Shown here piece after piece: positions 1-64,000 of a DNA stretch of 64,000 nt. The notes below the pieces were generated by a model. The model was not told the origin of the DNA and made no database searches. It saw nothing but the letters and a program-made list of their open reading frames with translations. The position numbers and the translations under genes were made by a program. The stretch lies in contig CM077645.1 of assembly GCA_039707465.1 (NCBI GenBank), positions 58,405,850 through 58,469,849 of the forward strand, read 5' to 3'. The DNA is from Rhabdophis nuchalis (taxonomy: Eukaryota > Chordata > Lepidosauria > Squamata > Natricidae). The number at the start of each line of letters is the position of its first letter. The first letter of the stretch is position 1.

Positions 1-864
1 GTTAGACGAGGGGATAGATGAGGAACTCATCAAAGTTCCAGATGACACAAAGCTCCCAGGAATAACGAACACTCTTGGGTGCTATCTAACAAAATAAAAT
101 TCAATGGTGAAAAAAGTAAGATTCTACATTTAGGCAAGAAAAACAAAATGCACAGATATAGTATATGTGGTACCTTGCTCAATAGTAGTAACTGTGAGAG
201 GCATCTTGAAGTCCTAATGGACAACCATTTAAACATGAGCCAGCAGTGTGCAGCAGCTGTCAAAAAAACCAACATAATTGTAGGCTACATAAACAGAGGG
301 ATAGAATCAAGATCATGTGAAGTGTTAATATGACTTTATAATGCCTTGGTAAGGACACACTTGGAATAATGCATTCAGATTTGGTCGCCACAATATTAAA
401 AAAAAGATATTAAGACTCTAGAAAGAGCGCAGAGAAGAGCAACAAGGATGATTATGGGATTGGAGGCTAAAACATGTGAAGAATGGTTGCAGAAGCTGGG
501 TATGTCTAGTTTAATGAAAAGAAGGACTAGGGGAGACATGATAGCATGTTCCAATATCTCAGGGACTGCCACAAAGAAGAGGGAGTTAAACTATTCTCCA
601 AAGCACCTGAGGGCAGAACAAGAAGCAATGGGTGGCAACTAATCAAGGAGAGAAGCAACTTAGAACTAAGGAGAAATTTCCTGACAATTAGAACAATTAA
701 TCAATGGAACAACTTGCCTCCAGAAGTTGTGAATGCTCCAACACTGGAAATTTTTAAAAAGATGTTTGATAACCATTTGTTTGAAGTGTTGTGAGGTTTC
801 CTGCCTAGGCAATGGGTTGGACTAGAAGACTTCCAAGTTCCCTTCCAACGCTGTTATTCTATAA
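1..864 (+). mobile_element. CR1 LINE, 3' end
   Basis: This is the 3' part of a CR1 non-LTR retrotransposon, entering the window already truncated. It carries the end of the reverse-transcriptase reading frame, then a short 3' UTR with the conserved CR1 ending (a block reading ggttggactagaagacttcc, then cccttccaac, then attctat near 856-862). CR1 ends are normally short octamer-like repeats rather than poly(A), as seen here. The copy is old: its frame is broken several times. Confidence 0.88.
79..794 (+). pseudogene. CR1 reverse transcriptase C-terminus, broken
   Basis: The frames at 79-333, 448-642 and 546-794 together give the CR1 ORF2 C-terminal region. Visible motifs are SQCAAAVKKTN followed by GYINRGIE, then LERAQRRATRMI, KRRTRGDMI, and finally RRNFLTIRTINQWNNLPPEV. 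All are hallmarks of the region downstream of the CR1 RT catalytic core, ending in the LPPEVV signature. At least two frameshifts and a stop (tatga near 330) separate the pieces, so no protein can be made. The catalytic YADD block lies upstream of the window. Confidence 0.85.
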
Positions 865-1919
865 TGAAGTGCCAAAGCTAATATTCTGTTGACTTCATTC
901 ATAGCTTCACGTCTGTCCTCAGATTCTTTAACATGAACAACCAAATGCTTTTATGTTGCTCTATCTTCTGCTAATGGTGCAACAGAGTTCTGTGCTGGCC
1001 CTGCCAACTGAGGATTCAACTCAACTCTTGGCACTCTAAATATCACCTCAAGGCTGATTGCTCCTACATGTATCTTTCATGCCAAACATTACTTTTAAAT
1101 TATGCATTATTGGAGTGTGGTTAACCCTCTCAGCAATAAGGGTACTAGGACAAGTTGATACTTAAGAGTCCAAGTCAAACATTTACTGGTTTTAAAAACA
1201 ACAGGGGGAAAAGCAAGGAATATTAATGTTATGTGCCAGCATGTTTTTCTGTCAGATCCCTTTCTCTTCACCATTACATTCATTTTTACAGCCTATTTCT
1301 GTTGCATCTACTAATTAACACACTGTAGAGTACTACAAGCAAGCCATGACTTCAAAGTTCTGTTCAGAAGGAGGTTAGCTTTGCTAATATTACTAGCCCA
1401 CCTTTCACTGAAACTAGTCATGAGACTCTTCAGAGAAGACAGTTGCTTGTGAATCAACTGGAACATTTAGTCTCACATGAAACCCAATAAGTAGAGACAG
1501 AAAAGGTATATTTGACAAATGTCAAATATGTGGCCATGACAAGTATGGTGTGCTAGTAAGCAAGATATTAGTTCATTATTTTATTTTTTATTATTTTATT
1601 TTATTTCACTAAGAAATTTCTATAGGCTAATTGTTCTTACCAAATATCAATAGAGATAATCTATTTTGAATATAAAGATGAGAAATCCTTATAATCAACA
1701 TATATATTATTAGAGTAGACAAAACTCAATTTAGTGTACAAATTCTTGATTTACTACAGAGAATTTCAACTATTCATTTGACAAATGTTTGAATTATGGG
1801 CATTCTACTCATGAAAAACATAAGCAGAGACCTCCATTTTTAAAGTGAAGTTGTCACTGTGAACAATAGTGCAACACTGTAGGTACCACCTAAACTATAA
1901 TTATTTAAATTACAAGATA
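865..1919. other. No recognisable feature
   Basis: AT-rich single-copy-looking DNA. No long open frame, RNA gene or transposon end was recognised. A short TTTTA-rich run lies near 1575-1612. Confidence 0.5.
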
Positions 1920-1927
1920 GTTTAGAA

Positions 1928-2030
1928 CAGGGATCTCCAACCTTTGCAACTTTAAGTCTGAAGGACTTCAGCTCCCAGAATTGGAGCTGAAGTCCTTCAG
2001 ACTTAAAGTTGCAAAGGTTGGAGACCCTTG
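1928..2030. mobile_element. Palindromic hAT-type MITE (103 bp)
   Basis: An almost complete palindrome. Its left end reads cagggatctccaaccttt and its right end is the inverse with few changes, so the element is essentially two terminal inverted repeats with almost no core. The 8 bases GTTTAGAA flank it directly on both sides (1920-1927 and 2031-2038), the target duplication length of the hAT superfamily. It has no coding capacity and must have been moved by a transposase made elsewhere. A relative lies at 25796-25924. Confidence 0.88.
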
Positions 2031-2391
2031 GTTTAGAAACCATATTTGCTTTTAATTATTTATATTGGTTTTATATTTTGATAATTAATTCTATAGGCAA
2101 GGCAATAATAAAAAATAATCACTATCTTCAGTCCTGCCTGAATGATAAGACTGGGATTTAATTACAGGCAACTTCTTTCTGATTTTCTGTAATTCTGGTT
2201 TATGCATTGCTATAAATATACATCTTTTCAATTTATCACTGCAGTTGTTCTTTTAACTTTCTCTATGCTCTCTAGGTTTATAGTAACTGCTCTAAAATTC
2301 ATAATTGTCTTTACAAGAAAAAACAAAACAAGAAGTCTAGAAAAGATTTTTCCTTGCTTGTAGTATTTCTTAATGTCCCTTTGACATGACA

Positions 2392-2413
2392 AGAGAGAGA
2401 GAGAGAGAGAGAG
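2392..2413 (+). repeat. (GA)n microsatellite
   Basis: Uninterrupted GA dinucleotide run. The open frames across it in both directions are by-products of the repeat. Confidence 0.95.
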
Positions 2414-2420
2414 ATGGATG

Positions 2421-2620
2421 GAGGAGTGGGTTGCTACCGGTTTGCACTGATTTGGGCGAACTGATTTGGGTCACAGAACTGGCAGCGATCCAGGGTGGCC
2501 ATGCCTCTGAACTGGTTCCCTGGTTGCTGCAGCATGGTTTTGTTTTGTTTTTTGCATTTTTTGATCTTCTGCACATGCGCAGATCTATTTACAGGCAACT
2601 GCGCAACTGGCAGTAATGCT
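2421..2620 (+). repeat. Fragment related to the CAGTGGTGGG-type hAT family
   Basis: The left edge reads gtgggttgctaccggtttgc and the segment ends with a gcacatgcgcag motif. Similar blocks occur inside the element at 25292-26505 and near 33465-33584. No target duplication was found here, so this is a degraded or partial copy. Confidence 0.4.
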
Positions 2621-2636
2621 GGCAGCAACCCACACT

Positions 2637-2702
2637 TGGAGAGAGAGAAAGTGTTTGTGTGTTTGAGAGAGAGAGGGAGGGAGAAATGAAGGAGAGACAG
2701 TG

Positions 2703-2733
<31 letters not shown>

Positions 2734-2830
2734 AAACGAGAAAGAAAAAATAATGAGGGAGAGAGGGAGAGAATGGGGGGAGAGACACACAAACAGTGAG
2801 AGGGAGAAAGAGAGACACACAGAGAGACAG
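2637..2830 (+). repeat. Purine-rich (GA)n-dominated microsatellite
   Basis: About 190 bp of GA runs interrupted by GT, GGGA and CA units. The pure GA core is at about 2708-2732. The serine/leucine-rich open frames on the minus strand are artefacts of the repeat. Confidence 0.93.
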
Positions 2831-3780
2831 ACTATTAACTGAAAAGTTATCTATTTCCCCCCTGGAGAAACAAAACATCCACAGCAGCAGCAGTTCTAGC
2901 AAAGAGATCGTTTCAGGGATTGTTTGCATCCAGGTCATAATTACAGGTTTTGCTGAATCTTTTAAGAAAACACCCCTTGGGGGTGACACGAATATTTCTA
3001 ATAAAAAGTTTCATCTCCTATTCGGGATTCCTTCAGGCAATGACACAAAGAATTCCCATTGCATGGCAGATGTCTCTTTGACCTTTTCCCCCTTTGTCGT
3101 ATGCATATGCAAATAGGGGTGATGCACCATTAAAACTGGACAACTCAGCCAATTTCTCTCCACTTTCCATTTTCTCATATGAAATTTGTTCCATAAGGTT
3201 TCAGCATCACTTTGTAATTTCTTTTTTAAAATATAAAGCCTGTATTCATTTTCATATCCACTTTCCTAACATAAAAAATACAATTTTATATGGAAGAGCG
3301 TGTAATATATTTTCCTCTAGTATGTACTGAATTTTTAATAAGAGAATTCCATTATAACCTACAAACACCAAACAATAGGTTTTTCCTGGGTTCTACACTG
3401 TACATTCCAGACTTATGGATTCTTATTGGAACATTAATTAAACAAGTTCTTCCTCATTATCTATGTTCTTTGTAGAGAAAGTTTTATTTATTTATTTTTT
3501 AACTACCTCGGTCTTCTAAAACTTGATAATTCCCAGATTCATTGGACTTCAACTCTAATGACTTCACCAAACCAGTTCCAGATCTTTGTTCAACTGCCTC
3601 ATTAGTGGGCAACAAACTGAGTTCCAAAGGGAGGATATCAAAGCCTCCATTCCACTTCTAATCATCTAACCAATTCTCCAAACAGCACCTGGGATGCATT
3701 TAACACTGTCCGCAGACTCACTATTTTAAAGCTTTAGAAGCTTCAGTTGCAGCAGTTTAGCAATTGCTAAATGGTGTGGA
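2831..3780. other. No recognisable feature
   Basis: AT-rich DNA with short TTTA runs near 3484-3500. I recognise no gene or repeat family. Confidence 0.5.
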
Positions 3781-4072
3781 TAGTGGGCGCGGAAGTACCC
3801 ATAAACAGCAGAATAGAAGAGAAAGAACTGGAGAAAATCACAGAATTAGAAAAAAAAATCTGCAAACAGAAGTAAAATGACCGTGGCAAAAAATAATAAT
3901 ACTAAAAAAAGGCAAAGATGGTACCAATAGTGAAATTGGCCTTAATTGCAATCTGAAAACATCTGGAGTGCTACTTGAACACCATTAGTATCGGCAAGAT
4001 TACCATCAGTTAATTGCAAAAGGAAGCTTTACTTGGAACAGTTTACATCCTGTGATGATACCTGTAACACTA
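3781..4072 (+). pseudogene. Relic of a LINE polyprotein C-terminus
   Basis: The frame from about 3889 reads MVPIVKLALIAI, stop, KHLECYLNTISIGKITIS, stop, LQKEALLGTVYIL. This matches the remembered C-terminal signature of some vertebrate and invertebrate LINE polyproteins (VPIVVGALGAIPK followed by LQK, ALLGTA and ILRR). At least four stops interrupt it. The clade cannot be settled by eye. The preceding lysine/glutamate-rich stretch (EEKELEKITELEKK) also fits the region upstream of this tail. Confidence 0.6.
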
Positions 4073-4487
4073 TCAAACAATCCAAGAAAGGATTGAAAAG
4101 GTGGACACAAATGTCAAATCTAGTCTAACCATCTGGCTGACTGTGGAACCAACCATAATAATGATAATGGCAACTTGGTAAAAATCAGATTTACCATCTG
4201 GAATATAATTATAGTTTATACAGTGAAAATCTTGAGGGATTCCACAAAGAAGCCTCACATTTTATTTGACTTCCATAGCATTCTGAAAGGATTTCTGGAT
4301 GCCATTCAAAAATATGAAAACAAAAATAACTAGATATCTAATAAAATATTAAAAGTGTTTCTAAAGGCCTAATTTCACTGGAGAGCATTCACTGAAGGTA
4401 TTAAAGAGACTTTAATTAAAGTTACTTAAAGATCTCACAAACACTGTCAAACAGAGCCATACAATTTTGTTGTATGAACATCTAAGC
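4073..4487. other. No recognisable feature
   Basis: Low-complexity AT-rich DNA between two LINE remnants. Nothing was identified. Confidence 0.5.
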
Positions 4488-4712
4488 CGGCCTAGGATAG
4501 CCCCCCGTTTCTGACTTTTTAAAGAAAAATTTATAATTTGGTAAGGGTTTTAATATTGGGTTTTAGCACGGGTTTATTAATTTAATACATTTTAATTGAT
4601 ATTTATTGTATTTTGTGTTTTTAAATAATGCCTGTGCGCCGCCCTGGGTCCTAACAAGGAGAAGGGCGGGGTATAAATTTAATAAAATAAAAAATAAAAA
4701 ATAAGCTCAAGC
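4488..4712 (+). mobile_element. L2 LINE, 3' UTR fragment
   Basis: It starts at gccggcctaggatag, the sequence that follows the ORF2 stop in the larger L2 copy at 30659-33289. It ends in the family's conserved tail (tgcgccgccctgggtcc, gagaagggcggggtataaat) and an A-rich taaaataaaa repeat. Only the 3' UTR survives, as expected for a heavily 5'-truncated LINE. Confidence 0.85.
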
Positions 4713-4798
4713 TTTAAGTAAGTTTCAATCCTATGAATTGAATCCTGTGAACTTAAATATTTCTGCCACCCTTTCATGTTGATTATGCCTCTTCATGC

Positions 4799-4910
4799 AT
4801 CTTCAGGAAAGGGAAGGGAGGGGGAGAAAAGGGAAGGGAAGGATAAGGAAGGATAGGGAAGGACAGGAAAGGATAGGGAAGAAGGAAAGCCAGAAGAAGG
4901 AAAGCCAGGA
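4799..4910 (+). repeat. GGAAGGATA-type purine tract
   Basis: Imperfect tandem of ggaagg and gata units, all-purine on the plus strand for most of its length. Such tracts can adopt triplex structures. No gene. Confidence 0.85.
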
Positions 4911-5094
4911 TATTATTCCTGATCCATACTGTCCCCATTGATTTTCCCTCCACCATGGTCATTCTGTTTCTCTGTTTAGATAAGGAAATATTATCTGAAA
5001 TGATCACTCAATGGGGTACAGTTGTCTAATGATCCTACAAAATTCACACTGCATACTTTCTTTGGGACTTTTGTTTAAGTCTTGAATCTTAGGC

Positions 5095-5157
5095 ATGGTG
5101 GCTGGGGAATTATCTGAAGTTCACATATCTTAAAGTTGCTGAGGTTGAGAAAGACTG
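5095..5157. mobile_element. Half of a palindromic hAT MITE
   Basis: Reads ggctggggaattatctgaag, then ttcacatatcttaaagttgc, then tgaggttgagaaagactg. This corresponds to one arm of the palindromic MITEs at 1928 and 25796 (gaattctggg, gttgaagtcc, cttaaagttgcc). The other arm is missing or unrecognisable. Confidence 0.5.
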
Positions 5158-7419
5158 TGATAGAAGACCTTCTGGAAAAATCTTGCAGGTAATGTAGTCT
5201 GACAATCACACCAAAGCTTGGAAGCCCCAAGTGGAATACTAAAGAGGACAGAGCCAGGAGATAAACTGTATGAGATAGAGAATTTGGTTGTTCGTAAGCT
5301 GCTTCTTCTTTTTGAAATGGTAATGGTGGGTGCTCTATTTACCAATATAAACCAAACAGTGTGCTATATTAAGAAATCAGAGTAGAAAAAGGGGAGGGGG
5401 AGAATTAACTCTTATCTCTAATGTTTTTCACTAGAGTTTCTAGGATTAGGAGTCAGGCAGTAATAAAGAATTGTTGGAAGTGATATTTTTCCACATTATG
5501 CATTCAGTTGAATATCTCTTGGCTTGGGAACAAATTGTACTCTCAAAGGTGGAGAGAGAGAAAGTGAGTGAGCAAATCGGGTGTGTGTGTGTGTGTGAGG
5601 AGAAACCAAGGAAAAAGACGATCACTGCCATGCTATATACAAGAGAAGAGAAGCAAGAATCATTCAGAAGATGTGCGGTAATGGATTTTATGCCACCCCA
5701 GGCGTAATCAATAACATATTTCCTTTTAATACCGTTACTTCCCAAAGTGTATCTTTTGATGTTAGTTTCAGTAATCTCTATGGATTTCAACAGTTTTAGA
5801 TTTGGTAGCTTTAAACTGATATTTAACTTTATTTTAAGGTCCATTTCTAGTCTATTTACACTTATAGTAACAATATAGCTTCCACTCCTTCTGATTGCGC
5901 TTTTTTAAATTGACTTACTACACTACTAATCAATGTGTCATCAATTATCCATTCATCTTGTCTTATTCTTATTCTTGCTTTACTTATGTTAACATCACAT
6001 CTCCTGGATTTCTATTGTACTTAAGTCTTTTGAGTTTTGAGATACATGTGATAAAAGGAAATTGTGCTTCAAATTGCACTTTGCCTTACTTTGTTATGTA
6101 TGTGAAGTGTCTCTACTGAGATGGTCAATCAAAACAGCTTTCAGTTGAAAAGACCCAAAATGTACCAAAGTACAGCAAATAAAGATAAAATAAACAGAAA
6201 CATTACAGAACATGCACACTTACTCAAATCAGTAGAAAGCAATAGTGTCATTTTAAAAAATTAAGCAAATAGATTATATTTCAAAGCTAACTAGCACAAG
6301 AACTTCTTCATTAATCATAGAAAGCAAGACAAAGGATACAATCAGTCCCTCAATCTCTTAATCAAGAAGGTTCTGTCCTACTCATGAATACTTGCCTAAT
6401 CAAATACCTTCTATATTCCAGGTCATTTTGTCCTCCAGTTCAAAATCAGTGTAAACAAGCTTATGCACATAAAACTGTTGCATCTCAAAAGCAATATATT
6501 TACTGAAAGGAGAAGAATCATCAAACATTTAAGTGTGCATCTCATTTCACTATATGACAAGATAACACTGTGGGACCACTGCAAATGGTGCGATTGTACC
6601 TTGAGATAGACTGGCAGATGCATCAGAAGCAGCAGCAAGCAACAGATGTGGATCACTTACTCAAGCTCAAGGCTATACTCTTATTCTTTTTTTCTGAAAA
6701 TTGTGGAATGATACACTGATTTCTCAGGCTGTACAATAGATATTAGGCTACAGTTACTTGCATTATGCAATACACATTTACCTAAATTCAATGTGACATT
6801 TGTCCTGTATATAGCAATATCCACAGATAATAGTTTCCATTGCACCCGGAATATGCTCAAGGTAGTGGGCATTTCAACGCTTAAAATAATTCCAAGAGGA
6901 TGAAAAACAACATGTTTGTTTTTTAAAAAAAATTTAGTGTTTAACTTAGTGACTTTCTATTATGGAAAACATATTTATCTTTCCTTTGGTAATATTGCTT
7001 TTTATAGAGTTCTCAAAGTGCAATATATTGTGGCTGCAAAAATGTCATTCATTGTTCCATTAGCTACACAACTATTGTTCTAAATGCAGCCTTACAAATA
7101 GTTGCATAAGAATAAAAAACAGTATCAGACACTTTTATTGGATTAGCTAAGATAATAAATGTGTTGTTATTATGCACCAGAATCTGTAATTAATATTGTC
7201 AAGTATTAAGCATGAACTAGCTGAAGTAAGTGCTACTGTATAACTTTTGCATTCTCTTTAATATCGACTCAATACCATCCAGTCCTGATCTAGAAGCAGT
7301 ATAAAAGCATCTTTCAGTCCTAATTTTTCCATACCTTTTTAGTGCTGAAAGAGAAAAAATTCCAGAAAGTCATCACTAACACTACAATCAATCATGTATC
7401 CAAAGAGATTCATTCCCCA
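5158..7419. other. No recognisable gene; short (GT)n
   Basis: AT-rich DNA. A (GT)n run of about 18 bp lies at 5580-5597. Small open frames here lack any family resemblance. Confidence 0.5.
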
Positions 7420-7583
7420 TTCTTTTGCCTTCAATGTTTTGATGACCAAGTCAAGGAGAACGCCTTTCACTTTTGCAAGTTCTAAGAGAATGGGAGATGT
7501 TCCTGAATTAGAATCAACCTGACTGTTTTTATGATATTACAATGAAGTTATATTGATAATACTTAATGGTGATGATTTCATAA
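7420..7583 (-). repeat. Perfect inverted repeat, left arm (164 bp)
   Basis: This segment is the exact reverse complement of 9263-9426, 164 of 164 bases by reading. The arms are separated by 1,679 bp. Read on the minus strand, the arm holds an open frame beginning NSGTSPILLELAKVKGVLLD that continues beyond the arm, past KTLKAKEWG, to a stop near 7355. The protein family is not recognised. No target duplication flanks the pair. Confidence 0.92.
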
Positions 7584-9262
7584 TTTATATACTTTTAGCA
7601 TAATGTAATGCACATTTTGTTATAAGTTACTTAAAGATGTATGACTGAAGCAACATAGAAAAATTCATAATAAATATGGTAACACCATACTATAATACAG
7701 AATTGTAAAATAAGAAGGGAAGCAGGGAGGAAGGAGAAAGGCAAAACACCATCTTATCCACAGGAGAGAAAAAATCTTACTCAGCCCTAAAAGAATGAAT
7801 TGCATACCATTAGAGCCTTTCCATAGTAGCAAATATCCTTGTTATCTTTGCCTTCTTGTGTGATATTTTGTTGGCTGAGGTTTGCAGTTTGGAAAAAGAG
7901 AGTATAAGTTATGCAAATAATAACCTGTGGTGAAGTAAAGATCATGCTAGCATCATGTAGATGGAGGATAAAATTGGGTTACTGGATCAATCTGTCATGC
8001 TCTAAATACATATTGAGAAGATGATTCAACCTTGAAAATTTTAAAGGTGAAAAGTTGAGTGTTTAGGCAAAAGCAAGGATTTCACAAAGAACATTAATAG
8101 GTTTTTAGTTCTGTAACCAGATATTATCCATATGGATGCAATGTACATTTGCAGCTTTATTTTCTTGTGACATTTATCATCTCTGCTGCATGCAACACTG
8201 GTAGATAATTCTTCATTCAGGATCAGGGAAAAGGAGTAGGAATTTCTGATTATGAATAATCAATAAAGAGATATTTTGCTTTTATTTTTTCCCTATTCTT
8301 CTAAATGATATTATCTTATTGTGTAGTCATGTCACAAGCAACATCTGAATTATATTAACACAAATAAGCATCACTGTCTGAAAAGTGGATATATTCTCAT
8401 GTTCTGTCTCAAATACTGTTGTTTTAATAACTAAACCCATTATCTAAACCCAACTGAGTCCTAAATTTTTGTAGCTGACATCTACCTTACTATCTATAGC
8501 CTAGGAGAAAGCAAAGCCAGTTCCACAACAAATTATATTGAATTTCCAAACCAGAAATGTCATAATAATTATGTTACCCTTTCCCATTTTCTATATGATC
8601 ATTCAGACCTTTTCGGTATTCTGAAGCTTTTTGATTTTTCCAAATACTCTTCCCCTAATCTTCAATTGTTTTCAAAACAAAAGTATCCAATTGTTTTTTT
8701 TAAATAAATACATGAGGTTTTATTTTATCCATATGCAAATCAAATGGAGAAAATGTTGAGGGAGTATCTAATTCTAGTGAAAGTGGAAAAGAGGAAGTCA
8801 TTGTGGTAGAATTCTTTAAAATACAACTGCTAAGATATTTCACTATCTACTTTGATCCTGCTTGTTACATTTCAGGACTTTATAAACTGAACTCACATGT
8901 TGCCGGTAATATTCTTGAGTGGGCCTTTTGCTCAAATTGGAATAGGTAATATATCTCCACATGTGAGATACCTTGTGGTAATTCTATTGTAATGGATGGA
9001 GTAGAGTTATTACTAAAGGAATAAGATCAGTTCAGTCAGTATGCTCAAAGAAGTTGCTGAAATCAGTGGGTTTCCCTAAAACCTTTGAAAGTTTTAATCT
9101 TAATTCTACTGGCAGTTCTCTTGATAGTTTGGCTGAATCCTGGAACAGAAAACTTTAAAGTTAGTAGACACAATTTCCCCCAAGTCTGATTTCTGAGGCA
9201 CATCAAAGCTCACCTCCACTTCATGGAGTTTAATGGCAAAGAAGATATCTAGAGTGCAAGAC
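7584..9262. other. Spacer between the 164-bp inverted arms
   Basis: AT-rich DNA with no long open frame and no recognised repeat family. Together with the arms it would form a foldback of about 2 kb. Confidence 0.55.
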
Positions 9263-9426
9263 TTATGAAATCATCACCATTAAGTATTATCAATATAACT
9301 TCATTGTAATATCATAAAAACAGTCAGGTTGATTCTAATTCAGGAACATCTCCCATTCTCTTAGAACTTGCAAAAGTGAAAGGCGTTCTCCTTGACTTGG
9401 TCATCAAAACATTGAAGGCAAAAGAA
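9263..9426 (+). repeat. Perfect inverted repeat, right arm (164 bp)
   Basis: Exact inverse of 7420-7583. On the plus strand it carries the same frame as the left arm (SPILLELAKVKGVLLDL). Past the arm it continues into a different open stretch, ending at 9717. The two arms therefore share only this block and have unrelated flanks. Perfect identity in apparently non-selected DNA implies a recent inverted duplication, gene conversion or an assembly problem. Confidence 0.92.
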
Positions 9427-10285
9427 GAGTTCATCTTACAGCTCAGGCTGAAGAAGTGTGCACAGAAAAGATACAGCATATGTCATCTGAGGAGTCTCAT
9501 CCTGTTGAGCTGTTCAAACTTGCAAAAAATTAGCATTTCTTCCTTAGCTTCTGAATTCATAATTAGAATTTCCTTTAGCTCATTGTGTTGCCTTCAGGAG
9601 ATTTTTGCTGAAGGCATCACAGCACAGGAAATGAAATTTTCCATTTCAAAATACAGTAAGGTCAAGCTAAAATCACGAGTAGAGCATTCAGGTCTTCCTT
9701 TTATGTGGTTAAACTGAATTAATCAAATTGATAATTGTGTACAATGTGGATAGCTTGCCCAGGGTACTGAGATCTACTATCTATCCATTTGTCCTAGTCC
9801 AACGTGTCTTATAACTTATTTATGGAAGACTCTTGATGTTTGCATGGTAAATTTTAATAATGCCTCCCTGAACAGAAATAGCTAGACCCTTGTTATAAGA
9901 GCCACTTACATGACCATTACTTAAGGAACATTCTTTAGATATCTTTAATTAGAATAGCTACAGGGAAATTTCCAACCTTGAGCAAGGTAAATGTAGACAA
10001 GTTGTCATCTCAGATTAAAGAAAAGATACTTAACTGGTCAACTACAACCTGTTTTAGGGCAGATTATGAGAAGAAACATGGTAGATGGATGAAGCATTGA
10101 GAGAGGGAGTATACATTATGTGTACATTATGTGTACGTACTGTGTAAACTGTTTGTGCATGTATGTATATATGTATGTAGGTATCTCTCTTTGTGCTTGT
10201 GTATGTGTGTGAGATGACTGAGAGACATAGAGACAGAGACATAAAGGGGAAGAGAGAAAGGGAGAGCATTCCTATGAAGGGACTT
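9427..10285. other. No recognisable gene; TATG/GT-rich patch
   Basis: AT-rich DNA with a tatg/tgtg-rich patch at about 10105-10212 and a GA-rich run at 10219-10266. No gene was identified. Confidence 0.5.
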
Positions 10286-10287
10286 CA

Positions 10288-10361
10288 AGATATTTAGACC
10301 AAAGTATTATCAATATGCCGATGATGCTCATAGCCACTTTTCTCTGGCAAAAAAACAGCAG
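10288..10361 (+). pseudogene. LINE reverse-transcriptase core relic (YADD), 5' of the Gypsy insertion
   Basis: The plus-strand frame reads YYQYADDAHSHFSLA, the catalytic YADD block of CR1/L2-type LINE reverse transcriptases. The frame is cut by the Gypsy element at 10367 and its continuation lies after 17007. This marks the pre-existing site as an older LINE. Confidence 0.7.
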
Positions 10362-10366
10362 GTATG

Positions 10367-10613
10367 TGCAGAGTTCTTGGATTCAAGACCAAGCCGGCAT
10401 TCAGACCTGCAGGGAGTGTGTTGATTGGCTGTGACGCTCCTGCCGGCTGGCGGGACAATTGCAGCCATTTCATTGGTTCCCCTGGCTGACAGGCTGTGTA
10501 TAAATAGCTGCCAGCCGGGTATCTGTTCTGTTCTGTTGCTACTTCTCAGCTGTTAATAAATCGTTGCCTGTTAGCACAGCCAGTGTCCTGTCATCCTTCT
10601 GAGGGACATAAAA
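10367..10613 (+). repeat. 5' LTR
   Basis: Begins TGCAGAGTTC and ends ACATAAAA. The end is set by the flanking GTATG duplication at the other LTR, so this LTR does not finish in the usual CA. A TATA box (tataaata, 10499-10506) and a polyadenylation signal (aataaa, 10555-10560) give a plausible U3-R-U5 layout. It differs from the 3' LTR by one indel and three C/T changes. Confidence 0.93.
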
Positions 10614-10614
10614 C

Positions 10615-10626
10615 TGGCGACGAGGA
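10615..10626 (+). promoter_or_regulatory. Primer binding site, tRNA-Ser-like
   Basis: TGGCGACGAGGA lies one base after the 5' LTR. It is complementary to the 3' end of a vertebrate tRNA-Ser(GCU) including CCA (acceptor end cctcgtcg-CCA, from memory). This would prime minus-strand synthesis. Confidence 0.7.
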
Positions 10627-10633
10627 ACACGAA

Positions 10634-11617
10634 ATGAACCCTCTACAGAAGTTAGCTATGGCCACCATTCCAGCATTTGCTGAATTCCGCCCTGACACAG
10701 AATCCTGGGACGCGTTTTTAGAGAGATTTCGTTGTTTTCTTCAGGCACATGATTTGGCTGAAGTGCCAGATGAGAGGAAACGGGGGTTTTTCCTGACGTG
10801 TTGTGGGCCTGGTATGTTCGCCACAGCTCGAGCTTTGGCCGCACCGACCGCTGTAGATGTCATTCCATGGGACGTACTACTGGCTAGACTGAGGGGCCAT
10901 TATTCCCCAACGCCCTCCTGTTTCGCTCGCCGCCACAGTTTCCGTCAATGTTTTCAAAAGGTGGGCGAATCTGTTAATCAATTCCTTGCCTCTTTATGAT
11001 CGGCTGCAATCCATTGTGAGTTTGTGGATCTGGATGAGGCATTGCTGGAGCAATTCATGGCTGGTGTTCGTGACCTACGCCTCCAGCGCCGCCTTTTAGC
11101 CAGATCTGAGCTGACGCTTAAAATAGCTGTGGATGAGGCTAGTGCCTCTGAGATGGCAGAGAAATCCGTTTCTGAACTACACCGTTATCAACGAGTTTCT
11201 GCTGTGCCATCCCTTGCCTCCTCGGTCCATCAACAAGGAATGGACGATGACGGGTTTTCCGAAGTGGAGGAGGACGAGGTTAGCCGCCTCAGGCAATTTG
11301 AAATGAGGCGTTTCCCCTTTAAGAAAGTCTGGAAGGGTTGCCTCAGCTGTGGGGGCGACCATCTGCATTCAAATTGCAAGCACAAATCAGCTGTGTGTCG
11401 CAGATGCAGTAAAAAGGGACATTTAGCTTCTGTGTGCCAAGCAGCTATGCCGAGCAGTCCAAGCCTGAGATCAGATGACGGTGGTTCCTCCAAGGGGTCT
11501 GTCTTTAAAGGTGGCCGTCGCCGCACTGACTGTTTCACTGTCCGGGACAATGCTTCCGAAGTAGTTGATTGGGCTGTTAGCTCAGCCTCCCTCAGTCATG
11601 GGGGGGGGGGGGAATAA
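10634..11617 (+). pseudogene. gag: Gypsy gag, one nonsense codon
   Basis: Encodes the structural polyprotein that packages the retrotransposon RNA. The first ATG after the LTR, at 10634, gives MNPLQKLAMATIPAF. An upstream open stretch in the LTR lacks an ATG. A TGA at 10997-10999 interrupts the frame, which continues unbroken to 11617; the position probably once read CGA (CpG decay). Near the C-terminus are two zinc-knuckle-like motifs: CLSCGGDHLHSNC, with unusual spacing (CX2CX3HX4C), and CRRCSKKGHLASVC, a canonical CX2CX4HX4C. The frame closes after a 13-G run. Confidence 0.88.
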
Positions 11618-12903
11618 GATTAATCTTCGGGTCCACATCGAAGGTCAGCCGTGTACCATGGAGCTGGACACTGAGTCTGCCAAATCGATCATCTCATGAA
11701 ACACCTTGAAGACGCTGCTGCCTGGTCTGGACCGACAACAACTAGAGCCATGTCCTAGTCGTTTGAAAGACTACCAGGGCAACGTTATTCCTATCGTTGG
11801 CTGTGGCCAGTTTAATATTCGTTATGGGGGCTACAAGGGTTGACTGCCCCTCATAGTTGTGGCCAAGCCTTTGGCTTCCCTGATAGGCCTGGAATGGTTT
11901 CAGGCTTTAGGGCTCTCCATTTCAGGCATTCATTCTACTTCAGAGGGGAATGATTTGGATGCCCTCACCCAGGAGTTTGCTGACGTTTTTGATAACTCCC
12001 TAGGTAAATATAAGGGAACACCCATCTCCCTAAATTTAGACCCTAATATTACTCCCATTCAGCTTAAAGCTCGTAGGGTTCCTTTTGCTTTAAGGGAAAA
12101 GGTGGCTGCGGAGATTGACAAACTGCTAGCCCAGGGGATAATTGAACCGGTGGACCACGCTAAGTGGGAGATGCCTATCGTGGTGCCCTTAAAGTCGGAT
12201 GGGTCTGTAAGACTTTGTGCTGACTTTAAGTCAACTTTGAACAAGGCGCTGCAAGCACACCCCTACCCGGTTCCTGTTATACAACACGTTCTACTTTCAT
12301 TGGGCCAAGGGAAAATATTTGCCAAATTAGATTTGGCACAGGCTTATCAACAGTTACCTGTTGATGACGAGACTGCCCTGGCCCAAACTATTGTGACACA
12401 CCGGGGCGCTTTTAAGTGCCGCCGTCTACAGTTTGGGGTTAGCGTGGCCCCGGGGATTTTTCAGAGTATCATGGAGCGGGTGCTCCATGGTATAAAAGGG
12501 GTGATCCCATATTTTGATGATGTCCTCATTTCTGCTTCCACCCGATCAGGACTTGTCACCACTTTGAGATCTGTTTTTCAGAGATTCCGTAAGGCTGGGC
12601 TTAAACTGAAACGCTCAAAATGTAAGTTAGGGGTGCCCTCTGTAGAGTTTCTGGGGTATTTGATTGACTGCCAAGGCATCCATCCCACTCCTTCGAAAGT
12701 GGAGGCGATTACCTTCGCACCCACACCAACCAATAGAGGGGAGCTTCAGGCATTTTTGGGCCTTCTAAATTTCTATTCTTGTTTCATTCCTCATAAGGCG
12801 ACCGTGGCAGAGCCTTTGCACCGTCTGTTGGACGGTTCCATCCATTGGAAATGGACCAGCCGCGAAGCACAAGCATTCGCGGCTGTTAAGAAACTCCTGA
12901 CTT

Positions 12904-13762
12904 GGACTTCCGGTTCCGGCTCCAGCGGCGACGGGCGAGCCTAGGGCTCGCTCGCCGCTTTGTTTCTTTTCCTGCCCCCCCACGGGGGCGAGACACCCCG
13001 TTTTTGGGGGTCTCCCGTAAAGCCAGCTTGCCTGGGTCGTCCTCCCCCAGCGGCAGCTGGGAAGCGACCCTTGTCTTCGGCTTAGGTGGAGGAGGACATG
13101 CTGCGGGGGGTTTCCCCTTCGCCAATGGCGGGCGGCATCATTCTGAAAATATGAAGAGAGCTGGCCATCTGAGTCGGAAGGCTTCCCGGGGCTTCGGCTG
13201 CGAGGGTGAAAGTGAGTGGTTTTAAACATTTTTTTCCCCTGCTCTCAGCCTGGGCTGAAAGAACTTGGAGGGGGGTGTCTGCTTGTTAAACCCCCCCTCG
13301 GACTAAAGCGGCACTTAAGAATGGCTCCTCGCTGCGAGGAAGCGGATATCTTTAATCTGGACTGTTTGAAACAAGGGAAAGTGGTCTGCGGTTTGTCTTT
13401 GAAACAATGTATCTAGGTCTGGCTGATTTGAAACATTTTTTTTTACCACTCTCTCCTTCTGGCTCTGAGTCTGGGCAGTGAAAATGGCTTCTCTTTGTCC
13501 CTGAATGACTATTTTACTTATGGAAAATTTCCAGCGTCTCTTTGTGATTTGGACTCCCTCTGGTTACTGAAGAAGAATTTTTTTTTGGATTTGTGATTTC
13601 TTTTCTGGAGTGCCTTCGTTATTATACTTATTGACTTGGAAAATTGTTTCTCTCTTGGTTCCTGAACTTTACAACCCTGAACTGAACTTTTGGCTCCTGA
13701 CTTGCCTCAACAGCCCCACCCAAAAAACGCCATTTTAGTGGCACTGACTTTAACAGCTAACC
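12904..13762 (+). promoter_or_regulatory. GC-rich 5' UTR of ORF1-only element A
   Basis: The first 300 bases are very GC-rich with many CpGs, then the leader becomes T-rich near 13430-13700. By analogy with L1 it should contain an internal RNA polymerase II promoter. The first roughly 80 bp match the 5' end of copy B closely. Open frames exist on both strands across the CpG-rich part, but the sense one has no ATG. Confidence 0.6.
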
Positions 13763-14599
13763 ATGGCACAAGAATCAGCACTGGCAAGCTTAGAATTAAG
13801 GATGGCCTCTCTTGAATCTGTTATACAAACTTTGGTACAAGAAATCAAGGCCCAGAGGGCAGAAAATATCAATTTTAAAAAGGAATTATTGGACACACGG
13901 AAACAAGTGCTGGAGAACACACAGAAGAATGAAGAACTGGAAGGGGGGCTGGCGGGGGCTAAGGGAGAGATTAAAAATGTTACTAATGAGGTTGTGGAAA
14001 TAAATGGGCATGTGTCTAGGATTGATATGGAAAGGATGACATATTTTTTGAGATTTCAGAATGTTTCTGAGGAAACCGGTGAATGTCTCCCTGAACTCAT
14101 GAGCACAATTATAGCAGACTATTTACATAAACCTAAGGATGAGATCAGGGGGGACATTGACCTAGCCTACAGAATAAACTCTGCATATGCCAGGATAAAT
14201 GAAGTACCCAGAGAGATACATGTTAAATTTGTTAGAAGGTCAACCAGAGAGGAAATCTTGAAAGTGCAAAGAGGAGGTCCGTTAATTTACCAACAAAAGG
14301 AGGTTGCTATCCTAAAGCAGATCCCAAGAAAGATTAGAGAAGCAAGAAGGAAATTTTCCTTCTTGTGCAAAAAATTGTTTGACCACGGGATCTGGTTTAG
14401 GTGGGTGATGCCCGAAGGGATGCTGGTGTTCTGGGAAGGAGGAAGAGTGAGGATTAAAACAGTTGCTGAGGCGGAAGCCTTTTTTAAAAAACATTCCTCT
14501 GTCCTGGGGGAAGATCCAGGGGGGGGCAGGGGGGGCCACAGCCCCGCCCGCTGGGGGCCTGGAAGGAGAGATAGAAGATACAATTGCCAAGAGACTTAG
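13763..14599 (+). CDS. L1-type ORF1 protein, copy A
   Basis: A 278-residue protein of the L1 ORF1 (transposase_22) family: an RNA-binding chaperone that coats element RNA in cytoplasmic particles. The ATG has a Kozak-like context (aaccATGg). Residues 1-90 form a heptad-like coiled coil (FKKELLDTRKQVLENTQKNE). An RRM-like region follows (MERMTYFLRFQNV), then the C-terminal domain (REIHVKFVRRSTREEIL, GMLVFWEGGRVRI). The frame is intact until a G-rich run near 14518-14532. There a 1-base indel relative to copy B shifts the last roughly 25 residues and gives a stop at 14599. In the ancestral frame the stop would be at 14610-14612. No ORF2 follows. Confidence 0.9.
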   Translation: MAQESALASLELRMASLESVIQTLVQEIKAQRAENINFKKELLDTRKQVLENTQKNEELEGGLAGAKGEIKNVTNEVVEINGHVSRIDMERMTYFLRFQNVSEETGECLPELMSTIIADYLHKPKDEIRGDIDLAYRINSAYARINEVPREIHVKFVRRSTREEILKVQRGGPLIYQQKEVAILKQIPRKIREARRKFSFLCKKLFDHGIWFRWVMPEGMLVFWEGGRVRIKTVAEAEAFFKKHSSVLGEDPGGGRGGHSPARWGPGRRDRRYNCQET

Positions 14600-14612
14600 A
14601 TCTAAAAAATAA

Positions 14613-14879
14613 CTTTGCCTTGATTTTTTGAATAATATTGTATAATATAACATGTGCATCTGGATTTTTGTAAATGACTGACAGCATAGAACTGAGAACT
14701 TAGAAATATGTACTTGCTTTTACTTTGTAGTGTATGGAAAATGTTTTTTATTAATGATCTATTTTGATGTCCCGGTAGGGCCGACGACTTTGACGTGAAT
14801 GCTCTCAAAATTTCTTTGTATCACTTACCCTATCCTATTGAAAAACTGTAAAACCAATAAAACTTTTTCAATATAAAAA
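14613..14879 (+). other. 3' UTR of ORF1-only element A
   Basis: Runs directly from the ancestral ORF1 stop to an aataaa signal near 14856 and an A tail. It holds a nine-codon frame (MTDSIELRT, 14672-14701) that is also present at the same place in copy B, possibly the stub of a lost ORF2 start. Confidence 0.75.
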
Positions 14880-16744
14880 AAGAAACTCCTGACTTCAGCT
14901 GCCATTTTGGTTCAGTACAATGAGAGAATACCTCTCATTCTGGCGTGTGATGCATCTCCTTTTGGCATTGGGGCGGTTCTTAGCCACGTATACCCAAATG
15001 GAACGGAAGCGCCAATTGCATTTTACTCCCGCACTTTATCTAAAATGGAACGGAATTACAGTCAATTGGATAAGGAGGCCTTAGCTGCCGTTGCAGGGGT
15101 GAAAAGATTTCATCATTACATATATGGCCGTTCGTTCCGTTTGGTGACAGATCATAAGCCTTTATTGGGAATTATTGCTAGGGATCGTCCTACACCGGAC
15201 ATTTTTCCCCACGGATGTCTCGCTGGGTTGAGTTCCTAGCAGCTTACTCGTATTCCCTGATCTATCGCTCTGGAAAACAAATTGGGCATGCAGACGCCTT
15301 AAGCCGTTACCCATTGCCTGAGCTAGTCCAGGATCCTGTGCCCTCCGCCCCAGTGTTCCTCATCGAGGATTTGCAATTGCCAGTGTCCACAATGGACATT
15401 GCTCACTACTCTTTGAAAGATGCCATTCTTGCCCGGGTCCTGGATTGGGTCCGTAGAGGTTGGCCACCAGGGAGTTTGCCTCCTGATGTCATGCCATACT
15501 TTAGACGAAGGGACGAGTTGTCCGTGCTGCAAGGGTGTCTATTGTGGGGATGCAGAGTTGTCGTTCCTACAGCACTCAGGCGCCTGGTGCTTGTCCATCT
15601 CCATGAGGGCCACCCAAGCATAGTGCGGATGAAAGCTTTGGGCCGCAGTTATGCCTGGTGGCCGGACATGGATAAAGACATCACCACATGGGTGCAACAC
15701 TGTCAGCTTTGCCAGGAAACGAGGCCTGTGGCTCCCGCTGCACCTGTTCGGGAATGGGAGACCCCTAACGCCCCTTGGAGTCGTATTCATATTGATTTCC
15801 TGGGACCAATTGCTGGTCAGACCCTTTTCCTCATAGTAGATGCCCTGTCAAAGTGGGTGGAGCTTTTCCTTATGCAGAACATGACGACAGACAACACTAT
15901 TAGGATTCTCACAAGTTTGTTTGCAACCCATGGCCTACCGGACACGGTGGTATCCGATAATGGGCCACAATTCACATCCCTGAGGATTCAGACCTTCCTT
16001 GCACTGTTAGGTATAAGACATGCGCAAGTGGCGCCATATCATCCTGCTGGAAATGGACTGGCTGAACGGGCCGTTCATTCCGCCAAGGAGGCTTTAAGCC
16101 GCATGGGAGACTTGCCTTGGCATTCCAGGCTAACCACTTATTTATTTACACAGCATACTACCCCGTGCCCTGCCACGGGTAAGTCCCCTGCAGAATTCTT
16201 AATGGGTCGCCGTCTCTGTACAGGTTGCATCCTTCCTACAATGCTACTGCCCTGCTGCAGCCAGATCCCCCAAGGGTTTTTGTCAGGGGGGAGGGGGTTT
16301 ACGCACAAAACTTTTCAGGTGACCCCAAATGGCTTCCGGGCTGGATAACTGATGTAACAGGGCCCTGTTCCTACAGGGTCCAACTCAGTGATGGGCGTCA
16401 GTGGTGGCGGCATGTGAATCAAGTCCGCCGCCGGGTGGTGGATGAAAATCAGAGTCGCCAGTTCATCCCAGTGACTGTGGACTCTCCTGACATCGCCTAC
16501 CGGCAAGAATTCCACCTTCCATCAGTTCCTGACAAAGATGCATCCGGCCCGATGTTGGATGCACATTCACCTGTAGCACCTAGCCTACCAGTGGGGGCGG
16601 AGACTTCCAAGGACATCCAATCACCGATGGAGAACCCGATCAAAGACACTGCTCCTCCTGTTGTGGTGAGCTCTCCTCAACTACGACGCTCACAGCGCAC
16701 GCGCCATTGGCCTGCATATCTACAGGATTACGTGTGCGCAATCC

Positions 16745-16756
16745 AGGGGGAAGGAG
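16745..16756 (+). promoter_or_regulatory. Polypurine tract
   Basis: AGGGGGAAGGAG lies immediately before the TG of the 3' LTR, the expected plus-strand priming site. It fixes the LTR start. Confidence 0.9.
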
Positions 16757-17002
16757 TGCAGAGTTCTTGGATTCAAGACCAGCCGGCATTCAGATCTGCA
16801 GGGAGTGTGTTGATTGGCTGTGATGCTCCTGCCGGCTGGCGGGACAATTGCAGCCATTTCATTGGTTCCCCCGGCTGACAGGCTGTGTATAAATAGCTGC
16901 CAGCCGGGTATCTGTTCTGTTCTGTTGCTACTTCTCAGCTGTTAATAAATCGTTGCCTGTTAGCACAGCCAGTGTCCTGTCATCCTTCTGAGGGACATAA
17001 AA
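16757..17002 (+). repeat. 3' LTR
   Basis: Matches the 5' LTR except for one missing A and three C/T substitutions. TATA box at 16888-16895 and aataaa at 16944-16949. It is followed by the GTATG target duplication. Confidence 0.95.
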
Positions 17003-17007
17003 GTATG

Positions 17008-17560
17008 CAGCCTGGAAATATGGGACCTGATTTCTGAAGTGGAATCCATGGCTAGAAGCATATTTTATCATTTTTCAATGAATCTGGTAGTTGCATCCAT
17101 TCCTAGATAATAATTGCCTATAGTAATACATCCACTGATAATCTCCAAACCTGACTTTTGTAATGCACTCTGAGAATTAACATGTTGTAATAAACCTCTT
17201 TGTGTGATTCAAAAGCTTAAGCTGATAAAAATTGCTGCAGGCAGCTGGGCTAAGATGTATCCCATACGTAGCACATTGCATTAATGTTGAAATAGCCACA
17301 CAGATTATAAATTCATTTTCAAGTAAAATACATAATACAATAAGGGATTGCTTATTATTTCTAAACCATGAGTGGTTTGGGCTCAAGGTGCCTTAAGGAA
17401 TATACCTCCTCAAAATCCATCTTATCTTTTTAGATTATCTGGGAAAGGTGGTCTGCAGAACTGGTTTTTCTTAATGATGGGAATGTATATGTGGAACTTG
17501 CTTCACAACGAGGTCTTTAAAAATCATTATTTTCTGTTTGCTTCTAACAATATCTAATTG
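17008..17560 (+). pseudogene. LINE RT C-terminus relic, 3' of the Gypsy insertion
   Basis: This probably continues the fragment at 10288-10361. Recognisable pieces are a decayed LDYCNAL-like block (cctgacttttgtaatgcact near 17150), KLKLIKIAAGS resembling LQLVQNAAAR, and a region resembling the rest of the CR1/L2-type C-terminus (YVELASQRGL in place of LWNxLP). Many stops show great age relative to the Gypsy insertion. Confidence 0.5.
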
Positions 17561-17629
17561 CATATTTTGTTAAAATGTTTTGTTATTACTTAAATATTAA
17601 ATAGTGAGATTATTTGATGCAACAATTAA

Positions 17630-17850
17630 TGACTCAAGCTAGAAGCCTAGTCTGACTTTATGCACAAAACCAGCCAGTTGAGCAAAGCCAGCTAGAGTGA
17701 TTATAGACGAGGTATTCTCTCTTAGTTCAAGGAAAGAGGCAAGGGCAAACCACTTCTGAAAATACTTATTGAGAAAACTGCAGGGACTTCTCCAGACAAT
17801 TTCTGATAATCAGACACAATTTAAGAAGAGGAAAAACATCTTAAATAAAA
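17630..17850 (+). mobile_element. Bov-B-like (RTE) 3' end fragment
   Basis: Contains gaggcaagggcaaaccactt, then ctgaaaatacttattgagaa, then gacaatttctgataatcaga. This order (ggcaaaccacttctg, aaaactgcaggga, aatcagacac) is that of Bov-B LINE and Sauria-type tails. Degraded. Confidence 0.5.
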
Positions 17851-17922
17851 ACTAGGATTTTATTCTAGAATGTGTTGTTTTTAATATGACTCTGTACACT
17901 AGATTTTGTATTTATTTATTAT

Positions 17923-17982
17923 TATTTATTTCTAAAACCACACAAAATAGATTTTGGGTCTAGGTGGTTTTAGAAATAAATA
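17923..17982. repeat. 19-bp inverted repeat
   Basis: Arms at 17923-17941 and 17964-17982 (tatttatttctaaaaccac and its inverse) around a 22-bp loop, set in TTTA-rich DNA. It may be a degraded MITE. Confidence 0.6.
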
Positions 17983-19384
17983 CATAAATAAATGCATAAA
18001 TATACTTTTTAATAATCAGATTTTTATAAGATTTGGAAGGAATTCTTCAAAAACGTTAATGTAAAAATTGATATAATATCTTCTAAAACAGAGAACAAAT
18101 AATTTACTACAGGTCACCATATCCAACATCTATCAGGCTTTGCAAGACTCTTTGTCTTTTTATTTCTGTCCATACAGCTATAATAAAAGTAAAATTCACC
18201 AAGAGGAAACAGCAAACATTTTCTCCAAGGCACTGAACATCTGTTCTTTTGGAAGAAGGATAGTTTCTTCTGTGGTGTAATCCTCAAGATGGAATGCCAG
18301 GAAATCCCTGAAGAACCAATGCCAGGTTTTATTTAGTCCACTATTATTTCTGCACTGAGGCTGCAAATGTACTCTTCAAGATGTTTCTGTATTTATTTTT
18401 CATGTAATTGATAATGCATCTTGCACAAACACACAGACTCACTCCAGGCACATATACAAGAACCGAGAAACATCTGTTAACAAGGAATATAATAACAGAT
18501 ATAATTTTCAATGGAAGAGAAAAACTGAAAGACCAGTCCCAGCATAATAAAGCTTTGGAAGTCAAACAAAAATGTAGAGTGAACAAATGACATGTACAAC
18601 TTCCTTGAAAAATCCATTTAAAAGCATTCGGTTCATTCATTTGATGTGAGTATCTATTGTATACGTTTCTTGTTCCCTGTTTTTTCTATTTAAATTATGC
18701 AAAGAGTCATACATCATCTTAGAGATTTTTTAGTGAACAAGGCATGCTATTTGACAATCAGTTTTAAAAAGTATAAGTACTTATTTTGCAGTGATGGTTA
18801 CAGAATGACGCCTGGATTCCATTATTAGCTGAATCCCTGACAAGGTTTGCTTACTTGTTGCCTACACTCATTAATTAGAGAAGAAAATTAAGGCAAGCAA
18901 ATGAATGTAATTTTGCTTAAAGTGAATAATACATTAGCCCATACAACATTTGATTATCCATTGTATTTATTCCTAACAATAAAGTTAAAATGAAGATAAA
19001 ATGCATGTTTACAAATAAGTTTGATACAATTTCTTGAACAAGTTTTATTTAGCCTAAACAAAGAAAAGTAAGGAACTGAAGGTTAAAATTTTATCTGTTT
19101 GAGTAGCCACATTAAAACTGATTTGGGGTGTTGATACCTACTGGATTGTTTCTGCCAATTCAGGAAGCTTTGAAAGGGTCAATGTGCTTTGGGTCCCATG
19201 AACAAAGCATTATTATCTTCCATAACATTGGCAACATGCCTTCTTGTGGTCACTTCTATGTATGGAATAATATTCCTTCTGATGTCTGCATGGCCTGAGC
19301 CTTGTTATCCTTCAGATGATATCTTTGAAGACCTAGCATTTTTGCATCTCCAATGTGGATAAGTGATATTTTTGCATTGGCAGT
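17983..19384. other. No recognisable feature
   Basis: AT-rich DNA without a recognised gene or repeat family. Confidence 0.5.
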
Positions 19385-19398
19385 TCTTGGAGTTCTTA

Positions 19399-19634
19399 AG
19401 GTAAAGGTTCTTCTCACACATATGTGCTAGTTGTTCCTGACTCTACGGGGGAAGTGCTCCTCTCCATTTCAAAGCCTAAGAGCCAGCACTGTCCAAAGAC
19501 ATCTTTATGGCCAGCATGATTAAACGGCAAAGGCTCACAGAACACTGTTATCTTCCCACCAAAAATGGTCCCTAAATGCCAACCTTTCTGATCGACAAGT
19601 TCAGCATCTTAGCTACTGACCGACCGTGTTCCTC
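19399..19634 (-). mobile_element. Sauria-type tRNA-derived SINE
   Basis: On the minus strand it has a tRNA-like head, then a body that mentions gccaaaggc-type and ggtgggaaga blocks, and a tail with agtcaggaacaac and gcacatatgtg resembling the Bov-B end, the usual Sauria SINE structure. A 14-bp duplication TCTTGGAGTTCTTA flanks it (19385-19398 and 19635-19648), showing LINE-style target-primed insertion. The middle of the SINE is shorter than the usual family length, suggesting an internal deletion. Confidence 0.85.
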
Positions 19635-19689
19635 TCTTGGAGTTCTTAGGGTTGCCTATATTATACCATTATTCCATGAGCTTTCTTCC

Positions 19690-19985
19690 AGGTCGAATTT
19701 AAGGTGTTGGTTGGCATCTTTAAAGTATTTCATTGTATGGGCCCAAGTTATGTGAGGTACCATCTCATTCCAATGGGATTGGCCTGTCCAATATATGCTG
19801 GCAGAAAAACATGCTGTGTACCTCCTCAGTCAAGGAACTCTAGCTGGTGAGTACAGAAGACACTTTTTTTGCCATGGTTCCTGTCTTCTGAAACATTGTG
19901 CATTCCAAGATAAGAGCTGCATATATCCCTTTAGCCTTCTGAAAAGGTATGAACAGTATGTTGCAAGAGTAGTTACTTTTCTTTA
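19690..19985 (+). pseudogene. L2/CR1-type LINE ORF2 C-terminus relic
   Basis: Frames read EFKVLVGIFKVFHCMGPSYV, then a broken stretch, then CHGSCLLKHCAF. These align with the FKVL, FKALHGxGPSYL and ALWNxLP blocks seen intact in the L2 ORF at 30867-32165. Several stops and frameshifts are present. Confidence 0.6.
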
Positions 19986-20803
19986 ACTATTCCCTTTTAG
20001 TCGCATTAAAGTGGGTCTCCCAAAATTTCAGTCTGCTAATAATTTAAAATATTATTATTTTCATTGGTCTGAGAAATAAACCAGTGTCTCCTATTGGCCA
20101 TAGTTTTGCAGCAACTTTTCAATCATATTATATTTACCAGTTCCTTTGTTTCAAGGAGAAGTGAGCAAGAACTTCAAAGATTCATTTAATATATAACACA
20201 ATGTTTCTCAGAAAATAGACACTTCCTCAATAAATATGGCAATGCCACTCCAATGACCATTGATTTATTGAGAAGCTGTTAAATAGTAGATCAACATCTT
20301 GGTCATTTTATGGACACTAATAGTATTTCCTAAGAAATATGGGTCTGCCCTTTCGTGTAGATGACAGGAAGGAAAAATTACAGCTTCAAAAATGGAATAT
20401 CATTCAAGAAACAAGAATGTAGAGCAAATACCTGCAGAAAAGTTCTCTCTTCTACAGAGTGTTATGAAATAGTGTGTGGACTCCCACACTTTTATTTCTT
20501 CTCAGAGAGGAAGAAATCCACAGATTCTGCCTCTCTGCTACCCACCCTCTATCCCTGGCTGCAGGTGTAATGATAAAAAAGCATCCCCTTGGAATATCTG
20601 CCTGAGACTCAAGTGTGCATTGAAGGGCCTAGAGGCACAAGAAAACTGCAATAAAAGAAAATAAAATAACTGAAAATCCAAGTTCTAAGTAACCAAAAAA
20701 AGCTATCTAACAATAGACAGAAATTGGGAAAGTCTGAATATTTGAAACAAAAGTATAAGTCTGAGGGGGTAAAGAATTCCAAACCTTGCTACTATTTTCT
20801 ATT
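19986..20803. other. No recognisable feature
   Basis: AT-rich DNA. The short open frames here show no family resemblance. Confidence 0.5.
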
Positions 20804-21020
20804 AGCTATGGTGGCACAATGGCAGTACTTCAGGGTAACTCACTGCTCACTCCAAGAGTTCAATTCTTACTGGCTCAAGGTTGATTCAGCCTTCCATCCT
20901 TCTGAGATCAGTAAAATGAGGACCCAGATTTTGGAGGCAATGTGCTAACTCTGTAAACATCTTAGAGGGTACTGTAAAGCATTATGAAGCAGTATATAAT
21001 TCTAAGTACTATTGCAATTA
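20804..21020 (+). mobile_element. Squamate tRNA-derived SINE
   Basis: The head ggtggcacaatggcag (A-box region) and gagttcaattc (B-box region) resemble a degenerate tRNA. The body has ccttccatccttctgagatc and aaaatgaggacccaga, and the tail ctgtaaacatcttagag then gcagtatataa. A minus-strand copy of the same family lies at 46203-46441. The tRNA part is too degraded to be a functional tRNA gene. Confidence 0.82.
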
Positions 21021-24000
21021 TAGCCTTTTTAAGGATAGTATTGTTGCACCAAATGATATAGAAGTTGGTTTGAATGAAAGGGTAGTTCCTTGCAGAATCC
21101 CTATTATATCATAGTGGCTTGAATGAACTTTACCAAGAAATAGACGAAATTTTAAAACTGAAAAATTCTAGATGTGAAAGGAAAATATACAAAAGGGATA
21201 TTTAGAAAGGATATAGGATATGAAGCTTTAAATTCCTTAAAAGTTTTCCTAAAGCAGCAGAATTCTTCAAGATATATACATATATTTTAAGCCTGTTCCC
21301 CTATATTTAATAGTCCTAATGAGCGGGATATCTTGTCATTGAGAATTTAGGTGATATAATATTACATTAGGTAAATGAAAAACTCGGGCTTTGAAAACCA
21401 ATTTTGCATATAAAAATAAATCTGATGTATCAAATCATCAAATTTATTACAGCCTATTATTACAGCATAAAGCACAAGAATAAAATAACATACACCTGTA
21501 ATTATTAATAACATGTTAAAAATACAATAAAATTACATAAAACACACTTCAATAACAGTAGTACAAACTGCAATGACAATCACTAAAATTTATGCTAAAT
21601 TTCAAATGTAGGTAGGACTGATGTCACAAAATTGGCCAACCTAGAAAGATATGCCATTGTTCAGTACAGTTCAAACTTATTTGTAAATCATTTCTTCACT
21701 ACAATTTTATACATGGAATTGTGCCATATCTCAAATTTGAGTTCCAAAATTCATATTTTAACCTGACATATCCTTTCTTCTTCAAAACAATAAATGCATA
21801 TAAAAAAGCACAGCATAAGCAACTTTTAAACAAATTGAAAATAAACAAATTTCATTGTCCAAGAGATAGTTTTTTGATCATGTTAGATTTGCTAGGATAA
21901 CTGTGTTAGGATAATTGTGGTGATTTTTAAAAACAAATAAATGAAGCATGTTGCCAAGCAGTCTCGTTCCTTGCAGACTTTGTTATTTAGTTGCATTCCT
22001 TACTTGGTCTTCCTCCAGGGAAGCAGATTATCCATATCAACTGTGATCATTAAGTTACAGAAAAACAGTCTTATATCAGATGTCATCATTACTGAAACAA
22101 GGGAAAAGAGAAACTAGGCCTCCTGCCCCCAAATTTTAAAAAAGTATTTACTCTATTGCACAGCTCCATTAGGAAAAATATTGCCAAAAAATCACTATAA
22201 ATAACAACCACAGTTGATAAATAGTTGTTACTGGTATTCTTTCCTAATGGCTGATTAACTTTTTCTACAATTAATATGCTTGTATAAGTTCTTGTATTCT
22301 TCTGTACTAGTTTATCTGTTCTCCTTCCATCTGTGGAAATGACCTGAGATCAGTGATGTCCAACTCATCTTTAATATCTTTAACCACATATGGCCAGAAA
22401 ACTCTTTGTTTTTTGCAGAGTCCAAAGAACCGGGTACCAAAATTTTGTAGCCAGGTACCAAATAACAGCAGCATGGCTTACCAACAATTTCCAAGAAGAG
22501 AATGTGATTCTGGTGTGTTAAGCTTTCAATATGTTTAATGCACCAATTATGTGAAAGACACATTTCCAACTCCACAGACCGAGAAACAAATTAGGAGCCC
22601 ATTTCTCTGCTCCCTCCTAATATCCTGTCATTATTGCTAGATACAAAAAGTTTCCCTCTCACACACACCCCACAAAAAAACCAGATAAAAAGATTCTCTG
22701 TGTTATTTTTTTCCATTTTTAATGTTTAAGTTCATGGGACATCATACCCAGTGTAAGATTAAAAATTCCTGTTAAAACAAAGATTGATGCACTAAGTGAT
22801 TCTATTTGATAATGCAACCCATCTCTAAAAAATGTTTTATTAACACAAATGTTGGCCTTTAGGATAAATAAACTTAACTTAATTTATTATTCAATGTTCT
22901 GGATTAAAAAAAAAAAAAAAAGCCTCATAGTTTATATTCCATTTTGTATTTTTACATATCTCGGCATCTTTAATTACAGTGGAATTGATGTAGCAACAAT
23001 AGGCTGCAAGGTCTCATTTTTCAGGAACATTCAGGGCAGTTTATCATTAATTACAGAATACTTAGCATGAAAATGAAATTTACTAGAACTTAGCCTATCT
23101 GAACCAAGAATACATAACTGGCTATCTTCATCTGCTTGCTATTTTATTATTAAGAAGGGAAAGATAGGAAAATGCAAGCCAAGCCTTATATGCTTAAAGA
23201 TGTGCTAATGTACAGTAAAGGTCAGTTACTATGATAATATGAATTGTCCTTGAGATTCATTTATTGATATAGTCTCCACTAATCGCTATAATTTATGATA
23301 ATGTAGGGCATGGTAGCAGTCCACAAAGTGATGTTCTGATACATGTTTAATTAAAAAAACACCAATAAAGCTTGCACAGGAGCAAAGTTTGAGAATCTGT
23401 ACTCCCATAAATCTATAATAATGCAAGAGTCAGACATGCCTATGTGCTTAAAAGAAAAATTGTGACCTCCTAGAAGCTGTCTGTTACAAATGTATTGGGA
23501 CTGAGCACCCCAAGCACCCCAAGGCTGTATTTAGCTATAACAATTTTTAGTCAAAACTTGGGTCTAGACAGCACTTTCATGTATACTAACAGACTAAAAG
23601 AACATTCTGAATAAAACAATTACTTCAACAAGGTCAGGACTTGGTAGTCCAGGGTCAATGAATCACTTTTATGTGGATCCCAGATCTTCTAAAGATTGCC
23701 TATAATGCAGAATAATATACAATTTATTTTTGTTGAGTATAAGGAACAAAACCAATGGGAAAAAATAAAGAAAATTGTAATTTTTTATGGGTTTGTGGTA
23801 TAACCTCAGATATATACATGAGGCAAGCAAGGTCCAAATTTCATAGTTGGGTACTATGTTTGTTAGGATCAAACATAGGTACAAATGAGGATCTTTTACA
23901 GAGAAAAATGAAGGAATAGGGAAGGGGGAGTTGATTAATTAGATGAGTTTCAGTCAGCAGTGTATGGCTCAAGGTCAATCTCAAGATTTCAGCAGAATTC

Positions 24001-24170
24001 ATTTTTCACTGTTTAAGCTTTCTCTAAGCATTTAGGGACAACATTTATCTCACTAACTTTACAAAAAAATTCCCTCAAAAGAAAGAAAAATACAAATTTA
24101 TCTCAAAAGATAAGAAAAAGGCTCCAAAAGCTCAACTCATCCTTTTTCCCTTTTAATAGGCCACCATATC
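21021..24170. other. No recognisable gene
   Basis: About 3 kb of AT-rich DNA. A homopolymer A run of about 16 lies at 22906-22921. No convincing coding frame or repeat family was seen. Confidence 0.5.
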
Positions 24171-24178
24171 CTCTACAG

Positions 24179-24350
24179 CAGTGGTTCTCAACCTTCCCAA
24201 TGCCGCGAGCCTTTAATACAGTTCCTCATGTGGTGGTGTTTCGGTTCCTAAGACCCTCAAAAAATGTGTTTTCTGATGGTCTTAGGCGACCCCTGGGAAA
24301 GGGTCGTTCGACCCCCAAAGGGGTCCCGACCCACAGGTTGAGAACCATTG
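24179..24350. mobile_element. SPIN-like nonautonomous hAT transposon (172 bp)
   Basis: Ends CAGTGGTTCTCAACCT and its inverse (aggttgagaaccattg), enclosing ggtcttaggcgacccctgg, gggtcgttcgacccccaaag and tttaatacagttcctcatg. These are the remembered features of the SPIN family of hAT transposons. Flanks ctctacag and ttctacag (24171-24178, 24351-24358) are an 8-bp target duplication with one mismatch. No transposase; most of the interior is deleted. Confidence 0.82.
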
Positions 24351-24569
24351 TTCTACAGCCTTTGTCTACCAATGGCATCAGCAACACAAGAACAACAAGA
24401 ACAAAGGTATGGCACCTGGATAACAAAATGTTATTAGCAACTGACCAACATTGACATTTGACATTTCCCCACATGTTGTTTACTGGAGTTGTCATGAATT
24501 TGGACCACTCGACAGCTGTATAATTACAAACTATGTTTCTGCTTCATTCGTTGTTTTTTACCTACTGTT

Positions 24570-24640
24570 CTACCTACCTACCTACCTACATACATATGTA
24601 TATATATATGATGACCCAGTTCTATTACTTTTGCTTTGGC

Positions 24641-24735
<95 letters not shown>
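24570..24735 (+). repeat. CTAC/TA/(TC)n microsatellite cluster
   Basis: A ctac run (about 24570-24592), a short ta run (24598-24609) and a long (TC)n run (24645-24733). The serine/leucine-rich open frames are artefacts. Confidence 0.95.
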
Positions 24736-25062
24736 ATTTTGATATCAGAAAGGTTTATATTAGATTTGTTTATATTCTCTGGATCTGCAAAAAGCCCAGT
24801 GTACATGGAGTCAAATAAGGACATTTTATCATGATGGTTCTCTTGTGTTCCTAGCCTGTCCAGTTGCAGGCTATTTCCTTGATAAGAGTATTGTTTTCTT
24901 CCTGTGGTGTTTATGAGATCCTCACAAAATAATATCATCATGGAGAAATAGATTGTTTAAAAGACAATCAACATGTCTAAATTCAGATACATTTGTAAGA
25001 GAGGTTTCCAATGGGAGTTTCAGAATTTGTATATTTCCACATCAAAATAATCATATTAGTTA

Positions 25063-25283
25063 TTAACCAGCCACTTTAATGTGTGTTGATGCTGCACTAT
25101 TCTCGGGCAACAATGCCTTCCCAATAATAACAATACCACCAGCCAGGGATTTTGCTAAACTGGCTGCGCTGCTGAAACTAGATGCTATGCACTGTAATGG
25201 ATCGCCATCTACATACAGAGAATGATGGGGAGAACCTGAGTGATTAGTCAAATTACTTGGAAGGCCACCTAGTGCCCCAGTTT
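25063..25283 (-). other. Exon-like open frame of unknown origin
   Basis: On the minus strand an open frame of about 74 codons runs from the edge of the hAT insertion at 25292 to a stop at 25063. It contains GALGGLPSNLTNHSGS, VDGDPLQCIASSFSSAAS, and ends STHIKVAG. The mixed composition is unlike the low-complexity frames elsewhere. An AG (gatgcag) at its upstream edge could be a splice acceptor but coincides with the hAT target duplication. I do not recognise the protein. It may be a chance frame or a pseudogene fragment. Confidence 0.25.
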
Positions 25284-25795
25284 GTCTGCATCAGAGGTGA
25301 GTTCCTACCTATTCAGTTGGGTAGGTGAATAGGTAGTAACTCTAGCAGACACTATTCTCAGGGTCTGTGCCATCTTGGTTTTCTGTTCTGCACATGCACA
25401 GAACAATCTTCATGGAAAATGTAATTTCCCCCTTTTTTTAATGTTGTGCGCATGCACAGACTGTTTTAAGTGCAAATGCCCTGCCCACCCACCTCACTCA
25501 GTCACTCCTTACCTACTGAGTGGCTCTACCACCTAAGCTGCCACATGATGCCTGCCCTGTGCCCCAACTGAGCTGCCTCTTCTTCCTGCCTACAGGTAAG
25601 TATCTCTAGTCTCCCCCACCCCACAGTGCTTGCTGCGCCCCCCCCCATCCCCACTGGGCTTGCAACCTTCCCTTCCAGGATCTCCACCAGCCCCATTATG
25701 TCTCCCAGCAGGCTTTAGGGAGGCCTACTAGGCCCAAAATAGAGTGTGGGGGAGGGATGCCTCCTCACCATTTGCAGATCCCCAACTGCATGGAG

Positions 25796-25924
25796 CAGAG
25801 GTCTGCAAACTTGGCAACTTTTAAGACTTGTGGACTTCAACTCCCAGAATTCAACTCTGCTGGCTAGAGAATTCTGGGAGTTGAAGTCCACAAGTGTTAA
25901 AGTTGCCAAGTTTGAAGACCTCTG
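25796..25924. mobile_element. Palindromic hAT-type MITE (129 bp)
   Basis: Near-perfect palindrome with ends CAGAGGTCTGCAAACTTGGC and the inverse. Arms contain gacttgtggacttcaactcc. Flanked by identical 8-bp duplications GCATGGAG (25788-25795 and 25925-25932). The centre has agaattc on both sides of gctggct. Same family as 1928-2030. Confidence 0.93.
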
Positions 25925-26129
25925 GCATGGAGTTGAGAACTTATTGAAAGTGCGGCTAGCTATCCTTGCTTAGGCTAAGCTAATCAATAGTAGAAGAAGA
26001 GAGGGAGGTAAGGAAGGGAAAGTGAATGTGATATGGATGGATAGAGGGAGGGAGACAGAGAAAAAGGAGAGGAAGGAAGGACCACAAACCTGGCACTAGA
26101 CACAGTTTCAGATGATGCTTTGAAACAGC

Positions 26130-26205
26130 ACACAATCCAGGACTGGAAGGGACCACAGAGGTCATCTAGTCCAACCACCTATTGCAGCAGGAAACCTTAT
26201 ATCAT
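26130..26205 (-). mobile_element. CR1 LINE 3' tip
   Basis: Plus strand reads ggactggaagggaccacaga then ggtcatctagtccaaccacc, the reverse of the conserved CR1 3' UTR end. It is a very short 5'-truncated copy inside the hAT element. Confidence 0.75.
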
Positions 26206-26513
26206 TTGGTTATTTTAGTGCCTCTAACACAGAGGAGAAATTCCCAGAAATCCCCAGCCATTGCCAACTTCTCCCCCCTAGTAAAAAAAAACAACCTAGA
26301 GCAAAAATATCATGCAGTATTAAAAAGAATAGAAATGGGGGCTACTGTGTATTGCTAAGTTGGCAAAATGGACACTAAATTGGCCATCCCCACCCAGTCA
26401 CATGACTGCCAAACCACTCCTACGCAGTCACATGACTGCCAAGCCATGCCCACAAAATAAGCCCACAGAACTAGTAGTAAAAAAAAAATTTGAAACCCAT
26501 CACTGGTCTACAT

Positions 26514-28391
26514 CCTCAAGACATCAGTAAGTTTTGTCCTTCTCTGAGTATATTACATTTCAGTGATTAATTTGGATTCTTAAGCAAGTTATAAACATGT
26601 TTTCACTGTACTTGAAAAAAAATCCACTTTCTTATAGTTTAGAAGGATGCTAAAATATGTTATTTAATCATCTTTTAAATGTTTTAATTCAGTGTCACTC
26701 TTATGGGGGGAATTGCAGTTTAATAGGGTATAGTTTGAGATGGTTTTATAGTGCTTCAATGTAATTACAGGTATCAATGCTACACCATCCCATTCCCTTT
26801 ATAATTACATCCTTGAGTAGCTGATCAGATTATTTGTATTATTTTATTTTATTTTGCAGTTTGAAATGTTGGAGCTCTTTAGATTGCTTCCTCTTTCTCA
26901 GGATGAGTTCATATATTACAAAGTTAACAGGTACAATTGATGTGCGTGTGTGTGCGCGCACACACACTGTTTACAAAAGTATACATATTGCCCACCAATG
27001 TGCCATGCTTATTTGACAAGAAAACTTTCCTCTGTTAAATAGCATTTTAACAATAAAGGCATACAGCATAAGCAAATACTGCCAAAAAGCAATTGCCATC
27101 TTCCTGTTTTAACAGCAACATGCTTCAGAAGGATCAAGGATACCAGCATATTTTCTGATGACATTTCTTTGCCTAAATTTATTGGAACTCATTACTGCGA
27201 AGTTTTCAGTTCCAATATACCAAAACCCTTTTTTATATGAAGCTTCCTTTTCTTTAGATGTCTTCTTTAGACTTCACTGTCTTCTGTTTATGTGAACATA
27301 TTCTGTTTCTTTGTATGCTGGCAGGAACTCAAAATCATTCAAACATTCAAAAGAGCATCTTTTTAAAGGTGTACACATGAAATCTTAGGCATAACTTACT
27401 CTTGTTGTAATATTCTTTATTGAGAGGGGGATATTCTTAGGACAAAAGGCACTCATTTGGAACTTTGTTATTTTACATCTTACCTCAGCAAACATCTCAT
27501 GCGAGTTCATTTTATTAAGGATTTAAAATCTATTAATGAACGCATCACTATAAGACAGCCAATAGAGATAATTAATGGAATTTGGAAGGGCAATTTGACA
27601 GTTGAATATAAAGAAATCTGTAACAATATTGTCTTTAATTCAAGAGGTTATACTAGCCTGAAAACTGAACAAGAAGAAACAGTTGTTGGTTTTTTTGTTG
27701 ATGTTTCCGTAAGAAATAAAAATGAAGGTTGTGACTCAAATAGTTGTTCTATGTTTAGTGTGATCAGATCTGGGCTGATTCTAGATCCTCCTATGTGTCA
27801 ATAACAGGATAGAGAAAACTACTTCTTGCACCCTTCTAATAGCCAATTGCAACCCCAAGCCAAGCTTTGATTGTATATTCAAGCAGGCATATTCAGGCAT
27901 GTTTCTGCCTGAAAGCAACTAACAGGTTTACAGCAATTGCAAGCTTATTGAGGCCCAAAATAAAAAGTCAAAGGATTTTGGTAATATTCCTATTTCCTCT
28001 GGTGGGAAAGAATGATATTTTGTTAGCTTCATATAGGATAAGGAAAAGACTGAAACAAAGGAGAAAGCAAGAATAGCAACTGGAAACAATCAATATGGAA
28101 GATGGTCAGTATTTCTGAAACGTAGTCATCGGCCTTATTAAGAAAGACTTTTGATTGACAATTGCTATTAGAAAGAACAGGAAGTTCCTGTTCATATTGT
28201 ATGGTGTAAAAGTAGTGTATGTCTAAGTTTTGTGTGAGTGTATTTTACATGTTTGAAAATTTAAAAAAAAATTAAAAAAAGAAATAGACTTTTAGTGTTA
28301 ATTGGGGAGGGGGTGACACTTTATAACAGAAGACAGACCTGTCCATATGGGATGCAAGTCAATGATTTGCTAGGCAAACAAGCTTTGCAGA
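26514..28391. other. No recognisable gene; Z-DNA-prone palindrome
   Basis: AT-rich DNA. At 26946-26967 a perfect 22-bp palindrome of alternating GT and CG/CA steps occurs. The stretch at 27980-28285 ends in an A-rich run and could be a LINE 3' end, but I cannot assign it. The 115-codon open frame at 27457-27804 has no ATG and no resemblance to a known family. Confidence 0.4.
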
Positions 28392-28405
28392 AATGAGCAA
28401 GATAA

Positions 28406-28995
28406 TACCAAAGGTCCTTTTTCAAGAGGCAATTGGACTTCCTTCTTTATCTTTGAAGATGTTCCACTTCTCATCTAAGAAGCTTCTTTAGCTCAGACTG
28501 GATGGTGAGGAATGGAAGGATTTATATTCCTTGCAGACAGCTAGTCATTTGCATTTTTTTAGAGTCATTGAAACCATTTGGAGATTTATCTGTGTCCTCA
28601 GAGTCACCTGAGTAGTGCAAATGGGCATGGAACCTTCTTGCAACTGCAGAAAGGACTGTGTTGTAGGCTGGAGATAGATGATGTCTTATCCCTTCCCTCT
28701 GTTGAAAGAGAGAGCTGTTAAGTTTTGACATTCATGGCCTCTTTGATCCCTCTTTCAAATGAGTGGTCCTCTCTGTCCATAATATGGACTTTGTTGTCTT
28801 CAAAAGAGTGATTTTTGTCTTTTAAATGCAAATGAACTGCCGAATCCTTCCATTCCCCACCATCCAATCAGAGCTGAAGAAGCTTCTTGGATGAAAGGTG
28901 AAATATCTTCAAAGAAAAACCAGAAAATCCAGTTGCCTCTTGAAAAAGTACCTTTGGGATGACCATGACCAGGATGACTGAAAATCTCCATAGAC
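28406..28995. mobile_element. Penelope-like element, inverted-structure insertion
   Basis: A 14-bp duplication AATGAGCAAGATAA flanks the unit (28392-28405 and 28996-29009), so it arrived as one insertion. The left part (about 28406-28850) is in minus orientation: the C-terminal end of the Penelope GIY-YIG endonuclease region, then the 3' terminal repeat. The right part (about 28850-28995) is the same terminal repeat in plus orientation (gctgaagaagcttcttgga, agttgcctcttgaaaaag). Both outer ends are therefore 3' terminal sequence. Such inverted, truncated arrangements are known in Penelope-like elements. Confidence 0.85.
28522..28850 (-). pseudogene. Penelope-like polyprotein C-terminus
   Basis: Minus-strand frames read DSAVHLHLKDKNHSFED, then DREDHSFERGIKEAMNVKT, then a stop and, in a shifted frame, QREGIRHHLSPAYNTVLS. 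These match the conserved end of vertebrate Penelope-like proteins (HLK, HSFED, DRE, WFERGVKEAI, GGLRHxLSPxYNAVL) after the GIY-YIG endonuclease. One stop or frameshift breaks it, and the RT lies outside the inserted fragment. Confidence 0.8.
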
Positions 28996-29009
28996 AATGA
29001 GCAAGATAA

Positions 29010-30300
29010 CAGTCTGACTTACTGTGCATTAATAATGAACTTCTGGCACAAGATGGGTTATTTTTCATAAGTACTGTACTCATATTTTTCCTCTATCCTA
29101 TGAAGGTTGGTGATTAAAATATTGAAGTAAAGGCTCCAGAGAAAAAGTGGTGTTACTGTAAAAGGAAATAAAGTTACTACTGCAATAGGGCTTGTTAAGT
29201 CACTCAGTTAAAAAAAAACCCCAGCAATAACATTGGTCTGTACAATTTGTGGCATTTATTTCCTATGTACAATAGTCCAGAGTATGAGAAATAAATTAGT
29301 TCAGTTTGAACTCTTAGTATAGTAAGGTGCATCTGGTTTCTTGATGACCAAACTGAAAGATACAATTTGTGCAAAAGGAGCAGAAGCAATAAAAAGAGAG
29401 GAAGACTTGCCATTGTATGCTCGATGTCGAAACAAATAATCTTGGCAACACTTTAAAGAGCATCTGAATTAAATTAAGTAGAATAACTAATAAAAATAAT
29501 ATTTCACTGTCTATTAAGATGTCTAACCAGACATGTATGATGCTTTTTCAAGGCAAACCACAGATATTTCAGTCAGTCATGAATTAATAGGGATGTGGTT
29601 CTTTGTCTAATACCTGTTGGGAAACATATTCTACAAAAATAGTCCTGCCAAGAATTCTTGCTGCTCCTTCGCGGAGCAGAGGAAAGCAGCAAAAGGTCAG
29701 CTATTCTTGACTTCATGTTAATCAGCGGAAATGATTTAGTCAAGAATTTAAAATAAGGGCTTTGCAGGAAAGCAAACATGTTATGTTGAGATTCCTATAT
29801 TTAAGTAAAAGACTAAAGCTGGATGTAATTGAAATTTTAAAAAATCCAGAAGCTCGGTTATTATTAGTAGATTTCTGGTAGGAAAAACGAGTGAGAAAAA
29901 GAATTCAAGACCAGTGGGAGTTCCTAGAATAGGATACACCAAAAGCATAATTGCAAATAATTCAAATCAGAATAGAAATAAAGACGACAATAACATTAAG
30001 AAGATGAAAAACAAAAACTCAGAATAAGCTGAGATTGGTTAATATTCCAAAGAACACAAAGGTTTTCTTTAGATATATTTAAAACAATAGAAAAGGGAGG
30101 GGGGAATCAATTAAGAAACACTTCAATGAATAGAAATCCAAAACAAAACTACTTAATTTCTATTTGAACCAAATATACCAAGATATTAGGTTTTTCCACC
30201 AAGGGACTAAGAAGGGGCAACATTGAAATTTGAAGTTGTCATAAACAATGTTATATAGATATGTTTTAATCAGTAATATCCAACATTCTACATAAACAGG
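29010..30300. other. No recognisable feature
   Basis: AT-rich DNA without a recognised gene or repeat family. Confidence 0.5.
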
Positions 30301-30307
30301 CATTGTG

Positions 30308-30361
30308 TTTCTATCTGTCTGTCTGTCTTCCAGCTATGTAGCTGACAGTTGAAGAATATTA

Positions 30362-30428
<67 letters not shown>

Positions 30429-30430
30429 GC
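30308..30430 (+). repeat. (CTGT)n microsatellite
   Basis: A short CTGT run (about 30310-30327), then a long uninterrupted one (about 30363-30429). Confidence 0.95.
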
Positions 30431-30658
30431 TTTTATCTAGACAGTTATCTTCTTCTATCAGGCACAAAAGACCAGGACCACACGTGAAGTTCCAATTAAA
30501 CTGATTTATTACTCACCTACGCCCAGTGGTGGGTTTCAAATTTTTTAGAACCTACTCTGTAGGTGTGGCCTATTTTGTGGGCGTGGCTTGGCAGTCATGT
30601 GACAGGGTGGGAGTGGCCACCTTTTAAAATGTGGTGAAACTCATTTAACAACGCTCTT

Positions 30659-33289
30659 CATTTCATTTCATTTTTTCATTTTATTACATTTATATCCCGC
30701 CCTTCTCCACAGAGGACCCAGGGCGGCGCACAGGAAATTTAAAAAACATACACAATAGAAGATAGACAAATAATTTAAAATATATATTAAATAATCCCCA
30801 ATCCTGTGCTAAAAACCAATTATTAAAAACCCAATTTAAAACTTTTCTAAAAGTCCCCATGGGAGGTTAGGCTAGGCCGGCTTGATGGAAAAAATATGTC
30901 TTTAAACATTTGCGGAAGAGGCGGAGGTCAGTGATGGTCCGGAGTTCAGGGGGTAGGTCGTTCCAAAGGGCAGGGCCCGCCACAGAGAAGGCTCTTCCCC
31001 TGGGTGTCGCCAGTCGGCATTGTCCGGCCGACGGCACCCTGAGAAGGCCCTCTCTGTGGGAGCGGATCGGTCTAAGGGATGTATGGGGCAGGAGACGGTC
31101 TCGCATATAACTAGGCCCCGAGCCATGGAGCGCTTTAAAGATGGTCGTCAGAACCTTGAAGCGCACCCGAAAGACCACAGGAAGCCAATGCAGCTCGCGC
31201 AGGATTGGTGTTATATGGGAGCTTCTGGTGGCTCCCGTAATTACCCGCGCGGCTGCGTTTTGGACTAGCTGTAGCTTTCGAGTGCACCTCAAGGGAAGCC
31301 CCATGTAGAGAGCATTACAGTAGTCGAGACGGGACGTCACGAGAGCTTGAGTGACTGTGCAAAGGGCAGCCCGGTCCAGTAAGGGGCGCAATTGGCGCAT
31401 CAGGCGTACCTGATGAAACGCCCCCCTGGCCACGGCCGTCACATGGTCCTCCAAGGACAGCCGGGAATCCAGGAGGACACCCAAATTGGGCGCCCTCTCC
31501 ACGGGGGCCAGTGTTTCGCCCCCAATGGCCAGAGTTGGAGTAATCTGGCTGAACCGGGGTGCCGGAAACCACAGCCACTCAGTCTTGGCAGGGTTGAGCT
31601 TGAGTTTGTTACCACCCATCCAGATCCGTACGGCTTCCAAACACCGGGACAGCACTTCGGCGGCATCGTTGGGGTGGTCTGGGGTGGATATGTACAGCTG
31701 GGTGTCGTCAGCGTACAGATGGTACTCCACCCCAAAACCACGGATGATCTCACCCAGCGGCTTCATATATGTGTTAAACAGGAGGGGCGAGAGGACTGAC
31801 CCCTGAGGAACCCCACATAAGAGGGGTCTCGAGGTCGACCTCTGCCCTCCCGTCAACACATATTGCGACCGACCAGAGAGGTAGGATGAGAACCACCGCA
31901 AAACGGTGCCTCCCAGCCCCAACCCCCCCAGTCGGTGCAATAGGATACCATGGTCGATGGTATCAAAAGCCGCCGAGAGGTCTAATAGGACTAGGATAGA
32001 GGAATACCCTCTATCCCGCGCCCTCCAGAGATCATCAACCAACGCGACCAATGCCGTCTCGGTACTGTGACCGGGTCGGAAGCCGGACTGGCGCGGGTCT
32101 AGATAATCAACTTCCTCCAGGTGTTGTGGAAACTGTTGGGCTACCACACTCTCAACAACCTTCACCAGAAAGTGAAGGTTGGAGACTGGACGATAGTTCT
32201 CTAGTAAAGCTGGGTCCTGGGACGGCTTCTTGAGGAGGGGCTGCCTCTTTCAAGACGGCAGGCAAGGACCCCTCACTCAAAGATGCGTTGACAATGCCCT
32301 GGAGCCAGCCTCGTGTCGTCTCCCAGGATGCCAGTACAAGCCAGGAGGGACACGGGTCCAATAAACATGTGGTCGCTCTAAGTTTCCTTGACAGCCTGTC
32401 CATATCCTCGGTGGTAACAAAGTCAAACTCCTCCCAAGCAGGAACCTCAAGACTAGCCTCGGACAGTCCCACAGGACCACTGTCGATGGAGGGTAGCTCA
32501 TTCCGAATCCGAGTGATTTTCTCCTGCAGATAAATCCCAAATTCCTCTGCTCGCCCTTGTAGAGGGGCTTCCCGCGGCCTCTGGTGAAGGAGGGAGGGGG
32601 TCACCCCAAACAGGGCGGCAGGGCGGTTATCTGCGGATGCAATTAGGGTGGCACAATACTCACGTTTGGCCACCCTTATCGCCACTAAGTAAGCCCTAAT
32701 ATGGGTTCTCACTAGTGTTCGGTCGGCTTCGGAGCGAGAGGATCTCCATCTGCTCTCTAGGCGTCTCTTGTGGCGTTTCATCCCCCGAAGCTCCTCAGTA
32801 AACCAGGGAGCCTGGGTGATTCGTCGCCGCAAGAGAGGCCGCAAGGGCGCGACTCGGTCCAAGGCCCCCGTGGCCGCACTTAACCATGCGGCCACTAGGT
32901 CCTCAGTCGAGTCGCGGGGCAGGATCACAGGAATTGGCCCAAGCTCCCTCTGGAACCTTTCCGGGTCCATTAGAAGCCTGGGGCGGAACCATCTAGGAGT
33001 GTCCGGTTCCGCCTCCCCGCGGTGAGGTGGAGCGATTGGAAAGTCCAGCCGGAGGAGAGCGTGATCTGTCCATGACAAGGGAGTGATGACTAAGTCCCCT
33101 ATTCCCAGATCGCGACTCCACTGTCCCGAGACAAAGATGAGATCCAGTGTGTTCCCCCCCTCGTGAGTGGGACCTAAAACTACCTGGGTCAGGTCCATGG
33201 CCGTCATGGAGGCCATGAACTCCCGAGCTGCTCCAGAGGCTTCGCCCACCGACGGCAAGTTAAAGTCCCCCATGACTACCAGTCTGGGT
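30659..33289 (-). mobile_element. L2 LINE, 2.6 kb, 5'-truncated in the endonuclease
   Basis: Inserted in the hAT element with a 6-bp repeat GCTCTT at both ends (30653-30658 and 33290-33295). It contains the end of the endonuclease, the full RT and C-terminal region, then a 3' UTR ending tgcgccgccctgggtcctct, gggcgggatataaat and an attt/gaaat tail. The protein is of the L2 clade by LDLSAAFDTIDH, YADDTQLYIS and LQLVQNAAARVITG. It is the most complete of five L2 copies here and well preserved, suggesting moderate age. Confidence 0.92.
30867..33273 (-). pseudogene. L2 ORF2 (endonuclease end, RT), one frameshift
   Basis: Upstream frame 32152-33273 starts MGDFNLPSVGE (GDFN endonuclease motif) and includes NTLDLIFVSG and SWTDHALLRLDF, the last catalytic blocks of the APE-type endonuclease. 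Downstream frame 30867-32165 (432 codons) holds the RT: RQSGFRPGHSTETAL, LDLSAAFDTIDH, GVPQGSVLSPLLFN, YADD at residues 151-154, then LPPELR near the end. The two frames join at about 32240 by a single 1-base-type shift (after VLKEAA). Otherwise open, so inactivation here is minimal apart from 5' truncation. Confidence 0.92.
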
Positions 33290-33337
33290 GCTCTTGCTTA
33301 GCAACCAAAATTTTGGACTCAATTGTGATGATAAATT

Positions 33338-33452
33338 CTTTCTTTTTCTTTCTTTCCTTCCTTCCTTCCTTCCTTCCTTCCTTCCTTCCTTCCTTCCTTC
33401 CTTCCTTTCCTTTCCTTTCCTTTCCTTTCCTTTCCTTTCCTTTCCTTTCCTT
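33338..33452 (+). repeat. (CTTC)n / (CCTTT)n microsatellite
   Basis: About 115 bp passing from cttt to cttc to cctttt-type pentamers. It lies inside the hAT element beside the L2 5' truncation point. Confidence 0.95.
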
Positions 33453-33592
33453 CCCGTTGGGTCACTGGCAGCGGCGGGCCAGATTTACTTCCAGGTACGC
33501 CGGTGGAACCCCCTCTCACCGGTTCTCTAAATTTCACCAACCGGCTCTCGCGAGTAGGTGCGAGCCTGCAGAAACCCACCACTGCCTACGCC

Positions 33593-33998
33593 CAGGAATC
33601 TACTCAATGAATGGTTAGCGCTATTTTGGTGTTAGATAAGAGTTAGCAGGGTTCAAGAAGGGTTGGGTAAAGCCATTTGTGGCTACAAAATTACTCTGGT
33701 CTGGTTTCTGTTTTGACTCTTCCCTTAGGTTCTTCCACTCCTTCTACTACATCATCTTTAAAGGATTTAAGTATCTATCCCTTTCATTTCTCCTGTCATT
33801 TAATTCAAACCTTTCATTTTCAGTGGCTGCCAAAAAGGAGCTTTAAATATAAATGTATGTCAGTTTTCATTTAAATAACTGATAAGCGCATAAATCAAGA
33901 ACTTTGTTTAAGATAAATGATGATTTTCTTTCTTAAACCAAACATTTCTTATTTTGATTCTTTTAAGTCATGTTGTCAGTTTATATATTAATTGGAGT
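33593..33998. other. No recognisable feature
   Basis: Flank of the hAT insertion. Nothing was identified. Confidence 0.5.
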
Positions 33999-34385
33999 CA
34001 GTGGTGGGTTCCTAATTGGTTTAATACCAGTTTGCTGAGAGAGGGTGTTTTGTGTGTGCGCAAAATTTTTTTGCCCCATTTTATGACCTTTTTTGCCACA
34101 GTGGTTAAACATAGTAGTTTAGATAGTAACATGGTTGTTAAGTGAATTTGGTTTTCCCATTGACTTTGCTTGTTAGAAGCTCACAAAAAGTGACATCATA
34201 CACGACTCTGGGATACTGCAAGTGTGTCATAAATACAGGTCAGTTGCCAAGCATCTGAATTTTGAACACATGAATATTTACAGGTGTAAATGTGAAAAAT
34301 GGTCATAAGTCATTTTTTTCCAGTGGTATTGTAACTTCAAACGGTCACTAAATGAACAGTTGTAAATTGAAGACTATTTATATTT
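33999..34385 (+). repeat. CAGTGGTGGG-family hAT fragment with gttaag-type interior
   Basis: Left end CAGTGGTGGGTTCCTAATTGG-like (33999 on). The interior has attttatgacctttt, tggttgttaagtgaatttgg, ttgccaagcatctgaatttt and aaaaatggtcataagtcat, a widespread squamate repeat. Parts of this interior also occur on both sides of the L2 insertion in the 30524 element. The right terminus was not found, so this is a truncated copy. Confidence 0.6.
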
Positions 34386-35470
34386 CAGATAATCTCAAGA
34401 GTGATTTCAATTCTAGGCCAGAATCCATAACAAAATGTTATAAATTTATGATATTTATGTAGTTACTTACCAATCACATCTAAATTATATCAAAGTAGAC
34501 AAAATATATTTAAAATCCCCAAGGCATGTCACAACTTTTGAGCACCCGTAATGTTTCAAAATTGAAAGTGTAAAAATTTGACATGCCCTACAAAACTAGG
34601 AACCATATAACATTTAGACCTGACGCCACACCCTTGTGGATTTTGAGTGATTTTCATATGACTAAGCTAATTTTATAACCGATTTGCTTTATAGATTATA
34701 GGATTGGTCCATGGATTGGCTAAGAAGGGAATGGGTAATTTTGTTCTAAATGTATAATTGTGAAATTTTAGATATCTGTATATGATACTATATACAAGAC
34801 AAAATGCTAAAATATAGCAAGAAGCAAACAAATACAATAGAGTGCTATAACATTAAATGATATACGGTTCTATACAGAAGAGGCAATGGAACCTGTCATT
34901 TTCAAAATATAAAATCTATGACTTACTTTTTACTTACATTGGAATTGGTATTGTTGAAAGAAAGAATTAAAACAACATGTGATACCTGTAAATTGATACA
35001 AAATATATAAAGGAGGGTACTCAACCACTGGATATACTGACTGGTGAGGAAGGAAATAAATTGCACGAAGTGGACAGTTTAATTTAATATAGGCATAATT
35101 TTTCTTTTGAGTTTAGCATATATATAAAAATTAATTACAATCCACTTTACAGGTATAGTTGCATATGCCTTTTCATTATGGACTGAGATATTTATGTCTT
35201 TCTCTTCTTCCCTAGTAGAATATGTCCTATACCACGGTAAGTGAGTGAAAAAATAATAACAGATAATGCCTTTGCAAGCTTCACTGCCTATGCATCATTC
35301 CAACCATCCATATCAGCAGTCTTCTGATGCCTCCCCATGTTTTCCCTCCTCACCACATTTTTTTTTATCAAGTCCTTTCCACACTGTGTGGTCTCCCAGT
35401 ATCTGGGAAAGCCTCACTTCATCTCCACTGCCTGAAGCATGGGCAACTCCAATTGTCCTTCTGCTAAAGC
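34386..35470. other. No recognisable feature
   Basis: AT-rich DNA without a recognised gene or repeat family. Confidence 0.5.
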
Positions 35471-35474
35471 TAGG

Positions 35475-36130
35475 ACAATAGAAACAGAGAGAATAAGAAG
35501 CAGAGTTTTGATTGCTCTGATTAAAGCAAAGCCTTTGATAACACAGATCATGCTAGTATGTGGGGCATATTAAAGCTAATGGGTATGTAGGATCACCTAA
35601 TTATTCTTCTGAATAATCTTTATAATTAACAGGAAGCTAGCATAAGAACTAAATCTGAAGAAACGGAGTGTCTCATAATGGGGATGGGAGTGAGAAGCAC
35701 GTATATTTCAATATCTCTTTAGACTATGCAGTTAATATATGTGTGGCAGAATGGAAAAACATGACAGATGGAATTAAATCCAGAATTTGAAATATAACAA
35801 TTTGAGATATGCAAATGATACTATTTTCTCAGCCAAAAGTTAAAAAAGACTTAGAAGAGGTTATTATGAGGGGGGGAAAGGACAGTGAAAAATTCAGGTT
35901 AATGTTTAGTATTACAAAACCATGATAATATTTTATTCATCTTTCACAAGAAAATGTTTGTTGTCGTTAACTAATCTGTTCATTAATTCTTGATCAGGAA
36001 ATTTGAGTATTAGCTGCAGCTATATTTATGTTTCTGACTTTTTTATACCAAACAAATTCAAAATTGAAAAGTAGCCTCATGTAAGATAAGGGATAGTGAA
36101 CCCTTTGATGATAACTTTGATGATTTCTCT
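35475..36130 (+). pseudogene. Bov-B/RTE reverse transcriptase relic
   Basis: Scattered frames match RTE-type RT order: LIKAKPL (decayed KAFD region), MWGILK-like and IILLNNLY-like blocks, RTKSEET, MGMGVRS (decayed GVRQGC), then NNLRYANDTIFSAKS, the RTE NNLRYADDT catalytic block with D changed to N. Many stops. The clade call rests mainly on the last block. Confidence 0.65.
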
Positions 36131-38025
36131 TGCCATATTGCTTTCAGACACAGACATGGAACTAGATACTAATGAAGAGGAAAATGTTATTTGAATTTAC
36201 AGTCAAGCACTAAAGACGGGCAAAAACTTTTTCTAATGTTTTTCCAATGAATACACTTGTATGGTTCAAGATCATCCTGACTGGAAGAAGAAAAAACAAG
36301 ATTGTAGCAGCTTTTAAACTAATGATACAATGCCATGGATAATTTCCCTTAAGTAGCTTAGAGATGTGAGTGAATGAATCATATATCATTTCAGGAAGCA
36401 ATTTTCCTCAATGAGTTCTACTTGCTAGATATCACAATGTATTTCAGATGGCGTAAAAGCTTTCATTTGAAATATGTCTCTGAAACTAGTTTAGGTACAA
36501 AGTCTAAATGTGTGTGTGTACAAGTATCTTATGGCACTTGCCTTTCATGTGTACCTTTGTACAGGAAGCAAATTGTTACTTGGAGAATTTATTCTATAGC
36601 ATAAATGGATTCCAACAATTCTTCACAGATGTTGTTACTATCCCAATGGAGGTCTTGATCTTCCTAGTGTGCTCTAAAAATATTTTAATGTAAGAGAAAT
36701 ATGTCTTAAAGCGCTTCATTAGACTACAGCACTGTACTTTTTCAAAGAAAACAGAACTGAAAACAATAATTTTAAAAGTCACCAAGATCTACTTAGGGAA
36801 AATAGAGCAATTTGAAGTTTTCTTGCCTACATTTCAGTTTGCATTAGCATGTACATTTAAGTTTGTTATTAGGAAGACTAAGATGAAGTACACTGAGCTG
36901 AGTTTTATAAAAATATTTTGGCATTGTTATGCCATAGCCTTAAGTTATCTATCAGGATTGACTGACTTTCTTGGCCCAAGGCTATATTCTAGTATGCTGT
37001 AGTCCTAAGGGTATACAATATTTGGTCTTTTGTAGCATGTTCAGATTTAAAAGTAGGTGAAGACGTATTAAATCTCTGAGATGTATGAAGTACTATTTCT
37101 AAGAATAGTACATGCTACTGAAATGTGATAGTGCACTGTATGGCTGCCAACTTTCAGCAACAATATAAGAAGAGACCTAGAATGAACACAGAAATGCCAT
37201 ACTTACCCAACTTAATACATATGAACAGGTTTAGAGATCTAATGAAATGTTGGAGACACTACATTCATATGCATTCCAAGAGAGAAAGAGAGAAGTAGAC
37301 ATCAATGTGTAAGTACATTCCATTCAGAGAATTGTGGGAAGTCACAGATCTTTAGGTCTGTCCTCACAGCATCTATTCTGGGCTAGAAGCCAAAAGAAAA
37401 TGAGAAGTTTCTAATGCTTCTTTGAGATCCCAACAGAATATATGGAGCTGCCACACCATGAAATGGAAAATTGGTCAATCTGGCTTATTCATTACCCAGG
37501 GAGCAGTTGATCTATATGTGCCAGGCTGGCCCTCAGCTTGTAAATGCTATAACTGAAAACTTCTATATTCTGAACATATGTTGAACATATGTTGAACATA
37601 TGTTGAACATTGTGCTACAAACATTATCTTAAGATTCCTGGGTTGGTTACCATCTAGACAAGACATGAAGTATACAATAATGCGATATAAAGCTCTTCCT
37701 CAGCATAAGCCTTCCTAACTTTGGTTTCAAATGGGGGTTATACAGTTTGTTTAAAATAAATATAAATGCAAATACAAATACATAAATTTAAGAAAAATAA
37801 AACCTGCTTTGTGCTAACCTTAATACCATAATGGGAAGTAAAGATTTTTTTTACAAGAAACCAAATGATATGCTGGGGATTTCAAGTCCCAAATGCAAGA
37901 CAAAAAGGCAAGTTCTTACCTTGTTCCCAAAAGGCAATATTATTGTGCCAACCTGACTTCCAGGCATTTGACAATGCAATCTGTAATTCTTCAGCAGACA
38001 AAGCTATCTATTGTGGCCACAGGGA
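36131..38025. other. No recognisable gene; 11-bp tandem
   Basis: AT-rich DNA. At 37571-37610 an 11-bp unit (tgaacatatgt) is repeated 3.6 times. No other feature was recognised. Confidence 0.5.
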
Positions 38026-38030
38026 GTAAC

Positions 38031-38409
38031 TGTCAGGGTTCGCTTCTTCTATTACTCAAGAAAGACCACACTTAAGCATATTTCAGAATGTTTAAGGTTA
38101 CTTTTACTGAATACAGAAGAACAGCAAACGAAGGTTAAGCAGGGAGTGACTAGTTTAGGCGCGAAACGTGTATATCAAAGCATAAGCCAACCCCAATAAC
38201 CCATGACCCCCACAATAGTGTCCAATGCAATATCCTCCACGATGTCAGGTGGGCATCACGTCCAGAGCAGTCATCAGAATAGAATGTGATACCGTTAGGT
38301 TTGCGATATCACCGACTCGCTCCATCTTCCTCCAGCACACATAGTTTACCCAACCCCCACCCTCCCCGTTTCCATGGCAGCCGAGCATGCAGCAAAGCGA
38401 AGGCTGACA
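38031..38409 (-). mobile_element. Solo LTR (379 bp)
   Basis: Plus strand begins TGTCAGGGTTCGC and ends GAAGGCTGACA, so the ends are TG..CA with a 6-bp inverted TGTCAG/CTGACA. A 5-bp duplication GTAAC flanks it (38026-38030 and 38410-38414). Read on the minus strand it has a U3-like GC-rich start and an ATTCAGTAAAA region near the end. No internal gag or pol follows, so it is the product of LTR-LTR recombination. Family (Gypsy or ERV) not determined. Confidence 0.8.
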
Positions 38410-38411
38410 GT

Positions 38412-38660
38412 AACAGAATTACAGAGTTGGAACGGGACCTTAAAGGTCTTCTAGTCCAATCCCCTGCTTGAGCAGGAGACAAATGATTGGTTGTCCAATG
38501 TCTTCTTAAAAACCTCCAGGGATGAAGCACCAACAACTTTTGAAGGCAAGCCTTTCCACTGTATAATGTATGGCCCTGTATAATGTACTTCTCCTGCTAT
38601 GAGCACTGAGGAAGACCCTCCTTGTGGATGCTTTTCTTTCCTAGGTAAACTATTCTATTC
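38412..38660 (-). mobile_element. CR1 LINE 3' end
   Basis: Plus strand reads attacagagttggaacggga, then tcttctagtccaatcccct, then gcttgagcaggagac, the reverse of the CR1 3' UTR. It continues with cttcttaaaaacctcc and gcctttccactgt, matching the more complete CR1 ends at 51866-52962. It begins directly at the solo LTR's right duplication. Confidence 0.85.
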
Positions 38661-40339
38661 CATGCTAAATGATGGAATGTTTAATTTCCAATGTTCTATG
38701 CAAGATACAGAGAACTATTTCTGAATAAATAGGTACAATAGTGGATACATGTGCAACGGAGGAGTTTTCAGCCTAAACATTGCATTTAAAGCCTATACTG
38801 TACCAGCTAAATGGTTGACAATTTCCCCATTTGTCCACTTCGATAGTTAAAAACAGGCTGATTAATTGTGTGGGCAGAAAGAGTTATGAATATACACACA
38901 AATACATACAATACACATATACTGTATATTGAAAATCCTTTCTAGCTTTAAGCTGTCTCTATGGGGCTGCAGTATAATCTAACTATTAAAGATGATTGCA
39001 CCTAGCCTTTGCATGTCAATCTGCTGTATTGGCAAATTCATTTGATAAGAAAGGATAATCTTTCCAGGCTTTTGCTCGCTCCTGAGTGGGTAAAGCCAGA
39101 AAAAAACTGTGGACAGACATAAAAATTTAAAAATCCTATAATGTGGAGAAGCTCTATTTAGTTTTCCTTTAATTTTTTTTAAACATTCGGCTTCTTGCTG
39201 GAATTATGGATACAAAGGCTTTATTAAAAGTTGGTGCTAATCTATTCTTTAGGGTCACAGGATCTTGCCATTTTGTACTGAAGGAAGGCAGTGAATGGAA
39301 CAGCAATCTTTGCTAACAAAATAGAACAAGGACAACACTACAATGCAAGCCTGATAGACGGCTTGCAAGACATTTCTCCATCTGTTGTGTTTTTTCCTAC
39401 TAAGATTAGTTCCATTCACTGCCTACACTCATCCAAGCTAGTAGATTCTGTGGTAGATAAAACTTGGAAGATATCCTCTTCACTTCCACTCTGTCACAGC
39501 TTTCAAACATTATGTACTAATGCCATATTATGCCTGTCTGTCAGAGAAAAGCTTCACTGAGCTCAGGAAACTTTCTTTCTAGGAAAAAATCCCACTGAGT
39601 TACTACTTCAATATTTTTAGATCAAAACAGTGATGACTTCTGAGTTTAGCTTCTTAACTGATTCATGCCAGTCAACTGCATCCACAAACATAAACATTAT
39701 GTTTAGTGACATAAATAGATACCAGGAATAGTAAAATAGTATGGATCGGAATGTATTTTCTAGATAAAAATTTAAAAATATTATTTTGAAGAAAATATGA
39801 AATGAAATCAACTAAAATATGAGTTGAACCATATAAGGCAACATTCTTTCCCATTCTGCTCTGTTAAATATGCTTAGGAAGTCAGATTGGTATTTAAATC
39901 TGCTTGTATATTCAAGTTTCCTTCTACTAGTGATGTATTTGATTGAACATTATGCTTTCTGCAACCAGCTTATTGCAAGTATAGCTTTCACAGCCTGAAA
40001 TCACTATGAGCAAGAAAAGGAGAAAAGAAAAAAGAAGTGGTAACAAAATTGAATAAGTTCTTGTCTTTATTTAAAACAGGTTCTGCAGCTTTGCCATCTC
40101 TCCCAATTCAGTACTTTTTCTGATATTGACGATACTATAGACAAATTCACAACTAATACAGAGAAGAAATATCAATGGGCCTCTTCTTTGAATGAAATGC
40201 TCCATTACATCCATAACTTTGTTTGTTCGTCAGCTGTTATCTTTGAGTTGCACCATGTCTGAGACATCCTTTACAAGAACAGAGAAAAAGGGTTAATTAT
40301 GCAATGGGTTCATATTAATATTGAATGCCATGCAACAAA
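38661..40339. other. No recognisable feature
   Basis: AT-rich DNA. Nothing was identified. Confidence 0.5.
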
Positions 40340-40445
40340 ATGTATTTACTTACTTATTTATTTAAACATATTTATGTATTTTTCACATTTTTGAACTACC
40401 CATTTAACTTAGAGTGGGATGCTGGGTGGTGTACAATAAAACATT
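40340..40445 (-). repeat. Possible LINE/SINE 3' tail
   Basis: On the minus strand: ttttattgtacaccaccca, then gcatcccactctaag, then an aaataaataag tail. This resembles the ends of L2-like elements (gccgccc, then an AT repeat) but I cannot name the family. Confidence 0.35.
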
Positions 40446-40528
40446 AAAATATGGATGATTCAACACTGTAAAAATTAGTTAAATGGCAAAGGGAGGGCGG
40501 AATACCAGCTCTTGGAATACCAGCCAGC

Positions 40529-40622
40529 AGGAGTCAAAACATGGCTTTGTGGTCTCATGTGGGAAGTATAGGTGAGCATCTATACTTCCCACATGAGACC
40601 ACAAAGCCATGTTTTGACTCCT
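40529..40622. repeat. Perfect hairpin, 43-bp arms, 8-base loop
   Basis: Left arm 40529-40571 (starts aggagtcaaaacatggct) and right arm 40580-40622 are exact inverses, with loop gtgagcat. Perfect complementarity suggests a recent origin, for example template switching during replication. No target duplication, and not part of a recognised transposon. Confidence 0.95.
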
Positions 40623-41001
40623 TTCAGAAAGCCAGGAGAGTGGGGAGCCTGCCTTACCTCCACAGAGCAGGTGGCAGTGGCAGAAAAGGCTTCCTAGATA
40701 TTGCCAGTTGTAGTTCTTTTTTTTTTTTTTATATTGAAAAAGTTTTATTGGTTTTACATTTTTTAACAGGGTAAGGTAATGGTTACAAAGAAATTTTGAG
40801 AGCATTCACGTCAGAGTCATCGGACCTTCCGAGACCTCAAAATACACATTAAAAAAGTTAACATAGAAAACATTTTCCATACCACTACAAGTTGAAAGCA
40901 AGTACATTTACCTAAATTCTCCCTTCCATGCTGTCAGACATTTACAAAAAGTCCGGATAGAAATATTATGCAAAATTGTTCAGGAAAAAATCAAGGCAAA
41001 G

Positions 41002-41850
41002 TTATTTTTTTGATCTAAGTCTTTTGGCTATTGTATCTTCTTTCTCTCCTCCCTGGCCCCCCGCAGGCGGAGCCTTGGCCCCCTCCGTCCCCCCTGGATC
41101 TTCCCCCAGGGCAGAGGAATGTTTTTTAAGAAAGGCTTCCGCCTCAGCAACTGTTTTAATCCTCACTCTTCCTCCTTCCCAGAACACCAGCATCCCTTCA
41201 GGTGTCATCCACTTGAACCAAATCCCGTGATCAAACAAGGTTTTAGACAAGAAGGAAAATTTCCTTCTTGAATCTCTAATTTTTCTAGGGATCTGCTTCA
41301 AGATAGTGACCGTTTCTCGATGATAAGTTAAAGGTTTCTCTCTCTGCGCTTTCAGGATTTCCTCTCTGGTTGACCTTCTAACAAATTTCACATGTATCTC
41401 TCTAGGCACTTCATTCATCCTGGCATATGCAGAGTTAATTCTATAGGCTAGGTCAATGTCCCCCCTGATCTCATCCTTAGGTTTTTGTAAATAGTCTGCT
41501 AAAATTGTACTCATAAGATCAGGCAGGCATTCACCAGAATCCTCAAGAACATTCTGAAATCTCAAAAAATATGTCATTCTTTCCATATCTATCCTAGACA
41601 CACGCCCATTTATTTCCCCCACCTCATTAGAAACATTTTTAATCTCTCCCTTAGCCCCCTCCAACCCTCCTTCCAATTCTTCATTCTTCTGTGTATTCTC
41701 CAACACTTGCTTCCGGGTATCCAATAGTTCCTTTTTGAAAGTACTATTTTCAGCCCTCTGGGCCTTTATTTCTGATATCAAAGTCTGCATAGAGGTTTCA
41801 AGAGAAGCCATCCTTTGTTCCAAATTTACAAGTGCTGCTTCTTGTGCCAT
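41002..41850 (-). CDS. L1-type ORF1 protein, copy B
   Basis: An intact 282-residue L1 ORF1-family protein starting MAQEAALVNLEQRM. Residues 1-90 are coiled-coil-like, then an RRM-like region (MERMTYFLRFQNVLED) and the C-terminal domain (EIHVKFVRRSTREEIL, GMLVFWEGGRVRIKT). The tail is GGTEGAKAPPAGG then IAKRLRSKK. About 84% of aligned residues match copy A by hand count, the most variable blocks being residues 165-185 and the N-terminus. It has no stop or frameshift, unlike copy A, whose last 25 residues are shifted. It would act as an RNA chaperone in cytoplasmic particles; reverse transcriptase must be supplied in trans. Confidence 0.92.
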   Translation of the reverse strand: MAQEAALVNLEQRMASLETSMQTLISEIKAQRAENSTFKKELLDTRKQVLENTQKNEELEGGLEGAKGEIKNVSNEVGEINGRVSRIDMERMTYFLRFQNVLEDSGECLPDLMSTILADYLQKPKDEIRGDIDLAYRINSAYARMNEVPREIHVKFVRRSTREEILKAQREKPLTYHRETVTILKQIPRKIRDSRRKFSFLSKTLFDHGIWFKWMTPEGMLVFWEGGRVRIKTVAEAEAFLKKHSSALGEDPGGTEGAKAPPAGGQGGEKEDTIAKRLRSKK

Positions 41851-42717
41851 GGTTAAAAGTTAGAGTCACTGCCACCAAGATGGCGTTTTCCGGGTGGGGC
41901 TGGTGGGGCAGATCAGGAGCTCAGTTCAGTTCAGGGCCGTGAAGTTGCAAACAATTCAGAAACCAAAAGAGACACAATTTCCCAAGTCAGCAAATAGTAA
42001 TAACGAAGGTATTCCAAAGAAGAAATCACAAATCCATCAAGAAATTTTTTTTCCAAAAATCCAGAGAGAGTCCTGCTTTCAAAGAGACGCTGGAAAATTT
42101 TCCTTAGTTGAAATAATCAGGCAGGGACAAAAAGAAGCCACTTCCACCGCCCATCTCAGCCAGAGGGAGAGAGTAGCAAAAAAAAGAATTTTTTTTAAAC
42201 TCAGCCAGACCTAGAAACAATGTTGCAAAAAGTCACATTCCACTTTCCCTTGTTAGAGACCGTCCGGAGTGAAAGTTTCCGCTTTCCCTTTGCAGAGAAG
42301 CCATTTTAACGTGCCGCTTAAATCCGAGGGGCTTTTTTTTAAAAATAAACACCCCCCTCCCAGTCCGTTCAGTCTGGCTGGCAGCAGGAAAAAAAAGTTT
42401 TTTAAAGACTCACTCTCTCCTCGCAGCTGAAGCCTCGGGAGTCCTTCTGACTGAGCCGATCAGCCCTCCTCATATTTGTGAATGGCGCCGTCTTCCTTGG
42501 GCGAAGGGAAAACCCCCCGCTAGCATGTTCTCCCTCACCTGAGCCGCGCCGGGAGCCGCTTCCTCCACCGCCGTGGGGGGCGCGCCCCCCGACGAGCCGG
42601 CCCTACGGGAGACCCTCAAACAAGAGGAGTCTCGCCCCCGTTGGGGGGCAGAAGAAGAAACAAAGCGGCGAGCGAGCGCTAGGCTCGCCCGTCGCCGCAG
42701 GAGCCGGAACCGGAAGC
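41851..42717 (-). promoter_or_regulatory. GC-rich 5' UTR of ORF1-only element B
   Basis: CpG-rich at the 5' end (42480-42717), T-rich on the minus strand towards ORF1, as in copy A. A plus-strand (antisense) frame at 42478-42735 is open through the CpG-rich block and shares APVGGQ, KKQSGERALGSPVAAGAGTG with the antisense frame of copy A. Confidence 0.6.
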
Positions 42718-42739
42718 CCAGTTGTAGTTCTTTAACAGT

Positions 42740-44086
42740 GATAACTTTTATGCATTTATGAAACAATTGTGGGTAAAAAGATAATACAAAAACATGCAAG
42801 TTAAGAGATTTTGCAGTTGATTTGGTGGTGTTTGGGGAAGACTCTTTGAAGGGAATTGAATTATTGATGACTAAATTAAAAGATTTTGGTACATTAGCCA
42901 GCTTTAACATTAACAAACAGAAGATAAAGATGTTAACAAAAATATGAAGATAAGATCAAACAGAAGTGATGAATAAAACTGGGTTTAAGATTGAGAAGAA
43001 GGTAAAACACTTGGGCATTACTATGTCAGATATAAATTGTATGTTATTTCAACATAACTTTGTGAAGACATAGAATAAAATTTAAAAGGATATGTTAAGA
43101 CGGTTTAAAGTACAATTGTCATTGTTGGGAAGAGTTTCTGTGATTAAGATGACAGTTTTACCTAAACTCTACGCTGTTGCAGAGAATATCTGCTTTGACA
43201 ACTGATGTACCTTTTAAGCAACAGCAGAAGGATATATTGAAAGTTGTATGGCAAGGAAAAATATAAGATGAAACGGAAAGATGAGAATTGCGTTTACCAG
43301 ATTTGAAATTATATTTTGCTGCTTGATTTATGTGAAAGAGTGGGTGTTGCTGAGAATTAGTAGGCTATTGGTCTTAGAAAGACATGATCTAAGATTCGGG
43401 AAGCTATGGTATGACAAAGCTAAGGTTAATGTAAATTTTAAACATCATTATGTCAGGTTATGCATGTCTATGTTTTTCCTATGTACGATTATCGGAAAGG
43501 TTTAAAGTAAGTAAAACATTGAATGGTTCTGAACCATGTAAGACTGAATTTGAAATTGAATTATGTATAAATGATACCCATGTTAATGCTAAAATGTACA
43601 ATTTTTACTGAAATTTGAGAAAAAAGAACCAATGAAAAAATTATCAATTGGTCTAATATTTTGATTATAATATGCAAATGAAAAAAATATGTTTGAAAGA
43701 ACTGAAATGTACGTGATGTTATAGTCTTAAAGAAGTTTTATAAAGTGATACACTATGGGCACTTGTCATAAAATAATTTCTAGAATGTATAAAGGTACTT
43801 AAAATTTGTCTTAGAAATATGTAAATCATGAAATGATATTTTATCATGTAGGATGGACATGTAACAAGGCTAAAAAAATTGGGATTAAAATATATACACT
43901 AATTCACAAGATCCTATAGACTAAAGTACATTTAAAAACACAGGCTTTTATTTTGGCATTAATGGACAGACAGCTAGAAGAAAGTCATGGAACTTTGTTT
44001 TTATATATCACAAATTCAGTGTGCACAAAAATGCACAAAAGTGAAAAGATTCAACACTACTCACAATAGAGGGTAGAAGCAACACT
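42740..44086 (+). pseudogene. L1 ORF2 relic (RT end and C-terminus)
   Basis: Broken frames follow L1 ORF2 order: KLKDFGTLASFNINKQKIK, KVKHLGITMSD, MLRRFKVQLSLLGRVSVIKM with TVLPKLYAV, VPFKQQQKDILKVVWQGK, RLPDLKLYFAA, and much later FYHVGWTCNKAKKIGIKIYT, the conserved HMWW-type cysteine region. Dozens of stops make it much older than the ORF1-only element beside it. It is interrupted after 44086 by an L2 end. Confidence 0.82.
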
Positions 44087-44089
44087 CAT

Positions 44090-44420
44090 TTCATTTCATT
44101 TCATTTATTCGACTTATTAACCACCCCCTCTCCCCGAAGGGACTCGGGGCGGTGCACAGGAAATTAAAAAACATAATATATCACAGAATAAATACACAAA
44201 TACTTAAAACTATATTAAATTAACACCCTGTGCTAAAATCTACCCCATTAAAACTAATCCATCAAACCAATGTACGAATTTCTCTGCTAAAAACTAAGGC
44301 TAGGTACGGTAGGTTAGGCCAGGCCGGCCTGTTGGAAAAAATAGGTTTTTAGTTGCTGGTGGAAGGAGCGGAGCTCCGTAGTTGTTCTAAGTTCTAGAAG
44401 GTCCGTAGTTGTTCTAAGAC
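44090..44420 (-). mobile_element. L2 LINE 3' end
   Basis: Plus strand: atttcatttc tail, then ccccctctccccgaagggac, tcggggcggtgcacaggaaa, then the ORF2 end (gccaggccggcctg, gaaaaaataggttttt). Truncated at about 44418, where a 17-bp segment (tccgtagttgttctaag) is duplicated in tandem (44375-44391 and 44402-44418). Confidence 0.88.
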
Positions 44421-45515
44421 ATCACTATGTAATAAAATAATCAATAAGTAGAGATTTAGAAAAAATGCTTCATAGAATTGGAACTGAATTTTCTTTTGAA
44501 AAAATGTGAAATAAAGGCAGAAGAAAATTGAAATCTATTCATCATACTTGCAGCAGCAGAAGGTAAATTTTATAAATGTTAAATGTTATAAATGCTATAA
44601 AATTAAGAACAAACTTCTGGAAGTTTTGGTTTCCCTTTCCTTTCCCTCTTTCTTTGCATTGTTTATTTTATATTTTTGAGCATAGACAAAATGAATTTAA
44701 AATTAATCTTATTTATAAAGCACTCTGGGAAACTGTTCAGTGGGAAGTGAGATTGGGAGCGCCTGAATCAAATTAATGTGCTCATCAGTTTCAATTACTT
44801 TATTTCAGATTATCTATCTGTAAGAAAAAATAATCAAAGCATTCAAGAAATGCTAAATGTAAGCTGTCCAAATTGTACTGATCTTAAAGTGGCTTAGAAC
44901 ATAACCTCTTGAAATATTGAACTATAACAGTTGAATGTAGCTAATATTAGGCTTTTAACCAGAAATCACCTGGATGAACGTGAAGGGGAAAAAAGCCAAA
45001 CAAATTAATATGTTAAATGCCCTTGTAGTTAGTCATACATCTCTTGTGATATTATAGCTAATTCGGGTGATAGAAAAGTAAAAGTCAAGTCATATATTTT
45101 AGCACAAGTGGGAGCCTTGAAGTGGAAAAAGCATACATTAATTTGAATCTCATTTCTAAACAGTGTTTTCTAGTTATTTTTATACCTCTTACTGGATTCC
45201 ACCCCCAACCCCCCTAAGAGGTAATAGAAATGAAAAGAAGGATTGTCATTAGTATTTAAAAATAATTTGATTGACTTTTTAGAGCCACTAGAAGAATCAA
45301 GAGGGGTGGGCTACAAAGAGTGACAAATTAAGTATGGTAGGAAATAGATCCTCCTGAGAATTAAAAGCTTTCATCTGGCTTGACAATCTTCCTTCCCTCA
45401 TTATCTCCCCACACCTTTTGTATTATTGAGAAATTTCTCAAAGGTGAGAATGTCATCCTTAGATGATAACAATTTGTCTGTTCACAAATGCAACCTGAAC
45501 CTAAATCTCTTCCCA
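44421..45515. other. No recognisable feature
   Basis: AT-rich DNA. Nothing was identified. Confidence 0.5.
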
Positions 45516-45519
45516 GCTT

Positions 45520-45735
45520 CACTTTTATTTATTATTTGTATCCTGCTTTTATTAATTTTATAAATAACTCAAACATATCCAACATAGCTATCTCCTCCTA
45601 TTTTTCCCCCCACGACACCTCCTTTGTGAGGTGGTTGAGCTGAGCCAGCATTTGTGCCTAAGATGGGGCTTGAACTCACAGTCTTTTGCTTTCTAGCCTG
45701 GTGTCTTAATTGGTAGACCAGACTACCCCTCACTT
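45520..45735 (-). mobile_element. tRNA-derived SINE with L2-like tail
   Basis: Minus strand: head gtctggtctaccaattaag and gactgtgagttcaagcc (A- and B-box-like regions), body ggctcagctcaaccacctca, tail gagttatttataaaatta then aaaagcaggatacaaataat. The tail resembles L2-type LINE ends. Not a functional tRNA. Confidence 0.72.
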
Positions 45736-46202
45736 GAGCAATATTTAAAACAATTTTACTGGCAAGGCTTGCTATACAACAAAGAAGAATATTAACTAAA
45801 GAAATCAAGCAAAATGATTTGTTTCCTACTTTTCAGACATCAAATTAAAACAGGCTAAAAGCTACAGAAGAACACTTAGTATACTCACAAGCATAAATAT
45901 GAAAAATTCTTTTAAGCTGTCCTATTTTTAAATAAGTCAGGTCTGATCTCTGTCCTTCTACTGACATGGATGCATTCTAAGGGGAGTAGAAAGCTTGGAG
46001 GTGACGGTGTAACTAGTATTCACACAACTCCACAGACTTCCCAAGTGAAAGGATTAGTGTTCAGCTGCCTTCCAAACCATCCCCTTAATATGAAGATGCA
46101 TAAAGTAGGTCTGGATGTCCCTGCCAATCATAGTGCCATCTTTGAAAGTGAAACCCTTGTTAACTATGTGATCTCCCAGAGCTCACAATATTGTTTATCT
46201 CA
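45736..46202. other. No recognisable feature
   Basis: Short AT-rich gap between two SINEs. Confidence 0.5.
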
Positions 46203-46441
46203 CAATAGCAATAGCACTTAGACTTATATACCACTTCACAATGCTTTACACACCTCTCTAAGCAGTTTACAGAATCAGCATGTTGTCTCCAAAAATCTAG
46301 GTCCTCATTTTACTGACCTCGGAAAGAATGAAGGCTGAATCAACCGTGAGCCAGCGAGATTTGAATCGCCCAACTGCTGGTAGTCGGCAGTCAGAAGAAT
46401 TTGCCTGCAATGCTGCACTCTAACCACTGTGCTACCATGGT
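46203..46441 (-). mobile_element. Squamate tRNA-derived SINE
   Basis: Reverse copy of the family at 20804-21020. Plus strand starts agcaatagcacttagactta, then cactttacac-like and aagcagtttacagaat, then tcctcattttactgacctc, and ends ctaaccactgtgctaccat, the inverse of the tRNA-like head. Confidence 0.85.
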
Positions 46442-48851
46442 TCTGTAGCATTGTTATTGCTTTAAAAAAATTCATTTTTCCTTATTAATATTATTATTAC
46501 TATCATTATTGCTCCTGTTCATAGCTGACCTTTTTACATGTAGGTGGGTGAAGCTATTTTTATAGATTTTTAAAAGAATAAATAAAACAGTATTTTGCTA
46601 TTACATCTTAATAAATCAAGTAGTCATATTTATATTTTCCAATTCTTCATAAACACGAAGTAATTTAATCAAAAATATCTTTGTTGCTTATTAGAGAAAT
46701 GTTGCAGCACATTAACTCAATATGCCTTTATTCCAACATAGAAAACTTGCCAGCCAATGCATAATGAGAATCAAAAGAAGAGAGAGACCCAAGTAGGGCA
46801 ACAGGGAGGAGAATAGAATTGGAATGGGGAGCAGAGATTCCCTCCCAGTAAGCAGCCCTTTTGCTCCCAAAGGGCTGACTGCCAAGAGAGAATCTCAGCT
46901 TCCAAAGGTCTCTCTGACCAGAGAAGAGGAGAGGGTAGGATTAGGATTATGGTAGATAGCCTCCTAGTAGGCAGCCCAAGAAAAACCCAGGAGTGCCAGA
47001 ATTGCACTCATTGAGCAAAGTGATTATATGGACATCTCACAATGACCTCTTCAATCATTGACCAAGATCATGATCAGAATTGTTATAATAATTCAAAGAC
47101 TACCTGAATTAGCTCTAGATGCATAACATAAATAATGGATTTGTGTTACAAGGTGGCAGAGTCAAATTTAATATTGAGAAAAAAGAAACAAGAGACAATG
47201 TTAACGAGGCCAACTACCCAGAGAGATAGTGAACCCTGTTCATTGTATGTGTTCATATGAAGCCTACACAGCCTTCTACATGGTTGCTTTAATTTGGATT
47301 GCTGGACTGAATTCAGAACCTGACAGTGAAACTCGGTTTTTCTAATTCAGAATTAAATGATTTGGATATCATATTATTTTGATTAAGTATCTCAAAAAAT
47401 AGATAAAGCAGCTTCTCTTCAGTCATCTGAAGCCGATAGCTTAACTCTAGAAAATGAAAAAGGAGAAAAGCTTATACACTTCATCGAAATTTCAGATAGA
47501 GAGAAAGGATGACGGCTCTCTCCCTAAACTCTGATAAATTAGAGATGGCTAGATTAACTTCTGATGTATTGCTATCCCAGCAAGAACAAATGACAACTTC
47601 TGAATTAAGGTAGAACTCTAATTCATTTCTAAACAGATAGTACATTCACAAGTTTGAAAACTGCCATTTCTTGGATCTATGGAGATTTTAAAAATTTGGA
47701 AGCTCACACCTTTGACAAAGATTTGGAACCATTGAAGAAAATTTCACATAAGACCATGTTTAAGCTTTGAGGCTTAAACCAGAAGGTCTGATCTCATTAT
47801 ATTCATTTCAAATCTACAATTTAATCTGATAATAATTTAATCTTAAAATAAATAGACAACTCGCCAGAAATAATTAAATAATAATAATCTTCCTTTGGAA
47901 GCATTAAACAGAAGAAAGTATTCAGGAAAACTCATTTCCAGTTGAATTTAAATTTGAGTTAAGGGGAATTTACAGATTAATAACAAAACATACAGAACTT
48001 TACAAAGTTCTATCCTTATAATTTGTTTTTTAAAAAATCAAGCACTATAAATTATCCTTTACCCTAATGAATTGAAACAGAATGGACATAATGTAAAAAT
48101 TGATATCCATATCTTTCTTTATAAGGCCCTGATTTATGGAAAATTTTTGATTTGTGTAGATTCACAAAAATGCTGCTGTGAAAATTTTGTAGGCTATGTA
48201 TGCATTTGAGGACAACAGTCTTACATTTCTTTCATCCCCTATTCTTCTTCCCTTTTTTACAATTATGTGAATTTGAAAGCTAATTTACTATGCCTCTATT
48301 CCCAGGATCAGGGAAGGATGGGTGGAGAGTGTGAAAATTTAATAGTTGTTCTTTCTTTATTTTTAAACATTAGCACAGTTCTAGTGGATGCTTTTTTTTT
48401 AATGGATTGCTGCTATTGTCATTGCATTATGTTTAAATTATTTCCACTTAGAACCATATTTACCAGTTACATATTTATTCTTTATGAATTTTCTATTTAG
48501 TATGCTTACTATAGTGCACAATTGCTCTAAAGCTTGGAAACTAATATTGAAAAATCTTTTGTCTGCAACAATACATAAATAGTCGTTAGAATGTAACAGA
48601 CTTGTTTTATCTTTTTAAAAGAATATATTTGCAAAAAGCTAGAAAAATTACAACTAAATATCATTAGGTTTCAAGAAACACATTATCTAATGAACATTTT
48701 TGGAGAGCTAAAATATGGATTAGACTACATACTACTATGAATTAGTAGATACTCAAATAAAGTACATGGAATAGCTAATATTTTTAATAACAATATTAAA
48801 ATGGTTGTGGAATACAAACATCATATGATAAGGACACTTTATTTATTTATA
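46442..48851. other. No recognisable gene
   Basis: About 2.4 kb of AT-rich DNA. Lysine-rich short frames near 47390-47960 could be an old LINE leader but show no identifiable motif. Confidence 0.4.
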
Positions 48852-48959
48852 AACTAGCTATATCCGGCCACGCGTTGCTGTGGCCCAGTCTGGTTAAATG
48901 GCCAACCAATCTGTGTGTAGATCTACACCTGCACACACACACAACCACCATATAAGCCC

Positions 48960-50340
<1,381 letters not shown>

Positions 50341-50348
50341 CTTATTTC

Positions 50349-51839
50349 AATTCAATTCAATTTATTCAATTTATTCAATTTATATCCCGCCCTTCTCCGA
50401 AAGGACCCAGGGCGGCGCACAGGAATTTAAAACAATATACAAAATAGTACCAATTATAATTTAAAAAACTTATTAAATGACAAAACCTGCGCTAAAACCA
50501 GATTAAATCCCCCATTTAAATTGTAAACTATCCCTCCCCTCCTCCCTGGAACCCCCTAAAAGCCAAATTAAGAATTTTATTCAAACACCCCTAGAACTGC
50601 GACCCGCCCACCTCTCTTGATACAGAATCCCTCATCAAGGTGGGCCCTCGTTGACGCGGAGGGCCATACCTGCGAGTAGGGGGACTCCCGCAGTAGAAAA
50701 GGTCTGCCTTAGAGTACTTCATGGTGAATGTCATAAATATGATATATATAAATATGTATAAATATATATAAAATATAAGGTCAGAGGAGTTGTTAGACAG
50801 GGCATTAAAATTCTAGATGTTATTGAATATTAAAATAGATGTTAAAATATGTATAGTACAAGTTAAACTCAGGAGACGTCTAGACCGGCTCTAAAAAGTT
50901 CATAAATAGTTCATAAATTCATAAAAATCATGCATGGTTCAAAGATAGTTAATCATGGTTCATAAATAGTTAGTTTGTCATCGAAGGTGGGAGAGTTAGT
51001 TCATATAAATATATCAGACTGGGGGTAGAGGGTGGCTTTGGCCTTCCAGTTGTAAATTAGTCCCGGCCTGTAGTCCTCAAGGACTCCTCCAGTCCCACAA
51101 TACCAGGAGTTTTAAGGGCCTCAGCTGAAGAGTTCTAATAGCTGAGGCCAGTTTTTCTCGGCCTGGAGCCTCCACTGCCCACCTTTGTCCCCGGTGGCAT
51201 CTCCTTCGGCCCCAACGCCTCCAGCGCTCCTGGTATCTTTCGGCCTGCCAGGCCCAGATCTCCTTAGGCCCGGCCCGGCCCAGCCAGGCCTTGCGGCCTC
51301 GATGTTACCCTGCCGGCCATGCCAGGCCAGTTGGTCCTCAGCTAGCCAGGTCCGGCTCTGTCTGGCCTCCCCAGGTCTTTACAGTCGCTGGCCTCTGATG
51401 TCCGCTCCAGCGCTGGTCACTTCTCCGCCCACTGGCCGTCCCGGCTCCGCTCGTCAGCTCATACCGGCACCGCTCTTCTCCTCCTCTCCTCCATGCCGCG
51501 CGGCTCCACTCCACTCTGTTCCTCCATTCCTCTCCTTCTCTCCTCTCTTCCGCGCCACGCGCTGCTCCACTCAAGCCTCGGAGCAGCGCGGCGTTTTGGA
51601 GCCTCCCCGGCGTTTTGGAGCCTCCGGTCAGCTTCCCTCCGATGGCCCATGCAGAGCCGCCGGATCACCCTGGAAGCTCGTCCTGGCCTCAAAAGGCAGC
51701 CAGGGTGAGCGTCTCGCTGGGCCTGGCCCTAAAAGTTGGCAAACGGGCCAGGCGACATGCCCTAGCCGCCCACAACTCCCGCGGCCCTCATAGCGCTCGG
51801 TGGCAGACCGCCATCTTCGCGCATGCGCAGTACTTATTA
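50349..51839 (-). mobile_element. Internally deleted L2-type LINE (5' region joined to 3' UTR)
   Basis: On the minus strand it starts with a CpG-rich segment including gcgcatgcgcgaagatggcg near 51835, like a LINE 5' promoter region. It ends with the L2 3' UTR (tgcgccgccctgggtcc, gagaagggcgggatataaat) and an aattc/aattg tail. No RT or endonuclease lies between. CTTATTTC occurs at both outer edges (50341-50348, 51840-51847), a possible target duplication. A 43-codon ATG frame (50591-50722, minus) is of unknown meaning. The assignment of the GC-rich part to L2 is inferred from the shared edges. Confidence 0.55.
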
Positions 51840-51865
51840 CTTATTTCTCCCTCTCTATCTATCCC

Positions 51866-52548
51866 TTGGGGGTCATCTAGTCCAACTCCCTGCTAGGCAG
51901 GAAGCCCTATACCCATGATGGCGAACCTATGGCACGGGTGCCACAGGTGGCACACGGAACCATTTTTAAGGGCATGCGAGGCATTGCCCTGTCAGCTTCA
52001 GTTTGTATGTGTGCCCTGGCCAGCTGATTTAGGCCTTCTTTTGAGGCCATTTTTTTGCCCTCTGGAGGTGGGGGAAGGCTGTTTTCACCCTCCCCAGGCT
52101 CCTATAAACACTCTGGAGCCTGGGGATGACGTAAAAAGCATGCCAAATGCAGGGGGTCTTGCACATACCATTATGGATGTGGCACACCTGTGCACATCGC
52201 CCCTGCACTCCCCCTGCTATTGGCACGTGAGCCAAAAAAGGTTAGCCATCACTGCCCTATACCATTTCAGACTAATGGCTATCCAACATCTTCTTGAAGA
52301 CTTCCAGTGTTGGGGCATTCACAACTTCTGGAGGCAAGCTGTTCCACTGATTAATTGTTCTACTGTCAGGAAATTTCTCCTCAGTTCTAAGTTGCTTCTC
52401 TTCTCGATTAGTTTCCACCCATTGCTTCTTGTTCTGCCCTCAGGTGCTTTGGAGAATAGTTTGACTCCCTCTTCTTTGTGGCAACCTCTGAGATATTGGA
52501 AGGCTGCTATCCTGTCTCCCCTAGTCCCTCTTTTATTAAACTGTATTT
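51866..52548 (-). mobile_element. CR1 LINE 3' end, interrupted by a hAT element
   Basis: Plus strand reads ggtcatctagtccaactccc and, after the nested element, ccaacatcttcttgaagact, tgttccactgatt, cccattgcttcttgttctgc, cctagtccctcttttattaa. This is the reverse of the CR1 3' UTR and end of ORF2. The 5' truncation (ctgtattt at 52541-52548) is at the same point as in the copy ending at 52962. Confidence 0.88.
51913..52256. mobile_element. Nonautonomous hAT element (344 bp)
   Basis: Left end CCATGATGGCGAACCTATGG and right end (inverse) CAGTGATGGCTAACCTTTTT. Flanked by the identical 8-bp duplication CCCTATAC (51905-51912, 52257-52264), inside a CR1 copy. Interior is non-coding and contains gcacgggtgccacaggtggc. 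Looks like a Charlie-type hAT. Confidence 0.88.
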
Positions 52549-52602
52549 CTCCCTGTCTCTCTATTCCCCTATCTACCTACCTACTGTAATACAATAATAC
52601 AA

Positions 52603-52962
52603 TAGCAGAGTTGGAAGGGACCTTGGAGGTCATCTAGTCCAACCCCGCTGCTCAAGCAGGAGACCCTATATACCGTGTCAGACAAATGGTTTTCCAGTCT
52701 CTTCTTAAAAACACATCCAGTGTTGGGGCATCCATAACTTCTGGTGGCAAGCTATTCCACTAGTTAATAGTTCTCACTGTCAGGAAATTTCTCTTTAGTT
52801 CTAGGTTGCTTCACTCCTTGATTAGTTTCCACCCATTGCTTCTTGTTCTGCCCTCAGGTGCCTTGGAGAATAGCTTGCCTCCCTCTTCTTTGGGGCAACC
52901 CCTGAGATATCGGAAGGCTGCTATCATGTCTTCCCTAGTCCCTCTTTTATTAAACTGTATTT
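52603..52962 (-). mobile_element. CR1 LINE 3' end, second copy
   Basis: Plus strand: atagcagagttggaaggga, ggtcatctagtccaacccc, then the same ORF2-end sequence as the copy at 51866-52548, ending at the same truncation (taaactgtattt). Confidence 0.9.
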
Positions 52963-53410
52963 GCTGTCAGATGGGTGATTCTTTGTTACAGTTCGTTTGG
53001 TTCAGTTCGTATTCAACAGTTTAAAGCAGCTGCCTGCCTCCATGTTTTTACTTCAGAGAACAGTCTTGAGCAATATTTCTCCCCCCCCCTCTCTCTGGGC
53101 CACCTGGGAGTTTGCTATCCCAGTGCCTTTTTGGCCCCAAGAGGCCGCCGTATGAGGCCTCTTCCAACACTGACAGTTGAAAAGCAGCCTGATGGGCGTG
53201 GCTACAGGGAAGTTAAAACACATTTCAGTGGGTACATTTTTTTGTGTGTAATTTGCACATGACACACGCGTGCTAGGCACAAAATGAGTAGCTATTCTAT
53301 TATCGGAAGTCCTTGGCTACATTGTGTGAAAGTGTGGTGTAAATCGGCCCAGTAGTTTTTGAGATTAGTGGATTCGTACAAACTATTTTACATTTTTATT
53401 TATATAGATT

Positions 53411-55214
53411 AATAGTGAAGATAGGTAATATCACTATTGCTCTGATTAACTTTTGGGGCCCTATTAAAATAATTTTTGAAATATTTCATAATTGTTTCTT
53501 GAAAGATATTCTGTAAGTCATGAATGTATAATTTGTGCTGGAAATTTTAACTTAATTCAAGATCCTTAGTTAGACAGAAGCATTTAGTCAATATTTTACT
53601 TTTTCTTAAAACTAAAAGATACTTTTACAAACATATACTGGAGCTTTAATACTATATAGCCTGGGCACAGCAAAGAGGATTGTTTCATGTTGTATGGTAA
53701 GAAAATTACCCTTCTGATTTTAATGAATGGATCCAAGTTATCTATTTTGAAAAATGTCTGTGTTCTATTAATGAGTAGATGTTTCTACATAGTCTACATT
53801 TAATAATAAGCTTAAGGATTGAATTAATTTTTGTAATACTATGAACTGTTTTTATATGGATCTCGCTCTTCCCTTTTCCTCTTAATTAGTACTTTCTTCC
53901 TTCATTCTTTTAATCATCATAATGTAGCTATGCTTTTTGCTTGCACTGTGTAATCAGTTATCTGTTGTTTTTTAATCCATTGGGGATACATTTGTTTGTA
54001 CTTCTTTATTCAAAAATATATTTTTTAAACGCAGCATTCAAAATTAACTCTTGAATTGCCTTTCTCAAGGAGGATTTTTTAAAAAAAATTACTCAACAGA
54101 TTTGATCTATTTTCAACCTTAATGTTTATTTTTCCAACTTTTTCTACCATACCACATTTCATTTCATTTTATTTTGTTCAGCTTTCAGAGTTATCATATT
54201 GATAGATATGTGTAGAGGCATGTGGAACCCATTTACATTCTTTCTTTGCAAAATTCTGTTTGGTTTAATAATAACAACTGTCTTGATGGGCCTATAAAAT
54301 CAATCTAATTAAACAATTCTCCCAATATTGGACTTAACCATACCTAATGCACATGGACATGATTTCTCTGAATCATAACATCTACCTCAGATTAGATGTT
54401 TTCAGTGTAAAATTCAGGAGTTTGAAAGTCAAGCTTCTAAAAACTTTAGGTTTTTTTCTAGCTCAGATCAAATTCTAGATTCACAACTTTGCCTGCCTTT
54501 TGTTACCAACCAACACTATTTCTCCACAAAGCACATTTTCCCATTCCTGCCAAGTGAAAGGACTGTGAAAACTGTAACAGAAGAAAAGGAAATATAGAAC
54601 ACATTCCGTTCCTTCCTCTATTTCTTTGCTACTTCGATGTACTGGATGTAAATCTTTTGGGTATCATGGGAGTATTTAAAGCTAGAATTCTAATGTCAGG
54701 ACACATATTTATTAATTAATATAACTTCCCGGGTTAATTAGTATTACTTCCTATGGTTATTTCCAAGCTTTTTACAGTAAGTAACGTCAACATAATTTGA
54801 CTTAAAAACATTTTCCACCCATCCATTCATCCCCAGATAACAACATTGATACAAAGATTGTCAAAAAAATAAAGAGAATTAAGAAAGACAAGATTTCCTA
54901 CAATGCTGGAAAATAATTTAGAAATACAAAGCTGTAGAACTACTGCTCAGCTACAATGTACATTTCAGGCTAGGCACTATTGTCAATATCCAAATAGTCA
55001 CCATGAAGAAAATCTTAAATATTTCCCAATAAGAATAAATAGCATAACATTGACAAAAGAAATGTAATAAATTGATAAAGGATGTTTTTAAAAACATCTT
55101 CGAGGACCATATTTAATACTCACACAACAAACTCTTTAAATATGTTTAAAACAAAAGACTAAGTCAGGAGACTGACTGTTGGATAACAATAGCATTAGTT
55201 TTATGGGTTTTTTT
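53411..55214. other. No recognisable feature
   Basis: About 1.8 kb of AT-rich DNA. Nothing was identified. Confidence 0.5.
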
Positions 55215-55760
55215 AATCTTCTTCCTAGACTGAAATCTGTACTAAACTTTCTTTTTCATGAAGGGAATAAAAAACTGAGACAAATAAAGGTAACAAGAAA
55301 TGAAGTTATAAGCTTAATTGACAGGTAAAAAAAAAAATCCCAGGATCCAGATGGTGTGCAACCAAGATTCTTAAACAACTGAAATGTGAAGTTGCTACTC
55401 TTCTGATAGAACTATGCAATTTCTTTTTAAGGTTGGCATCTGTTCCTGAAGACTGGAAGACAGCCAAACTGAATACGGTTTTGAAATGGGATCAAGGGAA
55501 AGTTAAAAGAAATGATATGCCATTCGCCTTAACATCTGTTCTGAGAAAATAGTACAAAGTATTGTTAAAGATGAAATAATAACTATATAGGAAAATGAAT
55601 TTTACTGGAAAAAGACAATATGGACTCTAAAAGACTAAAGCCTGACAGATTAATCTTCTAGAGTTTTTCAACAAACACACTGAACCAGGAAGCAAAATTT
55701 AGCATCCATAGGATAACAGAGCAGAAATTTTCATGGGATGGAATCTGACTAAATAAAAGG
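55215..55760 (+). pseudogene. CR1 reverse transcriptase N-terminal relic
   Basis: The frame shows SQDPDGVQPRFLKQLKCEVA, then LLIELCNFFLRLASVPEDW and KTAKLNTVLKW, followed by a decayed LTSV..K block and INLLEFFNKHTEPGSK. These are the CR1 RT blocks (GPDGxHPRxLKxL, VPxDWKxAxVxPVFKKG, LLEFFxxxT) upstream of the catalytic site. Frameshifts and stops show decay. Confidence 0.82.
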
Positions 55761-57185
55761 AAATAAAGAATAGAAATATATGAATAATTTTCAAACTGAG
55801 TCAGAGTTCCAGGAGTACAGTAATTTTTAATATGCTTACAAATAATTTGAATAGTGAATGAACCAAGGTTGCCTATCATAGTAAGAAATTCAGAACAGTA
55901 TCCTCAAAAAAAAAAAAAAAGAGTGCTAAGAGTTCTAAATGAGTTTGGCTTCAAAATGATGATCCCAAAATCCAAAGTTTACATGGAATGAATGAAAGTA
56001 ACCTGGCATTGCCTCATCAGAAAAGCAATATTTATACAATGGTGCATAGTTCAGAAAATAAAATCTTAATCCAATGTTTGTCTTGTGCAAAAAGGCAAAG
56101 AAATATGAAGAGCATATGTTACATACTGTGTGAAAACTGCAAAATAAAATAAGCAATAAACTTAATAAACAATAAAAGAAGTACAGAGAATTCAGCAACC
56201 CTAAAAAGTTTAAAACAATACAGAAGCAATAAAATGTTATTAAAAGATCTAGCAGAATAAAAATATATTGTTACAAAAATGTAAAAAAATGAACAAATGT
56301 TATAAGAATGACAATTTAATGACACCGGTATACTGTCAAGTCTCCGACTAATTAACCCCAAGCAAATCAACTTGGCTTCTTCCCAAAGATCTTCTTTAAT
56401 GAGTACACCATATCAGCGCAGCTTCAATGGAAAACCAAATCTACATCTCTCCCACAGTTTCAGTATAATTGAACTAGGAAATAACCTCATCCCCAAGTGT
56501 CACAGATCACTTTGGCCAATTGTGTTAATTGGCGGGCTCTTTATGCGCTCCTACCCCAACCTTATCTGTTGTCAGTAGACAATCTTGGTTCTCAGGAGAA
56601 AGTTCTTTGTTGTAATGCATTCCAACCTCCTTACCCCTCAACTGAAAAACTGAAAAATGGCTTCAGCCAGGTTCAGTTCGAAGTTGACATATATCTTGTT
56701 GGGGTAGCTACTCACTGAAGGATGGGAGGACATTCAGAGTAGATAATAGAATGAAGCATTTCTTCAGATGCTGTGGTCCCATAAAGGAAGGTGCTTAGTA
56801 AGTACTCTTGCAACATATTTTGTGGTAAGTGAAATTTACAAACCCTCTTCAAGAAAAACCTCCTGAATAATAGATTGTGGTGATCTAAATGAGAAATTAC
56901 CAGGTATGGATTGCCACAGAAAGCTTTTTTTGGATAGAAAGCTATTGTTGGATTAAAAATTAATTAACAATTAATTAAAATAAAATATATAAAAATGTGA
57001 CATGCTCATGTACATGGCTGATTCGTGGCTTCCTTTTAAAAATCTATTTCCCCTTTTTTCACTGCTATCAAACTTGGCTCATTGGTGAGTTGATACTAGT
57101 GCGCTATCAGATGTGAGCCAAATCTACTTGGCATACTGTATTTAGTTAACCTGAAAAAGAATATAGAACTGGGAAAAGTAATGAA
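55761..57185. other. No recognisable gene
   Basis: AT-rich DNA with a 15-A run at 55905-55920. Parts may continue the CR1 relic but cannot be aligned by eye. Confidence 0.4.
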
Positions 57186-57189
57186 AAGT

Positions 57190-57475
57190 ATAACCAGAGT
57201 TATTAGATGAATAGAGAACAAGTAAAGGAAGACAAGATGGAAGTATATAAAATCACCCATGACATTGAAAATATGGATAGAGAGGCGGAATGTTAGAAGG
57301 TAGTCTTTTGTTAAAACTAAATACAGAAAGATTAGGAATTTATAATTTATGAAAGAAAATTCCTTATAAAAGGAATTTATAAAAGGAACTTTCACAACAA
57401 ATAAACTGTGGAATGTGCTGCAACCAGATGTAGAGATGGCCACCAATTATAAGCATTTTAATATAAGACAATAAA
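57190..57475 (+). pseudogene. Possible CR1 ORF2 C-terminus
   Basis: Frames show MEVYKITHDIENMDREAE and later NKLWNVLQPDVEMATNYKHF, resembling the CR1 ending (YKIxxG, FFTxRxxxxWNxLPxEVVxAPxLxxF). Weak; many stops. It may be the distal part of the CR1 whose RT begins at 55215. Confidence 0.45.
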
Positions 57476-57479
57476 AAAT

Positions 57480-59160
57480 GGGCTATTTCCATAATCAGAG
57501 GTGACATAGCAGTTACTAAAGAGCTACAATGAAAGACAGCTACTAATTCTATCTATAACTGAAGTTTCTTAAATGCCTCTGATTGGCATTTGATTCTCCA
57601 CAGGGAATTCTGGAGTAGGTGAGCCATTGCCTGATCTACAGTAGCAGAATCCTTCTCACAGTATGTGCTGCTATCCAAGTATAACCCTTTTTCTTTTCTC
57701 CCAATGTCCCTTTTGGCTATAAAATAATCAGGGAGAAGAGGGATTGTGCTTTGGAATTGGAGGAAGGCTTCAGGGGGTCACAAGAACTGTGGTTGAGAAA
57801 GCATGAGTATTAACACAGAAAAATAAGTAAATCAGATAAGGTTATCAGAGAGCTTCTCAACATTTACTGAAAATATAGAAAAATTTAGATTAGTTCCTGA
57901 ATAGTGTTTTGCGATAATTACCTACTTAGATTTCTGATTATCATTTCAGGTAGTTTAGTAGATAGCTGTCAATTAAAGTCCTCCTTGTTCTTAGTCACTT
58001 CCTAGAAACACTGCATAAACTGAATATTCATTTAGGGTCTTTAAAATAAGTTCATTATTCTTTCCGTAAGAAGAATGAATTATGTAATATTTTTAAATAT
58101 TCAGACATATTTTTCCTAACAAGTACTTTGTCACATTTTTGCAAAATGTTTCTTGCCAGCTCTTTTTTTAAAGAGCAATGACACCACATACTGTATTTGC
58201 AAGCTTCTTGATATGAATATCGTCCATCATCATTAAATTGAGTCTCCAAGTTCAATGGCAGGAATAATATCTCTGCTGAGTTTAATACATATTAGACATC
58301 TAGAGAGCCATGACAATAATTCGGTGGAGTTAATATATGCCTATATAATCACTAAACAGCTGATTTAGAGTAAATGCTTAGCACATTGTGACAATTCCAT
58401 TGTGAGTGCCTCTATATTTCTTTTTGCATCAAAGAGATTCATCTCTGAGCATAATTTCTAATTTATAAAGGGCGGTATCTTTTGCTGCAGGTTCATTGCT
58501 TGGAAGCTGCTACATATATCAGCTGTGCTCTCCCCAATCATTTCGAAAATTGCAAGTTCTTTCCTAGTACTGAGATAAATATATTAAAAAAGTGATCTTA
58601 AGAAATAATCAAATACAAGGCCATAGCCATATGCATAAAAGGACATACATTAATATATTGCAATTTTGGTAACATAAATTTCTGAAAGTGAGCTGAACAC
58701 AGAAATGACATGGGCAGCTGAGAGTCATAATAGATCAGCAATGTGGTGACATCTTTCATGTGTGGGTGAGATTGGACTTTTTGGAGAATTCATGGTTTGA
58801 TTCATTGGTTGGATTGCATTTGGATTAGGCATGCTAAATTTATCATACAGCTAACACACATAATTTTGTTCAAATGAGACACATACACAAACCTTCAATG
58901 AGCACTGTAATCTATTTTTTGGAATTCTGAGGCTGAATTTTGTCAACATGATAAAGATTCAAAGGATGAAAAAGGGATTCAGCTAATGTCTTGCATCAAA
59001 GGAAGTGTTTACTGAGGAATAATCTGGTGGACAGAGGCATCTGGAAAAGAGGTAAAAAACCCAATGTTGCGGATATGATGATTCAATCAAAACCACATCC
59101 CTTTCTCAAATATGTGCATTGGGTGCACATAAAAAAGAGCAGAGTTTCAACTGCATACTT
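57480..59160. other. No recognisable feature
   Basis: AT-rich DNA. Nothing was identified. Confidence 0.5.
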
Positions 59161-59168
59161 GATCTAGA

Positions 59169-59459
59169 CAGGGGTGGATTTCAAATTTTTTTACTACCCG
59201 TTCTGTGGGCGTGGCTAGGTAGGGGAATGTGTGATGAGTGGGCATGGCCAACTTGACATCACTCATGCACTCAGTCACATGATCCCGCACCAAGCCAGTG
59301 GTTTGTTTGGCCACCCACCTGCCCTCGTTCTATAGCTGTTTTTATGGCAAATGGCAAAGTGTGCACGCGTGAGCCCCAACAAGCAGAGGCAGTGGATTGC
59401 ACATGCAAACAGACCACAATCAGTGTACTGGTAGTGACAGTAAGAGCAACCCATCACTG
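59169..59459. mobile_element. CAGTGGTGGG-family hAT element (291 bp)
   Basis: Left end CAGGGGTGGATTTCAAATTT, right end (inverse) CAGTGATGGGTTGCTCTT. It contains actacccgttctgtgggcg and tggctaggtagg, the family's conserved block. The 8-base flanks (gatctaga and catagtag) do not match, so the target duplication has decayed or the ends derive from different copies. Confidence 0.72.
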
Positions 59460-61330
59460 CATAGTAGGTATCCCCAAACAGTCAACCGGAAAATCTATAT
59501 CTTTTCTCCAGAATAGATCATGCCAAGATAACCAAGGCAATTCTGACACCAAAACTATCCTTATTTAGGATGGATTGTGTCTGTTACTATTTCCAGTTAG
59601 GTAATAATTCCTTAATATAATGAGATGTAGAGTCATTCCATCAGTTTATCTTTGTTAGTTCTAAGATAAGCAAAGATCAAGACTATCTACAATATATCAA
59701 AAAGCTCTGTCATCCTTAGGTCTCAAAATTTTAAGATGATCCCCAAACATAACCAATCCATGATCTAGGCTTTTCTCCAAGTACAATAATGAAATAAGTG
59801 ATCAGTATCTACACCTTCAAAATGACAAAAGCAGTGTTGGACCATCACACTCCAAGCTTTGCTTGGTCTAGATGGACAATGACTTTACAACACAGATATA
59901 TTTTTAAAAATGGGCTTTGCATCATAATGGCTCAACACTCCTTTTTTCAGATGGATGAGTTGGACTTTACCAATGACACTGCCACATTAGTCAGAGCAAA
60001 AATAGTTTGTTATTTTTGACACGTTCTTTTTTCATTTTTTTTCTTTTTTTCCTCTCTTTGGGTAACATATCATACAATAAGCTACTGGAGAAAAGGTAAA
60101 TATCCTTGACAAAACTGTTTATATACAAGGTTTTTAAAATGAGACTGAGGACCTCTTGCAATTAGGATGCAGACCAGATCTGGTGCTTCAGTTTTACACT
60201 GCCAGTCCTTGTTTTAGAAACAACAGCCTGGAATCTTTTCTATCTCACCAATTGTCAAGGTTAGGCCCAAAGAAATGAATACTAACTGATTCAGAATGAT
60301 ATTATATTTATGTAGATTTTAATTACAGATTGCTGAAAATAGAAACTGTTATGTTCATAAAATTGCATATTACATTTCCACACAAATCATATCCAACAAT
60401 TCTTTTTCTGTTCAGTTACTCTCATAATTTAATTACATGTGTAATATTAATATTACAAACAGATGCAAGAATACATTTATAATCAGATGTGATCTGAATG
60501 TTATGTGCTAAGGCACAGAATCATCAAAAGAATGACTTGAGCTAAAAAGAAACTAAGTTTATTCTTATTCATTCTTTTCAGTGTTGTATGACAGCATGTG
60601 GTGCCGTATTTATCGTAGTTTATAACATTTAGTAAATTGCAGCAACACAGAACAAACTCATCTAATAGAACAAAAATAATCAATAAGCTATTGCTACCAT
60701 TAAACAGTAATCAAATAGTATCCATTTTCATACAATTTAAGCTGTTCTTCCTTTTTATAAAATAGTAATTAGATGTGACAAAAATATCCATGATAATTGA
60801 AATATAAAATATATCTATCTTTCTCTCCAAAGCAAATAAAAGAAAAAAACATCATGTAAAAAGAATGTTTCATTATTCAGAGGTTATATATTTCATATTC
60901 ATAGCACCAAAAGACAGTTGTTTAAACAGTACAATCACAATTCACATAATAGTGAACAGGATGCAATTGAGAAAAAAACAGGGATGGTTGTTGGTAAAGA
61001 CCAGCTGATTTGCAGCCTCCAATGAGGAAGTGTTCTGAAGATGAACTTATACAAAATTTGCATAGCATGATGAATTTTAGTTTACAGAAAAGAAAGATGC
61101 ATAGACTTAAAAAGAGACCAATATAGCATTAATATCCCCGCAAATCTGGCTTTAACAAACAAGCAAACAAACAAAACTACAGAACAATGTCACTACTAAT
61201 GCATAATGATTATAATTTATTCATCCATGGTTTTAAGTGAAAATATTTTTTCTAGGATTTATTCTTTAGGATCAATGTAGAATTTTTTTTAAAGACAATT
61301 GAAGAATTGTTCAAACACTATAGATCAATT
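59460..61330. other. No recognisable feature
   Basis: AT-rich DNA. Nothing was identified. Confidence 0.5.
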
Positions 61331-61334
61331 TAGA

Positions 61335-61665
61335 ACATTTTGATAAACAATGAAAAACAAACCAATTTGAGTCACACTAATCTTTCAGATGCAGAGAAGG
61401 CTTTTGACAACTTGAATTGTACATATCTCTTTAACATTTGGGAAGATATTAATTTTGGGGGGAAATTAATTAATGGTTAAAATCAAATTATTTTTCATAG
61501 TCAGCACAAACAATTGCCAATGGTGACCTAACCAAACCACGAGAGATGCAAAAAAGAAACAATACAAGGTTTCCCATTGACCACCCTCCCTTGTATATGC
61601 TAGTTTTTGAAAGCACCGTATAATGGTTTTGTTATGTATATATGACAAATATGCAATACTCATCT
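61335..61665 (+). pseudogene. L1 ORF2 reverse transcriptase relic
   Basis: The frame reads NLSDAEKAFDNLNCTYLFNI with WEDINFGGKLING following, the L1 DAEKAFD catalytic block. Further on, NGDLTKPREMQK and a decayed GTRQGFP-like stretch match the L1 NG, GTRQGCPLSP region. Stops and frameshifts throughout. Confidence 0.75.
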
Positions 61666-61877
61666 GTCACTGATTAGTCATTTTAGTCAATATGTATCTC
61701 AAGAACAATAAATTTTAGCATGCATGTCATCCATATATGCATATATAAATACAGCAATTAAGGAAATGAGAATGGCATTCACAGTGATGATGACGATGAT
61801 GATGATTCTTCAAAGGCTACCAATTTGAACACAAGTGTAAGGTGGCTTACAATTAAAACTCAATAAAGAGAAACAGT
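61666..61877. other. Short GAT-rich gap
   Basis: A (GATGAT)n-like run at about 61785-61806. Nothing else. Confidence 0.6.
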
Positions 61878-61879
61878 TA

Positions 61880-62315
61880 CCGTATTTTTTGGAGTATAAG
61901 ACGCACCGGAGTATAAGACGCACCCAGGTTTTGAAGAGGCAATTTTTTAAAAGTAGGTAGGTAGATAGAGGGATAGAGAGGGAGAGAAAGAGAGAGAAAT
62001 ACAGTAGGTAGGTAGGGGGAGAGAGAGAGTAGGTAGGTAGGTAGGTAGGTAGGTAGGTAGGTAGGTAGGTAGGTAGAGGGATAGAGAGACACAGAGAGAG
62101 AGAAATACAGTAGGTAGGTAAATAGGGAGAGATAGTGTGTGTAGATAGATAAGTAGGTAGAGGGATAGAGAGAGAGAAATAGAGAGAGAGAGAGAGAAAT
62201 ACAATAGATAGATAGGGAGAGAGAGTAGGTAGATAGGTAGATAGAGGGGAGAGAGAGAAATACAGTAGTTAGGTAGGGAGAGAGAGTGTGTAGATAGGTA
62301 GGTAGGTAGAGGGAT

Positions 62316-62362
<47 letters not shown>

Positions 62363-62996
62363 CAATCGATAGGTAGGGGGAGAGAGAGAGTAGGTAGGTA
62401 GGTAGATGTTTCCAGGTGTATTTACCCATGTGCTGGAGAAGGAAATCACTGGCCACCTTTGGAACAAATCTTTGTTTTTGCAGGCGCAGTACTTGACCAA
62501 CGTAATTCTCATCAATCACTCTAATTAAACAGCTTTCCGAAAGGGGGGGGGACCCTTTTTGCACTGTGCAAACCTCCCCCAAACGGCCCATTTTTCACAA
62601 AAATGGGCCCATTTTTTTTCAAATAAAACGCATGAACAGCCTGGGGGGGGGGCTTGCAGAGTGCTCCTGGGGGACCCAAAATGAGGAAAAATGCCCCATT
62701 TTTTTCATGAAAACAGGCCATTTTTTGGTCAAAGAATAGCATGCATAGCCTTATGGAGGCTTATAGAGTGCTGCTGGGGGCTGGGAGGGAAAACGCCTTG
62801 TTTTTTGCTCATTTCTTCCCTCCCCAGCCCCCAGGAGCTCTCTGGAAGCCTCCATAAGGGTATGCACGTGGCCATTTTGGTGAAGGGGCGGGGTTTCAGG
62901 AGGCAAAAAATGCTGTATTCAATGTATAAGACACACCCAGATTTTCAGCCTCTTTTTAGAGGAAAAAAGATGTGTCTTATACTCCGAAAAATATGG
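61880..62996. mobile_element. Nonautonomous DNA transposon with tataagacgc termini (1.1 kb)
   Basis: Left end CCGTATTTTTTGGAGTATAA and right end (inverse) CCATATTTTTCGGAGTATAA, flanked by TA on both sides (61878-61879, 62997-62998). A second tataagacgcacccagg block inside the left end recurs near the right end (tataagacacacccag) as a subterminal direct repeat. The interior is non-coding: a TAGG-type array (61953-62410), then ccatttttcacaaaaatggg and G-rich units with internal inverse repeats. Superfamily not certain; the TA flanks would fit Tc1/mariner. Confidence 0.65.
61953..62410 (-). repeat. GTAG/TAGG-based tandem array
   Basis: Minus-strand counterpart of the array at 48960-50340: ggtaggtagg runs alternate with gatagagggatagagag and agagaaatacagtagg. 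It lies inside the DNA transposon at 61880. The YLPT-rich open frames are artefacts. Confidence 0.95.
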
Positions 62997-62998
62997 TA

Positions 62999-63287
62999 AG
63001 TACATACAATAAATGAGATTTTGGAATATTACATCAAAAACAATTATAATATCCCTTCATCACGGTGAATAATAGAACACCTCACGCTTTGAGAGGCTTC
63101 TTTAAATATGAAGTAAGTAGCTTAAATGTGTTTCAGGTAAATATTCAAAGGTTTACTTTGAACTCTATTATCCTTTAATAGAGAAAAATACTAACTAGTT
63201 CTCTAGCACTTGGCTTGCATTTCCGATAAATTCTAAGAGACAGAAGGTTGTTGATTTGTATTTAGCAAATAATGAACATGAAATATA
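62999..63287. other. No recognisable feature
   Basis: AT-rich gap before the last L2 copy. Confidence 0.5.
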
Positions 63288-64000
63288 ATAATAATAATAA
63301 TAATAATTTTATTTTTAAACCGCACCCTCTCCCCACAGGGACCCGGGGCGGTGCACAGGCAGAATAAAAACAGTCAAAAAATACATACATTTCATAAAAA
63401 ACAATTAAACCAACCCTGTGCTAAAAATTCGCTAAAAATGTGCTACCCCATTAAAAAACCCCAAAGACAGAGAGACTATCCTAGGCCGGCCAGACAGAAG
63501 AAGTGTGTTTTTAGCTTGAGACGGAAGGAGCGGAGGTCAGTGGTCATCCTGATATCGGGGGGAAGGTCGTTCCAGAGGGCCGGGCCCACCACAGAGAGAG
63601 CCCTTCCCCTGGGAGTCGCCCGCTGACAGAGTCTAGTGGACGGCACCCAGAGAAGTCCCTCTCTGTGGGAGCGGATCGGCCGTGAGGATGTATGGGGCAG
63701 GATCCGATCCCGCAGATAGCTAGGTCCCGAGCCATGGAGCACTTTGAAGATGATAACTAACACCTTGAAGCGCACCCGGAAGACGACAGGTAGCCAGTGC
63801 AGCTCGCGCAAGAGCGGTGTTATGTGGGTCGACCTAGTGGTCCCCATAATTGCTCGCGCGGCTGCATTCTAGACTAGCTGAAGCCTCCGGGTGCACCTCA
63901 AGGGAAGCCCCATGTAGAGAGAGTTGCAATAGTCCAGTCGGGATGTCACGAGAGCATGAGTGACTGTGCGAAGGGCGTCCCGATCCAATAGGGGGCGCAA
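63288..64000 (-). mobile_element. L2 LINE, 3' part, running off the window
   Basis: Tail (AAT)n at 63288-63311, then cgcaccctctccccacaggg and cccggggcggtgcacaggca, then the ORF2 C-terminus continuing past the window end. Confidence 0.9.
63476..64000 (-). pseudogene. L2 ORF2 C-terminus, with a stop
   Basis: Minus-strand frame 63476-63847 includes HITPLLRELHWLPVVFRVRF, FKVLHGSGPSYLRDRI and ALWNDLPPDIR. Upstream, ALVTSRLDYCNSLYMGLPL and RLQLV are in frame but the next codon is TAG (ctagtctag near 63873) in place of the Q found in the copy at 30867. So this copy is inactive. It is close to the other L2 copy in sequence. Confidence 0.88.

What the first reader, a model, noticed from the sequence alone, without database searches (positions are those of the whole stretch)
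12904..14879. A HAL1-like, ORF1-only L1 family in a squamate
Two elements (here and 40720-42717, opposite strand) share the same 5' end, a GC-rich 5' UTR of about 860 bp, one L1 ORF1, the same junction straight into a 3' UTR, aataaa and a poly(A) tail. Each has its own 16-bp target duplication. ORF2 is absent from both. Independent insertions with the same ORF2-less layout mean this is a propagating nonautonomous lineage, not two random deletions. The proteins are about 84% identical and copy B is fully open. Mammalian HAL1 is the nearest known parallel; I know of no described reptile version, but that is memory, not a search.
Basis: partly seen in the sequence, partly recalled or inferred. 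Interest (0 to 1): 0.85.

Follow-up and report, generated by a model that had tools for sequence, protein, structure and literature searches.

The report
ORF1-only jumping gene family in squamate
A lizard or snake genome carries young, multi-copy families of a LINE-1-type jumping gene that keep only the first of the two usual genes, so they probably borrow the copying enzyme from another element, as mammalian HAL1 is thought to do.

Summary
Confirmed. A and B share one layout end to end (5' UTR, ORF1, 3' UTR, poly(A)), each with its own 16-bp target duplication, neither with ORF2. The window's genome could be searched. Query A: 40 scored places (A included), 39 whole or nearly so; query B: 40 of 40; none has room for ORF2. 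ORF1 is open in 30 of 40 A-type and 30 of 30 B-type copies read. 59 of 70 copies have distinct target duplications of 12 bp or more. More divergent relatives, L042-type (4 of 5 read) and L062 (one copy), also pass from ORF1 straight into a homologous 3' UTR. ORF1 shows purifying selection; its predicted fold matches L1 ORF1p. The exception, L042, fuses this 5' half to an L1 ORF2 3' half, which looks like template switching and hints at mobilisation by L1. It works like HAL1; descent from HAL1 is not shown. No complete helper L1 was found, and Repbase/Dfam were not searchable.

The parts
12888..12903 (+). 5' target site duplication of copy A (16 bp), preceded by TT
12904..13762 (+). 5' UTR of copy A, 859 bp; G+C 69% in the first 150 bp, falling to 33%; YY1-like GCCATTTT about 30 bp before ORF1
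13763..14612 (+). L1-type ORF1 of copy A (predicted coiled coil, RRM, C-terminal domain); one extra G in a G-run near its end shifts the last codons: the shifted frame stops at 14599, the other frame's stop is 14610-14612
   Evidence: fold of the homologous ORF1 of B
14613..14879 (+). 3' UTR of copy A with AATAAA and A-tail, joined directly to ORF1; no ORF2
14880..14895 (+). 3' target site duplication of copy A
42718..42733 (-). 5' target site duplication of copy B (16 bp), preceded by TT
41851..42717 (-). 5' UTR of copy B
41002..41850 (-). ORF1 of copy B, 282 codons, fully open
40720..41001 (-). 3' UTR of copy B with AATAAA and poly(A), joined directly to ORF1; no ORF2
40704..40719 (-). 3' target site duplication of copy B

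Best explanation
A and B belong to two young families of an ORF1-only, L1-type retrotransposon lineage that has at least two further, more divergent branches in this genome. Shown: the same anatomy in many copies, separate target duplications at L1-endonuclease-like sites, poly(A), an open ORF1 that evolves under purifying selection, and no ORF2. Inferred: the 5' UTR carries the promoter; the mRNA makes only the RNA-binding protein ORF1p, which binds its own RNA; the complex takes ORF2p (endonuclease and reverse transcriptase) from an autonomous L1 of the same genome; the RNA is copied into T-rich sites by target-primed reverse transcription. Locus L042, where an ORF1-only 5' half is fused to an L1 ORF2 3' half, is best read as a reverse transcriptase that started on L1 RNA and jumped to ORF1-only RNA, a trace of both RNAs in one complex.
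Against: No complete helper L1 was found, so mobilisation by L1 is inferred. The A and B queries favour whole ORF2-less matches; free of that bias are only the 4 L042-type copies and the 2 relatives met in flanks. L042's 3' end and its overall target duplication were not read, so a later rearrangement may have made the fusion. The shared-variant count is 13, polarised by majority and not on a tree. For the RRM and C-terminal part alone YN00 gives 0.42. In B-type copies the 3' UTR (mean p 0.0022) is even less variable than ORF1 (0.0030), and variants are too few to test selection. The endonuclease-site bias is partly built in, because the A-tail decides where the duplication is called. 11 of 70 copies lack a TSD of 12 bp. 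ETS- and SP1-like motifs are no more frequent than in shuffles. Model pTM is 0.39 and the full-length rmsd about 9 A.
Confidence: 0.87

Rival explanations
1. Recurrent by-products of an ORF2-bearing L1: the same splice or deletion removes ORF2 from a full-length L1 RNA again and again, and short copies are not themselves sources.
For: A fixed junction in two families would also follow from a conserved splice donor and acceptor. ORF1 would then be kept by selection on the parent. L1 ORF2 fragments exist in this genome (L042, L017). The A and B searches are biased towards ORF2-less matches.
Against: No ORF2-bearing element with this ORF1 and 3' UTR was seen. The junction is shared by A, B, the B-like sister L063/L072, the L042-type and L062, down to 57% protein identity, so splice sites in ORF2-bearing parents would have to be kept in every branch. 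A-type copies form subfamilies with shared variants, as expected of short sources.
Confidence: 0.08
2. Processed copies of a host gene made from a domesticated ORF1 (as L1TD1 in mammals), not a transposon.
For: Only ORF1 is coded, the copies have poly(A) and TSDs, and selection acts on ORF1.
Against: Two concurrent families of near-identical whole copies, each with its own 5' end and different from each other by 0.25 in the 5' UTR, plus further branches, would need several very active parent genes. The 5' UTR is retained in 38 of 40 A-type places from base 1-5.
Confidence: 0.03
3. Two chance internal deletions of ordinary L1 copies, with no propagating family.
For: Two copies alone could not exclude it.
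Against: 39 of 40 places whole and ORF2-less; 40 of 40.
Confidence: 0.01

Closest known systems
HAL1 (half-L1) of mammals
   Same: ORF1 only, no ORF2, poly(A), target duplications, needs RT/EN of a full L1; described so in passages of PMC5753468 and PMC5322556.
   Different: Found here in a squamate; ORF1 only distantly related to human ORF1p (phmmer E 0.64); several branches in one genome, two of them young with mostly open ORF1; no parent L1 identified. Passages of PMC5753468 say mammalian HAL1s arose independently several times. Bao and Jurka 2010 is not held and was not read.
HeT-A of Drosophila telomeres
   Same: A non-LTR retrotransposon that codes a Gag/ORF1 protein and lacks the enzymes, with RT probably from TART or TAHRE (passages of PMC5537684).
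   Different: HeT-A goes to chromosome ends in head-to-tail arrays; these elements lie inside contigs with target duplications.
Autonomous L1 of lizards (20 L1 families in Anolis carolinensis, passages of PMC5389967)
   Same: L1-type ORF1, L1-like insertion sites.
   Different: No ORF2 here. Whether any Anolis L1 family carries this ORF1 or 3' UTR was not tested.

Membership tests
HAL1-type (ORF1-only L1 derivative) | Encodes L1 ORF1p | tested here: met
   Predicted fold: 10 of 10 Foldseek hits with E below 0.001 are human L1 ORF1p, best six VIA-align rows are ORF1p. Sequence alone is weak: Transposase_22 below cut-off, PDB phmmer E 0.64.
HAL1-type (ORF1-only L1 derivative) | No ORF2 across the family | tested here: met
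   39 of 40 A-type and 40 of 40 B-type scored places whole and too short for ORF2; 4 of 5 L042-type copies read. The fifth, L042, is a fusion to an ORF2 piece.
HAL1-type (ORF1-only L1 derivative) | Poly(A) tail and target site duplications | tested here: met
   59 of 70 copies with TSD of 12 bp or more; tails.
HAL1-type (ORF1-only L1 derivative) | Derived from, and sharing UTRs with, a named autonomous L1 | tested here: inconclusive
   Only ORF2 fragments seen; the searches meant to find a full L1 did not complete (for example).
HAL1-type (ORF1-only L1 derivative) | Common descent with mammalian HAL1 | not tested
   No HAL1 sequence was compared; Repbase and Dfam are not among the tools.
HeT-A type telomeric element | Insertion at chromosome ends in head-to-tail arrays | tested here: not met
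   Copies lie inside contigs (C1 to C9 and others) with target duplications on both sides.
HeT-A type telomeric element | Enzymes supplied by another element | not testable with these tools
   Needs an experiment; the L042 fusion is only a hint.

The most novel reading that the evidence does not exclude
An old, diversifying lineage of ORF1-only L1 elements has lived beside autonomous L1 in squamates for so long that silent sites between branches are saturated, and ORF1p has been kept by selection the whole time because it acts in cis to win ORF2p for its own RNA. That would be a two-part LINE system comparable with HeT-A and TAHRE/TART, in a vertebrate and still active, and not a set of short-lived HAL1-type offshoots.
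Probability: 0.5. Interest if true: 0.82.

Novelty: new variant of a known kind. Interest (0 to 1): 0.72.

Why it matters
It is an independent, apparently recent and active vertebrate example of a LINE that gave up its enzyme gene but kept its RNA-binding protein. Passages of PMC5322556 state that ORF1p is not required for mobilising nonautonomous elements in trans; here ORF1 is nevertheless conserved in an element that must use ORF2p in trans. Young, mostly intact copies make the question of what ORF1p does in cis directly testable, and the L042 fusion gives a lead to the helper.

Tried and rejected
Searches that found nothing: viral contigs (17 stretches matched, none a relative), genome contigs (355 stretches, none a relative), phages by DNA. 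Pfam gave only sub-threshold coiled-coil matches for ORF1. Looking for promoter motifs: ETS- and SP1-like sites no more frequent than in shuffles; YY1-like AANATGGC 2 in each 5' UTR against 0.10-0.15 in shuffles, chosen after seeing the sequence. Considered and rejected: chance deletions, host-gene retrocopies, recurrent splicing (see rivals). L042 first looked like proof of an ORF2-bearing parent of the same family; four of its near relatives turned out ORF2-less, so it is read as a fusion. L071 and L073 were fetched on the wrong side of their loci and tell nothing.

Papers. Full-text searches: (listings seen). Passages read: PMC5753468, PMC5322556, PMC5389967, PMC13295347, PMC8290160, PMC5537684, PMC6050309; PMC8303610 searched for five terms, none present. 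No ORF1-only L1 of reptiles appeared in these listings and passages; none of the 20 papers listed (of 4,666 that matched) held HAL1 or half-L1. [quoted passage not shown] whether lizard hits to HAL1 were found was not seen. Not held. The remark on L1TD1 and the L1 endonuclease consensus TT/AAAA are recalled.

Full report
The two elements. Copy A (12904-14879, +) and copy B (42717 to about 40720, -) align from end to end at 81%. Each has its own 16-bp target duplication, an L1-type ORF1, AATAAA and an A-tail, and nothing between the ORF1 stop and the 3' UTR. B is open for 282 codons. A carries one extra G in a G-run near the end of ORF1. A lies in the pol gene of an LTR retrotransposon whose LTRs differ by 3 substitutions and a gap in 248 columns; A is therefore recent, and nearly all of the A-B divergence (K2P 0.254 in the 5' UTR, 0.145 in ORF1, 0.188 in the 3' UTR) is older than A's insertion.

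The families. The window lies in G000 (1.92 Gb, 348 contigs). Query A: 7276 candidates at first look, 40 scored, all listed; 39 are whole or nearly so, one is split inside the 3' UTR. Query B: 5422 candidates, 40 scored, all at 99-100% and essentially whole. I read all 40 A-type and 30 of the 40 B-type copies. ORF1 is open in 30 of 40 and 30 of 30. Mean divergence within A-type is 0.023, 0.0125 and 0.015 in 5' UTR, ORF1 and 3' UTR; within B-type 0.0084, 0.0030 and 0.0022. TSDs of 12 bp or more: 31 of 40 and 28 of 30, no two alike within a family. These are top-scoring copies, so openness and youth are overstated for the families as a whole.

Deeper branches. Flanks of the fetched copies hold older relatives. 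L063 with L072 is a B-like sister, interrupted by a B copy and by what looks like a CR1 piece; its ORF1 runs into the 3' UTR at 89.9% identity to B. L062 is a single old copy, 57% identical in ORF1, disturbed by a short inverted ORF1 piece, again followed directly by a homologous 3' UTR. The L042-type, 65% identical over 159 codons, has 40 scored places. I could read the downstream part of only 4 others, chosen from 97% to 93% identity: 4 of 4 go ORF1, 3' UTR, A-rich tail, although some have their own stop or frameshifts.

L042 itself. It follows its relatives up to about codon 185 of ORF1 and then continues as L1 ORF2: 159 aa matching human ORF2p 836-975 (E 4.6e-5) and, after a stop, 271 aa matching 1046-1237 (E 6.2e-12), with a 3' UTR unlike that of A and B. 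Because near relatives lack ORF2, a switch of template from an L1 RNA to an ORF1-only RNA is the simplest reading. A later rearrangement is not excluded. L017 holds another ORF2 piece next to an A-type copy, so L1 with ORF2 exists or existed in this genome.

Selection. A against B: dN/dS 0.20-0.29 by three methods, 0.42 for the RRM and C-terminal part by YN00. Within A-type: shared variants 5 replacement to 8 silent, singletons 39 to 20, with two damaged copies left out and variants in 2-3 copies not tabulated; neutral ratio about 2.5. Across branches 0.10-0.44, with silent distance above 1 to L062. So ORF1 was kept while the lineage had no ORF2.

Mechanism. ORF1p in cis on its own RNA, ORF2p from an L1 in trans, target-primed reverse transcription at T-rich sites: consistent with insertion sites (TT or TC before the duplication in 42 of 59), tails and the L042 fusion, but not tested.

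Place among known things. It works like HAL1 and, in having its enzymes elsewhere, like HeT-A. It meets the layout features of HAL1; common descent with mammalian HAL1 was not tested. I file it as a new variant: an independent squamate lineage with several branches, two of them young. Whether Repbase or Dfam already name it is unknown.

Noticed in passing
window 10366-17002 (+): LTR retrotransposon with RVT_1, H2C2 and rve domains and LTRs 98% identical, split by element A.
   Followed up: partly
L042:135-4979: Fusion of an ORF1-only 5' half with an L1 ORF2 3' half; a B copy is inserted near the junction.
   Followed up: partly
window 30867-33297 (-) and 63476-63868 (-): CR1/jockey-like LINE fragments with RT; closest named proteins are squamate.
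   Followed up: partly
window 7420-7583 and 9263-9426: Perfect 164-bp inverted repeat, arms 1.7 kb apart.
   Followed up: no
window about 40550-40625: Long palindrome-like inverted repeat just beside copy B.
   Followed up: no
window 48898-50430 and 61810-62594: Long arrays of short CTAC/CTTT-type repeats in opposite orientation at two places, with chance open frames.
   Followed up: no
L017:2337-2750 (-): Piece of L1 ORF2 (matches human ORF2p 801-892) directly beside an A-type copy.
   Followed up: partly
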